Shown here piece after piece: positions 1 to 64,000 of a stretch of DNA of 64,000 nucleotides. The stretch is taken from contig NC_020134.1 in assembly GCF_000331995.1 (NCBI RefSeq), positions 2,888,627 to 2,952,626 of the forward strand, given 5' to 3'. The DNA comes from Thermoclostridium stercorarium subsp. stercorarium DSM 8532 (GTDB taxonomy: Bacteria; Bacillota; Clostridia; DSM-8532). Numbering within the stretch: the first letter of the stretch is position 1; the number at the start of each line of letters is the position of its first letter. A program made the translations under genes and the position numbers. Below the pieces are notes generated by a model. That model was given only the letters and a program-made list of their open reading frames with translations, did not search any database and was not told where the DNA came from.

Positions 1-174
1 CAGCAAATAGCATATGACAATCATCTCTGAAAGGGTATCCGCTGCGACGTCCCGGGTGTCTTCAAGAACAGGATCTGCAAGATGTCTGTATAACGTGGCG
101 ATATCCTCCAGCAACTCGCTTTTAAGATTTTCAATAATCCTTAAATTTCTGCTCACATCAAGGCCGCTGATCAT
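1..174 (-). CDS. MazG-like family protein (3' part cut by window edge)
   Basis: The minus-strand frame opens with ATG at 174, preceded by AGGGTGG, and stays open for 58 codons to the window edge, so only the N-terminal part is visible. The sequence (ISGLDVSRNLRIIENLKSEL, then LEDTRDVAADTLSEMIVICY) is an acidic helical pattern that I recognise from the short MazG-like proteins of Clostridia found near rpsR. MazG-type folds bind or hydrolyse nucleoside triphosphates with Mg2+ through clustered Glu/Asp residues, but the activity of this small family is not established. It lies downstream of rpsR in the same direction, separated by a terminator-like hairpin. Confidence 0.6.
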   Translation of the reverse strand, partial: MISGLDVSRNLRIIENLKSELLEDIATLYRHLADPVLEDTRDVAADTLSEMIVICYLL

Positions 175-243
175 AATACCACCCTTCGTGTATTTTTAAT
201 ACTGCTTTCGGCTTTATAATTTTAAAAAACGCGACTGGAATTT

Positions 244-298
244 AAAAACAGATATCCCCACCCTCCGTCAAACCAGTCTCAGTTCATAATGGGGATAC
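244..298 (-). terminator. Terminator-like hairpin between rpsR and the MazG-like gene
   Basis: On the minus strand GTATCCCC pairs with GGGGATAT across a loop of about 32 bases and is followed by TGTTTTTAAATT. The stem is short and the loop large, so this could also be a leader element of the MazG-like gene. Confidence 0.4.
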
Positions 299-397
299 CT
301 TCCAACCCGTTCTTAATAAGATTATAGCACCGGTGGTATATTTGTTTATATATTTCCCGTGCGGCCTTTTGTTTTCAGCGAAATGGCAATATTTGCA

Positions 398-429
398 TAC
401 AGCCTATAGAATTGCTTCTATAGGCTGTA
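398..429 (-). terminator. rpsR: Perfect hairpin just after rpsR
   Basis: A perfect 13-bp stem (398-410 with 417-429) with a six-base loop begins five bases after the rpsR stop codon. The U-rich tail on the minus strand is weak, so it may be a processing or stabilising hairpin rather than a full intrinsic terminator. Confidence 0.55.
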
Positions 430-433
430 AATT

Positions 434-727
434 TTAATCGGTTGTAAACGGCAGAAGTGCAATATGTCTTGCCCGTTTAATAGCGGTGGTAAGCTGGCGC
501 TGATGCTTCGCACAGTTACCGCTGATTCTTCTGGGAACAATCTTGGCCTTTTCCGTAAGGAATTTCTTAAGTCTTGCCACATCTTTATAATCTATGCGTT
601 CAACCTTTTCCACACAGAACTGGCAAACTTTCTTCCTTGCCTTTCTTTTTACGGCCTTTACTACCTTTTTCTCAGCTGCTTCCTTATTGCCGTTTGCACT
701 ATTTTCTTTCTTCTTTGTTTCTGACAT
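434..727 (-). CDS. rpsR: 30S ribosomal protein S18
   Basis: A 97-residue protein that binds 16S rRNA in the platform of the small subunit next to S6. The core is diagnostic: a CQFC pair typical of zinc-type S18, [21 protein letters not shown], and a C-terminal [20 protein letters not shown]. (Motifs are broken here for length: [11 protein letters not shown] and [10 protein letters not shown] are contiguous.) A Lys/Glu-rich N-terminal extension of about 30 residues precedes it. The start is fixed by GGAAGGAGG eight bases upstream. In many Firmicutes rpsR follows rpsF and ssb, but here it stands alone behind its own promoter, with 465 bp of mostly non-coding DNA upstream. Confidence 0.97.
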
Positions 728-798
728 TCATAATGCCTCCTTCCGCTAACAACCATTCACACACGATCCCATACAAATAAACACACTACAACTAAGAT

Positions 799-827
799 AA
801 TATAACATATTAGCCTAACGCTGTCAA
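799..827 (-). promoter_or_regulatory. rpsR: Sigma-A type promoter of rpsR
   Basis: On the minus strand TTGACA (822-827) is separated by 17 bp from TATATT (799-804), about 70 bases upstream of the rpsR start. It explains how rpsR can be expressed apart from rpsF-ssb. Confidence 0.7.
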
Positions 828-837
828 ATAAATTCAT

Positions 838-969
838 TTAAAAGGTTACTTCAGAGATCAATGTCAAGATCAATCCATCAAAAAACAGTCGGTCATCATT
901 ATACTGATAATCGTTATAAGTATAATAAAGCCGTCCGTTTACCGTATCAGGTTTTTCCACAACCAACAC
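838..969 (-). pseudogene. Possible small ORF or gene remnant upstream of rpsR
   Basis: A minus-strand frame runs from a GTG at 969 to a TAA at 838 (43 residues). Its sequence has a protein-like composition, with EKPDTVNGRLYYTYNDYQY followed by LFFDGLILTLISEVTF, and no low-complexity bias. There is no convincing ribosome binding site, and a double stop lies just upstream. I do not recognise the family. It may be the 3' remnant of a lost gene or chance coding potential. The rest of 728-1192 shows only the rpsR promoter. Confidence 0.25.
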
Positions 970-1192
970 TACTCTGCAGAAATTTTATTACAAATAAACT
1001 TTTTCATCAATAAACAATATACATGACATTCAATGTCTTTTAAGCCGTCAACCACATGTTCAATTTTGCAGTTATTCCAATTTAACTGAAATTGGCGCGT
1101 ATAGCCGAGCTGTGTTAAAATAATTATTCAAATTTTTCAACGTTACTGCTAAAATACTGTTTATAAATTAATCAAAATCCGGAGGGATTTTT

Positions 1193-1927
1193 TTGCAGGC
1201 TGAAGCATTGTTTCAAAAACTGCTGGCCAGAGTGCGCAAGGCAGTAGAGGATTACGACATGATACAGGAAGGTGACCGAATAGCCGTAGGAGTTTCAGGC
1301 GGTAAAGACAGCCTTACGCTTTTATACTGCTTGAAGGCATTACAGCGGTTTTACCCAAAGAAATTTGAACTTTTTGCAATTACCATTTCCCTCGGTAACG
1401 AGGGATTTGACCTGCCCGCATTGATTGACATATACGAGAATATCGGTATACAGTACCATATTGAAGACACTCAGATTGCAAAAATCGTATTCGATGTGAG
1501 AAATGAAAAAAATCCGTGTTCTTTATGCTCCAATATGAAACGCGGTGCAATACACAACGCCGCAAAAAAGCTCGGCTGCAACAAGGTGGCTTTTGCCCAT
1601 CATAAGGATGACGTTATAGAAACTCTCCTGCTTTCTCTGTTTTACGAGGGAAGAATTCACACCTTTTCACCCGTTACGTACCTTGACAGGACAGGTATTA
1701 CATTAATCCGTCCGTTCATTTACACTGAGGAGAAAATGATACGTTCCTACGTGAACAAGAAAGGCATTATGCCAATCCCCAGCGGATGCAGGGCGGAAGG
1801 GAAAACAAAGCGCCACTATGTAAAAGAACTTATAGCCGGTTTAATGAAAGAAAACAGACACATCAAGGACAACCTTTTCGGCGCAATCCAGAGAGGCAAC
1901 ATCAACGGCTGGCATCCGCCGCTTTGA
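1193..1927 (+). CDS. TtcA-like tRNA 2-thiolation / PP-loop ATPase
   Basis: A 244-residue N-type ATP pyrophosphatase. The P-loop-like SGGKDSLT lies near residue 35. A CSLCSNMKRG motif near residue 109, together with a later Cys in PSGCRAEG, matches the three iron-sulfur-ligating cysteines of the TtcA family, which installs 2-thiocytidine at tRNA position 32. The FAHHKDDVIETLLLSLFY motif is also typical. The start is TTG at 1193, with GGAGGG 6-7 bases upstream and no better ATG. It is the only plus-strand gene at this end and is divergent from rpsR. Family membership is clear; the exact tRNA target is inferred. Confidence 0.88.
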   Translation: MQAEALFQKLLARVRKAVEDYDMIQEGDRIAVGVSGGKDSLTLLYCLKALQRFYPKKFELFAITISLGNEGFDLPALIDIYENIGIQYHIEDTQIAKIVFDVRNEKNPCSLCSNMKRGAIHNAAKKLGCNKVAFAHHKDDVIETLLLSLFYEGRIHTFSPVTYLDRTGITLIRPFIYTEEKMIRSYVNKKGIMPIPSGCRAEGKTKRHYVKELIAGLMKENRHIKDNLFGAIQRGNINGWHPPL

Positions 1928-1940
1928 TACGATAACCTTT

Positions 1941-1971
1941 AATATCCCCGGCTGAATTAACCGGGGATATT
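1941..1971 (+). terminator. Intrinsic terminator of the ttcA-like gene
   Basis: An 11-bp perfect stem (1941-1951 with 1961-1971), nine-base loop, lies 14 bases after the stop codon and is followed by a short T-rich stretch. Confidence 0.7.
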
Positions 1972-2013
1972 TTAGCTTTACCCCTTGTATAAAGGAAATT
2001 TTCTTTAAATCCG

Positions 2014-2051
2014 AAAAAACGGCCATTTCCCTGAAGCGAGATATGACCGTT
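2014..2051 (-). terminator. Intrinsic terminator of the first CUT1 importer operon
   Basis: On the minus strand AACGGTCAT pairs with ATGGCCGTT (one G-U pair) and is followed by six Us. It lies nine bases after the stop codon of the last permease gene. Confidence 0.75.
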
Positions 2052-2059
2052 CTTGTTTT

Positions 2060-2953
2060 CTATCCTTTTACGGCACCTATCATCATGCCTTTTGTGAAGT
2101 ACTTCTGCAGGAAAGGATAGAGGCACAGAATAGGTACGGTGGATACGACAATCGTCGCATGCTTTATTGTCTCCGATATTAATTCCTGATCCTCTCCGAT
2201 ACCCATTTCACTCATGTCATTTACTATAAGAATTTGCCTCAGGACCAACTGAAGAGGTTCCTTTGATTTGTCCTCGAGATATATCATCGCAGGGAACCAT
2301 GAATTCCAGTGAGCAACTCCATAATACAGAACCAGCACTGCAACCGTCGCCCTGGTCAGAGGAAGGATAATTTTCACAAGAATTGTAATATGGCTTGCTC
2401 CGTCCAGCCTTGCTGACTCTTCCAGACTGTCGTCGACAGACGCCATTGCCGTCCGCATAACAATAAGGTTAAAAGTATTTATCGCGCTCGGCAGAATAAG
2501 AGCCGCCCGGGTATTATACAGTCCCAGCGACTGAATGTTCAGAAAAGCGGGGATCATACCGCCTGAAAAATACATTGTAAACATTATGAATATGGTTATG
2601 GCTTTTTGGCCAGGTATATTCTTACGGGAAAGAAAATAGGCTCCGATAACCGTCATCACAATATTCAGCGCCGTTCCCACCACAACATAGTACAGGGTGT
2701 TTAAATAACCTCTCCATATTGATGAATTTTCAAACACCTTCTTGTATGATGCAAGGCTGAAACCCACAGGTTTGAGAAGAACGCCCGAATGGGACATAAA
2801 CAACGAGGGTTTGCTGAAGGATGCACAGATTACATGCCAAAAAGGATAGAAACATGCAATTACCAGTAAGATTAGCAGCGTTACATTCACCACGTTAAAA
2901 ATTCTGTCTGAAAGGCTTTCCTTAATTTTGTTTTTGTTTGCTGTCCTTACCAT
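2060..2953 (-). CDS. Carbohydrate ABC transporter permease (LplC/YtcP type)
   Basis: A 297-residue inner-membrane permease of the CUT1 family with about six membrane segments. The cytoplasmic EAA loop that docks to the ATPase is visible as EESARLDGASHITILVKIIL near residue 190. The protein ends in KYFTKGMMIGAVKG, the usual tail of LplC-type permeases. GGAGAG lies before the ATG at 2953. It is the last gene of an operon that includes a partner permease and a lipoprotein upstream. As is typical for this family, no ATPase gene is nearby; a shared MsmX-like ATPase elsewhere is expected. Substrate is unknown, probably an oligosaccharide. Confidence 0.93.
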   Translation of the reverse strand: MVRTANKNKIKESLSDRIFNVVNVTLLILLVIACFYPFWHVICASFSKPSLFMSHSGVLLKPVGFSLASYKKVFENSSIWRGYLNTLYYVVVGTALNIVMTVIGAYFLSRKNIPGQKAITIFIMFTMYFSGGMIPAFLNIQSLGLYNTRAALILPSAINTFNLIVMRTAMASVDDSLEESARLDGASHITILVKIILPLTRATVAVLVLYYGVAHWNSWFPAMIYLEDKSKEPLQLVLRQILIVNDMSEMGIGEDQELISETIKHATIVVSTVPILCLYPFLQKYFTKGMMIGAVKG

Positions 2954-2972
2954 ATGACCGCTCTCCTTGTCC

Positions 2973-3944
2973 TTACCACAAACTTGTTTCGCTTACCGCT
3001 CTGCTTATCTTGTTAGCCAAAATTACAAGTGCAAAGTTTATTACCGAGTTAAACAACCCAACGGCAGCCGAGAACGAATACTGGCGGTTTACAATACCCA
3101 TTCTGTATACATAAGTTGATATTACATCCGCAGTTTCATAAATTCCTTCATTATACAGGAGAATAATCTTTTCATATCCAACGCTCATTATCTGACCCAT
3201 TCTCATAATAAACATGATAATAATGGTAGGCAGCAGGCACGGCAGAGTGATATGTATTATCTTTTTCCATCGGGTACTGCAGCCGTCAACCTCTGCAGCT
3301 TCATACAACTGGGGATCTATCGCCGTCAGAGCCGCCAGATACACAATCGAGCCCCATCCGACTCCCTGCCATATGTTGGATATTACGTATATGGGAACAA
3401 AAGCACTGGCTTTGCTCAGCAAATCCTTGCCGTCGTAACCAAACAGCGCAACCAGCAATTGTGTGATAACCCCGTTGGACTTAACAAAATCCCGAATCAT
3501 CGCACAAATTACGACCAGGGAAATAAAGTGAGGCATATACGTAATTGTTTGCACAAATCTTGCAAAATATTTGCTTCGCAACTCGTTTATCATCAGGGCC
3601 AGTATTATCGGTGCAGGAAAACCAAATATAAGGGTTGAAAGGCTTATTCTCAATGTATTGCGGATTAAGCGGCCGAAGTATATGCTTTTGAAAAAAGTCA
3701 TAAAATTTTCCAGGCCAACCCATTCGCTGCCGGAAATACCCTTTCTCGGTCTGAAATCCTGAAACGCAATTACTACCCCGTACATCGGCTTGTAATGAAA
3801 CAGTATGTAGTAAATAATTACCGGAAGTATTAATAAATAAATTTCTTTGTTCCTTTTTATTCTCTGCCACACAATGCTTTTTTGTTTTTTGGGTTTTGAC
3901 ATAGCTCCGGAAGCAGAATTTTGGAGTTGAATTGCTTTGTTCAT
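2973..3944 (-). CDS. Carbohydrate ABC transporter permease (LplB/YtbP type)
   Basis: A 323-residue CUT1 permease. A charged N-terminus of about 30 residues is followed by the first membrane segment (YLLILPVIIYYILFHYKPMY) and the family motif GVVIAFQDFRPRKGI. The EAA loop reads YEAAEVDGCSTRWKKIIHIT. It pairs with the next gene, 19 bp away. Its ribosome binding site (AGGAGG, 3957-3962) overlaps an 11-base copy of the hairpin arm found at 4031-4062, so translation may be controlled by RNA pairing. Confidence 0.93.
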   Translation of the reverse strand: MNKAIQLQNSASGAMSKPKKQKSIVWQRIKRNKEIYLLILPVIIYYILFHYKPMYGVVIAFQDFRPRKGISGSEWVGLENFMTFFKSIYFGRLIRNTLRISLSTLIFGFPAPIILALMINELRSKYFARFVQTITYMPHFISLVVICAMIRDFVKSNGVITQLLVALFGYDGKDLLSKASAFVPIYVISNIWQGVGWGSIVYLAALTAIDPQLYEAAEVDGCSTRWKKIIHITLPCLLPTIIIMFIMRMGQIMSVGYEKIILLYNEGIYETADVISTYVYRMGIVNRQYSFSAAVGLFNSVINFALVILANKISRAVSETSLW

Positions 3945-4030
3945 GTACAGACTTATCCTCCTTCATATAAAACTGCACCCGCTGCTTTAACCGTGTAAGA
4001 ATGCAGACAGTCAAAAATATAAAAGTATCA

Positions 4031-4062
4031 GGATAAGTCTGCTGTATACAGCAGACTTATCC
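4031..4062 (-). promoter_or_regulatory. Perfect palindromic hairpin between binding-protein and permease genes
   Basis: Arms of 14 bp (4031-4044 with 4049-4062) enclose a TATA loop, starting 20 bases after the lipoprotein stop. Hairpins here usually limit read-through or protect the upstream mRNA, giving more binding protein than permease. Its 3' arm can also pair with 11 bases at the permease ribosome binding site (3948-3958). Confidence 0.7.
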
Positions 4063-4081
4063 CACTATATCAAACCATTCA

Positions 4082-5842
4082 TTAACGCGCGTTGTAACGA
4101 TCCAGCGCTGCCTGGTAAATGGCTATCATCTCATCTACTCCCATGTCTTTCAATGTCTTTACATAATTATCCCATTCAGCTTCAATATTGCCTTCCATCG
4201 TGAAGAAACGTGCCCTCTGTTCTTTTACATATGTATCTACCTGGCTGTTCAGAGCGGCAAACCTCTTGCTTTCTTCCTGAGTCAGGGTTACAGGAGGAAT
4301 AAGCGTCTTCTGGCTGTCATTGGTATCATTCCAGATATGCAGGGCTTCTTTCTGCTGTTCGGTTTCATAATACTGGAAAATATATCTGGGATCCTGTACA
4401 AACGCACCGGACATATTGGCACGGCCCCAATGAGCCATTGCAACTGCAACTGTTAAGCCTTCGGGATTTTTCATAATCAAATCGGTATAGACAGGCTCTC
4501 CGTTGACCATATTATAGGATTTGCCTTCTTCACCGAAGTTAATTGCATAATGGCCTTTTTCACTGTAAGCAAAGTTAAGGAATTTGGCAGCTATTTCAGG
4601 ATACTTGCAGTCAGATGTAATTACAGCTGAAGCCTTTGAGGTGGTTGCGTAATCATATGAAGCACCGCCGTACAATACGGGATCGCCCTCTTTAAGTACA
4701 GGGAAATTGGCAGCTCTCAAATCAAAATCCGCACCGTATTTGTCAGGCTCTGCTTTTGCAATTGTCAGGAATGAACCCATGTATCCGCCACCGGCACCAT
4801 ATGTAACTGCACCGACACCGGTCATAATATATGTTTCCAGTGTAGTCCTGTCGCATGTCAAAACATCAGGATCCAGAAGCCCGGCCTTTACCCATTCGTT
4901 CATCTGGAGCATCCACTGCTTATAGCCTTCTTCGATAAAGCCATACTTAACTTTTCCTGTTTCATGATCAACATACATACCAGGACGAATTAAATATGCA
5001 TTCATGGTTCCGTTTTGCAGGTTGTCCATGCTTTGCATTACCATGGGTTTCTGAACGCCGATTTCCTTTAACTTCGTGAGCGCCTCGGTCCAGTCGTCTA
5101 TCGTTACCGGGGTCTTGGTTATACCTGCCTTCTTAAATAAATCGGCACGATAGAAAAGACCGGATGTACACTGCAAATATTTATGTCCGCGGATAAACGG
5201 GAAGCAGTAGTAATGCCCTTCATCGTTTTTAACTTCGCGATCTACTATGGGATTATCCTGCAGATACTGCCACAGGTCAGCTGCGGCACCGTACGGGGAA
5301 ATGTATTCATCAAGGTTAATCAGAACGCCTTCTTCTTCAGCAGCGGCAGGACCGCCCGGATAGCTCGTTGTCCATTCCCATTCAATAATGTCGGGTAACA
5401 AATTACCAGCGATCAGAACTGAGAATTCCTCATTTTCACTTCCCTGAGTCGGGTGAATGAATTCAACCTTAATTCCCGTCATTTCCTGCCATATTCTTGC
5501 CCATTCGGTTTCATTTACCGTTGCTGACTTTTTGGATACGTTACTCGGAAGCGGCATCCAATAACGAAGTGTTATACCCTCGGCTCCCTCAACAGGATAT
5601 TTTACATAGTTACTTCTGGGCAATGTTAATTCACCGGGGTCTTTGTTGAGAGGTTCAAGGAGAGTCCATGGAGTTTCGGCCTTATTATCGGCTGCTTTTT
5701 GAGTGTCCGTCGTTGTTGTCGTGGAGGTGCTGTTGTTTCCTCCTGTTGTGTCAGCCGGTGCATTGGACTTGCATCCGCTGAGCAGAAATACAAATGCTGT
5801 CGTTAAGACAAGTAGCAATGATACAAGTTTTCTTTTTTTCAT
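4082..5842 (-). CDS. Extracellular sugar-binding lipoprotein (LplA/YtcQ type)
   Basis: A 586-residue solute-binding protein of the large CUT1 class. The start at 5842 was chosen over the longer frame because it gives a proper lipoprotein signal (KKRKLVSLLLVLTTAFVFLL then the lipobox LSGC, Cys near residue 24) and sits behind AGGAGGG. A Thr-rich linker (STSTTTTTDTQ) follows and tethers the domain to the membrane. It is first of the transporter genes, downstream of the AraC-type regulator, and should bind a saccharide outside the cell. Substrate cannot be read from the sequence. Confidence 0.93.
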   Translation of the reverse strand: MKKRKLVSLLLVLTTAFVFLLSGCKSNAPADTTGGNNSTSTTTTTDTQKAADNKAETPWTLLEPLNKDPGELTLPRSNYVKYPVEGAEGITLRYWMPLPSNVSKKSATVNETEWARIWQEMTGIKVEFIHPTQGSENEEFSVLIAGNLLPDIIEWEWTTSYPGGPAAAEEEGVLINLDEYISPYGAAADLWQYLQDNPIVDREVKNDEGHYYCFPFIRGHKYLQCTSGLFYRADLFKKAGITKTPVTIDDWTEALTKLKEIGVQKPMVMQSMDNLQNGTMNAYLIRPGMYVDHETGKVKYGFIEEGYKQWMLQMNEWVKAGLLDPDVLTCDRTTLETYIMTGVGAVTYGAGGGYMGSFLTIAKAEPDKYGADFDLRAANFPVLKEGDPVLYGGASYDYATTSKASAVITSDCKYPEIAAKFLNFAYSEKGHYAINFGEEGKSYNMVNGEPVYTDLIMKNPEGLTVAVAMAHWGRANMSGAFVQDPRYIFQYYETEQQKEALHIWNDTNDSQKTLIPPVTLTQEESKRFAALNSQVDTYVKEQRARFFTMEGNIEAEWDNYVKTLKDMGVDEMIAIYQAALDRYNAR

Positions 5843-6166
5843 CAGGTAAATCCCTCCTATTTGATTTTGAATATTATGCCAATCAGTCCTGCAGGACTGA
5901 AAAACACACGACAGAATCCAACGTGAGGGAATATGGATGCTTCTAAAGTTTAAAAGAAAATTATTTATTTTGAACATTATGATTAAAATTTTTTCTAATA
6001 TAATTGTATGATTTGTACCAAAACTTTTGAAGGGACAGTTTTTGAAAGAAACAAGACAAAAATACATTTTACACGGCGTTCTATTTTTTTCCTTTTTATG
6101 TAAGTTGCATATTTTTTGTCTCTGAATTTAAATTTTGTCCCACGCGTATAAAACGGCATTCATCGC

Positions 6167-8515
6167 CTATACAACAAATTTTTGTTTTTCTCTCCACTGT
6201 CCGGGGGTACAACCTTCTATCTGCTTAAACATTCTTGTAAATGTCTTTGTGCTGCCAAAACCCACGCTGTTTGCGATATAGGACAAATTTTCGTTACTGG
6301 AAAGCAATAATTTTTTGGCTTCTTCCACCCTTACTTCCGAAATGAAGGTTGTAATTTTCGAACCTGTTATTTCCCGGAACTTTTTGGACAATGTAACGGG
6401 TGAAATTGAAAAATGATCGGCTATTGATGAAACGCCCAGATTCGGGTCACCGTAATTGTCCCTGATATATGCCTGAATTTTATAATACAGCTTTTCGTCA
6501 TTGCCGGTCGTAACCCTGAAAAAGTCGCAGCAGTAGGACAATATTTCTTCAAACGTTTTTTCCATGCTCTGAAGGTCGGTACATTCAGCCAATCTTTTTG
6601 CCGGCTTAAGCTTTTTAATAAACTGCTGACTTTCCTCATTGGCGTCAAAAGTTTTCATAACCGTCCCGAGCAAATCAAACATCAGACAGCGTATGATATC
6701 CCATGAAATATACTTTCTGTTGTTTATGTTGCTGTTTATTACTTCCGACACTATGGCTTTTGCGCTTACAAAATTCCCCAGCTGAATGGCCTTTATCAGT
6801 CGCTGTTCCATCTCATAGGGATAATTGTAGCTTGAAATGAAAAGATCTGAAATATCGGTGTAGCAGACAAAACCGCCGAGATCGTACAATTTCAACGCTT
6901 CAAAGGCCTGCAGTGCTTCCTGGTAGGCAACCGACAGTTTTTCAAGGCTGGAATGTACCGCGCTTACCGATACCAGGATTTCAACACCGTAGCTTTCCTC
7001 AACCGATTTCGTTCCTTTATGAATAACACTGTTAATATAATCCGGGCGGTTCTCTCCCGGAGGAACACAAACGACAAACACCAGCAGATCGTCAATGATT
7101 GTGTGGTTTACCGTCCATCCTTTATCTGAAAAAAGTTTGTCATACTTTTCAACTAAAACCGACTGCGCATGATCAAGGTCGGTTATTTCCAATGCACCTG
7201 AATCATCTTCATAATTATTTCCCGATTCGGCGGTGAAGTCCTGAACATAAAGCAGAACAACAACAAAATCATTATATTTGAATTGCAACTCATATAATTC
7301 AATCAGCTGTTTTTCAGGAAGAAGTTTCGCCTTGCCGTTCAGGAGCCTGGAAAGGTAAACCTTGCGCAAGAGCTTGTTTTGCCTGCTAAACGCCATTTTA
7401 ACATTGTTATAGCTGCTGCTTACCTGCGCCATGCCTTTTTTCACGAGAGTGAACTCGTTTTCATTTTCAATCAAAGACTGTTCGCGGTGTTCCCCGCCCT
7501 GAAATACATCCGTTGAAAACAGCGTTTTCAGCAGATCCCTTACAGGCCTGTAATTATTATTTACAAACACAACTATTAATACAATGCTGAATACAATTGA
7601 AATAACGAATATAAAGCAGAAAATAAGCTGAAAATTATGCATTGTCTTTAAATAAACGCTTTCAGGAGTTAAAATGCAAAGATAATACGGGGAATTATTC
7701 TGAAAATAATAGAGATTTATTACCTCGTTATTCCCAAGTACAACTTCTTTCTTGCCCGCCTGCACCGCTTCAATGATTTTTTTCTCATCTTCATCGCTGT
7801 TTATAATCGACGCATAATCAAATTTAACCGTTGTTTTGCCCACCCGGTCAAATATCAGCATTGATGTGTCCTTGTAATAGTTATATTCGCCGAGCAGACT
7901 CTCCAGGTCTTCCTTTGTGAAAATTACAAAAAGGTTAACTTTCTGTCTTCCGGTCTGGGCCTGCTGAATGGTTCTCGCAAATATCGTGCCTTCGGTGTCT
8001 CCTATTTTCACATTTGTGGCATGAAAATTATTATACGTTCCGTTAATTATGCTGTTCCACTCACTGAAACTCAGTCCCAGCGACTCTCCGTAGATTTCCC
8101 AGTACCGTGCCGAATAATTGACCGAACTGTCGGACACTATTTTGTCATCACTTTTAAAATATAACATTATATGGGAATAACTGTTGTTAAGTTTCAGATA
8201 TGTATTAAGGTCCTTGTAAAGCACATAATGTTTATAAGCCACCGACGTATTGCGGTCCAATCCTGACTTGCTCAGGGAATTGAAACTGGTATTGATTAGT
8301 ATTTCCTCCCTGAGTTTTTCCATCATGATAATACAGTCCCGTAATTCTTTCGTGGCCTGTTCCAGCAAAACTTCATTTATTTTTTCCTGTCTTTCCTTTA
8401 TAAAATTCCGGCTCCGGTCATATATTACAAGACTGCTTACCGCCGATATGAGAATAATACAGGTATATGAAATAACCCATTTCCATATGACGCTTTTCTT
8501 AAACAGTCTTGCCAT
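6167..8515 (-). CDS. Membrane-anchored AraC-family transcriptional regulator
   Basis: A 782-residue one-piece sensor-regulator of the YtdP/YesN-like class. One membrane segment lies near residues 12-30 (WVISYTCIILISAVSSLVIY) and a second near 290-315 (FCFIFVISIVFSIVLIVVFV), enclosing an extracellular sensing domain. A cytoplasmic linker region follows and the last 100 residues form two AraC helix-turn-helix motifs (LGVSSIADHFSISPVTLSKK and LSYIANSVGFGSTKTFTRMF). GGGGAG precedes ATG at 8515. It lies directly upstream of the binding-protein gene and most likely activates this importer when its sugar is sensed outside the cell. Confidence 0.92.
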   Translation of the reverse strand: MARLFKKSVIWKWVISYTCIILISAVSSLVIYDRSRNFIKERQEKINEVLLEQATKELRDCIIMMEKLREEILINTSFNSLSKSGLDRNTSVAYKHYVLYKDLNTYLKLNNSYSHIMLYFKSDDKIVSDSSVNYSARYWEIYGESLGLSFSEWNSIINGTYNNFHATNVKIGDTEGTIFARTIQQAQTGRQKVNLFVIFTKEDLESLLGEYNYYKDTSMLIFDRVGKTTVKFDYASIINSDEDEKKIIEAVQAGKKEVVLGNNEVINLYYFQNNSPYYLCILTPESVYLKTMHNFQLIFCFIFVISIVFSIVLIVVFVNNNYRPVRDLLKTLFSTDVFQGGEHREQSLIENENEFTLVKKGMAQVSSSYNNVKMAFSRQNKLLRKVYLSRLLNGKAKLLPEKQLIELYELQFKYNDFVVVLLYVQDFTAESGNNYEDDSGALEITDLDHAQSVLVEKYDKLFSDKGWTVNHTIIDDLLVFVVCVPPGENRPDYINSVIHKGTKSVEESYGVEILVSVSAVHSSLEKLSVAYQEALQAFEALKLYDLGGFVCYTDISDLFISSYNYPYEMEQRLIKAIQLGNFVSAKAIVSEVINSNINNRKYISWDIIRCLMFDLLGTVMKTFDANEESQQFIKKLKPAKRLAECTDLQSMEKTFEEILSYCCDFFRVTTGNDEKLYYKIQAYIRDNYGDPNLGVSSIADHFSISPVTLSKKFREITGSKITTFISEVRVEEAKKLLLSSNENLSYIANSVGFGSTKTFTRMFKQIEGCTPGQWREKQKFVV

Positions 8516-8870
8516 TGTACTTCTCCCCGCCCATGCAAAGTAACTGATATAATCGGCAAAAAAATCTTAGAATAAAATTCAAAGGAAATGATAAATAAAT
8601 CCAAAATTTCGTTTGTGTAATTTCACCAATATTATATCATATTTTTTCACTGTTTGTTATAATACTTTACCATACAAATACCCAAATACTGAAGGTTTAC
8701 TTTTTCATCTCCGTGATGTCAGACAACACAGGCCATTTTACGGTAACAATCGAATGTTTGTTTTGAGTGTTAAGAGGCAGTTTATTGCTTGTCTTCATGA
8801 CAAAGTCCGGTATATATTAACTACATCTCATTGCATGAAAGCAGATTCAGTCAGATGCACCGAATAAGCT

Positions 8871-8897
8871 AAAAGCCCTTGCATTGCAAGGGCTTTT
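8871..8897 (-). terminator. Terminator of the tRNA-Ser operon
   Basis: A perfect 12-bp stem (8871-8882 with 8886-8897) with a three-base loop lies seven bases past the 3' end of the tRNA and gives TTTTAGCTTATT on the minus strand. The remaining 8516-8870 stretch upstream of the AraC-type gene shows no gene I can support. Confidence 0.75.
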
Positions 8898-8903
8898 GCA
8901 ACT

Positions 8904-8998
8904 TGGCGGAGAAGGAGGGATTCGAACCCTCGCGCCGTTTATTCAACGACCTACACCCTTAGCAGGGGCGCCTCTTCGGCCAACTTGAGTACTTCTCC
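8904..8998 (-). tRNA. tRNA-Ser (GCU anticodon)
   Basis: Read on the minus strand, GGAGAAG at the 5' end pairs with CTTCTCC before a G discriminator and an encoded CCA. The anticodon loop contains GCT, the T-arm is GAGGGTTCGAATCCCTC, and a long variable arm marks it as a class II serine tRNA. Confidence 0.95.
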
Positions 8999-9011
8999 GT
9001 ATAATAAAAAC

Positions 9012-9102
9012 TGGCGGAGAGACTGGGATTCGAACCCAGGGTGGGCGCAAGCCCACGCCGGTTTTCAAGACCGGTGCCTTAAACCAGCTCGACCATCTCT
9101 CC
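9012..9102 (-). tRNA. tRNA-Ser (UGA anticodon)
   Basis: The acceptor stem GGAGAGA pairs with TCTCTCC, followed by G and an encoded CCA. The anticodon loop is CTTGAAA (anticodon TGA). The T-arm is CTGGGTTCGAATCCCAG and the variable arm is long, as in serine tRNAs. It is co-transcribed with the next tRNA, 13 bp away. Confidence 0.95.
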
Positions 9103-9117
9103 ACGTATCGCTATGTA

Positions 9118-9147
9118 AGTATAACATGTCAAACGAACTATTGTCAA
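9118..9147 (-). promoter_or_regulatory. Promoter of the tRNA-Ser pair
   Basis: TTGACA (9142-9147) and TATACT (9118-9123), 18 bp apart on the minus strand, sit about 15 bases ahead of the first tRNA. Confidence 0.65.
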
Positions 9148-9263
9148 GACCCTGTGTATTCGGTAAATTGCGGTATCACCACTTCCCATTTTAAGGGGTT
9201 AAAGGGCTTTGCGGCAAATTCCATTTAATGCGGGAGGTATTTAAAACAGCAACATGAATAAAA

Positions 9264-9287
9264 CAAAAAAGAGCAATTTCTGCTCTT
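9264..9287 (-). terminator. Intrinsic terminator of the SASP gene
   Basis: AAGAGCA pairs with TGCTCTT (9269-9275 with 9281-9287), followed on the minus strand by TTTTTTGTTT. Confidence 0.75.
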
Positions 9288-9340
9288 ATATTGAGTACGC
9301 CGGGGAGTTACCGATCCCTGTCGTGGCGTTATTCCTTCAG

Positions 9341-9523
9341 CTATGCCTGACGGTTCGGGGCGGAATTCCTGTTAGCCATTTCTATGGCTTTCTTGACCAT
9401 ATTACCGCAGTCTCTTGATGTCACGGCTCCCCAACCGTCATTTTTGACTATATCATACACACCAAGTTCTTTCGCTATCTCTTCCTTAAGTTGCTCTGAC
9501 ATAACGCCGTTTCGTCTGGCCAT
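9341..9523 (-). CDS. Alpha/beta-type small acid-soluble spore protein
   Basis: A 60-residue DNA-binding spore protein that coats and protects DNA in dormant spores. The second half, [20 protein letters not shown], is the conserved DNA-binding signature of the family. The [14 protein letters not shown] segment holds the usual germination-protease region. GAGGAGGG precedes the ATG. It is monocistronic with its own terminator, so forespore-specific (sigma-G) expression is expected, although I could not pick out a convincing promoter. Its presence shows the organism belongs to a spore-forming lineage. Confidence 0.93.
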
Positions 9524-9625
9524 GGGTATCCCTCCTCAATTCAGCAAAAGCCCGTTCAAGCCTTGCTGCGGAACCCCCGGCGTACATTATTATTTTATCC
9601 CGTCTTAATAAATATATAATCTGTA

Positions 9626-10075
9626 TTATTTGGAGGGATTGGTTCCTAATGGTTTGGACGGTTTACTGATTTCGGCCAGTGCCTCGGAAGCTTCCACAGT
9701 TAATTCGGGTTTGCCGGTGGTCGCAATATCCCCAAGGGATAACATGCCAATCAGCTGTTGGTTTTCCACAACCGGTACCCTTCTTACCTGTTTTGAGGCC
9801 ATAATTTTCGTAACCGACTGCACATCATCGTCGGGAGAAACCGTTGCCACCTGCGATGTCATTATTTCGCGCACAGGGGTTGAAAACGGATCCTTTCCTG
9901 ACGCAATATTTCTTACGACAAGATCTCGGTCGGTTACAATGCCCTTAAGACCGCTCTGGTCAACCACGGGTATTGCACCGACATTGTGTTTCTGCATTAA
10001 CTCCGCCACTTCTTTTATTGTAGTATCCGGACTGACCGTAACCACCGATTTTGTCATAACGTCGCGTACTTTCAT
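9626..10075 (-). CDS. CBS-pair domain protein
   Basis: A 149-residue protein made almost entirely of two CBS domains: MTKSVVTVSPDTTIKEVAEL, then VVDQSGLKGIVTDRDLVVR, and a second MTSQVATVSPDDDVQSV with ENQQLIGMLSLGDIA. CBS pairs bind adenine nucleotides and act as regulatory modules; stand-alone proteins like this have mostly unknown targets. GAGGAG lies before ATG at 10075. Its promoter region would be the DnaA-box-rich interval upstream, so its expression could respond to DnaA; that is inference only. Confidence 0.9.
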   Translation of the reverse strand: MKVRDVMTKSVVTVSPDTTIKEVAELMQKHNVGAIPVVDQSGLKGIVTDRDLVVRNIASGKDPFSTPVREIMTSQVATVSPDDDVQSVTKIMASKQVRRVPVVENQQLIGMLSLGDIATTGKPELTVEASEALAEISKPSKPLGTNPSK

Positions 10076-10185
10076 TTCTCCTCAGCTCCTTATTTGTTTT
10101 TCCTATTTTTAACCTTCCACGTTTCACAGCCCGTTATTCCATTTGTGCTTAAATTTATTTTCTGCTGAAAGCATGCAGCCAGTCC

Positions 10186-10502
10186 TGTGGATATTTTGCA
10201 AAAAACAATCGGGACAATTCACAGTTTTACGACAGATATTCACATATATCCACAATGAATCAACACAACCTTTTGATAATTCTGTGGATAAATTAATGTT
10301 TTTATAATGTTCATCATATTTTTTAACAGGTTTTAAGCCTTATACACGCAAAAATTACACAGCATATCCACAGGGTTGTGGATAACTTTTTGCATGAAAC
10401 AAACCCTTGAAACGCTTTTGTTTCAAGGGTTTCAGCGCATTAACCTTTTTCATGTTGTAAATTTATCCACTTTTCTGTGGATATTTTTACGTTTTGTCCA
10501 CA
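10186..10502. other. Cluster of eight DnaA boxes
   Basis: Within 317 bp there are two perfect TTATCCACA boxes (10283-10291 and 10377-10385, both minus) and six with one mismatch: 10186-10194 (-), 10246-10254 (+), 10364-10372 (+), 10463-10471 (+), 10476-10484 (-), 10494-10502 (+). A rough expectation for sites with at most one mismatch in this length is below 0.1. AT-rich runs at 10292-10325 lie between boxes. The interval is otherwise non-coding between nadC and the CBS gene. It resembles an origin sub-region or a DnaA-titrating cluster like datA or the Bacillus DBC sites. Confidence 0.8.
10401..10432. repeat. Perfect 13-bp inverted repeat inside the DnaA-box cluster
   Basis: AAACCCTTGAAAC (10401-10413) is matched by its reverse complement at 10420-10432 with a six-base loop. 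No U-tract follows on either strand, so it is not a typical terminator. Confidence 0.7.
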
Positions 10503-10562
10503 GGATGTCAGTATGACCTCACTTCATGTCCTGTATTGACAAATCCCAACATTTTCCGCGAG

Positions 10563-11393
10563 TCACTCAAATTTCATGCTGATATCCATTGCCTTCACCG
10601 AATGGGTTATTGCACCCACTGAAATTATATCAACACCGGTGGCAGCCACGCTTTCTATATTGTCGAGCGTAACATTTCCCGATGCCTCTGTCACTGCTTT
10701 TCCGGCTATCAGTTCCACAGCCTGCTTCATAATCTCCGGAGGCATATTGTCAAGCATGATAATATCGGCACCGATGTCCAAGGCTTCTTTTACCTGCTCC
10801 AGAGTCTCGGTTTCAACTTCTATTTTGACGGTGTGTGGAATTTGCTTTCTCACCGCCTCAACAGCCTGTCTGATCCCTCCTGCCGCCTTAATGTGGTTAT
10901 CTTTTATCAACACGCCGTCGGAAAGCGAAAAACGGTGATTGGTTCCTCCTCCGACCCTAACGGCATATTTTTCAAGCAGCCTGAGCCCCGGTGTGGTCTT
11001 CCGTGTATCCACAACCTTCGCCTTATAACCCCTGAGTTTTTCCACATACTTGCGTGTTTCGGTAGCAATGCCGCTAAGCCTCTGCAAAATGTTCAAAGCC
11101 GTCCTCTCGGCTTTTAAAAGTGCCCTGCTGTTTCCTTCCACCACCAAAATCCTGTCCCCTTTCCTGACAAAATCGCCGTCTTTGACAAGGGGCTCCAAAT
11201 TCACATCGGGATCAAGCATTCTGAAAGCTTCGATACATATTTCAAGACCGGCTATTACGCCGTCCTGCTTGGCAATAAGGAAGGCTTTCGAAATACTGTC
11301 ACAGGGAACGGTATTGTCGGTTGTTATGTCCCCCATCGGCATATCTTCGCGAAAAGCTCTTTCAAGTATGTCCCTTATTACCCATTTCTCCAT
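10563..11393 (-). CDS. nadC: Nicotinate-nucleotide pyrophosphorylase (quinolinate phosphoribosyltransferase)
   Basis: A 276-residue enzyme that converts quinolinate and PRPP to nicotinate mononucleotide, the last step of de novo NAD ring synthesis. Family motifs are in order: MPMGDITTDNTVP near residue 18, RTALNILQRLSGIAT, VVDTRKTTPGLRLLEKYAVR, GGGTNHRFSLSDGVLIKDNH, and the C-terminal EASGNVTLDNI and ISVGAITHSVKAMDIS. Length is normal. It follows nadB in the same direction with a 75-bp gap. GGAAGGGAG precedes the ATG. Confidence 0.97.
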   Translation of the reverse strand: MEKWVIRDILERAFREDMPMGDITTDNTVPCDSISKAFLIAKQDGVIAGLEICIEAFRMLDPDVNLEPLVKDGDFVRKGDRILVVEGNSRALLKAERTALNILQRLSGIATETRKYVEKLRGYKAKVVDTRKTTPGLRLLEKYAVRVGGGTNHRFSLSDGVLIKDNHIKAAGGIRQAVEAVRKQIPHTVKIEVETETLEQVKEALDIGADIIMLDNMPPEIMKQAVELIAGKAVTEASGNVTLDNIESVAATGVDIISVGAITHSVKAMDISMKFE

Positions 11394-11468
11394 ATCCCGC
11401 TCTCCTTCCGCATATTACGTTTAATGCCGGTTGCAAATACGGCACCCGATTCTGCAAATTCACGCTGT

Positions 11469-13067
11469 CTACAGTACCGTATTTTTTCTGAAATTTACAT
11501 CATCGGTCTGAGGATAGTCAGACCTGTAATGGGCGCCGCGACTTTCCCTGCGCATCAAAGCCGCTCTTATCACCAGTTCCGACAATGTGAGCATGTTAAC
11601 TAATTCCCAGTGTTCAACCGTTGTATAAGCTTTCCCTTCGATTTCAGCCTTCATTTCCAGAACCTGGTTCAAAGCTTCCTGCAAATTTTCACCGTTTCGG
11701 ATTATCCCAACCTTTTCGGTCATAAGGGTGCGAAGCCTTGACTTCAACGCACCGGCGTTTTTAACAGGCTCGTTTGATTTTCTTATATGGCATAAATTGT
11801 CCGGAATCCTCGCTTCCTTCAATGTCCGGTTCAATATCTGGCCTGTCAGTTCAGTGGCGATCCTTCTTCCGAAAACAAGACCTTCCAGGAGTGAATTGCT
11901 TGCCAGGCGGTTGGCACCGTGAATTCCGTTGCATGCCGCTTCACCGCAGGCATAAAAACCTTCTATGCCGGTTCTTCCCCATTCATCGGTTTTTATGCCG
12001 CCCATGGAGTAATGGGCCGCCGGCGCAACGGGTATCCTGTCCTTTGTTATATCAATACCGTACCGCAGGCAGGTTTTATAAATAGTAGGGAAACGATTTT
12101 TCACATATTCCGGATCCTTATGGGAAATATCCAGATACACATAAGTCGAACCCGTTTTCTGCAGCTCCTGAAAAATTGCCCTGGATACAACGTCCCTCGG
12201 AGCCAGCTCGGCCATCGGGTGATAAGCAGGCATGAAACGCTCGCCCCGAATATTTAAAAGTATCGCCCCTTCTCCTCTTACCGCTTCGGTAATAAGAAAG
12301 GACCTGTCTTCGGGATGATAAAGCACGGTAGGATGGAACTGGACAAATTCGGGATTCATAACCCTGCAGCCTGCGCGATATGCCAAAGCCACTCCGTCGC
12401 CGGTCGTTACCTGCGGGTTTGTTGTGTAATTATAAAGCTGACCGTAACCGCCTGCTGCGCATACAACCGCACCGGCCAGAAACAATTTGAAACTTTTGCT
12501 GTCCTCTTCATAGGCGATAAGCCCGATACACTTCTTTGCCTCCGTAACAATGTCTATTGCGAAGGTTCTTTCGAATATTCTTACATTATCATGTTTCAGC
12601 AGGATTTTAATCAAAGTATCACATACTTCCTTGCCGGTGGAATCTCCGGTATGGACAATCCGGTTTTTGCTGTGTGCTCCTTCCCTGGATAATAACAGCT
12701 GCTGATCTTCTCCCCTGTCAAAGTTAACGCCGTAACGGCACAGTATTTCTATATTTTCGGCAGCTTCATTTACAAGAATCCGAACCGTTTCTTCGTCGCA
12801 CAGTCCTGCCCCCGCATAGACCGTATCCCTAAAATGGCATTCAGGGGAATCATCCCTGCCCAGTGGAACTGCAATGCCACCCTGTGCAAGTACCGAATTG
12901 CTTATCTCAACCGTTTCTTTTGTTACAACTGCCACCTTAATACTGCTATCCATCTGAAGCGCGGTATAAACCCCCGCAATACCGCTTCCGATTACGACTA
13001 CATCATACTGCTCTTTCGGTATGTCATTAATATCAAAGTTTACCAAATACCTGTCCACAAAGGTCAT
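11469..13067 (-). CDS. nadB: L-aspartate oxidase
   Basis: A 532-residue FAD enzyme that oxidises L-aspartate to iminoaspartate for NAD synthesis. The Rossmann FAD site is VVIGSGIAGVYTALQM near residue 25. Other conserved parts are NSVLAQGGIAVPLG, FVQFHPTVLYHPEDRSFLIT, EAVRGEGAIL, MAELAPRDVVSRAIF, HYSMGGIKTDEWGRT and GANRLASNSLLEGLVFGRR. It forms an operon with nadC. The usual third gene, nadA (quinolinate synthase), is not in this window, so it must be elsewhere or quinolinate synthesis is incomplete. Upstream, 13068-13316 shows nothing I can call. Confidence 0.96.
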   Translation of the reverse strand: MTFVDRYLVNFDINDIPKEQYDVVVIGSGIAGVYTALQMDSSIKVAVVTKETVEISNSVLAQGGIAVPLGRDDSPECHFRDTVYAGAGLCDEETVRILVNEAAENIEILCRYGVNFDRGEDQQLLLSREGAHSKNRIVHTGDSTGKEVCDTLIKILLKHDNVRIFERTFAIDIVTEAKKCIGLIAYEEDSKSFKLFLAGAVVCAAGGYGQLYNYTTNPQVTTGDGVALAYRAGCRVMNPEFVQFHPTVLYHPEDRSFLITEAVRGEGAILLNIRGERFMPAYHPMAELAPRDVVSRAIFQELQKTGSTYVYLDISHKDPEYVKNRFPTIYKTCLRYGIDITKDRIPVAPAAHYSMGGIKTDEWGRTGIEGFYACGEAACNGIHGANRLASNSLLEGLVFGRRIATELTGQILNRTLKEARIPDNLCHIRKSNEPVKNAGALKSRLRTLMTEKVGIIRNGENLQEALNQVLEMKAEIEGKAYTTVEHWELVNMLTLSELVIRAALMRRESRGAHYRSDYPQTDDVNFRKNTVL

Positions 13068-13316
13068 TCCTCTTCCGGTTTTTTAAAAAACAACCCCACG
13101 TGCTGTTAGGTTATCAGTTCTTTATTGTAATACTGCGCATCTTTTTTGTAAAGCTCAGTTGAAAAGGATAACGCAGTTTCTGAAAAAAGTCGGCAAGTAT
13201 CTTAAACTTCAGCGCAGAAATCAGATGATTCAGATGTTTCGGGCTATGCCGAACAAAACTCTGCAGCCTTCCCCATACGTAAAATCATGGGTATTTCGCC
13301 AGTAAGCGCCATATGG

Positions 13317-13568
13317 TCAAGAATATTCCTTTGATAAAGCCGTTTTAACATTCACTCCCGAAAGGTTCCCCAGTTTCCCCGTAAGAGCTCCGATCTGATC
13401 GGTCGTTCCCTCCACTATTAGAGCTAAAACCCTTACATTTTTTTCCTTGTACGGAACTCCCAGCCGGCCCAGTATCAAATCGGCGTGGTCATGCAATATT
13501 GCATTCAGTTTTAAAGTGGAGTTCATGTTTTCCACAACAATACCGACAACTCCTATTCTCTTTTTCAT
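13317..13568 (-). CDS. TM1266-like iron-only hydrogenase system regulator
   Basis: An 83-residue ACT-like protein. The pattern RIGVVGIVVENMNSTLKLNA, then ILGRLGVPYKEKNVRV, then VEGTTDQIGALTGKLGNLSG, VNVKTALSK closely follows the small TM1266 family often encoded with the [FeFe]-hydrogenase maturases hydE, hydF and hydG. The family's biochemical role is unproven; a nickel-regulator-like small-ligand-binding fold is assumed. GGAGG lies before the ATG. None of the hyd genes is adjacent here, so its link to hydrogenase rests on family alone. Confidence 0.82.
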   Translation of the reverse strand: MKKRIGVVGIVVENMNSTLKLNAILHDHADLILGRLGVPYKEKNVRVLALIVEGTTDQIGALTGKLGNLSGVNVKTALSKEYS

Positions 13569-13715
13569 ACAGAACCTCCAGCATGCTGTTACATTAAATG
13601 ATACGGTATGTATCGGATTTATAAAAGCGTGATTTCAGGCTACAGACAGGCTTGTCACTTAATCTTTTTAATTTACATAAAATATAGCAAAAGAATAAAG
13701 ATAGGAGTGATGATA

Positions 13716-13841
13716 ATGCCAAACGGATACATTTATCCATACGTGCCATACTACCGTTTCCGCCCCAGACGTTTTAGATTCAGACCCCGCTTTAGAGTAA
13801 TACCTTTTCCGTTTTTCTTTTTCTTCCGTGGATTCCGTTAA
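13716..13841 (+). CDS. 41-residue Arg/Phe/Tyr/Pro-rich small protein
   Basis: ATG at 13716 lies eight bases after ATAGGAG. The product begins MPNGYIYPYVPYYRF, continues RPRRFRFRPRFR and ends VIPFPFFFFFRGFR. It has no acidic residue and about ten arginines, and consists mainly of alternating aromatic and basic residues. A dedicated terminator follows within 30 bases. An in-frame ATG at 13710 is too close to the ribosome binding site. I do not recognise it. Composition recalls small spore-coat or nucleic-acid/membrane-binding peptides, but no function is assigned. Confidence 0.7.
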   Translation: MPNGYIYPYVPYYRFRPRRFRFRPRFRVIPFPFFFFFRGFR

Positions 13842-13870
13842 AGAAATCGGCGCCAAGAACGCATAAAATC

Positions 13871-13894
13871 AGGGAGCTCAACGCTCCCTTTTTT
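13871..13894 (+). terminator. Intrinsic terminator of the 41-residue gene
   Basis: AGGGAGC pairs with GCTCCCT (13871-13877 with 13883-13889), loop TCAAC, followed by six Ts. It may also serve the convergent phasin-like gene, with a weaker tail. Confidence 0.8.
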
Positions 13895-13903
13895 GTTCAT
13901 GTT

Positions 13904-14290
13904 TCATTCCCGTTGTTCGGTCGGTTCACTGCCTTCCCCGGTACTATCCCCATTTTCCGCGATATCTTCGCCGGCGCTTTTCTGTTCATTGAGCTTAGCC
14001 AGTTCTTCCCTTATAATCTGCCTGATTTCATCCCGCGTTACAGGACCGGTTTCTTCCTTGGCTTCCCTGTTAACCTGCATTTTAGAGATTTCTTCCTGAA
14101 TGTATTTTCTGATTGCCTCTTTTTGCTTCTCTCCCTTTTCAATCAGCTCATTGACAAGTTTTTTCGCGTCTTCCGATGCCACTTCTCCCTTTTTAACCAG
14201 TTCGTTGACCATTGCCTCTATCTTTTCCGCCGAGTAGGTTACCAGCCCCAGTCCGAAATGAAGCGTTTTTTCCAGATATTCCTTTAACAT
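13904..14290 (-). CDS. Phasin-like / PHA synthesis regulator family protein
   Basis: A 128-residue, strongly helical and charged protein with MLKEYLEKTLHFGLGLVTYS at the start, two copies of a VNELV/IEKGE-type segment (VNELVKKGEVASEDAKKLVN then ELIEKGEKQKEAIRKYI), and an acidic low-complexity tail. This is the phasin-like family (COG3937 type) annotated as polyhydroxyalkanoate synthesis regulators, common in Firmicutes without PHA. The ATG at 14290 fits AAAGG with 9-base spacing better than the upstream GTG (14299) or ATG (14296). Function here is uncertain; coiled-coil behaviour is likely. Confidence 0.75.
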   Translation of the reverse strand: MLKEYLEKTLHFGLGLVTYSAEKIEAMVNELVKKGEVASEDAKKLVNELIEKGEKQKEAIRKYIQEEISKMQVNREAKEETGPVTRDEIRQIIREELAKLNEQKSAGEDIAENGDSTGEGSEPTEQRE

Positions 14291-14321
14291 AACCATCACC
14301 CTTTCCTGTTTAATTTAACGG

Positions 14322-14420
14322 TTAAGACCCGCCGGTGTTAAAGACAAATTTCCCAACACTTGCATTTAATAATACGTTTACAGCCACCGAAAGTATGATT
14401 GAAATTATAAACTTATGCAT
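14322..14420 (-). CDS. Possible 32-residue membrane peptide
   Basis: Starts ATG at 14420 and reads MHKFIISIILSVAVNVLL then NASVGKFVFNTGGS. One hydrophobic helix is plausible. The ribosome binding site is weak (an ACAGAG-like stretch), so this may be chance. It lies between the LCP gene and the phasin-like gene in the same direction. Confidence 0.2.
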   Translation of the reverse strand: MHKFIISIILSVAVNVLLNASVGKFVFNTGGS

Positions 14421-14456
14421 ATTTTCTCTGTATCAGTATTTTCCGGCTGAACCTGT

Positions 14457-15527
14457 TTATTCGCTTTTTATGATTTCAAAATAAAGTCCGTTGATTTTCT
14501 TTCCTTCACATTCAACAATATAGGATTCCTGCTCAAAATTCCCGGTCAGGGCCTTACCTAACAAACTGGCATAGGAACTTATCTTTTTGGTATTATTGAT
14601 GCTGGTCTTAATATTCTTTCCCAACAATCCAATCAAATCATCAACCTTTCCCAGATTCTTCAGGTTTACATGCTGCTTAAAAAACTCTTTCAAAAACTCA
14701 TTCTGATTCTCTTTTCTGAATTGATCGGAATAAGTTTTGAAAACACCGTTTTCATCATACCCCTGACGGAATCTGACAAATCCCTCGGCCTGTACACCGT
14801 TCAGGAGCTGTCTTCCCTTTTTAAGATCAATATGGAGACCCTGTACCGGATCATCATACTTCATTCTGACCGGCACATTCACTTCCACACCGCCAAACAT
14901 GTCTACAATTTCCCTGAAGCCCTTGGTATTAACATAAGCATAATCGTCAATAGTTATACCGAAAACTTCTTCAATCAGATCTGCCAGAAAGTCGAAATTA
15001 CTGTCGCCGAATCTGCCGGTTCCTTTTTTATACTCTATCCTTGCTCCAACCGTGTGGGCTGCGTTTATTTTCTGAAATCCCTTGGCGCTGTATAAGGCAG
15101 GAGACTTTTCCTTTAACCTGCTAAGGATCTCGTCACTGTAGTCAATATATATATCCCTGGGAAAGTTGAACAGCTGTATTTTCTTGTTTTTCACCGATAT
15201 AGAAGCCACGATTATGGTATCATAGTTACCGCTGTAAGCATCTTCCCCTACGAGCAGAACATTTTTGTCGCTGTCGGTAATAAGACGCTTATAGTACCTC
15301 TGATTTTTGGTTATATTATAATCGGGCCATTTTGCAGTGGCATTGCCCTTTTTATTATCATTCTTATGACCATTATTATCGTTGACAATATCATTTTCAT
15401 CATCTATGGTAACATCGGATATTGCCTGGGAATCATCCGAACCGATCAGGGCTGACAGCAAAAGACCTGTTAATACTCCCGCCACAAGCGCAACTATTGT
15501 ATACAAAACAACAAACTTTTTTTTCAT
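14457..15527 (-). CDS. LytR-CpsA-Psr (LCP) family cell-wall ligase
   Basis: A 356-residue membrane-anchored protein. The start at 15527 follows AGGAG by six bases and gives an N-terminal anchor helix (FVVLYTIVALVAGVLTGLLL). The LCP domain shows LLVGEDAYSGNYDTIIVASI, the Arg-rich site FNFPRDIYIDYSDEI, and FVRFRQGYDENG. LCP enzymes move glycopolymers such as teichoic acids from lipid carrier to peptidoglycan outside the cell. An Asp/Asn/Lys-rich linker follows the anchor. It appears monocistronic. Confidence 0.88.
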   Translation of the reverse strand: MKKKFVVLYTIVALVAGVLTGLLLSALIGSDDSQAISDVTIDDENDIVNDNNGHKNDNKKGNATAKWPDYNITKNQRYYKRLITDSDKNVLLVGEDAYSGNYDTIIVASISVKNKKIQLFNFPRDIYIDYSDEILSRLKEKSPALYSAKGFQKINAAHTVGARIEYKKGTGRFGDSNFDFLADLIEEVFGITIDDYAYVNTKGFREIVDMFGGVEVNVPVRMKYDDPVQGLHIDLKKGRQLLNGVQAEGFVRFRQGYDENGVFKTYSDQFRKENQNEFLKEFFKQHVNLKNLGKVDDLIGLLGKNIKTSINNTKKISSYASLLGKALTGNFEQESYIVECEGKKINGLYFEIIKSE

Positions 15528-15804
15528 ATACATCTCCTGTTTCCTTTGTGAATTTTTTAGCCTCAATTTGTCTTGCTATAATAATATAGCTCTTAAACCG
15601 ATTTTTGTGTAGATCCAAAAAATTCTAAAACATACTTCTCCGCTGATTGCTACTTCATATACATACCATACGTTTTTCGTTCAAAAAAGTCCGAATCCGC
15701 CCGGCAAATAATAAATAATCGTATACAATCGGGGCATAATACATTTATGTATCCAAAAAGTTAAAACTTTCAGGATAAATTTTAAAAATTGAAAGTGTGA
15801 TAAA

Positions 15805-16752
15805 ATGCGGATTGGAATTCCGAAAGGCTTATTATACTGCAAATACCATCCTTTTTTTGAAACCTTTTTTCACTGCCTTGGCGCGGAAATCGTAACTTCT
15901 GAAAACACAAACAAAAAAATTCTGGATTTGGGTGTTGGAACCTGTGTGGACGAAGCATGCCTGCCGGTCAAAATCTACCACGGGCACGTGGCATCAATAA
16001 AGGACATGTGTGATCTTTTGGTAATTCCGCGTATTATGCAGGTTTGCAAAAACGAATACATCTGTCCGAAGTTCTGCGGTCTTCCAGAAATGATTTTTCA
16101 CAGCATTTCCGGAATGCCCGAAGTCACTTACCTACCGTTATACATGCACGACAGAAAATCCCTCTACAAATGGTGCGCAGCATACGGATCCATAATCACC
16201 CGGAACAGGAGTAAAATCAGGCATGCATTCGAACATGCAGTGAACGCTCAGAGGAATTTTAAAACCGGAATTTCTGAGCTGAAAAAAATCAACGTCATGC
16301 TTGCAGGCCATCCCTATGTCATAAACGACGCTTTTTTGAACATGGATATTGTAAACAAGCTCAAAGCAAAGGGAATCGGAATTATCACCGAGGAATTTGC
16401 TCCGGCCTCGGTTTCTGAAGCACAGGTTATGAAGCTGATCAAAAAACCTTTCTGGACATTCCAGCGAAGTTTATTCGGAGCATCTGCGGCTTTTCATCAC
16501 CAACGGACAATACACGGGATTATATACCTGTCTTCCTTTGGCTGCGGCATCGATTCGATAGTGATAGATCTTATACGGTTTCACATAGGGGAATTTCCGA
16601 TGCTTGTTATTAAACTCGACGAGCATACGGGGGAAGCAGGGGTTGAAACAAGGCTTGAAGCTTTCATAGACATGCTGGAAAGGAGAGTAGATAATGAAAA
16701 TAACCTTCCCGCATATGGGCAATGTTTATATAGCGGTGAAAATTCTGTTTGA
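15805..16752 (+). CDS. DUF2229-type acyl-CoA dehydratase activase-related protein, first copy
   Basis: A 315-residue soluble protein. MRIGIPKGLLYCKYHPFFET is the typical start of the DUF2229 family, which occurs fused to or beside 2-hydroxyacyl-CoA dehydratase activators. Cysteines cluster in GTCVDEACLPVK and CKNEYICPKFCG and could bind an iron-sulfur centre. The end, HTGEAGVETRLEAFIDMLER, recurs in the next gene, showing the two are related. The ribosome binding site is weak (GAAAGTG). It is first of three overlapping genes, overlapping the second by 59 bp. Molecular role is not established. Confidence 0.82.
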   Translation: MRIGIPKGLLYCKYHPFFETFFHCLGAEIVTSENTNKKILDLGVGTCVDEACLPVKIYHGHVASIKDMCDLLVIPRIMQVCKNEYICPKFCGLPEMIFHSISGMPEVTYLPLYMHDRKSLYKWCAAYGSIITRNRSKIRHAFEHAVNAQRNFKTGISELKKINVMLAGHPYVINDAFLNMDIVNKLKAKGIGIITEEFAPASVSEAQVMKLIKKPFWTFQRSLFGASAAFHHQRTIHGIIYLSSFGCGIDSIVIDLIRFHIGEFPMLVIKLDEHTGEAGVETRLEAFIDMLERRVDNENNLPAYGQCLYSGENSV

Positions 16753-17791
16753 AGGATTGGGTATTGATTACGTCATACCCCCGCTTAACAATAAAGAAGC
16801 CCTTTCCATCGGTTCAAAATACTCTCCCGATGAAATATGCCTTCCTTTCAAGCTAATGATAGGCAACTATATGGCAGGCATAAAAAAAGGCGCAGACACC
16901 ATATTGCTTGTCGGAAGCTGCGGCCCGTGCCGGTTCGGCGAATATCCCGAACTGCAGCTTAAAATTCTTGAACATTTAAAGCATAACGCGGATTTCATTG
17001 TCCTTGACGCCGTTAAAAGCATCGGACTTGCTGAACTTTTCAGCAGGATTAAAACAATCGGGCGCGAAAGCGACAAAAGGCTTTCGGAAAAAATTAGCGC
17101 AGTTATCAGGGCCTATAACGCAATGTGTATCATCGACGATATTGAAAGCCAGGCTCATTTCAAGGCGGGTTACGAGAAAAACAGGGGCGAATGCAAAAGA
17201 CTTCTCAATTCATGCAAGGAGGAAGTTTTTTCGTGCAATGATCCGGATAAGGCATTGAGTTTATTAAAAAGCTATCAGAAAAAAATGAGCAATATCCCTG
17301 CCGATTACTCGAAAAACCCCATAAAGGTGGCAATCATCGGTGAAATCTATACAGTCATAGAACCCTTTACAAATCTTTTTATCGAGGATCTTTTAATGGA
17401 CATGGGAGTATCAACGAAAAGAAATTTAACTCCGTCCTGGTGGGTAAAAGACATGCTGCTGAAAATTATAAAGCTTAATTCCCGTGAAATCATTAAAGCT
17501 TCGAACGAATACCTTCCGCTCTACATAGGCGGACACGCACGGGAATGCGTGGGTGAAGCGGTGCTTGCTTCAAAAGAGCGCTTTGACGGCGCGATTCAGA
17601 TTTTCCCAATGGGCTGCATGCCTGAAATAGTCTCAAAGGCAATACTGCCCGCAATATCCCGGGACAAAGGAATACCAGTTCTGTCACTGATAGTGGATGA
17701 AATGACCGGAGAGGCAGGTTATATGACCCGCATCGAAGCATTTATTGATTTGCTTGAAAGGAGGCGGGAGCATGTACTCACTGGGAATTGA
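16694..17791 (+). CDS. DUF2229-type acyl-CoA dehydratase activase-related protein, second copy
   Basis: A 365-residue relative of the preceding gene, starting MKITFPHMGNVYIAVKI. It has the same arrangement of a Cys site in SPDEICLPFKLMIGNY and GSCGPCRFGEYPELQ, and ends MTGEAGYMTRIEAFIDLLER. AAGGAG lies before ATG at 16694, inside the end of the upstream gene. It overlaps the following ATPase gene by 20 bp, so the three are translationally coupled. In some organisms the homologous parts form a single very large protein with the ATPase domain. Confidence 0.82.
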   Translation: MKITFPHMGNVYIAVKILFEGLGIDYVIPPLNNKEALSIGSKYSPDEICLPFKLMIGNYMAGIKKGADTILLVGSCGPCRFGEYPELQLKILEHLKHNADFIVLDAVKSIGLAELFSRIKTIGRESDKRLSEKISAVIRAYNAMCIIDDIESQAHFKAGYEKNRGECKRLLNSCKEEVFSCNDPDKALSLLKSYQKKMSNIPADYSKNPIKVAIIGEIYTVIEPFTNLFIEDLLMDMGVSTKRNLTPSWWVKDMLLKIIKLNSREIIKASNEYLPLYIGGHARECVGEAVLASKERFDGAIQIFPMGCMPEIVSKAILPAISRDKGIPVLSLIVDEMTGEAGYMTRIEAFIDLLERRREHVLTGN

Positions 17792-18752
17792 CGTGGGTTC
17801 GGTCAGCACCAATCTGGTATTGCTGGATAACAACAATAATGTAGTTGAGAAATTGTATATAAGAACGAAAGGAAGACCGATGGAGGCGGTTCAGACAGCC
17901 CTTTCGGAAATCAGCAGGAAATATGATGACAGGCAGATATACGCCGTCGGAACAACGGGAAGCGGCAGGCACATAGCCTCAATACAGGTGGGCGCTGACA
18001 TAATTAAAAATGAAATAACCGCCCATGCGGTGGCGGCAATCCATACCGAAAAAGACGTAAAAACAGTTATTGAAATAGGAGGGCAGGATTCAAAAATTAT
18101 AATCATCAGGGACGGAGTGGTAACCGATTTTGCAATGAACACCGTCTGCGCTGCAGGGACAGGGTCTTTTCTCGACCGTCAGGCAGAACGCCTGGGAATT
18201 CCGATAGAGGAATTCGGAGACCATGCCTTAAGGGCGGCCGTTCCGGTAAGAATTGCAGGCCGCTGCGCCGTTTTCGCCGAATCCGACATGATCCATAAAC
18301 AACAGCTGGGATATAACACCTGTGACATTATTGCGGGGCTTTGCGATGCGTTGGTGAGAAATTATCTCAGTAACGTCGCAAAAGGAAAGGAAATCCTGCC
18401 CAAAGTCATTTTTCAGGGAGGTGTGGCGGCTAACAAGGGTATTCATCGCGCTTTTGAAAGCGCCCTGAATATGCAGGTAATCGTTCCTGAACATTATGAC
18501 GTTATGGGCGCCCTTGGCGCCGCAATCCTGGCCAGGGAAAAAGTCGGCAGGGAAAAATCCAGAACAAAATTCAAAGGTTTCTCGGTTTCAGTCTCGGACT
18601 TTAAATCCGAAAGTTTCGTGTGCAGCGGCTGTTCAAACCAGTGCGAAGTTGTTTCTGTCCTTGAGAACCATAACCCCATCGGATATTTCGGCGACAGATG
18701 CGGTAAATACAACAGGTCCACCGCTTCTGCCGCCGGAATAATGGCCAGGTAA
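17772..18752 (+). CDS. 2-hydroxyacyl-CoA dehydratase activator-type ATPase (BadF/BadG/BcrA/BcrD family)
   Basis: A 326-residue ASKHA-fold ATPase. MYSLGIDVGSVSTNLVLLD is the phosphate-1 motif, VIEIGGQDSKIIII the phosphate-2 region. The two cysteines that bridge one [4Fe-4S] cluster in the HgdC dimer are present in VCAAGTGSFLDRQ and GRCAVFAESDM. A C-terminal tail adds CSGCSNQCEV and DRCGKYN, extra cysteines absent from minimal HgdC. GGAGG precedes ATG at 17772. Family role: ATP-driven one-electron reduction of a dehydratase. No dehydratase subunits are encoded nearby, so the partner is unknown. Confidence 0.87.
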   Translation: MYSLGIDVGSVSTNLVLLDNNNNVVEKLYIRTKGRPMEAVQTALSEISRKYDDRQIYAVGTTGSGRHIASIQVGADIIKNEITAHAVAAIHTEKDVKTVIEIGGQDSKIIIIRDGVVTDFAMNTVCAAGTGSFLDRQAERLGIPIEEFGDHALRAAVPVRIAGRCAVFAESDMIHKQQLGYNTCDIIAGLCDALVRNYLSNVAKGKEILPKVIFQGGVAANKGIHRAFESALNMQVIVPEHYDVMGALGAAILAREKVGREKSRTKFKGFSVSVSDFKSESFVCSGCSNQCEVVSVLENHNPIGYFGDRCGKYNRSTASAAGIMAR

Positions 18753-18762
18753 CCGAAGAGAC

Positions 18763-20256
18763 TTAATTTTCAGCCCATCCGCGCGAGCGTTCAACGGCTT
18801 TTTTCCAGCCCGCATAAAGTTTTTTGCTCCGCTCCTCATCCATTTGCGGCTCAAAAACGCGATCCACCGCCCATATTTTCGATATTTCCTCAAGGCCGGA
18901 CCACATACCGGTCTTAAGGCCTGCCATAAACGCCGCACCAAGGGCGGTGGTTTCCACCACTTTTGGCCTCACCACATTAGTGCGCAGAATATCGGCCTGG
19001 AACTGCATCATAATATCACTTACGCTTGCCCCGCCGTCCACCTTGAGCAGACTCAAACCACTGTCTGAATCCTCTTTCATGCATTCAACCAGATCCTTCA
19101 CCTGGTACGCTATTGCCTCAAGGGTGGCCCTGGCGATGTGTTCGCGGGTTACGCCGCCTGTAAGGCCGAATATGGCTCCCCTTGCGTACATGTCCCAGTA
19201 CGGTGTACCGAGACCTGTAAAAGCGGGAACGAAGTAAACACCTTTTGTGTCTTCCACCTCTTCGGCAAGCTCGTCACACTGCCTTGACGTGCTTATTATT
19301 TTAAGACCGTCCCTAAGCCACTGGATGGCGGAACCCGCTATGAACACACTGCCCTCCAGTGCATAGTCAACCCTGTCATCAATCCCCCACGCAATTGTGG
19401 TTAATAATCTGTTCTTTGAAAAAACAGCCCTGTTTCCTGTATTGACCAGAAGGAAACACCCGGTACCGTATGTATTCTTTGCCATACCGGGCTCAAAACA
19501 TGTCTGTCCGAAAAGGGATGCCTGCTGATCACCCAATACCGCCGCAACCGGGATTTCTTTTCCAAGAATTTTTTTATCAATATAACCGAACAGTGAGGCT
19601 GACGGCCTGACTTCGGGAAGAATTGACACCGGAATGTTGAGAATTTTTAGGATTTCTTCGTCCCATTTAAGACTCAGAATATTGAAAAGCATTGTTCTCG
19701 AGGCGTTTGAATAGTCTGTCGCATGAACCCTTTTCCCCGTTAAATTCCAGACAAGCCATGTGTCTATCGTTCCGGCGTAAACATTTCCTTTTTCGGCTTC
19801 CTTTCTTATATCGGGAAAATTGTCAAAAATCCATTTTAGCTTTGTGCCTGAAAAATATGCATCTATTATCAGGCCGGTTTTTTTATGTACTTCATCCTCC
19901 AAACCGTCTTTTATCAGCTTGTCGCATATCCCCGCCGATCTTCTGCACTGCCAGACTATCGCATTATGCACCGGCTTTCCTGTGTTTTTATCCCACAGTA
20001 CAACGGTTTCACGCTGGTTTGTAATTCCCACGGCCAAAATATCATTTACCGATATGTTGCATTTTTCAACAACACTGCGTAAAACTTCAATCTGGTTTTC
20101 CAGTATTTCCTCCGGATCATGCTCCACCCACCCGGGTTTCGGGTAAATCTGCCTGTGCTCCTTCTTCACCATACCTGTTATGCTGCCTGAGCCGTCGAAT
20201 ACTATCGCCCTCGAACTGGTTGTACCCTGATCCAGCGTAATAACATATTTACCCAC
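18763..20256 (-). CDS. glpK: Glycerol kinase
   Basis: A 497-residue FGGY kinase that phosphorylates glycerol to glycerol-3-phosphate. The N-terminal YVITLDQGTTSSRAIVFD, substrate residues in VGITNQRETVVLWDKNTGKP, NAIVWQCRR, ALEGSVFIAGSAIQWLRDGL and FVPAFTGLGTPYWDMYARGA are hallmark motifs. It starts at GTG 20256 with GAGGT upstream. No glpF or glpD is adjacent. It ends 10 bp from the convergent activase gene, with no clear terminator between. It lies downstream of a malic enzyme gene. Confidence 0.97.
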   Translation of the reverse strand: MGKYVITLDQGTTSSRAIVFDGSGSITGMVKKEHRQIYPKPGWVEHDPEEILENQIEVLRSVVEKCNISVNDILAVGITNQRETVVLWDKNTGKPVHNAIVWQCRRSAGICDKLIKDGLEDEVHKKTGLIIDAYFSGTKLKWIFDNFPDIRKEAEKGNVYAGTIDTWLVWNLTGKRVHATDYSNASRTMLFNILSLKWDEEILKILNIPVSILPEVRPSASLFGYIDKKILGKEIPVAAVLGDQQASLFGQTCFEPGMAKNTYGTGCFLLVNTGNRAVFSKNRLLTTIAWGIDDRVDYALEGSVFIAGSAIQWLRDGLKIISTSRQCDELAEEVEDTKGVYFVPAFTGLGTPYWDMYARGAIFGLTGGVTREHIARATLEAIAYQVKDLVECMKEDSDSGLSLLKVDGGASVSDIMMQFQADILRTNVVRPKVVETTALGAAFMAGLKTGMWSGLEEISKIWAVDRVFEPQMDEERSKKLYAGWKKAVERSRGWAEN

Positions 20257-20294
20257 ACTATTACCTCACTTTCTTTTATTTTCCCCATATACAT

Positions 20295-20350
20295 ATTATG
20301 GCAGTAAAAGGGTCGCACGGGCAATCCCTTTCTACTGCCATAATCTTTTT
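20295..20350. repeat. Long inverted repeat between malic enzyme and glpK genes
   Basis: A 12-bp perfect stem (20295-20306 with 20333-20344) is extended inward by AAAGGG/CCCTTT pairing. The T5 tract (20346-20350) is on the plus-strand side, opposite to the flanking minus-strand genes, so on the minus strand it works as a hairpin without a U-tail. Confidence 0.6.
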
Positions 20351-20367
20351 AAGCCAAAACCACCCGG

Positions 20368-21540
20368 CTATATCCTCGCCACACCTGATTTTCTGGCTGC
20401 CTCCGCAACGGCTTTTGCTACCGCTTCACCAACTCTCGGATCAAAAGCGGCGGGAATGATATAATCGGGAGACAATTCCTCATCCGACACCAGCGAGGCA
20501 ATTGCCTCCGACGCGGCAATCTTCATTTCATCGTTTATATCCCTTGCCCTTACATCCAGCGCGCCTCTGAATATTCCCGGGAAAGCCAGCACATTGTTAA
20601 TCTGGTTTGCAAAATCAGAACGCCCCGTGCCTACGACCCTTGCCCCGGCTGCTTTCGCCTCATCAGGCATTATTTCAGGAACGGGGTTGGCCATTGCGAA
20701 CACTATCGGATCCTTGGCCATCGACCTTACCATTTCACCGGTAAGCACATTGGGCCCTGAAACACCTATAAATACATCGGCGCCGACAAGCACGTCCGCA
20801 AGAGTTCCCTTTTTCTTTTCCCTGTTGGTCACCTTTGCCATTAAAGCCTGTTCTGAATTCAGGAATTCACAACCCTCGTAAATTGCACCATGGCGATCGC
20901 ATAAAATTACATTCTTAAGCCCTGCACTCATCAGCAGGCGGGTTATCGCAATACCTGCAGCCCCTGCACCGTTTACAACCACAGATATATTCCTGATGTC
21001 CTTTTTAACTATTTTCAGGGCATTAATTAGTGCAGCCAGAACAACCACTGCCGTGCCGTGCTGATCGTCATGGAAAATGGGAATATCACATCCTTTTTTC
21101 AGCCTTCTTTCAATTTCAAAGCACCGTGGCGAGGAAATATCCTCAAGGTTAATGCCTCCGAAACTGCCGGCAATCAGTTTTATCGTGTTGACTATTTCGT
21201 CCACGTCCTTTGAACGGATGCAAAGCGGGAAAGCGTCAACACCCCCGAATAATTTAAACAAAACGCATTTCCCTTCCATAACCGGCATCCCCGCCTCAGG
21301 GCCGATATCCCCGAGGCCCAGGACGGCAGTACCGTCGGTAATAACAGCAACCGTATTCCATCTTCTTGTAAGCTCGTAAGAAAGGTTAATGTCTTTCTGT
21401 ATCTCAATACAGGGCTGAGCTACGCCCGGTGTATAGGCAAGGGAAAGATCCTTCCGATCCTTCACTTCAACCCTGCTTACAATTTCTATTTTTCCCCTGA
21501 GCCTTCTGTGAAGCTCCAGCGCTTCTTCCTGTATAGACAT
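20368..21540 (-). CDS. Malic enzyme, NAD(P)-dependent
   Basis: A 390-residue enzyme that converts malate to pyruvate and CO2. It has the short prokaryotic malic enzyme form: LSLAYTPGVAQPCIEI near residue 32, NTVAVITDGTAVLGLGDIGP, EAGMPVMEGK, the catalytic and metal site IFHDDQHGTAVVVLAALINA, and the nucleotide fold VVVNGAGAAGIAITRLL. The ATG at 21540 has GGGAGG eight bases upstream and is preferred to one at 21558, which overlaps that site. It follows the Ldh2-type dehydrogenase gene by 39 bp, so both probably act on malate in one operon. Confidence 0.94.
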   Translation of the reverse strand: MSIQEEALELHRRLRGKIEIVSRVEVKDRKDLSLAYTPGVAQPCIEIQKDINLSYELTRRWNTVAVITDGTAVLGLGDIGPEAGMPVMEGKCVLFKLFGGVDAFPLCIRSKDVDEIVNTIKLIAGSFGGINLEDISSPRCFEIERRLKKGCDIPIFHDDQHGTAVVVLAALINALKIVKKDIRNISVVVNGAGAAGIAITRLLMSAGLKNVILCDRHGAIYEGCEFLNSEQALMAKVTNREKKKGTLADVLVGADVFIGVSGPNVLTGEMVRSMAKDPIVFAMANPVPEIMPDEAKAAGARVVGTGRSDFANQINNVLAFPGIFRGALDVRARDINDEMKIAASEAIASLVSDEELSPDYIIPAAFDPRVGEAVAKAVAEAARKSGVARI

Positions 21541-21579
21541 AAATCCATCCTCCCGCAAAACAGTACATGATAAGGTTAA

Positions 21580-22686
21580 TTAAAACGGAAAATCATATCC
21601 TTTCAGATCAAATTCCCGAATCAGCGTTTTTATTTCCTTCTGAAGCTCTTCGTTTATCGGAATTCCCTTTTCCTTTCTTTCAAGCCATGCAAGGTATTCT
21701 TTCTCTCCTGCGGTGTAAATTCTGTCATGTCCCGGGGCTTTTTTGGAATTTCTGAGTTCTCTTAATATATTTCCCGCAGTCTTCTTGAATTCATCCAGTT
21801 CCACAAAGGCCGAAACATTTATTGCAATGAAGAAATGTCCGAGGCGGTACGGCACCTTCTTTCCGTTTTCAATTCCCGTCAGCATCTTCAGGTAGCTTCC
21901 GCTCTGAAGGGCCGCAGACAGGATTTCCACAACGGTGGCATAGCCATAGCCCTTGTATCCCGCCGTTTCCTCCCCGATACCACCCAGCGGCGTCAAAGCG
22001 GCCTTGCCTTTAGTAAGCGCCTCAAGGGTTTCATCCGGATCGGTCATCGTATTTCCGTTTTCATCGATCACCCATCCGGGCGGGAGCGGTTTTCCAAGCT
22101 TTGCATACACCTCTATTTTCCCACGCTGCGTGATTGACGTTGCACAGTCAAGAACAAACGGGAATTCTTCATCGGTCGGTATTCCGAAGGTAAGGGGGTT
22201 TGTTCCGAGCATATTTTCCACACCGAAGGTGGGAGCAATGGACGGTCTTGCATTTGTTCCCGTAATTCCAATCATGCCTTCCTTTGTGGCCATTGTAGCA
22301 TAATAACCGGCAATACCATAATGTGTGGAATTTCTTACGGCAACCATCCCCATGCCGTATTTTCTGGCTTTTTCAATCGCCATTTCCATGGATTTTTTCG
22401 CAACAACCATCCCCATGCCGTTATGGCCGTCAACCACAGCAGTTGTGGGGCCCTCCCTTACAATTTCAATATTTGTAACGGGATTCAGAATACCGTCTTT
22501 AATTCTGTCGATGTAAATGGTTTTCAGGCGGTTAATTCCATGAGAATCAATCCCTCTCTTATCGGACTCAATCAATACCTCTGCGCATACTTTGGCATCC
22601 TCTTCAGGAACACCCGCAGCCTTAAACACATCCACCATAAACCTTTCAAGGGTTTCCACGTCAATCCATACTGTTTTGTCTGACAT
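21580..22686 (-). CDS. Ldh2-family malate/L-lactate dehydrogenase (YlbC-type)
   Basis: A 368-residue NAD(P)-dependent oxidoreductase of the Ldh family 2 fold, unrelated to classical LDH/MDH. Motifs include ESDKRGIDSHGINRL near residue 45, VDGHNGMGMVVAKKSM, NSTHYGIAGYYATMA, GITGTNARPSIAPTFGVENM and ALTPLGGIGEETAGYKGYGY. The start at 22686 follows GAGGTGGTG. A promoter and a terminator-shaped leader hairpin precede it. The neighbouring malic enzyme favours malate as substrate, but lactate, sulfolactate or ureidoglycolate-type substrates occur in this family. Confidence 0.9.
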   Translation of the reverse strand: MSDKTVWIDVETLERFMVDVFKAAGVPEEDAKVCAEVLIESDKRGIDSHGINRLKTIYIDRIKDGILNPVTNIEIVREGPTTAVVDGHNGMGMVVAKKSMEMAIEKARKYGMGMVAVRNSTHYGIAGYYATMATKEGMIGITGTNARPSIAPTFGVENMLGTNPLTFGIPTDEEFPFVLDCATSITQRGKIEVYAKLGKPLPPGWVIDENGNTMTDPDETLEALTKGKAALTPLGGIGEETAGYKGYGYATVVEILSAALQSGSYLKMLTGIENGKKVPYRLGHFFIAINVSAFVELDEFKKTAGNILRELRNSKKAPGHDRIYTAGEKEYLAWLERKEKGIPINEELQKEIKTLIREFDLKGYDFPF

Positions 22687-22719
22687 TTTAAACACCACCT
22701 CGTTTTTTATTTTGGTATC

Positions 22720-22773
22720 AAAGAAAAAAGAGTCACTTCCACCCGACCGCAATATATCGGATTAAAGTGACTC
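22720..22773 (-). promoter_or_regulatory. Terminator-shaped leader hairpin (possible attenuator) before the Ldh2 gene
   Basis: On the minus strand GAGTCACTT-type arms pair (22730-22738 with 22765-22773), enclose a 26-base loop containing an inner CCGA/TCGG stem, and are followed directly by TTTTTTCTTT (22720-22729). It lies between the promoter and the ribosome binding site, with the hairpin foot about 45 bases before the start. Confidence 0.6.
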
Positions 22774-22811
22774 CTCTTTCTCCACTTTTAATTATTTACT
22801 TTTTCGTTTTT

Positions 22812-22840
22812 ATTATAGCACAAAAAACAATCCGGCACAA
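22812..22840 (-). promoter_or_regulatory. Promoter of the Ldh2-malic enzyme operon
   Basis: TATAAT (22812-22817) with a partial -35 TTGTGC (22835-22840) 17 bp upstream on the minus strand. Confidence 0.45.
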
Positions 22841-22892
22841 TGTTTATTTTTAATAATGATGAAACTTATGAATGCTTAAATTAACGGTTTAT

Positions 22893-22935
22893 TAAAAAAA
22901 GAGTCGTGCAAAAGCTATTTCAGCTCTTGCAACAG
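22893..22935 (-). terminator. Terminator of the RiPP cluster
   Basis: On the minus strand GCAAGAGCT pairs with AGCTTTTGC around GAAAT; ACGACTC and seven Ts follow. It lies about 40 bases after the last precursor gene. Confidence 0.65.
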
Positions 22936-22971
22936 CCCTTACCGGTTCAACACAATATCCAAAACTATGTA

Positions 22972-23115
22972 TTAAGCCGAAGAACCAGTAGACGCAGCCG
23001 TTCCCCCTGAGACAAAGTCAACAATAATTACCGGACCATCGGAAATACACGTAAGACAACCTCCCACGCAAATCAAGACGCAATTAAGAAATCCTTGGGG
23101 TTGCACCTGCTTCAT
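22972..23115 (-). CDS. Sactipeptide-like precursor peptide 1
   Basis: A 47-residue peptide. ATG at 23115 follows GGAGGG with ideal spacing. A short leader MKQVQPQGFLN is followed by CVLICVGGCLTC (Cys 12, 16, 20, 23), then ISDGPVIIVDFVSGG and a tail rich in Thr, Ala, Ser and Gly. The C-x3-C-x3-C pattern is that of thuricin CD peptides, and Cys-x2-DGP followed by a hydrophobic stretch recalls subtilosin A. Such peptides are cross-linked from Cys sulfur to alpha carbons in the second half by radical SAM/SPASM enzymes, two of which lie upstream. The peptide itself was not matched to any database entry. Confidence 0.82.
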   Translation of the reverse strand: MKQVQPQGFLNCVLICVGGCLTCISDGPVIIVDFVSGGTAASTGSSA

Positions 23116-23142
23116 TAATATTCCCTCCTTTCTTTTATTGAC

Positions 23143-23291
23143 TTATGAAGAAGCGCCGGCCCCTGCTCCTGATGCCAGTGATGTTCCAGTAGTTGCAGTA
23201 TCCGCAATAAAAATCGGTCCATCCCAGAGACAGTTAAGGCAACCTGAACCGCACACCGCTGTACATGCTATGACGCATAGATTTTTTTCAA
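23143..23291 (-). pseudogene. Sactipeptide-like precursor peptide 2, frame interrupted
   Basis: The frame ending at TAA 23143-23145 encodes CVIACTAVCGSGCLNC, then LWDGPIFIADTATTG and a Gly/Ala/Ser tail, parallel to precursor 1 with one extra Cys. No ATG, GTG or TTG with a ribosome binding site lies in this frame. A TTG at 23291 begins Met-Lys-Lys in the neighbouring frame and joins the peptide if one A is added to the A7 run at 23282-23288, giving 49 residues (Cys 6, 10, 14, 18, 21). It starts nine bases after the stop of the -1 frame tail of the upstream maturase. Either a decayed copy or a gene read by slippage. Confidence 0.6.
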
Positions 23292-23299
23292 ATATTTTG

Positions 23300-24480
23300 T
23301 TATGTAATACTATTTTTTATAGAACATACTTCTGTTTTCTCATTAAAATCCGTTCTTTGTTTATTTATAATAGCTGGACAAGATACGCAAATTAAATGTA
23401 AACCACAAGAGCTACATGTAGTGTCATCAGGTGCATTCCAAATCTTTTTAAATTTTCTTTAATTGATGTAAAATCCATATTGTTAACGTTACCTAAACCT
23501 TGACTGTATCCATTGCATACCTTAATCTCTCCCGTTACATCAATGTGAATACGACCATAAAAACAACGGTTTTCGATGAAATCTTTACTTAACACAGAAA
23601 TATCAACAGGCTTTACCAGATTTTGTTGTCCTATAATGCTTTCACCTCTATCAGAACGGAATTTTAAAGTGTCATTTCTAAACTCTGTTTTAAGTTCATC
23701 TCCCGGAATGTTTCTATACTGTACTTCCGTACGAATATCGTAATTATGTAAAATTGAAAATACATTAGATAACATACTGCTTTTATAAGTTTCAGATGTC
23801 ACCACAAGCAACAATATTGAATTTGAACTTTTCAACAAAGACAATTGCTCATGGTTAAGATTTAATATGTGAATACCGTTACTAACTATATAAATTCTTG
23901 GAAAACAATTTTTGGATCTGAGTATATCAAGAGCACTTTTAATTAAATCAAAACTTAGTAATGGATCCCCACCTTGGATGTAAAAATTTTGAATGCTGAA
24001 ATTAGTTAAATGTTCCAGGCCTTTTTTCAAAACATTTTCAGATATTTCTCTGCCTTCATTTTTATCTTTGTAACACCCAAGGCATGAAAAACAATATTCA
24101 TCTCCGCAATCGGGACAATTCAGATCACATTTTCTATTTAATTCAATTGATGCGGTTCTAAAATCAATTGCTTTTTGAAGAAAGGCGGAGTTGGAAGCCA
24201 TACGTGCACCAAACGTAAAATTGTCACGATAGGCACTTTTATTATTACTGTAAAATATAACATTAAATTTTTCCAATATTTTTTTAAAGCAAGTCCAACT
24301 CTCTCCATATTCTGACTCTAATAAATCAAGTTCAACACCGTCATTTATTTTCTTGATTATTTGGCAGCGTATACCTGGGTCTACCTGATAAAGTTGTCGT
24401 TTCAGTACATTGGATAAATAGAAATATTCACCTTCATGAACCAGTTTCCATTCATATCCCAGCTTTACATAAATACTCAT
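23300..24480 (-). CDS. Radical SAM/SPASM peptide maturase 2, with -1 frame break near the 3' end
   Basis: The zero frame (24480 to stop at 23392) encodes 362 residues: an N-terminal region of about 90 residues resembling a peptide-recognition winged helix, then the radical SAM site CDLNCPDC (Cys 118, 122, 125) followed at once by CFSCLGC, and YIQGGDPLLSF. It lacks a SPASM end. Shifting -1 at 23446 adds 48 residues to stop at 23300 with CSSC, CVSC and a last Cys at about 356, 359, 365, 368 and 386, the expected SPASM ligands. The shift site is T TTA AAA, correctly phased, followed by AG. Full product would be 393 residues. Start at 24480 has GAAGGG upstream. It probably forms the Cys thioether links in the precursors. 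Confidence 0.8.
23445..23452 (-). other. Phased -1 slippery heptamer in the maturase gene
   Basis: Minus-strand T TTA AAA (23452 to 23446) followed by A-G: zero-frame codons TTA and AAA can both re-pair one base back, and the resulting frame enters the SPASM coding tail. One added A in the A5 run would give the same result. Confidence 0.55.
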
Positions 24481-24502
24481 AATAACCCTTCTTTCCAAAC
24501 AG

Positions 24503-26143
24503 TTAAGTATGTTTATTGGCTTTAAACACAACCTTATGAAAACCTATAGTTGAAAAGTCGGTTTTATGATCGATGACCAGCCACGTATCGTCAGAAGATT
24601 TAATAATGTTTAGCAAATAATTGAAAGATTCCTCGTCCAAATTTGATGTCGCTTCGTCAAGAATATAAAATTTTCTCCTGGCCAGCAAAGCACGGACTAA
24701 ACATATTTTTTGTATTTCCCCGCCTGATAAACGACTTCCGTTCTCGCCGATATAACCGTCTCCCTCTTTTTTCAGCCTGTTTTCAACTGAATCCAGCCCA
24801 AATCCCTTTATAAGTTCATCCAGGTATTTCTGATCATATTCCTTCAGTCCGTAAGTAATATTGGCATGAATAGTATTGTTGAAAACATAGCTTTTTTGTG
24901 GAACGTAGGAAATATGACTGATAAGGTTGGTTCTGTCAATTTCCTTCAAATCAATGCCGTTGACAGTAATAGTTCCTGAGTCAGGGGTATAAAGTTTCAA
25001 CAGCAGTCTTATTAGCGTACTTTTTCCGCTCCCGTTTTCGCCGGTGATTTGAATTTTATCCCCTTTATGAATTGAAAAATTAAATTTGTCAAATACTTTT
25101 GCAGACTGGGAATATGAAAACGTAACATCCTTAAACGTAATATTCTCAATTTCATCTATGGTTTTCCCCGCGAAGGTTTCCGAAACTCCCTCCAGTTCAC
25201 CGAAAAAGAACTCTGCAACACGTTTCAGTGAAAGAAAAGCCGGCTGAATAATAACAGAAACAGTTGTATACTGAAAAACCGGCGAGTATAAGCGTCCGAC
25301 ATACGAAGAAATTGCAATAAAACTTCCCATCGATAATTTCCCGTTAATATAGAAAATTCCTCCTACAAGGTAGATAATCACGGTTAACATTGTCGAAATC
25401 CAGTTCATTCCGACACTGAACTTATTGAATGCTTGGGACTGTGTCCTATAGTTGCCCAATGCCTTTTCATTATACCGGTTTATCTTTTTATTTTCACTTT
25501 CTTCCAACCCGAGCGATTTGATGGTTTCCATTCCCCTGAGAGTTTCATGTATTTTTCCTGAATAATCAGCCGCACTGTTCAGTGAAGCCTGTACCTTTAC
25601 TGTAATGTTTTTGGATATAATGTATGTAGCCCAAATTAATAACGGAACCGGTAGCAACATTATAATTAGAAACTCCCAGTTTAAAAACAATAAAATAAAC
25701 AAAGCAAATATAAATTCAAAAACTGATGATGCTAATCCCAGCATCTGGTTGGAAAACAGAATATCAATTGTGGATATTTCCTCCATCCGGGAATTTATAT
25801 ACCCCACTTCATTCTTCGTGTAAAAAGACATATCGATACTCATCAGCCTGTTGTAAATAGCCGACTTGATCTCCTTTAACAAACTGTTTCCGAGGTTTAT
25901 CAGGTTTTTATTGGAATAATAGGTACACACAAATTTAATCAAATACGATAAAGCCAGCATTCCGATCCAGAACAAAAGGGCCTTCATATTTTTTGCAATA
26001 AAGCCTTTATCTATAATCAGCTGTAACAATTTGGCAGGCACCATAGTTAACAATGAAGCGGAAATAAAAAGTATAAAAGCAGATAAAATATGAATAAAGT
26101 GCTTTACTACGAAATTCTTTATAATTTGATAAAGCTGTCTCAT
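24503..26143 (-). CDS. ABC exporter (fused membrane and ATPase domains) of the RiPP cluster
   Basis: A 546-residue half-size exporter. Six membrane segments occupy about residues 15-300. Walker A GENGSGKST lies at 368-376, the signature LSGGEIQKICLVRALLARRK near 450 and Walker B YILDEATSNLDEES just after. It has no N-terminal C39 peptidase domain, so leader removal needs another protease. AAAGGA precedes the ATG. It lies between the two maturase genes, 20-30 bp from each, so it most likely exports the mature peptide or gives self-protection. Base composition is AT-rich like the rest of the cluster. Confidence 0.9.
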   Translation of the reverse strand: MRQLYQIIKNFVVKHFIHILSAFILFISASLLTMVPAKLLQLIIDKGFIAKNMKALLFWIGMLALSYLIKFVCTYYSNKNLINLGNSLLKEIKSAIYNRLMSIDMSFYTKNEVGYINSRMEEISTIDILFSNQMLGLASSVFEFIFALFILLFLNWEFLIIMLLPVPLLIWATYIISKNITVKVQASLNSAADYSGKIHETLRGMETIKSLGLEESENKKINRYNEKALGNYRTQSQAFNKFSVGMNWISTMLTVIIYLVGGIFYINGKLSMGSFIAISSYVGRLYSPVFQYTTVSVIIQPAFLSLKRVAEFFFGELEGVSETFAGKTIDEIENITFKDVTFSYSQSAKVFDKFNFSIHKGDKIQITGENGSGKSTLIRLLLKLYTPDSGTITVNGIDLKEIDRTNLISHISYVPQKSYVFNNTIHANITYGLKEYDQKYLDELIKGFGLDSVENRLKKEGDGYIGENGSRLSGGEIQKICLVRALLARRKFYILDEATSNLDEESFNYLLNIIKSSDDTWLVIDHKTDFSTIGFHKVVFKANKHT

Positions 26144-26169
26144 AGGTACGTCCTTTCTATTAAATTAAT

Positions 26170-27623
26170 TTATCTCAATAATATATCAAGTAGCTGCGAT
26201 AATTGAGCTTCTTTATTTTTTCTTATAATTTCAGATATTTTTCGTTCGAAAAAACCTTTATTTTCACTTTCTATTTTTTGAATCACTGAAAGGGAATGAA
26301 TAAAGCTCGAACGACGATTGCAGCATTCATTCTCAGAGACACCTATTTCGTCAGGAGTCAGCATATAAGCATAACAAATTGAGCAAAGACTGGATAAAGA
26401 ACATTCCTTACAAGAAAAGTAAAGCAACTTATTCATTTTATTTATGATCTCTGCCACTGACTTTAAATTTATACCGGAATCGACATCGCCAATAGATAAA
26501 TCAAAACAAACCTTTTCACAAATACCTATCAGTCCGTTCGGTTGTACAAATATCTTTTCACCGGGTATACAACACCCATTAATCAAATAAAAGCCCTGAT
26601 TTTTAGCAAAACGTAAACGATCATACACCCTCAAAATTTCCTGACCGATTAGTAGATCCAAAAACCAGTCTGATTTATCAGAAATCGCTAATTCTATGTA
26701 CTTCTTTTCCAATTCCTTAAACGACTTTATATAAGCAGTGCGTTCTTCCAAAGTAAATTGATCATAATAATTTGTACCTATGTCAAATATTCTGCTAATC
26801 CGCAAGAGATGTGGTATATTCCCCCGTTTATCCGATCATTGTTATTGTAAAAGTCATATAATTTAAACAGATCTGTCCGATAATCTATGCAACATAAAGT
26901 ATAAATAAGGGGATAGTCTAAAAATGATTTATGTATAATAGAAAGAATAGTGTCATATGAAGGCCTGCCGTCAGCCCTGATTCTGTTTCTGTCATGATTT
27001 TCCGGATATCCGTCTAAGCTTAGGCAAATAATTACATTATGTTTTTTTAAAAAATTAGCAATCTGCTGATCCTCAAGAGGTAACCCGTTTGTGGTAACAG
27101 TGAATATCACATTGTAATCCCCGTACTGAGTTTTTACATATTCTATAACATCTTTTACAAGTTCAAAATCAAGTAAAGGTTCACCACCATAAAAAGCAAT
27201 AAAAGGTATTTTGTTTAACACAAAATACCTTTGCCTTTCAACTTGTTTCATATATAGATCAATTGCTTTTTTTGCAGTCTCAAAAGTCATATCTGCAGAG
27301 CCGTAAGAAGTGGTATATGGATAATAGTCGGAATAAACACAGTACTTACAACGAAAATTGCATTTTTCTGTAACTTTTAAAATTAACTCTGTAAAACCTT
27401 GCGCTCGATAGTAATTTTCCAGCTTTTCCTCATTAACGACATCCGGCATTTCTTTCGCATAAAATGGCAACAGTTCATTATTAAGATTCTCAAGGTATCG
27501 TCGATTATATTCAATATACGCCTCTGACGCTTCCCCTTTTATCTCAAGATCTTCAATAAGAATGCCATAATCGTCCAGGAAATAATAAGGCAAAGAATTT
27601 AAAACTACAGCTTCTTTTTTCAT
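26170..27623 (-). pseudogene. Radical SAM/SPASM peptide maturase 1, split into two frames
   Basis: The first frame (27623 to stop at 26778) carries an N-terminal region and the radical SAM site KCNFRCKYCVYSDYYP (Cys 88, 92, 95), then FIAFYGGEPLLDFEL and LSLDGYPENHD. The second frame (open to 26170) continues with RISRIFDIGTNYYD and a SPASM set: GCCIPGEKIFVQPNG, CKECSLSSLCSICYAYML, ECCNRR. Adding one G to the G5 run at 26821-26825 joins them into 484 residues, reading NGGNIPHLLRISRIF across the join. GGGGAGG precedes ATG at 27623. It is the first gene after the cluster promoter. Interrupted as it stands; a real mutation or a sequence error are both possible. Confidence 0.75.
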
Positions 27624-27766
27624 ATTTGCCTCCCCTTCAGTTTATTATAAATTATCGCCACTAAATTTTTCTAATTGCTAATAATTTTAGTTTTATCATA
27701 CAATTATTCTTAGTAATTCTTTTGTTATAAATTTATATATATTTTGGAAAATATTTCTTTGATAGT

Positions 27767-27795
27767 ATTATACAAATATGCACTATATTTGTCAA
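27767..27795 (-). promoter_or_regulatory. Perfect consensus promoter of the RiPP cluster
   Basis: TTGACA (27790-27795) and TATAAT (27767-27772) are exactly 17 bp apart on the minus strand, 144 bases ahead of the first maturase gene. The rest of 27624-27901 is very AT-rich and shows no gene. Confidence 0.8.
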
Positions 27796-27901
27796 TATTT
27801 TCTTTTAATGTTTGTATATTTTGACATTTACTCGGAAAAGGCAATAATTGTATTAAATTTAAACCCTGCCATGCCGACCGTTTTTGATAAAAACCACGGA
27901 T

Positions 27902-27940
27902 AAAAAAACCGCATGGGAGATTGTAAAACCCCCATGCGGT
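27902..27940 (-). terminator. Intrinsic terminator of the second CUT1 importer operon
   Basis: ACCGCATGGG (27908-27917) pairs with CCCATGCGGT (27931-27940); the minus strand continues with seven Ts. It lies about 25 bases after the lipoprotein stop. Confidence 0.8.
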
Positions 27941-27964
27941 AACAATGCATTCAATTCTGTCCCG

Positions 27965-29704
27965 TCACTTCCTGGATTTTTCAGGCAGCCTTGTGCTGTT
28001 TCCGGCTTCATAGGCCGCCAGCTTTTCGTCCATGATTTCCTGATAACCTGCTTCAAGGTATTGCTTGCTCAGTTCTTCGTACAGCGCATCAAATTCATCA
28101 GGATCGCATTTTACAAGCTTTGTATAGAATTCCTGGAACAGGCTCAGCAATGAAGCACGGTATTCATTCATCGACTCAATTGTCACAGTGAATATAGGAT
28201 CGGGATAAATCCAGCCGCGCTCATATTTTTCCGCCTTTACGTAATACATGTCAATCATATCCTGTGTGAAATCCTGCGGCAGATTCTTCGGGGCAATCGC
28301 AGCTATCGAATCTTCGATGGTATCTCTTTCTTTGGACTCTACAACCACACACCAGTAATCCTTATTGTCGTTATATCCCAGTCTTTCCTCCATTCCGGTC
28401 ATATCCTTAAGAACGGGGTAGCCGTATTCATCATATTCGGTGTAATGGATACCTTCAATACCATATTGCATTGTATGCAATACATCGTCCTGTTTCATCC
28501 ATTCAAGATACATCCACGCTGCTTTTAACTGATCATCCGAAGCAATGGACGAGAAACCTATAACCATACCAAAGGGTGTGTTGGAACGTTCGGAAGGAAT
28601 TCCGTCGGTAATATCAAACGTAATATTGCCCTTATCATCGTACAGAACGGTACCAATCGCCAGTTCCGCGTCAGGATTGTTCTTATAGAAAGCATCCAGC
28701 CAGTCTACATAGGATGCCATATATCCGCCGTATGAATACAGTTTACCTGCTATGAAGTTAGCCCTTTCGGTAGCATCGTCGTTCAATTCAAATTCCTTTG
28801 TAACCAGCCCCAGGTGCCAGTACAGGTTATCCTTTTTAATAGCCTTCTTTACAGGTTCCCACGGTAATGCGGCCACGTCTATGCCGGCATGCATGGCCCA
28901 TTCTTTTTCATCCAGCGGAAACTCACGGAAAAGGTTTGCCTGATAGTTTGCCGTCGGTAGTTTCAGGCTCATCGGTTCAATATCGGTGAGCCCTGCTTCC
29001 TTAATTTTTGTCAGTGCATCTATTTCTTCCTCTATGTTGGTCGGAACATGATCATATCCCACTTTCCTCAACCAGTCCATTCTGTAGAAGTTTACCCATT
29101 TATACTCTGTAGCGGCGTATGGTCTTACTGCACATACAAAATAAGTTTTTCCGCCTATGCTTGTATACTGCAGCAGATCATTGTCCACCATGGCCTGATA
29201 GTATGTAGGCGCAACTTTTGCGAACTCATCAAGACTAATCTCCCTCATTGCACCCTCCGAAGCCCACTGGGACACCTTCGGATAGTCGTATTCCATCAGG
29301 ATGGTCGGCGTTTCCTTTGCTGCAATCAGCAGTGCATATTTTGTCATAACGTCGTTTCTCGGAATGGGTTCAAAGGTTACGGTGATATTGTATTTGTCGC
29401 CAAAATTCTGCTGAATCCATTTTGTCCAGTAGTTGTTATCCACCGGAGGCAGTCCTTCCACTCCTCTGTCGTAAACAGGAATTTTAATGGTGACATTCTT
29501 TTCAAAGGGTTTCCAGCCTTCCATTCCGGCTTTGGTTTCGGTTGTTGTTTCTCCTCCCTGTTGTTTGCCACTGTTTTCGGTTGTACCGGTATTCTGCGTA
29601 GTGGTACCGGTATCTTTCTGTTTTGTACCGCAGGCGGCTAAAGTGCCAACAATCAAAATCACTGTCAGCGCAAGTGAAAAAATTCTCAGCCACTTAGCCC
29701 TCAT
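27965..29704 (-). CDS. Extracellular sugar-binding lipoprotein, second CUT1 system
   Basis: A 579-residue solute-binding protein. The start at 29704 (AAAGGGTG upstream) gives a lipoprotein signal WLRIFSLALTVILIVGTLAA with lipobox LAAC, then a Gly/Thr/Asn-rich linker. The domain shows the large LplA-like layout with an alternation of hydrophobic and Trp/Tyr-rich segments (ESKERDTIEDSIAAIAPKNL near the C-terminus). Unlike the first importer in this window, it is the last gene of its operon, after both permeases. No dedicated regulator is adjacent. Substrate unknown, probably a plant-derived oligosaccharide given the family. Confidence 0.92.
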   Translation of the reverse strand: MRAKWLRIFSLALTVILIVGTLAACGTKQKDTGTTTQNTGTTENSGKQQGGETTTETKAGMEGWKPFEKNVTIKIPVYDRGVEGLPPVDNNYWTKWIQQNFGDKYNITVTFEPIPRNDVMTKYALLIAAKETPTILMEYDYPKVSQWASEGAMREISLDEFAKVAPTYYQAMVDNDLLQYTSIGGKTYFVCAVRPYAATEYKWVNFYRMDWLRKVGYDHVPTNIEEEIDALTKIKEAGLTDIEPMSLKLPTANYQANLFREFPLDEKEWAMHAGIDVAALPWEPVKKAIKKDNLYWHLGLVTKEFELNDDATERANFIAGKLYSYGGYMASYVDWLDAFYKNNPDAELAIGTVLYDDKGNITFDITDGIPSERSNTPFGMVIGFSSIASDDQLKAAWMYLEWMKQDDVLHTMQYGIEGIHYTEYDEYGYPVLKDMTGMEERLGYNDNKDYWCVVVESKERDTIEDSIAAIAPKNLPQDFTQDMIDMYYVKAEKYERGWIYPDPIFTVTIESMNEYRASLLSLFQEFYTKLVKCDPDEFDALYEELSKQYLEAGYQEIMDEKLAAYEAGNSTRLPEKSRK

Positions 29705-29780
29705 GCAATTCACCCTTTCCTTTTTAATTTCCATCTTAAAATTCAAACCCCCTGCATTTAAGAGGTTTTTGTTCCGTAAC

Positions 29781-30662
29781 CTAACCTTTAATGGCACCTA
29801 TCATTATGCCCTTTACAAAATATTTCTGAACAAATGGATAAATACAGAGAATGGGTATTGAAACAAACATAACCGCGGCCGCCTGAATGACTTCAGGCGT
29901 GGTTGTCACAAGCGATGCCTCGGAAATGCTTATTTTCTCGCTTTCAGATGCGGTAAGTACCATCATGCTTAGCAAATACTGAATCATATGCAGGGACTTT
30001 TTCGTAATAAAGAATTTGCTGTCCTCATAAGCGTTCCACCGGCCAACGGCAAGAAACAGTGCAATAGTCGCCAGAATTGGTTTTGAAATCGGAAGAATTA
30101 TTTTAATCAAAATCTGCGTATTGGACGCGCCGTCCAGATATGCGGATTCTTCCAGGCTGTCGGGAATATTGCTCTGGAAATAGGTCTTCATAATCAGAAA
30201 GTTATACGGAGCGAATATAAGCGGCAAAATCAGAACCCACATCGTGTTAAGCAGCCCCAGTTTGCTGTATAACAGGTAAGTGGGAATAAGGCCTGCACCG
30301 AAATACATAGTGAACATTATCACAAAAGTGAAAAATACCCGTCCCTTTAACCGCCTTCTCGACAGCGGCCATGCCGCCATTACGGTTGTAATAAGTCCCA
30401 GGACCGTGAAAATTACGGTAACCATTGCAGAATACAGCATTGAGTGCGTTAACTGGCCGTCCCTGAAAATTGCGATATACGCTTCAAAGTTTATGCCTTT
30501 GGGAAGGAAATATACCTTCTTTGCCAGTACATAGGCATTATCGCTTATGGATTTCGACAGCAGATGCACAAACGGCAGCACACATGTTAAACACAGCAGC
30601 ACAATTATTACAATCATTATAAAGTCAGCGACTGTAAATTTATTAAGTTTACTTCTGTGCAT
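29781..30662 (-). CDS. Carbohydrate ABC transporter permease (LplC type), second system
   Basis: A 293-residue CUT1 permease with about six membrane helices. The EAA loop EESAYLDGASNTQILIKIIL lies near residue 180 and the family tail KYFVKGIMIGAIKG ends the protein. TAGGATATG places the start at 30662. It sits between its partner permease (16 bp upstream) and the lipoprotein gene. A shared ATPase encoded elsewhere is required. Confidence 0.92.
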   Translation of the reverse strand: MHRSKLNKFTVADFIMIVIIVLLCLTCVLPFVHLLSKSISDNAYVLAKKVYFLPKGINFEAYIAIFRDGQLTHSMLYSAMVTVIFTVLGLITTVMAAWPLSRRRLKGRVFFTFVIMFTMYFGAGLIPTYLLYSKLGLLNTMWVLILPLIFAPYNFLIMKTYFQSNIPDSLEESAYLDGASNTQILIKIILPISKPILATIALFLAVGRWNAYEDSKFFITKKSLHMIQYLLSMMVLTASESEKISISEASLVTTTPEVIQAAAVMFVSIPILCIYPFVQKYFVKGIMIGAIKG

Positions 30663-30678
30663 ATCCTACCCTACCTTT

Positions 30679-31641
30679 TTACAGCAGTCCGTCCTCACCA
30701 AGGGCTTTTGCAAATCTGTCGGATGCCAGTACCAGAAGCAGCCCGACAAATGACTGGAAAAGCCCAACCGCAGCGGCCTTTGAAAATCCCGTGCCGCTTG
30801 CCAGCCCCTTTTCATATATGTATATGGCCAACTGATATGAAACGGCCTTAACATTTACGTTCCCCATCGCGCTTAAACGCTCATAACTGCTTCCCATCAG
30901 CCGCCCCAGCGTCATAATGAGCAGCGTTATAACCGTGGGTTTTATGCCCGGAAGAGTAATATACCACATTCTTTTCCACCTTCCCGCTCCGTCAATCATT
31001 GCGGCTTCATACAGTTCTTCGTTTATACTTGAAATTGCGGCCAGATATATAATTGATCCCCAGCCCATTCCGGCCCATACTCCGACCAGAAGGTAAGTAA
31101 TGGACCAGTTAAGGTTTTCGGTTAAAAACGGGATGCGTTTTGAAATCAAACCTGCACTGAGGAGAATATTGTTAACCAGACCTGTTTCGGTTCTGAAGAG
31201 GGTATATGTAAGACTTCCTATAATCGCCCACGACAGAAAATGCGGCAGATACAGAATTGTCTGTGATACTTTTTTGAAACGCGGATATTTAAGTTCATTA
31301 AGAATCAATGCGAGAATAATTGGCATCGGGAAACTTATAATTACCTCTGCGAAATTAAATATAAGGGAATTCCGTAGCGCCAGAAGGAAATCTCTGTCCC
31401 TGAACACTTTTCTGAATGTTTCAAATCCGACCCATTCGCTTCCTTCAAAGCCTTTGGCGGGCAAATAGTTCATGAACGCAATTCTCAGACCGGGATAAGC
31501 GCCGTACTTGAACAAAATTGTCAGAAACAGCGGAATGCTCAGCATCAAATAAAGCTCCCAGTCGCGCTTCAGCGCCCTTTTCCATGTAGTTCCCGTTTCA
31601 GGCCCTGTTCTGAACCGCTTTTGTTTAATCATATCAGTCAT
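30679..31641 (-). CDS. Carbohydrate ABC transporter permease (LplB type), second system
   Basis: A 320-residue CUT1 permease: a basic N-terminus, first helix LYLMLSIPLFLTILFKYGAY, family motif RIAFMNYLPAKGFEGSEWVG, and EAA loop YEAAMIDGAGRWKRMWYITL. It is the first gene of the operon. The start is uncertain among GTG 31644, ATG 31641 and ATG 31632 because GGAAAG lies right before them. The 280 bp upstream (31645-31926) is strongly AT-rich without a recognisable regulator site. Confidence 0.92.
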   Translation of the reverse strand: MTDMIKQKRFRTGPETGTTWKRALKRDWELYLMLSIPLFLTILFKYGAYPGLRIAFMNYLPAKGFEGSEWVGFETFRKVFRDRDFLLALRNSLIFNFAEVIISFPMPIILALILNELKYPRFKKVSQTILYLPHFLSWAIIGSLTYTLFRTETGLVNNILLSAGLISKRIPFLTENLNWSITYLLVGVWAGMGWGSIIYLAAISSINEELYEAAMIDGAGRWKRMWYITLPGIKPTVITLLIMTLGRLMGSSYERLSAMGNVNVKAVSYQLAIYIYEKGLASGTGFSKAAAVGLFQSFVGLLLVLASDRFAKALGEDGLL

Positions 31642-31926
31642 CACTTTCCAATAAATAATAATGTTGTTTTAATAAAAAGATATGAAATGTTAATTTTGAA
31701 CATGACACGGTAAAAAAATTTCTTAATTAATTCGTTGTATTATTTTCTAAGTAAATAATTTTGTCTATTATTACCTAAACAAAAAATATTTAAAAATTAT
31801 TTCTGATTATATATAACCATATTTTAAGTATTATGTCAATATAACTTTTAATTATTTTACAAAATCATTAACTTATCAAAATGTTTAAAACAAACATAAA
31901 GAAAATATCTCTTCAAACTTAATGCT

Positions 31927-32616
31927 TCAGTCTGCAAAATCCTGCACCAGTTGCAGCCGGCCGCCGCTTAACCGGTACACCACGTCCATCCTCGGAATAA
32001 TGCTCAGATCGTGGGTAACCATGATAACACAGTAATTCTCATTCCTTGCAAGATTAATAAGTATATCGATAATATTTCTGCTGTTTTCTTCATCCAGATT
32101 TCCTGTGGGCTCATCTGCAAGAATTAACTTAGTATCAATGGAAAGCGCCCTGGCAATCGCCACACGCTGCTGTTCACCACCTGAAAGCATGCCGGGGAAA
32201 CGATCGAGAACGGTTTCGGGAAGAGCAACCTTACGAACCAGTTCCCTTGCCTTTGCCCTGGCGGGTTCTCCCTTAAATCCCCGCAACTCCATCGGATATG
32301 TAATGTTTTCTGAAACGGTAAGCAGCGGAAACAGCCTGAAATTCTGATATATAACGGCTACGCATTCCCTTCTGTACCTGTCCAGATCCATTTGTGAAGT
32401 AGGAACTCCTTCAAATAAAACCTGTCCGGAAGTAGGCAGATCCAATCCTGCCATAAGAGACAGCATGGTACTTTTTCCGCTGCCCGACTTGCCTACAATT
32501 GCATATATTTTACCTGTCTCAAAACTGCAGCTTACGTTTTTAAGCACCTCAACCTTCTGATTTTTATTACCGTAAGCGTAATAAACGTTTTTCAATTCCA
32601 GAATACGCATGTCCAA
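31927..32616 (-). CDS. ABC transporter ATP-binding protein (LolD/MacB type)
   Basis: A 229-residue ATPase. Walker [19 protein letters not shown] near residue 42, Q-loop [16 protein letters not shown], signature [16 protein letters not shown] and Walker [16 protein letters not shown] are all intact. The stop of the permease gene and the TTG at 32616 are adjacent, so translation is coupled; an ATG at 32610 is an alternative start. It belongs with the large FtsX-type permease upstream and powers export or lipid/peptide extrusion. Confidence 0.93.
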
Positions 32617-35600
32617 TCAGTCCCTATCACTTAGTATTTCAGATACTGCCCTGCCGTTCATTATTGAGACCGACACGGCAGAGCCTGTAAAGTAACAAAC
32701 CAGAAACCCGGTTATCAGTACCCGGTGCATCGGAATCACGGTTCCCGCCAGCAGTCTCCACACGATAAGCCCAAGAACGCAGCCCGCCGCGGAAAGGATA
32801 ACCTGTTCGGCAAAGAAACTGAAAAAAGTCTGCCTCTTCGTGGTACCCAGGCCCCTCATTATCGCAAACTCCATTCTTCTGCTTGCGGTCATCAGATATG
32901 AAATAATGACGGCGATTATTCCCACCAGCACATACAGGCACGGATATAATACGTTTAAATACCGGATTTGCTGGTTTATATTATTGACTACGTTATTAAA
33001 CTTCTGATCCCGAAGCACTACGAACTCACGGATATTACCTATTTTATTCACCTGCGAATATCCCGCCTTTTCAAGGTAATCCTTGAATTCGGAAAGCTTA
33101 CCGGTATCAGCGAGTTTAAAAACCGCACTTTTGAATGTAAAACGGGACAGATACCCGTTTTGTTCCGGACCTGCGGTGTAACCGGTATCAAAAGTTTCTT
33201 CCGGCGCCCCCGTTAACATATCCCTTTTCCCCCAAATACGTTCGGTATCAAATACCATCGAGAGCGGCACATATATCAGATCTTCGCTTCCTTGTTTTTC
33301 AAAACATCCCACAACTTTAAGATCTATTTCATAGAATATTTCAGCGCCATATTTTTCACTGTAAACTGTCTCATCTGTCGCAACACGAATTGTATCACCC
33401 AGATTTATACCCTTCTCTTTCATAAGGGAAGTCGGTATCATGCAGCAGACCTCATTATCGGGCATATCTCCCGTCGGTTTTGCAAGAAAAGATTCGTCAA
33501 AGCCGTCAATAAACTCCATTATAATGTTATCGGAATAGAAAAATTCAGGAACGGTTCTTATATCATTTGTACCTACAATGGAAGGACCTCGCTGCATATG
33601 ATTTCTTATGGTTTCAGCCGCAAAGCCCTGCGGTACATACAGAGGCTCAATTTCCCGTTCAGTTCCGTCTGCAAACCTGCTGATTCCAAGATAGTAATAC
33701 TTCATGTCCCATGAAACGGACAAATCGGTGATGTATCCGGAATGATAAAGGCTGTTTATATTGGCAGCCTCAACCTGAAGATTTCCCACCTGTTTTCCGT
33801 TAATGTCCGTAAAGTATCCGGTTATGGTTGTGTTTTTATATATTTCTGAAAGCTGTTTATGATAACTGTTCGATGTATTTGCCGTCTGTCCGAAGAAAAA
33901 TACAACAACAGCTGCGACAACAGGCACAATAGCGCTTCGCGCGCCGCCCCTCAGAATTGACAGCATGGCATATTTAATACTTCCTCCGCGAAGCCGTGAT
34001 GTTTTGCCTGCCCTTTTCGGCCCTGACATTTTTCTTTGCCCGGGTTTATTGCGGAAGGTCAATATCGTAAAAGCGAGGCAGAATAACATCGCAAGGACAA
34101 AAATTACAAAACCTGCGACAACAAACAACCATGGATCCATTTCAAGATCAAAATTCAGGGATTTTACAACCGACAAATTCCCGTCACTGAACCGCCTGTC
34201 GACTGTAGTATAACCCCCGGCGATACCGGTTATAAACCTTATCACCCGTTCATGCAGGTAATATCCGGTAACTGCACCAGCCAACGTTGCAATAAGGGAG
34301 ATTAGCCCTGAGCTGTATAGAAAATATGCACACACCCGTTTTTTGCCCGTACCAAGAAGCAGCATAATCTCTGAGGTTTCCCGCTGCCGGTATACAAACA
34401 GAAAACCGAAAAGCGCAAGCATTGCAATTTCCATTACCGCGCAAACCACCGTTACAATCTTTATTATCCTTAAAATTATTCCAAATGGTTCGGCCACGGC
34501 GGAATAGCCCTGATCATATATCGTAAGGTTCAGCTTTCCGGTCATATATGGCTCCAGATACTCGTAAAATTCCGCCGCACTTTGGTTTTTAATAACGGCC
34601 TGTCCCACCGCATAACCGATGTAATACCGGGATACCGGGATACCGGAGGATTTCGGCACAAATACGTAAAAGTCTTTATCCTGAGTGTTATTGGTTATTC
34701 CCACCACAGTAAATTCACCGGAGTACTGAAAACCGTTCTCGGTCCAGAAACTGTTTTCAATACCGGGATAATCAGAAACGGCTATTGAGAGGTTTATTTT
34801 ATCCCCCACCCCGACGCCTATGCGTTTCGCCGCCGTTTCACTTATGATACAAACTCTGCTTCCGTTTTTGTATTCCTCATCGGTAAATTCCCGTCCTTCA
34901 CGAATATACAGCTCCTGCTGGTGGAACGGGAATAATGACATCAAATTATCGGTTGCGCAGACAATCACGCTGTTGTTTATAACTTTCCAAGTATCGGCGA
35001 CCTTATATAATACGCTGTCGTCGGGTACCCTATACCGTGGTCCCGTTTTGGCATCTGTGGTAATATCCAGTATATAAGGCACCTCAATACCCTTTTCCTT
35101 CGCCATGAGGTTTGAATATTCATCAAAACTGAAATACAAATAGCTGGACAGGGCCCGGTATACATTACCGTAAACAAGATAGTAACGCCCGTACTGAAGT
35201 TCAATATCGCCGGCGTTAATGATTATTTTGGTATTTTTTCGGGCCAGATTTGAATAAATAACATCGTACACTATCGCATTATAAAAGCCGTCACCTGAAG
35301 GTATCGTACTGCCCACAACAAGAATGGATGCTCCGTTGTTGGGTATGTGTGAATCGGTGCGGTAAAAACCGTCGATATATCCTATTGCGCGGGAGGAACC
35401 GTCCCAGAGAATTGTATCGTCAAAACCGGTAATCAATGAAAAATCAAAATTCTTTAACGCATCCGTCATGGAAAGATCATAAACGGTATCATTGGGATAA
35501 TCGGGCCCTACGTACTCTATAAGTCCAATAGTCATATAATGATTATCGAGGTTTTCCAAAAAGCCTTCTATTGAAACCCAGAGGCTGATTCCAAGGCACA

Positions 35601-35700
35601 ATGACAACGTAAGTGCGAAAATAAGCAGCAGAAACAGAGCCGTCTTGCCTTTCGTGCGCAAAATACTGAGCATACTGTTACGGAATATCATTGATGTCAC
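32617..35700 (-). CDS. Large FtsX-domain ABC permease
   Basis: A 1027-residue permease built as two similar halves. Each half starts with a membrane helix after an MLSILR segment (NSMLSILRTKGKTALFLLLI; IKYAMLSILRGGARSAIVPV), followed by a long extracellular domain of 250-350 residues. In the first half this leads to a helix bundle with RQRETSEIMLLLGTGKKRV, in the second with RRMEFAIMRGLGTTKRQ, the conserved FtsX coupling loop. This is the MacB/LolC-like type VII ABC arrangement. It is co-transcribed with the ATPase. No sensor kinase or bacteriocin gene is next to it, so its substrate is unknown. Confidence 0.9.
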   Translation of the reverse strand: MTSMIFRNSMLSILRTKGKTALFLLLIFALTLSLCLGISLWVSIEGFLENLDNHYMTIGLIEYVGPDYPNDTVYDLSMTDALKNFDFSLITGFDDTILWDGSSRAIGYIDGFYRTDSHIPNNGASILVVGSTIPSGDGFYNAIVYDVIYSNLARKNTKIIINAGDIELQYGRYYLVYGNVYRALSSYLYFSFDEYSNLMAKEKGIEVPYILDITTDAKTGPRYRVPDDSVLYKVADTWKVINNSVIVCATDNLMSLFPFHQQELYIREGREFTDEEYKNGSRVCIISETAAKRIGVGVGDKINLSIAVSDYPGIENSFWTENGFQYSGEFTVVGITNNTQDKDFYVFVPKSSGIPVSRYYIGYAVGQAVIKNQSAAEFYEYLEPYMTGKLNLTIYDQGYSAVAEPFGIILRIIKIVTVVCAVMEIAMLALFGFLFVYRQRETSEIMLLLGTGKKRVCAYFLYSSGLISLIATLAGAVTGYYLHERVIRFITGIAGGYTTVDRRFSDGNLSVVKSLNFDLEMDPWLFVVAGFVIFVLAMLFCLAFTILTFRNKPGQRKMSGPKRAGKTSRLRGGSIKYAMLSILRGGARSAIVPVVAAVVVFFFGQTANTSNSYHKQLSEIYKNTTITGYFTDINGKQVGNLQVEAANINSLYHSGYITDLSVSWDMKYYYLGISRFADGTEREIEPLYVPQGFAAETIRNHMQRGPSIVGTNDIRTVPEFFYSDNIIMEFIDGFDESFLAKPTGDMPDNEVCCMIPTSLMKEKGINLGDTIRVATDETVYSEKYGAEIFYEIDLKVVGCFEKQGSEDLIYVPLSMVFDTERIWGKRDMLTGAPEETFDTGYTAGPEQNGYLSRFTFKSAVFKLADTGKLSEFKDYLEKAGYSQVNKIGNIREFVVLRDQKFNNVVNNINQQIRYLNVLYPCLYVLVGIIAVIISYLMTASRRMEFAIMRGLGTTKRQTFFSFFAEQVILSAAGCVLGLIVWRLLAGTVIPMHRVLITGFLVCYFTGSAVSVSIMNGRAVSEILSDRD

Positions 35701-35775
35701 CCAAATTTCATTTCAGTTTATTAACCATGATATCATAAATGTTAAAATTAGCAATACAGAATCAATAAAAACAGG

Positions 35776-35817
35776 AAATAAAAAATAAAAGGAATAGACG
35801 GTTTCCCGTCTATTCCT
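35776..35817 (-). terminator. nrdJ: Intrinsic terminator of nrdJ
   Basis: A perfect 12-bp stem (35790-35801 with 35806-35817) with loop TTTC is followed on the minus strand by TTTTATTTTTTATTT. Confidence 0.85.
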
Positions 35818-35837
35818 CCATTATTGTCCCATCTTTT

Positions 35838-38096
35838 CTAACCGCATTTTGAATAGCCACAGCTGCGGCACATTACGCATCCGCTTTCATGTTCCATCGG
35901 TTGTCCGCATTCAGGGCACACGTGCCCCCCCGGCCGTGGTATTTTTTCCGCCACCTCAGCGGGGTACTTGAAAGAGTCGGACAGTACATGAGCCTTACCG
36001 TTCCCGTTCTGATGATTCATTACTTTTTCAATTAACCGCCCTATCGCGTCGGGGCACGACAGCACTTTCACATCGCGCTGGCGAATGGTTGAAGGGCAAC
36101 GAATTCCCTTTAACTGCTCCACTATCGATTCAGCATCTATGCCTGAACGCAGCGCAATTGAAACCAGGCGCGCGGTTGCCTCGGACTGAGACGGACATCC
36201 TCCCGCCCGTCCTGTGTTAGTAAACACTTCACATATTCCCTCGTCGTCATAATTAACCGTAATATACAGATTTCCGCAGCCTGTTTTCACTTTTTCGGTA
36301 AACCCAAGCGTAATGTCGGGACGGGGCCTTGGAATTATTTTTGTTTTGGCTGTGGTATCGGCTTGCTTTTCAGCCTTGCTCTTTTCCTTGCCAAAGTTTA
36401 TAACCTGGGACTCCCTGCTTCCGTCGCGGTAAATCGTTACACCCTTGCAGCCCAGCTTATAAGCGTACAGAAATACCTTTCTTACATCTTCCTGGGTTGC
36501 GTCATGGCGTAAATTAACCGTCTTTGAAACTGCATTGTCGGTAAATTTCTGAAATGCCGCCTGCATCCTGACGTGCCACTCAGGCGAAATGTCGTGGGCG
36601 GTAACAAAAACTCTGCGAATATCTTCGGGCATCTCTTCAATATCATGCAGGCTGCCTTTATTTTGCGCTATCTTTTTCATCAGTTCGTCGGAATAAAACC
36701 CTCTTTTCTTGGCCACTTCCTTGAAAATAGGATTGGTTTCGACAAGCTCCACGTTATCCATGACTTTTTTAATGAAAGAGATGGCAAAAAGAGGTTCTAT
36801 TCCGCTTGAAACACCTGCAATAATGCTCAGTGTACCCGTCGGGGCTATTGTTGTGGTTGTAGCGTTTCGCATTCTAATATTTTTGTCTTTATAAATGCTC
36901 TTGTCAAAGTACGGGAACACGCCCTTTATCTCGGCCAGCTCCATAGATTTCTTGCGGGCTTCGTCACGAATAAAACTCATAACCTTCTCAGCCAGTTCAG
37001 CCGCCTCTTCCGAATCGTACGGGATACCGAGCTTTAACAGCATATCAGCCCAGCCCATGACGCCCAGTCCGATTTTTCTGGTTCCGCGGGTCATTTTGTC
37101 TATTTCGGGCAGCGGATACTTGTTTACGTCAATAACATTGTCAAGAAAATGAACGGCCTCATGAACCACTTCCCTGAGCTTGTCAAAATCAACTTCCGGC
37201 CCCTTGTCGGTTTCCTTAAGCATTAAACTCAGGTTAATCGAGCCGAGATTACATGCTTCATATGGAAGCAGCGGCTGCTCACCGCAGGGGTTGGTGCTCT
37301 CTATTTCGCCGAGCTCGGGAGTTACATTGTCACGGTTTAACCTGTCGAGGAAAATTATACCCGGCTCTCCGTTTTTCCACGCCATTTCCACCATTAAATC
37401 AAAAACTTCCCGGGCATTCAGCGAACCCGCCTTTTTCCGCGTTCTCGGATCTATCAAATCATATTCTCTGCCTTCTTCAACGGCTTTCATAAATTCTTCG
37501 GTTATACCGACACTTATATTGAAATTGGTAATATCCTCATTGTTCTGTTTACAGGTAATGAACTCAAGAATATCGGGGTGATCCACACGCAAAATCCCCA
37601 TATTGGCACCCCTGCGCGTACCACCCTGCTTAACCGCCTCGGTTGCGGCGTTAAAAACCTTCATGAAACTTACCGGGCCGCTGGCAACACCGCCGGTGGA
37701 TTTAACAGACGATCCCTTGGGGCGCAGCCTTGAAAAACTGAAACCCGTTCCTCCACCGCTTTTATGTATAAGCGCCGCATTCTTAACACTGTCGAAAATT
37801 CCTTCCATACTGTCTTCAATAGGCAAAACAAAACAGGCGCTGAGTTGCCCCAAAGGCCTTCCCGCATTCATAAGAGTTGGGGAATTGGGGAGAAAGTAAA
37901 GACTTGTCATCAGATTATAAAATCTTTCCTCAATCTCAGCAAGCTCTTTTTCGTCAACATAATCCTTATCGGCCGAAGCTACGGTTTTTGCAACCCGCCT
38001 GAACATCATTTCGGGCGTTTCAGTCAGGTTACCGTTTTCATCCTTGGCCAGGTATCTTTTTTCAAGAACCTTTATCGCATTTTCAGTTAAATTCAT
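35838..38096 (-). CDS. nrdJ: Adenosylcobalamin-dependent ribonucleotide reductase (class II)
   Basis: A 752-residue enzyme that makes deoxyribonucleotides using B12. Substrate and radical-site motifs are visible: FLPNSPTLMNAGRPLGQLSA with CFVLPIEDS, HKSGGGTGFSFSRLRPKGS, TRRGANMGILRVDHPDI, NPCGEQPLLPYEACNLGSIN (active-site Cys), and ATTTTIAPTGTLSIIAGVSS. The C-terminal zinc-ribbon tail CPECGQP...CVMCRSCGYSKCG carries the re-reducing cysteines. The ATG at 38096 (GGGGGT upstream) was chosen because homologues begin here; the longer frame adds 33 unlike residues. A hairpin lies over its ribosome binding site region. As class II it works with or without oxygen. Confidence 0.95.
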   Translation of the reverse strand: MNLTENAIKVLEKRYLAKDENGNLTETPEMMFRRVAKTVASADKDYVDEKELAEIEERFYNLMTSLYFLPNSPTLMNAGRPLGQLSACFVLPIEDSMEGIFDSVKNAALIHKSGGGTGFSFSRLRPKGSSVKSTGGVASGPVSFMKVFNAATEAVKQGGTRRGANMGILRVDHPDILEFITCKQNNEDITNFNISVGITEEFMKAVEEGREYDLIDPRTRKKAGSLNAREVFDLMVEMAWKNGEPGIIFLDRLNRDNVTPELGEIESTNPCGEQPLLPYEACNLGSINLSLMLKETDKGPEVDFDKLREVVHEAVHFLDNVIDVNKYPLPEIDKMTRGTRKIGLGVMGWADMLLKLGIPYDSEEAAELAEKVMSFIRDEARKKSMELAEIKGVFPYFDKSIYKDKNIRMRNATTTTIAPTGTLSIIAGVSSGIEPLFAISFIKKVMDNVELVETNPIFKEVAKKRGFYSDELMKKIAQNKGSLHDIEEMPEDIRRVFVTAHDISPEWHVRMQAAFQKFTDNAVSKTVNLRHDATQEDVRKVFLYAYKLGCKGVTIYRDGSRESQVINFGKEKSKAEKQADTTAKTKIIPRPRPDITLGFTEKVKTGCGNLYITVNYDDEGICEVFTNTGRAGGCPSQSEATARLVSIALRSGIDAESIVEQLKGIRCPSTIRQRDVKVLSCPDAIGRLIEKVMNHQNGNGKAHVLSDSFKYPAEVAEKIPRPGGHVCPECGQPMEHESGCVMCRSCGYSKCG

Positions 38097-38109
38097 AGCA
38101 TTTACCCCC

Positions 38110-38149
38110 AACATATAGTATTTCACTTGTGGAGACTTGTCTATATGTT
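38110..38149. promoter_or_regulatory. nrdJ: Inverted repeat in the nrdJ leader
   Basis: AACATATAG (38110-38118) and CTATATGTT (38141-38149), 22 bp apart, begin right after the -10 box and end next to the GGGGG ribosome binding site. It could be a repressor operator or an RNA hairpin controlling translation. Confidence 0.5.
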
Positions 38150-38156
38150 GTATAAT

Positions 38157-38186
38157 ATTATAATAGGTAAATTTGTCTTTTGTAAA
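38157..38186 (-). promoter_or_regulatory. nrdJ: Promoter of nrdJ
   Basis: TTTACA (38181-38186) and TATAAT (38157-38162), 18 bp apart on the minus strand. It overlaps the end of the upstream UPF0316 gene only at its upstream edge. Confidence 0.6.
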
Positions 38187-38191
38187 GGGGG

Positions 38192-38800
38192 TCATTTCCT
38201 TTTATTAAAACCGCCCGTTATTTTACGGATAAAATATCCGTTCTGATCGCCGATACCTGCGCTGGTCTGGGGGTAAATACCCAAATGCGCCTCTCTGGCC
38301 GTTTCAACCGAATAAAAAATTTTTTTGTCGCTTTCATTTATTATTGAAAGGAAGGTGTCCAAATCCTTTCTTTTTATTACCGAAAAAAGAATGGTAACCT
38401 CGTTTGTCGCTCCCATACCTTTAATGGACGTTACTCCAAATCCCGCATCTATTATTTTTCTCATTATTCCGTCCGCGCCTTCGGTGATAAAAAGCCGAAT
38501 AACCAGGTGTCCTATGGCCAGTTTATCCTCGGCTTTTATACCGAGGTAATTGCCTATTGCAAAACCCAAGGCATATGCAACGTAATTAATCGGATTGTCC
38601 AGGTTCTGCATGATTTGGCTAATTGCAATCACCCAAACAAGCACTTCGAAAAAGCCGAGAATGGGCGCTATAACCCTGTTTCCCCTGGAAACAAATATGA
38701 TACGCAATGTCCCCAGCGTCACATCAACCATTCGGGCAAGGATAATCAGAACCGGAAAAACAACCCATTTGAAAAAATCGCCTGATAAGAATTCCTGCAC
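38192..38800 (-). CDS. UPF0316 membrane protein (DUF2179/DUF5698 type)
   Basis: A 202-residue protein with three N-terminal membrane segments (WVVFPVLIILARMVDVTLGT, then VLVWVIAISQIMQ, NYVAYALGFAIGNYLGI) and a cytoplasmic DUF2179 domain (GADGIMRKIIDAGFGVTSIK then TILFSVIKRKDLDTFLSII). The layout matches the B. subtilis YebE/UPF0316 family. It starts at GTG 38800 with GGAGG upstream. DUF2179 domains occur in several membrane proteins as likely ligand-sensing domains; the function of this family is not known. Confidence 0.87.
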   Translation of the reverse strand: MQEFLSGDFFKWVVFPVLIILARMVDVTLGTLRIIFVSRGNRVIAPILGFFEVLVWVIAISQIMQNLDNPINYVAYALGFAIGNYLGIKAEDKLAIGHLVIRLFITEGADGIMRKIIDAGFGVTSIKGMGATNEVTILFSVIKRKDLDTFLSIINESDKKIFYSVETAREAHLGIYPQTSAGIGDQNGYFIRKITGGFNKRK

Positions 38801-38907
38801 AATTTCCTCCTGAAATAAATATTTTTGTCACCTGTTATTTAATTTTACCATAAAAAGTCTATTTTAGCCATGGCGTTTTGTCCTGCCAAAAAGCCGCTTG
38901 CCCTGAA

Positions 38908-40701
38908 TTAATTTATTATAAAGGAATTTATACGGCTTATATATTTTTTGTCAATTTCGGCCTCTACAATCGTAACGTTATCCTTGTAATCCACCGAACT
39001 TACCATGCCGTTTTCATACAGAAACGGCAATACCCATCCCTCGCTGAAGGGAATATGCAGTGTTACCCTTTCGGTTTCAGGCTTTAAACAGTTTTTTATG
39101 GCTTTTTTCAGCTCATCAAGACCAAGGCCGGTAATTGCCGACACATGTACTTCCACCGGCTTTTCCCTGAAAAAGGGCGTATGAAAGTCCTTATCCACCA
39201 GATCCCATTTATTCCACACCAGAACGGATGGCTTGCTTGACGCCCCCAAATCGGACAATATTTCATTAACCACACGGACATGGTCCTGTGCAAACGGATC
39301 GGATGCATCCACGACTATTAACAGAAGATCGGCAAGCACAGCCTCCTCAAGAGTGGATTTAAAAGCTTCAACGAGATGATGGGGAAGCTTTCGTATGAAC
39401 CCTACGGTGTCGGACAGCAGAACGGTCATGCCTTCCTCCAGTTTAAGCTTCCGCGTGGTAGTATCAAGGGTTGCAAACAGTTTATCCTCCGCAAAAACGT
39501 CAGCATCACACAAAGTGTTAAGCAGCGTGGATTTTCCGGCGTTTGTATATCCAACAAGCGCAACCACGGGAATTTTGTTCCTTTCCCTTTCCCGTCTGGA
39601 TGTCTGCCTTTGATTCCGTATCCTTTCAAGCTCTTTCTTAAGATAATCAATACGCCGCCTTATATGACGTCTGTCTGTTTCCAGTTTTGTTTCACCCGGC
39701 CCTCTTGTTCCGATACCTCCGCCAAGCCTCGAAAGAGTGATTCCCCGCCCCTGCAGCCTCGGCAGAAGGTAATTCAGTTGAGCAAGCTCAACCTGAACCT
39801 GGCCCTCCCGGGATTTTGCCCGCTGCCCGAAAATGTCAAGAATAAGCCCGGTTCTGTCCACCACCTTCGTGTTTGTAAAGTTTTCAATATTTCTCAGCTG
39901 CGTTCCCGATAACTCCTCGTCAAAAATGACAAGAGCAATTTCTTTTTCCTGAACTATTCTGCCTATTTCCGCAAGCTTCCCCTTGCCGATGAGATATGCC
40001 GGATCCCTCGAAGGCCTTTTCTGCAAAATGGTATCCACAACCTCTGCCCCTGCCGTTTTTGCCAGTTCCACCAGCTCCTTCATGGAAATGCTGGCTTCGC
40101 TCACACCCATAATAACAGGAGTATCAGGAGTTTCAACTCCAATTAAAAGCGCCCGTTCTTTTCGCTTTTCCTGAACAACAGCGGGCTCTTTTCCTGACTT
40201 GTCGGCTTTATAAACAAATTCAGCTATTTCATTCAGCCTGTTACTGAATGGTCCGAACGGGCCATAAATCGCAACATTCTGCATTCCGTCGGTAAGTATT
40301 GCGCAGGAAACATCGGTAGGCTTCAGGTCTGAAACTCCCAAAGCAATCATCATATCCAGATGCAGCTGTTTCAAAGTACTTATATCCAACTCGGACAAAG
40401 CGCTTCTCCCGCCGGGATGCGTATGAACACACCGTACACCGGATAAGCTGGATTCACTTCTTCTGACACTGGCGGGATAAACGGCGGCGGAGTTACTGTC
40501 CCCCACCCGAACGTCCAGTATATTTCCTTTTCTGTCAATCAGAACCGAGATTTCACGGTTTATCGCAGAGGAAATTTCCGCCAGGATTAAAGTCAGCTCT
40601 TCGGTCAGGACCTGATCTTTCGGAATTTTCATGTCATAAATTTTCTGAAGCCTCTCCAGTATTCCTTTTTTCAGCCCTTCAGTCTGTCCGTTTACCTGCA
40701 T
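38908..40701 (-). CDS. hflX: Ribosome-associated GTPase HflX with JAMM-like N-terminal domain
   Basis: A 597-residue HflX, longer than the about 430-residue E. coli protein. The HflX core runs from about residue 200: RDPAYLIGKGKLAEI, ELSGTQLRNIENFT, RTGLILDIFGQRA, GPGETKLETDRR, then the GTPase with GYTNAGKSTLLNTL, DTVGFIRKLPHHLVEAFKST and WNKWD. The extra N-terminal 170 residues contain HTHPGGRSALSELD at 93-106, which fits HxHP-x6-S-x2-D of JAMM/MPN metalloproteases, with Glu50 as a possible partner. HflX rescues stalled or heat-damaged ribosomes. GGGGTGG precedes the ATG. Confidence 0.93.
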   Translation of the reverse strand: MQVNGQTEGLKKGILERLQKIYDMKIPKDQVLTEELTLILAEISSAINREISVLIDRKGNILDVRVGDSNSAAVYPASVRRSESSLSGVRCVHTHPGGRSALSELDISTLKQLHLDMMIALGVSDLKPTDVSCAILTDGMQNVAIYGPFGPFSNRLNEIAEFVYKADKSGKEPAVVQEKRKERALLIGVETPDTPVIMGVSEASISMKELVELAKTAGAEVVDTILQKRPSRDPAYLIGKGKLAEIGRIVQEKEIALVIFDEELSGTQLRNIENFTNTKVVDRTGLILDIFGQRAKSREGQVQVELAQLNYLLPRLQGRGITLSRLGGGIGTRGPGETKLETDRRHIRRRIDYLKKELERIRNQRQTSRRERERNKIPVVALVGYTNAGKSTLLNTLCDADVFAEDKLFATLDTTTRKLKLEEGMTVLLSDTVGFIRKLPHHLVEAFKSTLEEAVLADLLLIVVDASDPFAQDHVRVVNEILSDLGASSKPSVLVWNKWDLVDKDFHTPFFREKPVEVHVSAITGLGLDELKKAIKNCLKPETERVTLHIPFSEGWVLPFLYENGMVSSVDYKDNVTIVEAEIDKKYISRINSFIIN

Positions 40702-40900
40702 TCTGATTTACCACCCCGAGACATGGTTTTTTGCGTAAAAAAATTTTTTATAATTTTCCCCGTTTTCTTTCATACTCTATTTTAACGGCAAAATGTATAT
40801 TTAAAAAGTACCGGATATGTTTAATAAAATTTTTTGACACGGAACAAAGCATTATTTAAACACGTCAAAAAATTTGTAATAATATTAAAAGGTGGTAACG

Positions 40901-41176
40901 ATGATCAAATTAAGGCTTGTTACCGGAATTTCTGTGTTTATTTGCCTGCTTCTAATCTGTCCTACACTTGCAAAGTTCGAAAATTCCTACAACAACCCCT
41001 TGAAGAAAAAGGATATGCTGACTGCCGTAAACGACGGCAACAGTTACCTGTGCGATCCCAAAATGATAATTGAAGGGCCTGATATTGATCCCAAAATAGC
41101 TGTGGAAGGCCCCGACATTGATCGCGGAATTTTGCTTCATCCGCCCGCTCCTCTGATCAAAGCCGAAAGCAACTGA
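40901..41176 (+). CDS. Small secreted protein with EGPDID repeats
   Basis: A 91-residue protein. AAAGGTGG precedes ATG at 40901. The signal peptide MIKLRLVTGISVFICLLLIC ends in PTLA, a plausible signal peptidase I site near residue 26. The mature part is about 65 residues and contains a tandem repeat, IIEGPDIDPK then IAVEGPDIDR. It is transcribed divergently from hflX and towards the MacAB-like operon; its stop codon abuts that permease's stop codon with no spacer and no terminator. I do not recognise the family; a processed signalling peptide is one possibility. Confidence 0.72.
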   Translation: MIKLRLVTGISVFICLLLICPTLAKFENSYNNPLKKKDMLTAVNDGNSYLCDPKMIIEGPDIDPKIAVEGPDIDRGILLHPPAPLIKAESN

Positions 41177-42358
41177 TTATACGCTTCGCAATGCATCAAT
41201 CGGGTTTAAGCGGCTTGCCTTTACCGCAGGCATGTATCCGAAAATAATTCCGACCGTTGCCGAAAAACTCATTGCCAGCGCATTGGTCGAGGCCGAAATG
41301 GATATGCCGATACCTATGATTTCTCCAAGCAGGTATGACAACAGTGCGCCGACAATTAAGCCTATAAAACCTCCCGTCAACGAAAGGAATATGGATTCAA
41401 TCATGAATTGGAGCCTTATTGCAAAAGGTGTGGCTCCTAATGCTTTTCTCAGGCCTATTTCAGTTGTGCGTTCGGTTACCGATACAAGCATCATGTTCAT
41501 AATACCAATCCCGCCGACAACAAGGGATATGGCCGCTATTCCGGCAAGAAGCATCGACATCATTGACATAATAGACCTGAACGAGGATATTATATCACCC
41601 ATATTATAGATTTTATATGCATCCTCATTATAGTTAAAAGCCTGATTTAGGATTCCCTTTATTTCAACGAGAGTCCGATCGGCCAAATCGGTGTCCTCAA
41701 CATAGGCATCGATTGTTGATATGTTTTTTATTCCCATGCTCCGCAATGCCGTGGTGTAAGGAATTATTACGGTATCATTGGTTGAACTCAGACTGAACCC
41801 GGCCGATTCTCTGAGCGTACCGATAACGGTATAGGTCATTCCGTTTATAATAATTTTTTCTCCTATCGGATTTATTCCGAAAAACAATTCCCGGACTATA
41901 TTGCTGCCGACAACTGCCACCTGATTTCTGCTTTCCAGATCGAGGATATTTATAGCCCTCCCTGAACTTAACAATTCCGGATCGGCTTTAAAAAACACTT
42001 CGTTTTTCCCTTCCACCGATATATCCTTCAGCACTTTATTCCCGTATATTACAGAAGTTTTGCCCGACACCGTGGGTGAAACCCCGGTTATGTTCCCCAG
42101 GGACGCTATATGTTCAACGTCTTTTTCGGTAAGCCCCTGTTTTAACGGAGTCCCGAATACAGTAATCAGTATTTTGTTACCGCCAAGCTTTATAACTTCA
42201 CTGCTTATATTATTAGTTGCCCCTTCAACGATTGTAATTAAGGCTATTATTGAGGCAACTCCGATAATTATGCCGAGCATTGTGAGTATTGACCTCAGCT
42301 TGTTTTTCGCAATATTCATCAGCGACATTCTGATGCTTTCAAAAATCATCGCTTTCAT
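41177..42358 (-). CDS. MacB-like ABC permease
   Basis: A 393-residue permease with the MacB/FtsX topology: one N-terminal helix after AKNKLRSILTMLGIIIGVAS, an extracellular domain of about 210 residues, and three C-terminal helices including ISLVVGGIGIMNMMLVSVTE, then RTTEIGLRKALGATPFAIRL, and an ending SRLNPIDALRSV that is typical of the family. Third gene of the operon; its start overlaps the ATPase end by 4 bp. In Gram-positives such YknXYZ-like systems export peptides or protect against them. Confidence 0.94.
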   Translation of the reverse strand: MKAMIFESIRMSLMNIAKNKLRSILTMLGIIIGVASIIALITIVEGATNNISSEVIKLGGNKILITVFGTPLKQGLTEKDVEHIASLGNITGVSPTVSGKTSVIYGNKVLKDISVEGKNEVFFKADPELLSSGRAINILDLESRNQVAVVGSNIVRELFFGINPIGEKIIINGMTYTVIGTLRESAGFSLSSTNDTVIIPYTTALRSMGIKNISTIDAYVEDTDLADRTLVEIKGILNQAFNYNEDAYKIYNMGDIISSFRSIMSMMSMLLAGIAAISLVVGGIGIMNMMLVSVTERTTEIGLRKALGATPFAIRLQFMIESIFLSLTGGFIGLIVGALLSYLLGEIIGIGISISASTNALAMSFSATVGIIFGYMPAVKASRLNPIDALRSV

Positions 42359-43035
42359 CCACCATCCGTAAGTACGCCGTCAAGGATATTTATCGTTCTT
42401 TTTGCACGTCCGGCGACATTAATGTCATGAGTAATCATTATTATTGTTTTTCCTTCTTCGTTCAATCTCTCAAAATACTCAATTATTCCCGCCCCTGTTT
42501 TTTGATCCAGGGCCCCTGTCGGCTCATCGGCAAGAATAATCGAAGGCTCTGTTACAAGAGCCCTTGCAATGGCCACCCGCTGCTGCTGCCCGCCCGAAAG
42601 CTGATTGGGGAGATTGTGCATTTTATCTCCCAAACCCACGCGGTAAAGCATTTTCTCGGCTTTTCTTCTGCGTTCTTTCTGAGGAATGTTTGAATAAACA
42701 AGCGGAAGTTCAACATTCTGTATCGCGGTCAGCCTCGGAAGGAGAAAGAAATTCTGAAAAACAAAACCTATCTCTCTGTTTCTTACCGCGGCAAGTTCTG
42801 TTTCATCCATTTCCGAAACGTCTTTCCCGCAGAGAAGATACTTTCCCGAAGTGGGCACGTCAAGGCATCCTATAATATTCATCAGGGTTGTTTTTCCCGA
42901 ACCCGAAGGTCCAAGAACCGAAACAAACTCGCCTTTTTTCACGGTAAGGTTTATATTCTTAAGAACCTTTACCTCTTCATTGCCGGAATAATAGCTTTTA
43001 CACACATCCTTCATTACAACAATTTCACTCATCAT
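42355..43035 (-). CDS. MacB-like ABC ATPase
   Basis: A 226-residue ATPase with Walker [19 protein letters not shown] near residue 42, Q-loop [17 protein letters not shown], signature [16 protein letters not shown] and Walker [21 protein letters not shown] lies just before two possible ATGs (43035 and the next codon). It overlaps the adaptor gene upstream by 11 bp and the permease gene by 4 bp, so the three proteins are made together. Confidence 0.95.
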
Positions 43036-43924
43036 TGTCTCCTTTGGGATATAGCCTTATATTTTTCCCTCCTTCAGGAAACAGAAGTGTCTCCAGCTTT
43101 AAATCATTTTTATACAACACTTCCTCGCCTTCAGAAACGCCACTTTTGATCTCCACATATGTTCCGTCGTTAATTCCCGTTGTGATTTCCTGCTTAATAA
43201 CGGTGTTGCCTCTGCCTTTTTTTAATACATAAGGGCGGTTCTGTTCGTCAAAATAAATTACGTGCATCGGAAGCGTCACCACTTTTTCGGCCCTATCGCT
43301 TACCAGCCGTACTTCCGCCGACATTCCGGTACGTATGCTTCCGTCCTGCTCAATGTCTATTGCCGTTGTATAAAAAGTGACACCGTTAGCTATCTGTCCT
43401 TCCTTTGATATTTCACGTATTTTTCCTTTAAATTCCTTATTCAGTGCATGTATATAGACCGTAGCCTCTTTGTCGGCGTTTATCGCGCCCACATCGTACT
43501 CATCAACTTTAAACACCACTTCAAGGCTGTTATAATCCACAATTTCCGCGAGCAAGGTTCCCGGTGCCACCTGTTTGTTCTCTTCCACATTAAGGGCCAC
43601 AACTTCGCCGTTAATTTTTGCTTTCACTTCATCCCCCTGAACCGATTTTAACAAAACATCCCCCGCTTTTACCTCGCTGCCTTTTTCGACATAAATCTCC
43701 GATACTTGCATTATTTTCTCGGCGTAAACCGACTGCCGGTTTTTGGACGCCACATTCCCCGAAAACGAATAATAGGTTATGATATCATTTATGCTGGCCG
43801 TTACTTTTTCGTAAGAAAAATCGGCAGGACGAAATGCGAAATATGATATCAGCACCGATGCCAGAACCGCCACAATTCCGATTATGATCCAGATTCTACG
43901 CTTTTTCTTTCCGTTTCCACCCAT
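43025..43924 (-). CDS. MacA-like membrane-fusion (HlyD-type) adaptor
   Basis: A 299-residue adaptor: an N-terminal anchor helix (IWIIIGIVAVLASVLISYFA), then a biotinyl-lipoyl-like hairpin (IYVEKGSEVKAGDVLLKSVQ and INGEVVALNVEENKQVAPGT), a beta-barrel (VVFKVDEYDVGAINADKEAT) and a membrane-proximal domain. The coiled-coil hairpin is very short, as in Gram-positive MacA-like proteins. It is the first gene of the operon, with CGGAGG before the ATG, and links to the permease to form an efflux complex. Confidence 0.92.
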   Translation of the reverse strand: MGGNGKKKRRIWIIIGIVAVLASVLISYFAFRPADFSYEKVTASINDIITYYSFSGNVASKNRQSVYAEKIMQVSEIYVEKGSEVKAGDVLLKSVQGDEVKAKINGEVVALNVEENKQVAPGTLLAEIVDYNSLEVVFKVDEYDVGAINADKEATVYIHALNKEFKGKIREISKEGQIANGVTFYTTAIDIEQDGSIRTGMSAEVRLVSDRAEKVVTLPMHVIYFDEQNRPYVLKKGRGNTVIKQEITTGINDGTYVEIKSGVSEGEEVLYKNDLKLETLLFPEGGKNIRLYPKGDNDE

Positions 43925-44110
43925 GACACAGGCCTCCGTGCAATATACACTTAATTATTGTTCGTAAGTACCGTTTTTAATATGCAGAAACATTAACATT
44001 TTTAACACTGATCGACGCTGAAAAAGAAAGCGCCGGGTCAGGGCTGCGGAACTTTTTCCGAAAAAGAGGCCTGTTTTTTATAAGTCTACAAAGAACAATA
44101 TGAGGGCAAA

Positions 44111-44150
44111 CAAAAAAACAGGCACCGGCGTATGTAAACCTGATGCCTGT
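44111..44150 (-). terminator. Intrinsic terminator of the amino-sugar operon
   Basis: On the minus strand ACAGGCATC pairs with GGTGCCTGT and is followed by seven Ts, about 18 bases after the nagA stop. It ends the long operon from the nagB-like gene. Confidence 0.75.
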
Positions 44151-44167
44151 CTGAAATTCGCTTTTTT

Positions 44168-45346
44168 TCAACCCCGAACAATATTACCGCTGCAAATGAC
44201 GTACTGAATTTCAACGTCGTCATTGAAAACAACAATGTCTGCGATCTTTCCCTTTTCAATGCTGCCTCTGTCGCAATCAATGTTAAGTATCTGCGCAGGT
44301 GTAAGTGTCATCATGCGAATGCTGTCCGCCAGCGGAATTCCCGCCAGTTTCCACGCAGTTCTCACCAAACGATCGGCGGTCGCTATGCTGCCCGCAAAGG
44401 CAGTCCGATCCGGAAGTTTTGCAACTCCGTCCTCTATAATAATCCTCTGGCCGTTTTCAAGGCTTCCCGTAATTGATTCCTTAACGTCCAGACCGGTGCA
44501 CCGCAAAGAATCGGTTACAAGACACGTTTTGTCAACTCCCTTCAGCCTGTAAACCATACGCAGCAATTCCGGAGGAATATGACAGCCGTCCGCAATAACC
44601 TCCACCGTCAGTTCTTCCAGCGCATAGGCGCTTTCAATCACGCCAAGGTAACGAAATCCGCCGCGACGCGTTATCGTAGACATTCCCGAATACAGATGTG
44701 TCACATGGGTATAGTGATGAGCCAGCGCCTCCTTGACGGTAGCATATTCGGCATTGCTATGGCCGATGCTCGGCAGGATTCCATGTTCATAAAGGTAATC
44801 TCCCATTTCAAGAGCACCTTTCAGCTCGGGAGCAACAGTCCAGCGCTTTATATCACCGTCTGCATACTCCACAATTGCGGTGTACTCTTCAACGTCAGGA
44901 TCCTTTATAAATCTCGGATCCTGTGCCCCCCGCTGCTCCATGCTGAAATAGGGCCCTTCCAGATGAAGCCCGGGCATATATGGCGCATTTTTCAGAATTT
45001 TCCGTGCTTCCCTGAAACTGTCCACGGCTCGGTACAATTCCCCAAATTTTGATGACAGCGTCGTCGGCAAAATAGTAGTTGTGCCATGTTCGAGATGTGT
45101 CTTACATGCCGTTATGAAAGCTTCGGGTGTACCGTCCATGAAATCTGCCCCGCCAGCACCGTGGGTATGTATGTCGATAAAGCCGGGTGAAACGTAGTTT
45201 CCCTTCGCGTCAATTGTTACAGCATCGGTAACGTCAGGAACATTCCCTGTATAAATTTCCTTAATTCTTTCATTTTCCAAAAGCAGTCCGCCCTCTTCAA
45301 TGCGATCGGGAAATATAACCCTCCCGTTTTTTATAAGTATTCTCAT
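44168..45346 (-). CDS. nagA: N-acetylglucosamine-6-phosphate deacetylase
   Basis: A 392-residue amidohydrolase-fold enzyme that removes acetate from GlcNAc-6-phosphate. Metal site FIDIHTHGAGGADFMDGTPE near residue 57, then LEHGTTTILPTTLSS, GLHLEGPYFSMEQRGAQDP, SIGHSNAEYATVKEAL, VTHLYSGMS and LVTDSLRCTG follow the family order. Length is normal. It is the last gene of the operon. No N-acetylglucosamine kinase or PTS gene is nearby, so its phosphorylated substrate probably arrives by transport or from another phosphosugar. Confidence 0.94.
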   Translation of the reverse strand: MRILIKNGRVIFPDRIEEGGLLLENERIKEIYTGNVPDVTDAVTIDAKGNYVSPGFIDIHTHGAGGADFMDGTPEAFITACKTHLEHGTTTILPTTLSSKFGELYRAVDSFREARKILKNAPYMPGLHLEGPYFSMEQRGAQDPRFIKDPDVEEYTAIVEYADGDIKRWTVAPELKGALEMGDYLYEHGILPSIGHSNAEYATVKEALAHHYTHVTHLYSGMSTITRRGGFRYLGVIESAYALEELTVEVIADGCHIPPELLRMVYRLKGVDKTCLVTDSLRCTGLDVKESITGSLENGQRIIIEDGVAKLPDRTAFAGSIATADRLVRTAWKLAGIPLADSIRMMTLTPAQILNIDCDRGSIEKGKIADIVVFNDDVEIQYVICSGNIVRG

Positions 45347-45418
45347 TCATTCCACCTTCTTTTGCGAATATATAAGGGATATAAATATCCCCTACCCCCC
45401 CACAAAAGCAAAATTCAT

Positions 45419-46312
45419 TCAGCCTTCCAGCAATTTAAGGGCGTTCTCGCGACAAATCTTATTATATGCGGTCTGAGAAATTTTACCGGTTTCCACCGCA
45501 TCGTCAAGGAATTTCGACAAGTGACGGTAATCGGTCACTTTACAGTAATCCAGCCCGAAAAGCAATTTGTCCTGAAACTCTTCAAGAAATTTGTAACCAA
45601 ACTCAGGATCCCTCATTATTGCGTTCTCACCCGAAGCCGCTGAAAGATCGGCATACATGTTAGGGTACTTGCGCAACAGTTCCACAACCCGTCCGCCCGG
45701 CGCAACAGGGCCTTTCGGATTTGTTCCCCAGATTTCCTCGGTACAGTCCCCACTGATTGCCGACCACCATTTTTTTGAATGCCCGATGAAAATCAGATTC
45801 GGAAACCTTTTAAGAGTCTCTTCAAGACGTGGCAATCCAAAATCATCGACTATACCGTAATCATCGCCGCCCGCCTTTCCGATATGGAAAAGGACAGGCA
45901 GCCCGCATTTTTCAGCATGATAAAAAAGGTTTTGCATCATGGGATCGTCAATATACAAATTTGCGGTCAACTCACCGATACCTTTAGCCCCAAGCGATTT
46001 GTAATATTCCATTACAATGGAAAGATCTGCGTCGGCCGTATTTTTCAGCCAGCGGGGATCTACATTGCAAAACCACCATCCAACGGTGTCAGGATGCTTT
46101 TCCACCAAAAGTCTCGCATCACGGTTCGTCAGAAGATCATGGTGATGCTCGGGAGACACCAGGGGAAGCTGGACCCCTTTCTCCACGCCGACTGCGTCAT
46201 ACATTTTCCGGATTTCCTCTATCGTCGGGGGATAAAATCTGCCGTCCCCCATACCGGGATATTCGCGCTGAAACACAATATGCGCATGAATGTCGATTTT
46301 AGGAATTATCAT
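45419..46312 (-). CDS. Amidohydrolase-2 family protein
   Basis: A 297-residue metal-dependent hydrolase. The N-terminal KIDIHAHIVFQREYPG holds the HxH metal site, followed by GIGELTANLYIDDPMMQNLF, LPVLFHIGKAG, FIGHSKKWWSAISGDC, and the C-terminal DKLLFGLDYCKVTDYRHLSK with the metal-binding Asp. The ATG at 46312 has GGGGAGG five bases upstream and is preferred to 46330. It lies between the SIS gene and nagA in a sugar-phosphate operon; a lactonase or related ring-opening activity is possible but the substrate is unknown. Confidence 0.87.
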   Translation of the reverse strand: MIIPKIDIHAHIVFQREYPGMGDGRFYPPTIEEIRKMYDAVGVEKGVQLPLVSPEHHHDLLTNRDARLLVEKHPDTVGWWFCNVDPRWLKNTADADLSIVMEYYKSLGAKGIGELTANLYIDDPMMQNLFYHAEKCGLPVLFHIGKAGGDDYGIVDDFGLPRLEETLKRFPNLIFIGHSKKWWSAISGDCTEEIWGTNPKGPVAPGGRVVELLRKYPNMYADLSAASGENAIMRDPEFGYKFLEEFQDKLLFGLDYCKVTDYRHLSKFLDDAVETGKISQTAYNKICRENALKLLEG

Positions 46313-46330
46313 AATAACCTCCCCTGTCAT

Positions 46331-47092
46331 TTACAGACAGCGAATCCTGTCGCGAAAGCGATCAAGGAACTGGTTGTTCCACTCATCACCGCCGGGACAA
46401 TTTCCACTGCGCCAGATAGGAGGATTTATACCTTCGTTTACGAGCAAGTTAATTGCTTCAATCATAATGCTGTTCATAACATAAGCATTTGCGAAAGTGC
46501 TTAAAGCCCCGATCTTTTGGGGAAGTCCTTCCAGCTCAATCACCGCATCACCCAGCTTTACTTTGCAATCCACAGAGCAATCAACAATTTCATGCAGGTT
46601 CAGTTTGGAAGGATGCCGGGCCGGATGATCCTTCGGGCATTCGCTGGCATGTCTGTGGGAACTTACGCCGATCACGGTTGCACCGCGCTGCTTTGCCGTC
46701 AAAGCCGCATCAATTGTCGCGGAGTTTATTCCATAAGCATTGCAGATAATCAGTAAATCCCCTTCGCCTATACCATAATCCTCGACAATAATTCTTCCGT
46801 ACCCGGGAAGCCTTTCCACAGCCATGGATTTCAGGCAGCCCGCGCTAAGCATTGTGTCCTGATTCAGCATTGCGCTGATATGCATTAACCCGCCGGCCCT
46901 GAAGAATACCTCCATCGCCGCCAGATTTGAATGACCTCCGGGACCGAACACATACACAATTTTATCTTTTTTTACATGGTCGGCGACAAGCCTTGCCGCT
47001 TTTAAAATATTTTCCCGTTCGGTAGCACGGATCTCGTCAATAATTCCTACAACCTCTTTATAGTAGAGATCCATAACTGTTCCTTCGATCAT
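46331..47092 (-). CDS. SIS-domain sugar-phosphate isomerase/binding protein (UPF0309-like)
   Basis: A 253-residue SIS protein. The sugar-phosphate pocket appears as VYVFGPGGHSNLAAMEVFFR, MLNQDTMLSAGCLKSMAVER, and DLLIICNAYGINSATIDAAL with GATVIGVSSHRHASECPKDH. This is the UPF0309 layout, related to phosphoheptose and GlmS-type isomerase domains. The ATG at 47092 follows TGGAGG; the longer frame has no such site. The protein probably binds or isomerises an amino- or hexose-phosphate made available by the neighbouring genes. Confidence 0.85.
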   Translation of the reverse strand: MIEGTVMDLYYKEVVGIIDEIRATERENILKAARLVADHVKKDKIVYVFGPGGHSNLAAMEVFFRAGGLMHISAMLNQDTMLSAGCLKSMAVERLPGYGRIIVEDYGIGEGDLLIICNAYGINSATIDAALTAKQRGATVIGVSSHRHASECPKDHPARHPSKLNLHEIVDCSVDCKVKLGDAVIELEGLPQKIGALSTFANAYVMNSIMIEAINLLVNEGINPPIWRSGNCPGGDEWNNQFLDRFRDRIRCL

Positions 47093-47121
47093 ACGATTTC
47101 CTCCAAAACTAACCAATTGTT

Positions 47122-47991
47122 TTATCCGGAAATCCATGGCGGCGTATCGGGTAAGGCTTTATCAAAACGTTCAATTTGTTTTTTCATTTCTTCGCCGCCA
47201 TAAATCCCTCTCTTAAATAAATCAATAATTCTGTCGTGAAACTCTTTCCACGAGTTTTCTTCGTCATTGGGAATAATCGGGTAGAAAAGTATTCCGTTCG
47301 CAGAAGCTGCATTATAATCCCCGGGAGCGTCCCCCAGCATAATGGATTTTTCAGATTCGTAAAAACCCTTGACCTTGCTTATAATTTCCTTCTTGCTTCC
47401 GTCTTCCTGAGCTCCCAGCAGGGCTATATATCTGTCCAGCCCGTGTTCGTGCCATTCTTTGAGCAACGCTTCACGGGGTGTGGCCGATACAATAACGATA
47501 TCAGCAAATTCACTAAGCCGTTCAAGGCTTTCCCTTACATAAGGAAAGGGCGGGACGCCATGAACCATTTTGGCAATGCGGCGGTTCACATCGAGGGACC
47601 ATTGGAATGTCCTTTCCATCACAGGATCATCGGTCAGTTTGCCTAAAGCGTCATTATTCAGTACAGGCGCCGTTTTAACCCAATGGCGAAGGGATTCGTA
47701 TTCAGGCATTCTGAAATTACGTGCTTTTACTTCCTTCCGTTCGGCAAGGAGATCAAGCATGTAAATTATCGCATGAAACCGGCTGCAACCTCTTGTTTTG
47801 GAATAAAGATTTACATATTCCCACGCTTCCCTGGCATATTTCGAAACCGGCTGAAGTTCCCAGTCCTCGATAGTTGCCGGGCAGAAGCACTCTTTATGTT
47901 TGATTTCCATTGTGTCAAAAGCGCATCCGTCCGAATCTATACAGACCAGAAATTCATGTCTGGGAGTAAAATTCTCAATTGCAGTATTCAT
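47122..47991 (-). CDS. HAD-superfamily hydrolase
   Basis: A 289-residue protein with the HAD nucleophile motif CIDSDGCAFDTMEIKHKEC near residue 17, an alpha-helical cap of about 130 residues, motif II IVIVSATPREALLKEW, and motif IV MLGDAPGDYNAASANGI. The cap is larger than in simple phosphatases. It lies 14 bp from the Cof-type HAD gene. The context suggests a sugar-phosphate phosphatase, perhaps a phosphosugar detoxifying or salvage enzyme; the substrate is not known. Confidence 0.82.
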   Translation of the reverse strand: MNTAIENFTPRHEFLVCIDSDGCAFDTMEIKHKECFCPATIEDWELQPVSKYAREAWEYVNLYSKTRGCSRFHAIIYMLDLLAERKEVKARNFRMPEYESLRHWVKTAPVLNNDALGKLTDDPVMERTFQWSLDVNRRIAKMVHGVPPFPYVRESLERLSEFADIVIVSATPREALLKEWHEHGLDRYIALLGAQEDGSKKEIISKVKGFYESEKSIMLGDAPGDYNAASANGILFYPIIPNDEENSWKEFHDRIIDLFKRGIYGGEEMKKQIERFDKALPDTPPWISG

Positions 47992-48005
47992 ACACGGCTA
48001 CTCCT

Positions 48006-48842
48006 TTACAAAAGATACTTTTCAATCGCCTTTGCAAGTCCGTCCTTGTCATAGTCATCGGTAACATCATACGCAATGTCTTTAAGCGCTTTCGGCGCGT
48101 TGCCCATCGCAATGCCTATCCTCGACCGCTTGATAATGCATCCGTCCATGTTGAGCGAATCACCTATACTCATAACATTGTCAAAAGTAACCCCAAGGTG
48201 ATCCAGCAGGGCCTGAACCGCCTTAACTTTGTCAAGCCTGGCCGAAGTAAACTGCATATCTTTTGGGGTTCCGTCAAGGAAATTTACAAACCCCATCGAC
48301 TCAAGGCGCTTCATGAAAGGCCCCTGTTTTTCTTCAGGTACTCCGTAAAGGTTAAACTTCTCCACGGTAAGGCTATTTTTCAGAAAGAAATCCGACAGCT
48401 TACCATCCACCGAAATGGGCCTTTCGGTTAACAGATACCATACATGGTGCGGAGGAACCGGATAACGGTGCAATGCGTCGGTTACCTCTTTTTCAAAATA
48501 CAGTTTACCTTCTGCAGCAATTTCACTGTAAATCTGCTGACCCTCATACATGCGGCATATTTCGGCAGCCTCTTCGGGTGTGAAGCATTCCCCTTTATAT
48601 ATCACCTCACCGGTCAGACGGTCAATAATCCGGCACCCACTTGCCGAAACCCAGTAACGAAAACCCATGTCCGCCTCTATCTGTGGAGGGAACATATCGG
48701 CACTTCTTCCTGTGCACGGTATACAGTGGATACCCTTTTTCATTGCCTCACGCAGAGCCTGCATGTTTCTGAACGATATAAAAACCTGATCCCTTTGCAG
48801 TGCTGTACCGTCTAAATCAAAAAACAATACTTTGATGTCCAT
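48006..48842 (-). CDS. Cof-type HAD phosphatase
   Basis: A 278-residue C2-capped HAD phosphatase. DIKVLFFDLDGTALQRDQVF is the nucleophile motif at the N-terminus, CIPCTGRSADMFPPQIEADM motif II, the C2 cap follows, and KVKAVQALLDHLGVTFDNVM with SIGDSLNMDGCIIKRSRIGI closes the site. The ATG at 48842 is preceded by GGGGAG. Members dephosphorylate sugar phosphates and similar metabolites. Two different HADs in one transport operon suggest handling of imported phosphorylated compounds. Confidence 0.9.
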   Translation of the reverse strand: MDIKVLFFDLDGTALQRDQVFISFRNMQALREAMKKGIHCIPCTGRSADMFPPQIEADMGFRYWVSASGCRIIDRLTGEVIYKGECFTPEEAAEICRMYEGQQIYSEIAAEGKLYFEKEVTDALHRYPVPPHHVWYLLTERPISVDGKLSDFFLKNSLTVEKFNLYGVPEEKQGPFMKRLESMGFVNFLDGTPKDMQFTSARLDKVKAVQALLDHLGVTFDNVMSIGDSLNMDGCIIKRSRIGIAMGNAPKALKDIAYDVTDDYDKDGLAKAIEKYLL

Positions 48843-48868
48843 CACACAATCTCCCCTCATAACATTGC

Positions 48869-50548
48869 CTACATATCCACGTCAGCATTGCCTGTTATTC
48901 TGAAGAACAATAATAATGACGCTACCATCGTAAATGTGAGTATTGTGGATAGAGCGGCCGCCGTACCATACGCCGACCTGTTTACCTCCTGAAAGATTGC
49001 GGTAGCCATAGTGGAGGTTTTGCTTGTATACAGCATCAACGTTGCCGATAATTCCTGAATCAGCGTTATCCAGCTCAGTATGGCGCCTGATACCACTCCG
49101 GGTATCATCGCAGGCATTGTCACTTTAAAAAACGTGGCCACAGGCGAATACCCAAGAGACAGGGATGCCTCCTCGATATTTTGATTGATCTGACGCAGAA
49201 TGGCCGCACTGGAACGGACAGTGTAAGGCATCCTTCGGATGACATATGCGGTGATAATTAGAATCGCTCCTCCCGACAGCGCAAGAAAGCCTGAATTATA
49301 TGATATCAACAGCATCAAACCGTAAATTGTGCCCGGGATAACGTACGGCAGCTGAACACAGGCATCCAGGAAACGGGAGAATATATTCCTTCTTCGTACC
49401 GTAACATACGCAAACATCGTACCCAGCAGAACGATAATTATAATCGATATAATTCCGAATTTGAAGGTATTCAGTATGGCGCCTTTGGCCTTATTCCACG
49501 CAAGCACGTAATTCGTTAAGGAAAAGCCCTCAACCATTATTGAGCTGCTCTTGAAATTCTTGAAGGATATAAACGTTATGTACGCCGTGGGAAGCGTGGC
49601 AAGTAACGTTACCAGATACACAAAAAGGTGTGCAAATACCGCGCCAGCGCCTTTAATCGGCTTCGGTACCGGTGGGTTGAGCATGCTCATATTATAGTTC
49701 TTACGGCTGAAATACATCTGCAACATGTACACAACTATCGCAACAAGAATCATAATGAAAGCTATCGCCGATGCGAAATATGCATTGGACCCCGTTTCTG
49801 AGAGCCATTCGTTATAGATCAGAACAGGCATAACGGTATAACCTTCACCAATCAACCGGGGCGTTCCGTAATCTGCAAAGGCTCGTAGAAATACAATGGC
49901 CGATCCGGCAAGAATGGTGGGAGTAACGAGAGGAAGACTGACTTTAATAACCTTTTTCAGGCCATGGTCTCCAAGGCTTTCAGCTGCTTCAATAAGAGCC
50001 TTGTCCACCTTTTTCAATGCGCCTTTTGTATACATATAAATGTACGGAAACAATTTCAGCGTAAATACCAGCAAAATGCCGTTAAATCCGTAAATGGTCG
50101 GCAAATCAATTCCGAAATTGTTCTTCAGGAATTTGGTTATAACACCTGCACGTCCAAGTAACAAAATCCATGAATACGCACCTATAAACGGCGGTGAAAA
50201 CATTGAGATTATTATGAGAATATTTACGGCTTTTATGCCTTTGATTTTAAAATTGGTAGTGATATATGCAAGCGTAACACCAATTACAACAGTCAGAAAG
50301 GTAGCGCAAAAAGTAACCTTTACGCTGTTCCAGACTGAATTTCTGTAATAAGGCTTTGAGAAAAATTTTATAAAGTTGTCAAAAGAAAACACACCTACCG
50401 CATCTTTGGTTTGGAACGCATTAAAAACCAAACGCCCTACCGGATAAATAAGGAACATTGCGAAATATATCAGCGAAACCATTGTGACAAAACTCCAGAA
50501 ATCGATGCGATAGCCCTTTAAAAACTCTCTGCCCGTTTTTTTAAACAT
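48869..50548 (-). CDS. Ferric-type ABC transporter permease with two permease domains
   Basis: A 559-residue membrane protein with about 12 helices and two complete permease domains, as in FbpB, ThiP and AfuB. Each half has its EAA loop: ALIEAAESLGDHGLKKVIKV near residue 190 and QNIEEASLSLGYSPVATFFK near 460. It overlaps the upstream ATPase gene by 8 bp. The family carries ferric iron, thiamine, 2-aminoethylphosphonate or hexose phosphates. The genes around it favour a phosphorylated sugar. Confidence 0.92.
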   Translation of the reverse strand: MFKKTGREFLKGYRIDFWSFVTMVSLIYFAMFLIYPVGRLVFNAFQTKDAVGVFSFDNFIKFFSKPYYRNSVWNSVKVTFCATFLTVVIGVTLAYITTNFKIKGIKAVNILIIISMFSPPFIGAYSWILLLGRAGVITKFLKNNFGIDLPTIYGFNGILLVFTLKLFPYIYMYTKGALKKVDKALIEAAESLGDHGLKKVIKVSLPLVTPTILAGSAIVFLRAFADYGTPRLIGEGYTVMPVLIYNEWLSETGSNAYFASAIAFIMILVAIVVYMLQMYFSRKNYNMSMLNPPVPKPIKGAGAVFAHLFVYLVTLLATLPTAYITFISFKNFKSSSIMVEGFSLTNYVLAWNKAKGAILNTFKFGIISIIIIVLLGTMFAYVTVRRRNIFSRFLDACVQLPYVIPGTIYGLMLLISYNSGFLALSGGAILIITAYVIRRMPYTVRSSAAILRQINQNIEEASLSLGYSPVATFFKVTMPAMIPGVVSGAILSWITLIQELSATLMLYTSKTSTMATAIFQEVNRSAYGTAAALSTILTFTMVASLLLFFRITGNADVDM

Positions 50549-51647
50549 TGCTTCGCACTCCCTCTACCAAAGTTCTCTGGGTTTCTTTGTCAAACACATT
50601 GATCCGTTTGGTGTTAACCGTTAAATAAATGGTTTCGCCGTAATCATAAATATGGTCTGAAGAATTGGTGTCTGCCGATACTTCAATCACAGAACCGTCC
50701 TGAAGGGCAACTTCATATTTTATATACTTGCCAAGGAACTGTTTAAGTTTGACGGTGCCTCTGATACCGTTGCCTTCGGTGGTAATAATGAATTCTTCGG
50801 GCCGAACACCGACAATCACTTCACAGCCCGACCACAGGGGAACAAGGTTGTTCATTTCAATCACAAGGCCGTTCTTCATTTTTATCGTAGTGGTTTTTCC
50901 GGCGGTGGATGTGACAACGCCGTCAATCATCGTAGAATTACCGATAAAATCGGCAACAAATGTATTATACGGGCGGGAGTAAATGCGTTCAGGTGTATCA
51001 CAGTGGTAAATTTCACCTTTATTCATCACCGCAATTCGGTCCGAAATTGCCAGGGCCTCTTCCTGATCATGGGTAACATAAACGGTTGTTATTCCCAGCT
51101 CTCTTTGCAGTTTACGGATAACGGAACGCATTTCAAGACGAAGCTTGGCATCCAGATTGGAAAGAGGCTCATCCATAAGCAGTACCTGGGGCTGGACAAC
51201 AACGGCACGGGCAATTGCAACGCGCTGCTGCTGACCACCGGAGAGCTTATCCGGGTAACGGTCCTTGTATTCCGTTAATTGGACAACTTCCAAAATCTCA
51301 TTTACGCGCTTTTTGATCTCTTCCTTGGGAAGTTTTTTGTTTTTCAGACCGTATTCAACATTGCGGTAAACCGTCATATTGGGAAAAATGGCATAGCTCT
51401 GAAATACCATTCCAAAATTCCGCTTATGAACGGGAACGTCATTAATTACTTTATCATCAAAAGCAATGGTACCTGCTTCTATGGAATTAAATCCTGCAAT
51501 CATGCGGAGTAGGGTGGTTTTACCGCAACCACTCGGTCCCAGCAGCGTAAACAGCTCACCGGGATTAATATCGAGTGAGAGATCTCGGATAACTACGTTG
51601 TCTTCATATTGTTTTTTTACATTTCGGATATGTATAGCAACAGCCAT
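50541..51647 (-). CDS. ABC transporter ATP-binding protein (FbpC/PotA type)
   Basis: A 368-residue ATPase with a C-terminal TOBE-like regulatory domain. Walker A LLGPSGCGKTTLLRMIAGFN near residue 38, Q-loop MVFQSYAIFPNMTVYRNVEY, signature [19 protein letters not shown], Walker B VLLMDEPLSNLDAKLR and switch VYVTHDQEEALAISD are present. The ATG at 51647 follows GGAGG by eight bases. A 14-bp hairpin directly precedes its ribosome binding site. It pairs with the two-domain permease and the binding protein next to it. Confidence 0.95.
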   Translation of the reverse strand: MAVAIHIRNVKKQYEDNVVIRDLSLDINPGELFTLLGPSGCGKTTLLRMIAGFNSIEAGTIAFDDKVINDVPVHKRNFGMVFQSYAIFPNMTVYRNVEYGLKNKKLPKEEIKKRVNEILEVVQLTEYKDRYPDKLSGGQQQRVAIARAVVVQPQVLLMDEPLSNLDAKLRLEMRSVIRKLQRELGITTVYVTHDQEEALAISDRIAVMNKGEIYHCDTPERIYSRPYNTFVADFIGNSTMIDGVVTSTAGKTTTIKMKNGLVIEMNNLVPLWSGCEVIVGVRPEEFIITTEGNGIRGTVKLKQFLGKYIKYEVALQDGSVIEVSADTNSSDHIYDYGETIYLTVNTKRINVFDKETQRTLVEGVRSNV

Positions 51648-51663
51648 GATGTTTTCCTCCATT

Positions 51664-51697
51664 TTATTCACCATCCCCCGAAAGGGATGGTGAATAA
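51664..51697 (-). promoter_or_regulatory. Perfect 14-bp hairpin between binding-protein and ATPase genes
   Basis: Arms 51664-51677 and 51684-51697 with a six-base loop. On the minus strand it ends five bases before ATGGAGG of the ATPase gene. It likely shields the upstream mRNA 3' end and lowers downstream expression. Confidence 0.65.
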
Positions 51698-51710
51698 TTT
51701 TTTTAATTTT

Positions 51711-52811
51711 TTACTGAGCGCTTGTCCAAAGCTCCTGGAATTTTTCCTTGATTAAGTCGGAATTTTCTTCAACCCAGTCAGTGGGATATTCTATTGAGAC
51801 TAACTCAGTAGTAGCCGGAATACCTTCAAGTGAGAAATTTACGTCAGAACGCACAGAACGCTGATACAGTTCTTCAGCGGCAGCCTGCTGATATTCCTTT
51901 GATGTCAGGAGATCAACAAGCAGGCGGGCATTATATTCATTCTTGCAACCTTTGATGATCCCGCAGTAGGATGTTCTGAGAGTAATGCCTTCCTTAGCAT
52001 ATACAGGGCTGACATCAGCTCCGTTAATCATATACTCAATAACCTTTTCCTCGTTGGTGATTCCAACGGCATACTCCCCATTGGCAACACCTGTGTAAAT
52101 GGCTGAAGAGCTGGAAGAAATTTTTCCGTCGAGGTTTTCAATATATTTCTTTACGAAATCCCAGCCATCCTCCGGCTTTCCTGTAGGACTCATCGCTGTC
52201 ATCATATTAATAAGCTGTTCACGGCCTGAAGAAGACGAAGAAGGATCCGCAAAGATAATCTTTCCCTTTAACGCAGGATTGGTCAGCGATTCCCAACCGT
52301 CAACAGTAACACCGAGCTCGTTAAGCAGCTGGTTATTTACCATAATTGTATTTACGTTAATCTGAATGGCCGTAAACTTGTCGTTCGTAGATCTGAATTC
52401 AGGTATGCAGTCTTCGACATTAGGTGAAACATACGGGGTAAGATAATCTGACAGCGCGGAATAAACTGCGTAAGAACCCCCCATAATCACGTCTCCCTGC
52501 GGATTATTTGCTTCTGCAATGATCCTGTTTTGCAGTTCGCCCGATCCCGCAGAAACAATCTCCAGTCTGACATTAGGATATCTTTCCTCCCACATTCTCT
52601 GTACAAGTTCATTCTGAGTTGTAGAACCGGAACTGTAAAGCACGACTACGTTGGTTTGCTTAAGTTCTGATTCCTTAGGCTGATCTTCCGCTTTCGTCGG
52701 AGCGACGCTGTTTTGTGGCGTTGTCGAAGGCTTGGTGTTATTACCACACGCGGTAAGCACCATTAAAAGCAGCATTAAAACACTGATTAAAGCAACTGTT
52801 CTTTTTTTCAT
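51711..52811 (-). CDS. Ferric-type ABC substrate-binding lipoprotein
   Basis: A 366-residue lipoprotein: signal MKKRTVALISVLMLLLMVLT with lipobox LTAC, a Ser/Thr/Pro linker, then a class II (FbpA-like) binding domain starting VVVLYSSGSTTQNELVQRMW. Motifs include GDVIMGGSYAVYSALSDYL, FADPSSSSSGREQLINMMTA and YAVGITNEEKVIEYMINGAD. The pattern is that of binding proteins for 2-aminoethylphosphonate or sugar phosphates rather than the Tyr-Tyr site of ferric binders. It is the second gene of the nagB-like operon. Confidence 0.9.
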   Translation of the reverse strand: MKKRTVALISVLMLLLMVLTACGNNTKPSTTPQNSVAPTKAEDQPKESELKQTNVVVLYSSGSTTQNELVQRMWEERYPNVRLEIVSAGSGELQNRIIAEANNPQGDVIMGGSYAVYSALSDYLTPYVSPNVEDCIPEFRSTNDKFTAIQINVNTIMVNNQLLNELGVTVDGWESLTNPALKGKIIFADPSSSSSGREQLINMMTAMSPTGKPEDGWDFVKKYIENLDGKISSSSSAIYTGVANGEYAVGITNEEKVIEYMINGADVSPVYAKEGITLRTSYCGIIKGCKNEYNARLLVDLLTSKEYQQAAAEELYQRSVRSDVNFSLEGIPATTELVSIEYPTDWVEENSDLIKEKFQELWTSAQ

Positions 52812-52837
52812 AAATTCCCCTCACTTTCTATTTTCAT

Positions 52838-52855
52838 ATTTGGCAAATGCCAAAT
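52838..52855. promoter_or_regulatory. Palindrome ATTTGGCA-AA-TGCCAAAT before the binding-protein gene
   Basis: Perfect 8-bp arms around a two-base centre, between the nagB-like stop and the lipoprotein start. It could be an operator or an mRNA processing hairpin. A TTTCTAT heptamer (52825-52831) lies beside it. Confidence 0.45.
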
Positions 52856-52882
52856 AAATTAACTACCGTGGATAAAGGAATA

Positions 52883-53665
52883 TTATTTGCCTTTACCGTT
52901 TAACCTTTCTTTTAAAACAGAAAAACAGGGTTCATCAATATACATCATCACGCCCGGCTTGCGCCTCAATATTGTCGCAGGGCATTTTTCGGATATTTCA
53001 CCCAGTATTGTCTCAGCCAAAGCCCTGGCTTTTGCCTCCGTGGGTACAAAACAGAAAAGCTTGTCGGCGGAGAGTAACGTGGGAATCGTTAAAGTAAGCG
53101 CCATTTTCGGCACTTCGTCCAAAGTTGAGAAACAACCGTCCCGCACCTGCTGATTTCGGCATACCAAATCCAGTTCCACCGGTTTCATGACTTTGCTGTC
53201 GTTAAAGTCCGCAACCCCTGGATCATTGAACGCAATATGACCGTTTTCTCCAATGCCCATAAATACAATATCAATCTTTTTTTTCATCAGAAGATCGCCA
53301 TACCGTTCACATTCCTTTATCGGATCCGGAGCCATACCGTCTATGTAATAAACTGCCTTCATATTTACGCGGTCAAAATATTTCTTTAAAAAAGAACGAA
53401 AACTTCTCGGGTCATCACTCGGAATCCCTATATATTCATCCATATGAAATGCTTCCATACGTCTGAAATCGATTCTTTCATCCGAGAAGAAACAATTCAG
53501 AAAATCCGACTGGGATGGGGCTGCCGCAAAAACACACCTGATGGTTTCCTTTTGTTTGAGCAGATTCAGAACGTACTCCGCCGCTTCCTGAGCCGCCACC
53601 AGTCCCATTTCCGAACGGGTGGGAAAAACAGATAAAGTAATTTCATCAAATTTCATTCTTATCAC
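52883..53665 (-). CDS. Glucosamine-6-phosphate deaminase family protein
   Basis: A 260-residue NagB-like enzyme. The catalytic parts are FHMDEYIGIPSDDPRSF and FMGIGENGHIAFNDPGVADF, with LTIPTLLSADKLFCFVPTEA near the C-terminus. NagB converts glucosamine-6-phosphate to fructose-6-phosphate and ammonia; 6-phosphogluconolactonases share the fold but lack this pattern. The GTG at 53665 has AAGGAG eight bases upstream; an ATG at 53656 is the alternative. It is the first gene of the operon, behind a perfect consensus promoter and opposite the LacI regulator gene. Confidence 0.88.
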   Translation of the reverse strand: MIRMKFDEITLSVFPTRSEMGLVAAQEAAEYVLNLLKQKETIRCVFAAAPSQSDFLNCFFSDERIDFRRMEAFHMDEYIGIPSDDPRSFRSFLKKYFDRVNMKAVYYIDGMAPDPIKECERYGDLLMKKKIDIVFMGIGENGHIAFNDPGVADFNDSKVMKPVELDLVCRNQQVRDGCFSTLDEVPKMALTLTIPTLLSADKLFCFVPTEAKARALAETILGEISEKCPATILRRKPGVMMYIDEPCFSVLKERLNGKGK

Positions 53666-53786
53666 AGTAACAACTCCTTCTCGCCAAACAATAGTAAATT
53701 TTTCTATAAAATATATAAAAATATTTCTATAATTATTTCTCAACTATAAAATTTAATTATTAATCATTTAGCCTTTTTATATTTTT

Positions 53787-53815
53787 ATTATAGAAACAGG
53801 TATGATATTTGTCAA
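53787..53815 (-). promoter_or_regulatory. Perfect consensus promoter of the amino-sugar-phosphate operon
   Basis: TTGACA (53810-53815) and TATAAT (53787-53792) are exactly 17 bp apart on the minus strand, about 120 bases ahead of the nagB-like start. A repressor is expected, given such a strong promoter. Confidence 0.8.
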
Positions 53816-53914
53816 TAAATCTTTATCAGAATTCACAAAAAACATAGAAATTTAACTCCGGTTTTATTGACATTTAATAAGAAATTTTTCTGAAATTTTT
53901 CTATTGCTCTTTTC

Positions 53915-53943
53915 TTGTTTTTTTATTTCATTTCTTATATAAT
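53915..53943 (+). promoter_or_regulatory. Promoter of the LacI-type regulator gene
   Basis: TTGTTT (53915-53920), 17 bp, TATAAT (53938-53943), about 45 bases ahead of the ATG. Confidence 0.5.
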
Positions 53944-53987
53944 TAAAAGGTATTAACCCAAATACCACAAGTGTATAGAGGTGCTTT

Positions 53988-55052
53988 ATGTCAACCAACA
54001 AAAAAAAACGAAGGGTTGTTATCAGTGACGTGGCAAAAGCTGCGGGCTGCTCACCCGCGACTGTTTCACGGGTACTCAGCAACAGCGGCTACCCGGTAAG
54101 TGAAGAACTAAAACAGCGCATTTATGAAGCAGCCAGCAAATTGGGATATTTGTCAGATCCTAACGGCAGAATTTTAAGAACTGCTGTTAATCCTTCGGTT
54201 GGTATAATCATTCCTTCATTTCAAAATCCGTTTTTCAGTCAGATAATTATGGGAATTGTGCATTTAGCCAGTAAACGCGGCTATACCTCTGTGGTATACT
54301 CCTCTCAGCGCGATCCTGCGCTTGAGCGTAAATACATATTTGATTTAATCCAGAAACAAATTGGATGCCTTTTTCTTTGTTCTGTTGACGACAGTCCCGA
54401 CACGCTGAAAAAATATATTTCTTCCGGTGGTCTCGCGTGTGTTTTTGAATCCAATTTTCCGCCGTTAAGCGAAGCTCTCAACGCCACAGCCGACATGTTT
54501 AAAGCCGCTCAGATAGCGACTGAATATTTAATTTCGCAGGGACATAAAAAAATAGCTTTTCTCACCCCGCCGCTGAGCAGATACTCACGACGTCAGCGCG
54601 TTGACGGCTTTAAATTTGCAATGTCGATGCACGGACTTACAATCGATCCGGAAGACGTTATTACAGTTTCCTACGAAGGTGACATAGACGAAGGACTTTA
54701 TGAATATACAATTGGAATTACTTTAGCCCAAAAAATGCTTAAACAGAAGAAAAAATACACCGCCGTTATAGCTTTGAACGATCTGATAGCATGCGGAGTG
54801 ATTGCAGGGCTCAAACAGAATAATATCCGCGTTCCCGACGATATTTCGGTCATAGGATTTGACGATATACCTAATTCTGTCATGATTAGTCCGCAGTTGA
54901 CAACTATCAGGCTTTTCGGAGAAGTGATAGGGCAAAGGGCGGCTCAGATGATCATTGATTCTTTTGAATCCAATGAACGCATTAATAACATTACGCTCAC
55001 TGTAAACCCGGAGCTTGTAATTCGCGAATCTGTCCGAGATATAAGAAAATAA
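53988..55052 (+). CDS. LacI-family transcriptional regulator
   Basis: A 354-residue repressor. The helix-turn-helix is VVISDVAKAAGCSPATVSRV with LSNSGYPVSEELKQRIYEAA near residues 10-55, including the hinge region, and the periplasmic-binding-like sensor follows (VGIIIPSFQNPFFSQIIMGI; AVIALNDLIACGVIAGLKQN; VIGFDDIPNSVMISPQLTTI). GAGGTG precedes the ATG. It is divergent from the nagB-like operon and co-oriented with the AGE epimerase 15 bp downstream, so it most likely controls both, with a sugar phosphate as inducer. Confidence 0.93.
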   Translation: MSTNKKKRRVVISDVAKAAGCSPATVSRVLSNSGYPVSEELKQRIYEAASKLGYLSDPNGRILRTAVNPSVGIIIPSFQNPFFSQIIMGIVHLASKRGYTSVVYSSQRDPALERKYIFDLIQKQIGCLFLCSVDDSPDTLKKYISSGGLACVFESNFPPLSEALNATADMFKAAQIATEYLISQGHKKIAFLTPPLSRYSRRQRVDGFKFAMSMHGLTIDPEDVITVSYEGDIDEGLYEYTIGITLAQKMLKQKKKYTAVIALNDLIACGVIAGLKQNNIRVPDDISVIGFDDIPNSVMISPQLTTIRLFGEVIGQRAAQMIIDSFESNERINNITLTVNPELVIRESVRDIRK

Positions 55053-55067
55053 AGGGGGAGGGTAACA

Positions 55068-56366
55068 ATGGACAGAGACGGGATTTTGAATCTCTTAAAT
55101 TTTTATCGAAAAGAATTAAAAGACAATATTTTATCCTTTTGGTTACCCCGTTGCGTTGACACTGAAAACGGGGGTTTTTTCAACTGTTTTGACAATTCCG
55201 GCCGCACACTGGTCAGCCGAGACAAGTACACATGGTCTCAGGGGCGTTTCGTATGGATATGGTCAAAACTTGCTTCTATGACCGGCGACACATTTTCCGA
55301 AGAGGAAAAGGATAAATTTCTAAAACTTGCGAAACACGGGCGTGATTTTTTGGTCAGCCACTGTCTGATTGGAAAAGACGACTGGAGATGCGTCTTTTTA
55401 ATGGATGAAAAAGGTAATCCGAAATATGTCGACAATATAAACGTTCTTGATGCGAGCATTTTCGCGGACTGTTTCGTCGTTGCCGGAATTGCCTTATATG
55501 CTTCAGTTGCCCGTGATCACGAATCCTGGGGTTTTGCCAAGAACCTTTACCGCTCAATAACAGAACGTATAAACAATAATACTTATCATTCATTGCCATA
55601 TCCTCTCGGCAAAGAATACCGCATGCACAGTATTCCTATGATTATGACAAACCTTTCATGTGAGATGTACAAAGCCGCACAGGCCCTGGAACCCGAAACA
55701 GCCCCGTATTATATGGAAAATATACGTTACTTCAGCAACGATGTCCTGGAGAATTTTGTTGACCGCAGAAATGTACTTCACGAAATTATATCCAGTGACA
55801 ATACTTTTGTTGACGGAGTATTCGGGGATCATATAAATCCCGGGCATACGATAGAAGACATGTGGTTTCAGATACATGCAGCAGACATTTTGAATGAAAC
55901 CGGGCGTATTTCCAAAATCGGTGAAATTGCCAAAAACGCTTTTGAACTCGGATGGGATCCTCAGTATGGCGGCTATTTACATTTTACAAACTCCACGGGT
56001 GGTGAAATAAAGGGAAATTTCGAAAACGACCCCTGCAATGAACCTCAACTGCGTCTGGTATACGACGACTGGGGCAGCAAACTGTGGTGGGTTCATTCCG
56101 AAGCGCTTTACACATCCTTATTACTGTATTTCAGGACCGGTGAACAGAAATTTCTTGATTATTACAGACGTACCGAGGAATATACATTCAGCACGTTTCC
56201 AAACAGGGATCCTTCCATAGGGGAATGGATTCAGATAAGGGCGCGGGACGGAAAACCCATTGAAAAGGTGGTCGCACTTCCGGTAAAGGATCCATACCAT
56301 ATTACACGGAATTTTATCCTCATTATTGAACTACTGGAGCAGGAACTGGACAAACAAGCCCGTTGA
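55068..56366 (+). CDS. AGE-family (N-acylglucosamine 2-epimerase-like) epimerase/isomerase
   Basis: A 432-residue (alpha/alpha)6-barrel protein. Typical parts: LPRCVDTENGGFFNCFDNSG near the start, YTWSQGRFVWIWSKLAS, NPGHTIEDMWFQIHAADIL with a catalytic-type His, and WGSKLWWVHSEALYTSLLLY with a second. Family members epimerise N-acetylglucosamine, cellobiose or mannose; length fits. GGGGGAGGG precedes the ATG and it shares a transcript with the LacI gene. An amino-sugar or hexose role matches the neighbouring operon; the exact substrate is open. Confidence 0.9.
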   Translation: MDRDGILNLLNFYRKELKDNILSFWLPRCVDTENGGFFNCFDNSGRTLVSRDKYTWSQGRFVWIWSKLASMTGDTFSEEEKDKFLKLAKHGRDFLVSHCLIGKDDWRCVFLMDEKGNPKYVDNINVLDASIFADCFVVAGIALYASVARDHESWGFAKNLYRSITERINNNTYHSLPYPLGKEYRMHSIPMIMTNLSCEMYKAAQALEPETAPYYMENIRYFSNDVLENFVDRRNVLHEIISSDNTFVDGVFGDHINPGHTIEDMWFQIHAADILNETGRISKIGEIAKNAFELGWDPQYGGYLHFTNSTGGEIKGNFENDPCNEPQLRLVYDDWGSKLWWVHSEALYTSLLLYFRTGEQKFLDYYRRTEEYTFSTFPNRDPSIGEWIQIRARDGKPIEKVVALPVKDPYHITRNFILIIELLEQELDKQAR

Positions 56367-56379
56367 CCGGAAAAAAATA

Positions 56380-56432
56380 AGCGTACTGTAATATCCTAAA
56401 GTTCCTAAGGAATGTTACAGTACGCTTTTTTT
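56380..56432 (+). terminator. Strong bidirectional-type terminator after the AGE gene
   Basis: A 12-bp stem AGCGTACTGTAA/TTACAGTACGCT (56380-56391 with 56415-56426), extended by partial loop pairing, is followed by seven Ts; an A7 run lies on the other side. The rest of 56433-56605 shows nothing I can call. Confidence 0.85.
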
Positions 56433-56605
56433 CCGCTACAGTGGAGTTTTCCGGTTTTAAAACTTAATGTTTCGCTCTTCACTGACGTCTTCTTTTACAG
56501 CAGGTTATTTAATCATGCATACCGTGACTATTTATTTAATAATATTTTCTTATCATAGTTAAGGAATATGTTATATTATGTTATGAGGACAATACTGTCT
56601 TTCTC

Positions 56606-57085
56606 TCACTTATGATACGGCTCATTATTAATAATTTTAAAACACCTGTATATCTGCTCCAAAAGAATTATACGCGTCAGCTGGTGCGGAAAGGTAAGAT
56701 TTGAAAGGCACAGGTTATAATCGGCTTCCCTGACCAGCTTCCTGTCAAGACCAATAGACCCTCCGATTACGAAAGAAATGCTGCTTCTGCCCTTCAGCAT
56801 CCACAACGACAAAAGCCTTGAAAACTGTATGGAATCGGGCTTTTCTCCCTTTAAATCAAGAACAACGGTAAAGGTATTTTTTAACAGTGCGTTTCTAATC
56901 CTTTCAGCTTCCTTCTTCAGAACCTGTTCTTTCTCCGCTTCACTCAATGTTTCGGGTACCTTTTCCTCCGCGACCTCGGTTATTGTAACTCTGCAGAAAC
57001 GGGAAAGCCTTTTTACATATTCAGAAACAGCGTCCTTTAAGTATTTTTCTTTCAAATTCCCCACACAGACAATCTGTATCTGCAA
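56606..57085 (-). CDS. rlmH: 23S rRNA (pseudouridine-1915-N3) methyltransferase
   Basis: A 159-residue SPOUT-class methyltransferase with IQIVCVGNLKEKYLKDAVSE at the start, FTVVLDLKGEKPDSIQFSRL in the middle, and the knotted SAM site FVIGGSIGLDRKLVREADYN with LSNLTFPHQLTRIILLEQIY, RCFKIINNEPYHK at the end. All are hallmark. The second TTG (57085) has the best spacing from AAAGG; TTG 57091 is the alternative. It is the last gene of the wal block, as in Bacillus. Confidence 0.95.
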   Translation of the reverse strand: MQIQIVCVGNLKEKYLKDAVSEYVKRLSRFCRVTITEVAEEKVPETLSEAEKEQVLKKEAERIRNALLKNTFTVVLDLKGEKPDSIQFSRLLSLWMLKGRSSISFVIGGSIGLDRKLVREADYNLCLSNLTFPHQLTRIILLEQIYRCFKIINNEPYHK

Positions 57086-57108
57086 AGCCAAATACCTTTC
57101 CTTTCAAG

Positions 57109-57906
57109 TTATACGCTGATTACTTCACTGACCCTGTCTCTCAGCGCGACTCCGAGATAAACATCCCTGCCCACAATTATGGACCGTTCCATAAGTGCGT
57201 TTTTAACCGTCTCAAAAGCAAGCTCAGGGATGTTGTTTTCCTTGCTTAAATGGCCCAGCAGGAATTTTTTCGTACCATTTGCTGCAAGGTGAGCCACAAC
57301 CTGAGCGGCAACTTCATTGCAAAGATGGCCTTTATCTCCTAAAATCCGGCGTTTCAAAGGCCACGGATACCTTCCCAATTTAAGCATTTCAACATCATGG
57401 TTCGACTCAATCAATATCATGTCACTGCCTTCAAGGCATGAAAGAAGGGTTTCGTTCATATGCCCCATGTCAGTGGCTATTGTTACTTTTCTTCCGTTGC
57501 AAAAAAAATTAAAACCCACCGGTTCAGCCGCGTCATGAGGCGTATTAAAGGTATGTACTTCTATATCGCCTATGTTAAACACATCACCGGTTCTGAAAAA
57601 ACGAATGCATTCGGCTTTTATCTCATCCGCCCTTATTATACAGGCCATTGCATTCCATGTATTTTGGTTTGCATAAATCGGAATGCCATATCTCCTGGCC
57701 AGGACCCCCGCTCCCATAATATGATCCATATGCTCATGGCTAATTAGTATAGCCTGTATGTTACGGATATTTTCTCCTATGGAACAAAGGGCGGTTTCTA
57801 TTTTCTTTCCGCTTAAACCTGCATCAATGAGTATCTTTGTATTTTCACTTGAAACAAATACGGCATTGCCGCTGCTTCCACTATACAAACTTGCCAGCGT
57901 AATCAT
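57109..57906 (-). CDS. walJ: WalJ/YycJ-type metallo-beta-lactamase-fold hydrolase
   Basis: A 265-residue MBL-fold protein. SLYSGSSGNAVFVSSENTKI is the family start; the metal site is ISHEHMDHIMGAGVLARRYG near residue 57, with later ligands in TPHDAAEPVGFNF, DMGHMNETLL and LLGHLSKENNIPELAF. In Bacillus WalJ is encoded with WalRK and is linked to control of cell division and wall synthesis; a nuclease activity has been proposed. AAGGAG precedes the ATG. It lies between murA and rlmH. Confidence 0.93.
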   Translation of the reverse strand: MITLASLYSGSSGNAVFVSSENTKILIDAGLSGKKIETALCSIGENIRNIQAILISHEHMDHIMGAGVLARRYGIPIYANQNTWNAMACIIRADEIKAECIRFFRTGDVFNIGDIEVHTFNTPHDAAEPVGFNFFCNGRKVTIATDMGHMNETLLSCLEGSDMILIESNHDVEMLKLGRYPWPLKRRILGDKGHLCNEVAAQVVAHLAANGTKKFLLGHLSKENNIPELAFETVKNALMERSIIVGRDVYLGVALRDRVSEVISV

Positions 57907-57965
57907 ACAGTTGCTCCTTAAATATTTGATGGGTAAAGAAAAAAATTATTTAAAATGCTAAAAGG

Positions 57966-59222
57966 CTACTTTATCCTTTGTATGTCGGCTCCCAGTGATC
58001 TTAACTTTTCATCCAATCTTTCATATCCCCTGTCAATGTAATGAATATTCGAAATCACCGTTTCCCCGTGAGCCATCAAACCGGCAATCACCATTGCCGC
58101 CCCGGCCCTCAGATCCATTGCCCTGACCGGCGCGCCAGTCAGGCGTACAGGCCCTTCTATTACCGCGGTACGACCTTCAACTTTAATTTTCGCTCCCATT
58201 CTTTTCAATTCATCCACATACTGGAACCGGTTATCCCAGACTCCTTCGGTGATGATACTTGTACCTTCAGCGCGGCACAGCAGTGAAGTGACAGGTGGCT
58301 GAAGGTCGGTCGGGAATCCAGGATAAGGAAGTGTTTTTATATTGACTTTCTGAATTTTGTCACTTCCACGAACTCGGATACTGTCATCGTACACATCCAC
58401 CGTTACATTCATTTCTTGCAGTTTTGCCGTCAGTGATTCCATATGTTTCGGAATAATGTTTTTCACCAAAACGTCTCCGTTTGTGGCTGCCGCTGCAATC
58501 ATATAAGTACCGGCTTCTATCTGATCAGGAATTATTGTATACGTGTGCCCGCCTTTCAGATGCTTCTTTCCCCTTATCTTTATAACATCGGTGCCTGCAC
58601 CTTTTATATCCGCGCCCATGGCATTTAAAAAGTTCGCGAGATCCACAATATGAGGCTCTTTTGCTGCGTTTTCTATTGTAGTTACGCCTTCGGCCTTCAC
58701 AGCAGCAAGCATAATGTTTACCGTTGCTCCTACGCTTACAACGTCAAGATATACAGGCGCACCTACAAGCTTTTCGGCACTTATTATCACCTTTCCGTGC
58801 TCTATCTCAACTTTCGCCCCCAAAGCCTCGAATCCCTTTATATGCTGATCGATTGGTCTTACACCGAAATCACATCCGCCCGGAAAAGGAACAATTGCTT
58901 TTTTAAATCTTCCGAGAAGTGCTCCCATCAGGTAATATGAAGCACGAAGCTTGCCAATCTGACTGTTGTTTGCTACATAGGAATTAATATTTGACGTATC
59001 TATCTGAATTGAAGAATCATTTATCTGATTAATGCTGGCTCCCAACTCTTTCAATATTTCTTTTAAAATAGCTACGTCCAATATATCAGGAACATTTTCA
59101 ATTGTACACTTTCCATCCGATAAAATTGTCGCAGGGAGTATTGCCACTGCAGCATTCTTTGCTCCACTGACACAAACTTCACCTTCAAGCCTTTTTTGGC
59201 CACAAATCACCAGTTTTTCCAA
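57966..59222 (-). CDS. murA: UDP-N-acetylglucosamine 1-carboxyvinyltransferase
   Basis: A 418-residue enzyme for the first committed step of peptidoglycan synthesis. [20 protein letters not shown] carries the catalytic Lys-Asn at the start, the active-site Cys lies in [17 protein letters not shown] (residue about 117, fosfomycin target), and [20 protein letters not shown] and [20 protein letters not shown] follow. It begins at TTG 59222 behind AGGTG. Its position inside the wal cluster, between yycI and walJ, is unlike Bacillus and would tie cell-wall synthesis to the WalRK operon. Confidence 0.97.
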
Positions 59223-59384
59223 GAAACAACACCTGGCTTTCTAATCTTTTGTATAGGTTACATTAATAAGTTAATCACTAAAGAATATGTTACGCAAAAA
59301 ATATTATAACATTATATATTCCTAAAGCTCAATCAGTATTTGCAAACATTCACTTATCTTCGCCATGTTGTCTTTTTTATGAAA

Positions 59385-60203
59385 TTAACTTAAATTTATC
59401 CACTCTCCTGTAAAAGCGTTAAATAATACCGATTCACCCGTCGACAGCCTTACCCTCCAGACAGGCGTGTCGTATAATTCATCCTCCTGGGCAAGTATAT
59501 AGCCTAAATCTATTAATTCAATCGTACCGTTGATTTTATCCTTGTTGGTCAATAAAACAATTTCCGCAGGTACTACATTTTCTTCTTTGTTCGCTTTTAA
59601 ATCATAAAATATTCTGGTGCTTCCTTCAACCTCAATAAGAGCCTTGTTTTTTATCTTAAACGTTATCTTATTGTTAAAAACAGGCATCTTTTTATATAAC
59701 TGAACATATTCGGCAATAATGGCGTCATCCTGCTGATATAAATTATCCAGAACAAATTTTTCTTTTGAAATTTTGTTTTTCCGAATCCAGTTTTTAAGGG
59801 CCTTATCCAGTTTTTTTCGGTTTTCAACCGGAAATATCTCACTGCCGGTGCTGTCGGTGAAAACAAATTTGTCATCATAAAATTTCAGCCGCTTTCCATT
59901 GGTATGATAATCTTTAGTCAGTATGTCTTCGCCGTCATCTTCTATTCCCATTAAGCTCAGGAGCATTTCTGTATATACATTTTTAGCTTTCTCAATAAAA
60001 CTTATACGCTTAACGGGCTTATTACTGAACGGTATCGAACAGTCTATTACAATACCCGAGTCTGTCAGCGCTTTAAGAGCATTCGCCCTGTATGCACCCG
60101 ACAGATCAAAATTCTTTTTTACGTTAATAATGTTTACAAATAAAAAAACATTAAGAAAGACCAGTAAGAAAATAATTATCGTCTTCGCTCTGGACCAATC
60201 CAT
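59385..60203 (-). CDS. YycI-type regulatory protein of the Wal system
   Basis: A 272-residue membrane-anchored protein. MDWSRAKTIIIFLLVFLNVF with LFVNI forms the anchor helix, and the extracytoplasmic part ends with LIDLGYILAQEDELYDTPVW then RVRLSTGESVLFNAFTG, the YycI-like fold ending. In Bacillus YycI and YycH together control the WalK kinase through their membrane helices. AAGGAG before the ATG overlaps the end of yycH, showing coupling. Confidence 0.82.
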   Translation of the reverse strand: MDWSRAKTIIIFLLVFLNVFLFVNIINVKKNFDLSGAYRANALKALTDSGIVIDCSIPFSNKPVKRISFIEKAKNVYTEMLLSLMGIEDDGEDILTKDYHTNGKRLKFYDDKFVFTDSTGSEIFPVENRKKLDKALKNWIRKNKISKEKFVLDNLYQQDDAIIAEYVQLYKKMPVFNNKITFKIKNKALIEVEGSTRIFYDLKANKEENVVPAEIVLLTNKDKINGTIELIDLGYILAQEDELYDTPVWRVRLSTGESVLFNAFTGEWINLS

Positions 60204-60204
60204 T

Positions 60205-61626
60205 TTAATCTCCTTTTCCCTGCATTCTGAGGTAAGCTTCCTGGTTTTCGGTTTTTATGACCCAGTATGGTTCGGCCCTCATGCCGCTTTCAGTACAGAT
60301 ATATATTATTGATATATCGTATATTTCTGAACTGTTCTGTAAATCAGGATAATTTTCGATCATTTTGTTCTGGAAAATATCAAAAAAATACAGACTGTAA
60401 AAGTTATAATAGTCATTGTTTGAAAAGGTTTTTATATACCATTTTACATCAACTACGCGGTCGCCGTTGGCAACTATGGTTATGGCAGGCTTGACGGTCT
60501 GATCCGCCGGATCCAGAATTTTTACTTCCATTCCGTCCATGACATAGTCAAAAGTAAATACGTAATTCTCATTTTTTTCTTCCACGCTGCTTAATAATAT
60601 ATCCACACCCTCTATCAGTTTCCTTCTGTATTCAATAAAAGTTACAGCCTTTTCGAAGGCTTCGTTTACAGTACCTTTATCGCCGATGCTTTTATTTCTG
60701 TACTGATAATCCAGAAACCCGTTTTTATAATACCTCAAAACCTTTTCCGTGTCCGAAAAAATAATGCTTGAACCGTCTTCCCCGAATTTTTTCACCATTG
60801 AGCTCTTGTAAATATCACCTAAAAGGTAATCCTCTATTTTATCCACATTGTCACGGTTAAGAATTATCTTGTCAGGCGTCTTGACAAGTAAATCCCAAAT
60901 CTTTTTTTCACTGTTCTTGTCAAGACTTACAATCAGGTCATCATTTTTCACGCTGGGATAAAAATAGATTAATCTGTTCATCGGAATAACGTTTTCATTC
61001 TGATAAATCGTTCGTATTGCTCTTATGTAGTCATCCTTTCTCATGTTTCCCGGTTCAATTTTAACCACAAATTTGTAGACATTATTTCCGTCATATACGT
61101 ACAAAGTGTTTTCATTGTTATTAATGCTTTCGGTGGGGAAAATGGCAATTTTATAAATTTGTTTCAAATCTGTAGAAAACGTGGACTCCTTGTCCACTAT
61201 CCAGCGAATGATATCAGAGTGTATCGGATTTTTGAACTCAACTACTATACACTTCATCTTAATTAATGAATACCAATCCTGTTCATAAGGGTTAATGCCC
61301 GCCGTCGGTTTAATATCCAAAATTTGCTTTAAATAACTCTGTTTAAAGTCATTCCATATGGCTTTAAAAAGTCCGTCGTTCGGGTCGAGTTTCCAGTACA
61401 GCCCTCCTGCACCGTCGGATACCATTATATTTTCAGGTTTTATATAGCTTTCTTTGACTCTGTCAATATCCACCGCAATTTCGCTGTACCAGAGTTTTTG
61501 GGATGAAAACAGAAAGGGAACTCCCGGATTTTTTTCAGTCCAAAGAATTCCCATTTGCAGCACCGACAATATTATAAGAAAAATCATCAGAAAGGTTTTT
61601 TTTAATTCAAGACTGGATGTTCGCAT
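60205..61626 (-). CDS. YycH-type regulatory protein of the Wal system
   Basis: A 473-residue protein with one N-terminal helix (TFLMIFLIILSVLQMGILWT) and a large extracytoplasmic domain. YYKNGFLDYQYRN and YWVIKTENQEAYLRMQG near the end match the YycH pattern. Its place directly before the yycI-like gene and after walK supports the call. It should help tune WalK activity at the membrane. GAGGAATT precedes the ATG. Confidence 0.82.
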   Translation of the reverse strand: MRTSSLELKKTFLMIFLIILSVLQMGILWTEKNPGVPFLFSSQKLWYSEIAVDIDRVKESYIKPENIMVSDGAGGLYWKLDPNDGLFKAIWNDFKQSYLKQILDIKPTAGINPYEQDWYSLIKMKCIVVEFKNPIHSDIIRWIVDKESTFSTDLKQIYKIAIFPTESINNNENTLYVYDGNNVYKFVVKIEPGNMRKDDYIRAIRTIYQNENVIPMNRLIYFYPSVKNDDLIVSLDKNSEKKIWDLLVKTPDKIILNRDNVDKIEDYLLGDIYKSSMVKKFGEDGSSIIFSDTEKVLRYYKNGFLDYQYRNKSIGDKGTVNEAFEKAVTFIEYRRKLIEGVDILLSSVEEKNENYVFTFDYVMDGMEVKILDPADQTVKPAITIVANGDRVVDVKWYIKTFSNNDYYNFYSLYFFDIFQNKMIENYPDLQNSSEIYDISIIYICTESGMRAEPYWVIKTENQEAYLRMQGKGD

Positions 61627-61640
61627 GCCAATTCCTCAAA

Positions 61641-62297
61641 TTATTTTGAAAAAATATCACTGTTCAGCTGATTTACGGCATCGGACCATTTCTTTATAAG
61701 CGTGTTCCAGAAATTAAACTGGTTTATAACAATCTTGGCGTCATATATCTGAATATTGTCCAGGGTTAATTCCTTATAACTGTTTTTAAGAAATACTATT
61801 ATCCTTATGTGGTTTGGATTATCCTCCCCCACGTTGGGAAGCTCCAAAGTAATCGGCTCAATCATTTTCATTCTGCACTGTGAAGGATCAATCTCTTCAG
61901 GAGGAATTAATTCTTCATAAGTATCGTCCTGTCTTATAAAAAACATCAGAATAATGGCATTTCCTTCCTCAGGCAGAACATTCTCCGATAAAACAGCGGA
62001 AAAGGAATAATCTTTGTTATTGTCCTTTGTATCGTTTTTTTCTGTAATATTAATATCTTTTATAAATTCGACGTCGGACTTGCTGTCGGCGTCAAAAAAC
62101 AAAGAAGAATACATCTCAATAACTGCTTCATGGGAATATTCTTCCGGTATTCCCTGAGACTCTTCGGCAGCATAAATCGCATTGTTTACCGTATATCTGT
62201 AAAATATAAAATCTTCATCTTCATCCGCCATCGAAACAAGAGCCCCTGCAATCATAAAGGAAACAACCAAAAAAACGAAAGTCAACTTTTTAAGCAT
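61641..62297 (-). CDS. Unrecognised secreted protein inside the wal operon
   Basis: A 218-residue protein with GGAGGG before the ATG. A signal peptide (MLKKLTFVFLVVSFMIAGAL, cleavage likely after SMA) leads to an acidic mature region of about 190 residues (DEDEDFIFYRYTVNN near the start, then ENVLPEEGNAIILMFFIRQD and TLDNIQIYDAKIVINQF). I do not recognise a domain. It lies between walK and yycH, which are adjacent in Bacillus, so it is a candidate additional extracytoplasmic partner of the Wal system. Confidence 0.8.
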   Translation of the reverse strand: MLKKLTFVFLVVSFMIAGALVSMADEDEDFIFYRYTVNNAIYAAEESQGIPEEYSHEAVIEMYSSLFFDADSKSDVEFIKDINITEKNDTKDNNKDYSFSAVLSENVLPEEGNAIILMFFIRQDDTYEELIPPEEIDPSQCRMKMIEPITLELPNVGEDNPNHIRIIVFLKNSYKELTLDNIQIYDAKIVINQFNFWNTLIKKWSDAVNQLNSDIFSK

Positions 62298-62466
62298 AAA
62301 CAGCCCTCCAACACGGAGCCCATAAATTGTCCATTTATACCAAAACTATATTCTTATTTTTATTATATAACTAAAATTATTACAAATCCATTACCTCGCT
62401 TTTAAAATGCTATTACTTATATTACATAATTCAGCCGCAAACTGTTATCCAGGATATTTTTCAGTT

Positions 62467-64000
62467 TCATTCATCATTTTCCCCGTTTGTCTCCTCAGAA
62501 ATTCCCGGAAGCGTTATTATTATCGCCGTTCCCTGGTTTACTTTGCTTTCCGCCTTAATGGTACCGCCATGAGCTTTCACTATTTCACTCGCTATCGACA
62601 AACCAAGGCCTGTCCCGCCCATTTGCCTTGAACGGGCTTTATCAACCCTGTAAAAACGTTCAAATATTCTGTCAAGATGCTCTTCAGGAATTCCAATACC
62701 GGTGTCCACAACCCGGATACACACGTTTTTGCCGGCCTTGCCCACATAAACGGTAATTGATCCGTTTTCAGGTGTATACTTTATTGCGTTTCCAATAACA
62801 TTTACCAGCAATTGCTCAAGCCGATCTTCATCGCCGTTGATATCAGGAGCTTTTTCCTCTTCCACCACGCTTAATGTCTGTTTCTTTTCGTCAGCGGACA
62901 TTTTCATTCTTGCCACAACACCGTTTACAAGGTCAATCGGTGAAATTCTTGTCAAATTGAGTTTAATACCGCTGTCGTGCTTGGACAGGAGCAACAAATC
63001 CTTTACCAGTCTGTCCATTCGGTTGGATTCAGAATAGATAACCTCCAGAAAGCTCCGTGCCGTTTCCCTGTCATCCAGCGCTCCGTCAAGCAGCGTTTCC
63101 GCATAGCTTTTAATTGACGTCAGCGGCGTTTTAAGTTCATGGGATACGTTCGCAACAAACTCCTTGCGCATATTGTCAAGTTTCATCTGTTCGGTATAAT
63201 CCTGCAGAACGGTAATCAGCCCTTCCACGTTATTTTCCTTGTCGGTAAAGGATGCAAACTGAACTCTGAAAAATTTGTCCTTTATTCTCACGTTTTCGCT
63301 GATTTCCGAAAGATTTTCCCTTTTAAGCAGGTCGGACAGCTCATATTTAAGGCCAAGCCTATCCATAATTCCCGGAAAGGTGAGGGAACACTGTTCCATT
63401 TCAAGGACCGAGAGAGCGGCGGAATTAATATGAATTATAAACCCGTCCTTGTTGAAAGCTATAATGCCGTCGGTCATATAGTTAATTATCATTTCAAATT
63501 TGTTTTTCTCATTTGACAGCTCATTAAGCATATTCCTGAGCTGGGTTTCCATATAGTTAAAAGTACTGGTAAGTTTGCCTATTTCGTCGTCCGACTTAAC
63601 TTCCAGAACCTGTCCGAAATCACCGGAAGTAATGTTCTCGGCTTTATGAATTATATCAATTATCGGCCGTGTAATGGTTTTTGAAAGCAAAATCCCTATG
63701 ACAATGGTTACCGCCACGGCAATAAACATCCCCGACACAATAACCTGACTGAATTCGCTTATAATCGAAAGAGCCTGAGAACGATTGTATTTAAAAAACA
63801 AAATATAGTCTCCGTCAATTAATGGCTGTCGAATCACGTAATCATAAAAGTCGCCTTTGGATGACTTTGTAAGATATTTCCCTTTTCCTTCGCTTGCGCC
63901 TGCCATAACAGCCATTAAATTGCGGGATTTCATTATCTCATTCCGAAAACCGGTTTTATCCTCCTGATACCATATGTCGGAGGAATATACAATTTCATAA
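62467..64000 (-). CDS. walK: WalK sensor histidine kinase (5' end outside window)
   Basis: The minus-strand frame is open to the window edge; an internal ATG at 63933 is not the true start, since YEIVYSSDIWYQEDKTGFRN precedes it in frame. Visible parts: an extracellular sensor end, a membrane helix (VIVSGMFIAVAVTIVIGILL), HAMP (RPIIDIIHKAENITSGDFGQ), a PAS domain (MINYMTDGIIAFNKDGFIIH), the phosphorylated His in FVANVSHELKTPLTSIKSYA, and the ATPase boxes VIGNAIKYTPENG, DTGIGIPEEHLDRIFERFYR and GGTGLGLSIASEIVKAHGG. The PAS domain and the yycH, yycI, walJ neighbours identify WalK, which regulates peptidoglycan turnover. walR is presumably just outside. Confidence 0.92.
   Translation of the reverse strand, partial: YEIVYSSDIWYQEDKTGFRNEIMKSRNLMAVMAGASEGKGKYLTKSSKGDFYDYVIRQPLIDGDYILFFKYNRSQALSIISEFSQVIVSGMFIAVAVTIVIGILLSKTITRPIIDIIHKAENITSGDFGQVLEVKSDDEIGKLTSTFNYMETQLRNMLNELSNEKNKFEMIINYMTDGIIAFNKDGFIIHINSAALSVLEMEQCSLTFPGIMDRLGLKYELSDLLKRENLSEISENVRIKDKFFRVQFASFTDKENNVEGLITVLQDYTEQMKLDNMRKEFVANVSHELKTPLTSIKSYAETLLDGALDDRETARSFLEVIYSESNRMDRLVKDLLLLSKHDSGIKLNLTRISPIDLVNGVVARMKMSADEKKQTLSVVEEEKAPDINGDEDRLEQLLVNVIGNAIKYTPENGSITVYVGKAGKNVCIRVVDTGIGIPEEHLDRIFERFYRVDKARSRQMGGTGLGLSIASEIVKAHGGTIKAESKVNQGTAIIITLPGISEETNGENDE

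Follow-up and report, generated by a model that had tools for sequence, protein, structure and literature searches.

What is a dense cluster of DnaA boxes doing in non-coding DNA between nadC and a CBS-domain protein gene of Thermoclostridium stercorarium subsp. stercorarium DSM 8532? The cluster lies in a 64-kb window, by which we mean the whole stretch of DNA analysed (C1:2,888,627-2,952,626 of the 2,974,379-bp single-contig genome), and a first-pass annotation made from the letters alone had offered three answers: an origin sub-region, a DnaA reservoir or a control site for the CBS gene. Here we describe the cluster and its relatives in other genomes, place it relative to dnaA and weigh the explanations against each other.

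Layout of the box cluster in the window

Eight boxes within one mismatch of the consensus lie in 317 bp, with starts at window positions 10186, 10246, 10283, 10364, 10377, 10463, 10476 and 10494, and two of them (10283 and 10377) are perfect, just as the first-pass annotation had reported. The boxes were recognized by consensus match alone and are predicted DnaA sites. They occupy a non-coding gap of 487 bp (10076-10562) between nadC (quinolinate phosphoribosyltransferase, 10563-11393, Pfam PF01729 and PF02749) and the CBS-domain protein gene (9626-10075, Pfam PF00571 in two stretches), both of which are indeed on the minus strand and thus point in the same direction. The annotation's rough count of fewer than 0.1 expected sites also holds, since the 18.97 sites per 64 kb found in shuffles of the whole window amount to ~0.09 per 317 bp, compared to the eight seen. 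Across the entire window, 37 boxes within one mismatch occur versus 19 expected from shuffles, and when the window was dinucleotide-shuffled 200 times, no cluster exceeded 3 boxes per 317 bp. The site therefore shows one trait of a Bacillus subtilis-type DnaA-box cluster, several boxes clustered outside oriC beyond chance. Two adjacent serine tRNA genes (GCT and TGA, window 8904-9102) are located ~1.1 kb from the cluster.

Most of the boxes can be assigned to three blocks. Block 1 is a divergent pair formed by TTGTCCACA (10494-10502, plus strand) and ATATCCACA (10476-10484, minus strand), 18 bp apart start to start and identified by both consensus match and alignment; a conserved non-box block adjoins the first of these boxes (10503-10525, minus strand), reading GAAGTGAGGTCATACTGACATCC in this genome and GAAGTTAGGTTGTAATGACAACT in the majority consensus of an alignment of 30 sequences (A2). 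An extra box of this genome, TTATCCACT (10463-10471, plus strand), was identified by consensus match. Block 2, also supported by consensus match and alignment, is a convergent pair, in which a perfect box (10377-10385, minus strand; 'box I' in a DARS-like reading) faces ATATCCACA (10364-10372, plus strand; 'box II') at 13 bp start to start. Near the place of a 'box III' lies AATTACACA (10353-10361, plus strand), which was noted from the sequence only and, with 4 mismatches, is not counted as a box. Block 3 consists of a perfect box (10283-10291, minus strand) and ATATCCACA (10246-10254, plus strand), which match the consensus and have similar boxes in relatives of the same genus, while the outermost box, ATATCCACA (10186-10194, minus strand), was identified by consensus match.

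Between blocks 1 and 2 lies the perfect 13-bp inverted repeat that the annotation had pointed out (10401-10413 with 10420-10432, listed as 10401-10432 on the minus strand). Because several relatives carry hairpin-like sequence at this place, as judged by eye, we read the repeat as part of the nadC transcript end; it is probably the stem of that end and not an origin part. A terminator scan did not score the repeat of this genome as a terminator.

Conservation and geometry in other genomes

A check of box conservation in relatives, which the first-pass annotation had proposed, revealed that the element is kept well beyond this genome. A NadC match is present in 34 of 61 genomes, our own among them, and within the own family boxes occur at similar places after nadC in 22 of 23 loci, the exception (L014) having just 79 bp there. 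In 80 named NadC loci taken from a public collection of genomes, the 500 bp after nadC hold at least four boxes in eight (L036, L037, L038, L039, L041, L043, L051 and L053), three in one (L057) and at most two in 71; some of the loci could not show the element owing to short DNA past nadC (L050, 73 bp; L110, 167 bp; L089, 321 bp). Named carriers include Ruminiclostridium cellobioparum (L053) and a Hungateiclostridiaceae MAG (L043), and the element is absent from the Paenibacillus, Brevibacillus and Ruminococcus loci among the 80. The genome of L041 carries two strong copies on two contigs (G792:C34:99000-99164 and G792:C84:4793-4952), representing either a mixed assembly or a real duplication.

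From the 30 copies in A2 we built a sequence-only model (R1) and searched 391 Clostridia-class genomes, of which 77 match at E<=1e-3, the E-values being rough owing to a shortened calibration. Forty of them stand apart at E<=1.4e-7 and span 10 families, with 19 of the 40 in the own family. The 22 of these 40 genomes that lie outside the training alignment are the cleaner evidence, box identity in a set picked by the model being partly circular. The remaining 37 weak matches (E 2.9e-6 to 9.2e-4), some of which may be oriC or other box clusters, were excluded from the counts. In a phylum-wide draw of 398 genomes, searched with the stricter filters that large searches use, a single genome, our own, matched R1 at E<=1e-6. 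The element is restricted to part of Clostridia.

With up to two mismatches allowed per box, the 40 genomes display a rigid geometry. Every one of them has the divergent pair, spaced (start to start) 18 bp in 33 genomes and 17 bp in 7, and in 37 a convergent pair follows 80-99 bp beyond it, with a spacing of 13 or 14 bp in 29 and with 23 bp as the sole spacing in 8; of the three genomes lacking the convergent pair, one has masked bases at that place. The full two-pair arrangement occurred in none of 400 mononucleotide-shuffled loci. In 18 of the 40 genomes, one box in the box II orientation at +13 is joined by a second at +23 or +26; in our own genome no third box lies within 2 mismatches. Similar pair spacings also exist outside the element: of 25 stretches after dnaA (24 relatives plus our own), 12 contain a convergent pair spaced 14-15 bp and 5 one spaced 23 bp, and a divergent 18-bp pair is present in 3.

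The 30-sequence alignment has 20 invariant columns, and the four boxes account for 18 of them. The non-box block directly before the first box contributes one invariant column and about ten more conserved at >=90%, and the copy in our genome is among the more divergent in A2. The idea that the block is the motif of a global regulator was rejected, as the pattern RTTGTAATGACGAC (<=1 mismatch) occurs 25 times across 9 genomes and a reversed control 48 times; four of the 25 are the element itself, and our own element does not match at that stringency.

Position relative to dnaA and competing explanations

dnaA is located at C1:83-1423 and the cluster at about C1:2,898,812-2,899,128, ~75.5 kb apart when the single contig is taken as a closed circle. 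The frames after dnaA are presumably dnaN, recF and gyrB, and those before it mnmG, mnmE, jag, yidC and rnpA. GC skew is negative in 30 of the 32 2-kb bins of the window (all but those at 16001 and 54001), stays negative left of dnaA in all six sampled stretches and the last 20 kb of the contig, and turns positive in the first 12 kb (bar two 1-kb bins) and in five sampled stretches right of dnaA. Thus, the skew switch expected of oriC occurs at dnaA and not at the cluster, which has negative skew on both sides, and the replication fork reaches the cluster from the dnaA side. The annotation had named a skew switch and dnaA far from the site, with no conservation of the boxes in relatives, as grounds for giving up its reading; the distance proved real, whereas the boxes are clearly conserved.

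The distance between element and dnaA could be measured in 10 genomes, where it ranges from 21 to 76 kb: ~75.5 kb in our genome, ~41.5 kb in G302, ~31 kb in G046, ~27 kb in G368, ~24.4 kb in G229 and G385, ~23 kb in G249 and G167, ~21.6 kb in G056 and ~21 kb in G351. Six of these values (own, G302, G249, G167, G229 and G056) treat a single contig as a circle, and in the other four genomes both features lie on one contig; genomes with element and dnaA on separate contigs, or in which dnaA was not found, were excluded. The side of dnaA and the orientation are identical in 10 of 10, a constancy that could partly reflect conserved local gene order.

DnaA-trio runs measure 1-3 in 28 elements and 1-4 in their shuffles, whereas they reach at least 4 in 17 of the 25 stretches after dnaA. 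Hence the element does not carry the DnaA-trio next to a box that is typical of oriC, although this comparison is weaker for our genome, whose own stretch after dnaA has a run of only 2, shorter than most relatives. Likening the conserved non-box block to the DnaA-trio after dnaA was also dropped, because the trio counts gave no support. The dnaA-dnaN gap of our genome (L004 1424-1706) holds only 3 boxes within one mismatch. In the first 1.3 Mb (G000:C1:1-1300000), WTATCCACA boxes number 28 on the minus versus 11 on the plus strand, counted by eye among the matches listed.

How, then, do the explanations compare? A secondary or ancestral replication origin would fit boxes denser than those of the dnaA-dnaN gap, but the skew profile, the ~75 kb to dnaA and the skew switch, and trio runs no higher than chance led us to reject an origin; such a role is extremely improbable, and the annotation's origin sub-region falls with it. 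It is also improbable that the site is one of transcriptional control, where bound DnaA would regulate nadBC or the next (CBS) gene as at sda and other B. subtilis promoters. To be sure, the element precedes a same-strand CBS gene in our genome and in L180, L182 and L183, and several off-origin DnaA-bound regions of B. subtilis lie at promoters, according to sections of PMC4447404. However, the element is INDEPENDENCE from its neighbours: four genomes of genus g7 (G009, G014, G018 and G020) without a NadC match keep it, and in three loci of those four genomes a rhomboid-like frame (by recognition) precedes it. Moreover, the genes downstream vary among loci (CBS, spore-protein-like by recognition, and others), and in 7 of the 15 loci read nadC and the following long frame point towards the element from either side, so that in those loci it contains no promoter for either gene. 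A promoter scan of 9500-11500 found 3 promoters versus 3.9 in shuffles, i.e. no excess. Taken together, these observations also disfavour the annotation's control site for the CBS gene.

Two further explanations do not invoke the control of a gene by DnaA. A structured RNA at the 3' end of nadC, in which opposite boxes double as hairpins, would draw on the ability of opposite boxes to pair and on the terminator-like hairpins that a scan places at 10365 and 10464, not on the nadC strand but on the other one (4 within 9500-11500 versus 2.3 in shuffles). Yet the box pairs covary little as helices (45 of 500 shuffles score as high), 21 of 30 rows break one pair while both boxes stay DnaA-like, the element persists in the genomes without a NadC match, and the Rfam matches all fall well short of their thresholds (RsaJ, 20.8 of 100 bits; lysine riboswitch, 12.7 of 30); low covariation, the broken pair and the Rfam result together make this RNA very unlikely. 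Finally, the fixed oriC-proximal position, the conserved non-box block and the rarity of that block in the nine genomes would suit a site for anchoring, segregation or chromosome folding near oriC, read by DnaA or by another protein on the block. We regard this as unlikely, since the 18 invariant columns within boxes consist of DnaA-box letters and no parS-, Noc- or RacA-type site was recognized by eye.

A putative DnaA-regulatory locus and its known counterparts

The clustered boxes, their fixed geometry and the conserved oriC-proximal position best support the remaining proposal of the first-pass annotation, the DnaA reservoir, when this is read broadly as a DnaA-regulatory locus. Judging from sequence comparison, the site is thus likely to be a conserved DnaA-binding control locus near, yet outside, oriC, which would probably tune the amount of active DnaA free to start chromosome copying. 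As the rigid spacing exceeds the needs of a passive sponge, we infer that on the two box pairs DnaA forms a single, defined nucleoprotein complex. A site close to oriC is duplicated shortly after initiation, a property suited to a timing device: copied soon after oriC fires, the locus would by its doubling capture DnaA or alter the nucleotide state of DnaA, and this would help to time the next initiation. By analogy, a negative role (a sink or inactivation, as for the B. subtilis clusters and datA) appears somewhat more probable than DARS-like reactivation as a positive role. The fixed geometry points beyond passive titration, and five to eight boxes are few if titration were the only role. 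No match above the family cut-off for YabA was found in 12 element-bearing genomes, four of which have weak matches below it.

To our knowledge, a DNA-based DnaA nucleotide switch is not known outside proteobacteria. It is conceivable, if rather doubtful, that the element does for a Gram-positive group what DARS or datA do elsewhere, as a cis-acting, fixed box array where assembled DnaA would exchange or hydrolyse nucleotide, perhaps evolved in one branch of Clostridia and with a protein on the GTTGTAATGACGAC-like block. Passages of a recent review state that B. subtilis lacks datA and DARS, and that it is unknown whether this species possesses any regulators balancing DnaA-ADP and DnaA-ATP (PMC13220808, 2026). 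A DnaA-box cluster at nadC in Clostridia is not described in the searched portions of the open-access literature, and a term search of the main text of a C. thermocellum transcription-factor binding survey (PMC8457756) gave neither DnaA nor nadC. The element offers a concrete site for asking whether Gram-positive bacteria control DnaA through DNA.

Other off-origin box clusters exist in this genome outside the window. One, with six boxes within one mismatch, lies at G000:C1:2584786-2584904 (L156 787-905), near a frame that we take, by recognition, to be a ribosome hibernation factor. Another is located just downstream of tsaD (gcp) at G000:C1:2598294-2598380 (L157 795-880). In relatives, whose tsaD ends were located by tblastn, at least two boxes occur within 700 bp after tsaD in 28 of 28 readable loci (of 30), and 27 of the 28 have two same-strand boxes 12 or 21 bp apart. 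In B. subtilis, one of the strongest DnaA-bound regions lies downstream of gcp and ydiF (rows of PMC4447404 Table 1), and on sequence grounds Bacilli and Clostridia may share a conserved DnaA locus in the tsaD cluster.

Among known systems, the element resembles the off-origin DnaA-box clusters of B. subtilis in having several boxes in intergenic non-origin DNA. These clusters are oriC-proximal according to a cited title (Okumura 2012), and deleting six of them leads to early initiation, as passages of PMC5295017, PMC13220808 and PMC5010248 relate; according to part of PMC5010248, titration of DnaA is the only function demonstrated for them, and their position matters. In contrast to them, the element keeps its spacing rigid in several families and conserves a non-box block, and nadC is not among the rows listed of the top-20 DnaA-bound B. 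subtilis regions (PMC4447404 Table 1). With the bipartite oriC of clostridia it shares DnaA boxes in intergenic DNA, but in C. difficile oriC2 carries a DnaA-trio, according to sections of PMC7561715, whereas the element has no trio above chance and does not lie beside dnaA.

The comparison extends to E. coli. There, at the loci we take to be DARS1 and DARS2, box I lies 14 bp from box II and box II 12 bp from box III, and in what is presumably datA the convergent boxes (L222 1907/1919) are 12 bp apart. Like datA, which controls initiation, the element is a non-coding DnaA-box locus with a convergent pair, but it differs from datA in box geometry. The DARS loci of E. coli are distant from oriC. 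Convergent boxes I and II ~14 bp apart, 14 bp in both DARS1 and DARS2, are matched by the 13 bp of our element and by the 29 of 40 genomes with 13- or 14-bp pairs, a likeness not to be over-read, since the 14-15-bp pairs found after dnaA show the same arrangement and our own genome has no clear third box. The third box in the box II orientation, at +26 (2 mismatches) in E. coli, has possible counterparts in the 18 genomes with a second such box, a point in which our own genome departs from DARS. datA needs IHF, as mentioned in PMC5295017, and parts of PMC8682772 report that DARS boxes I and II, the pair whose convergent layout the element shares, support head-to-head DnaA contacts and ADP release.
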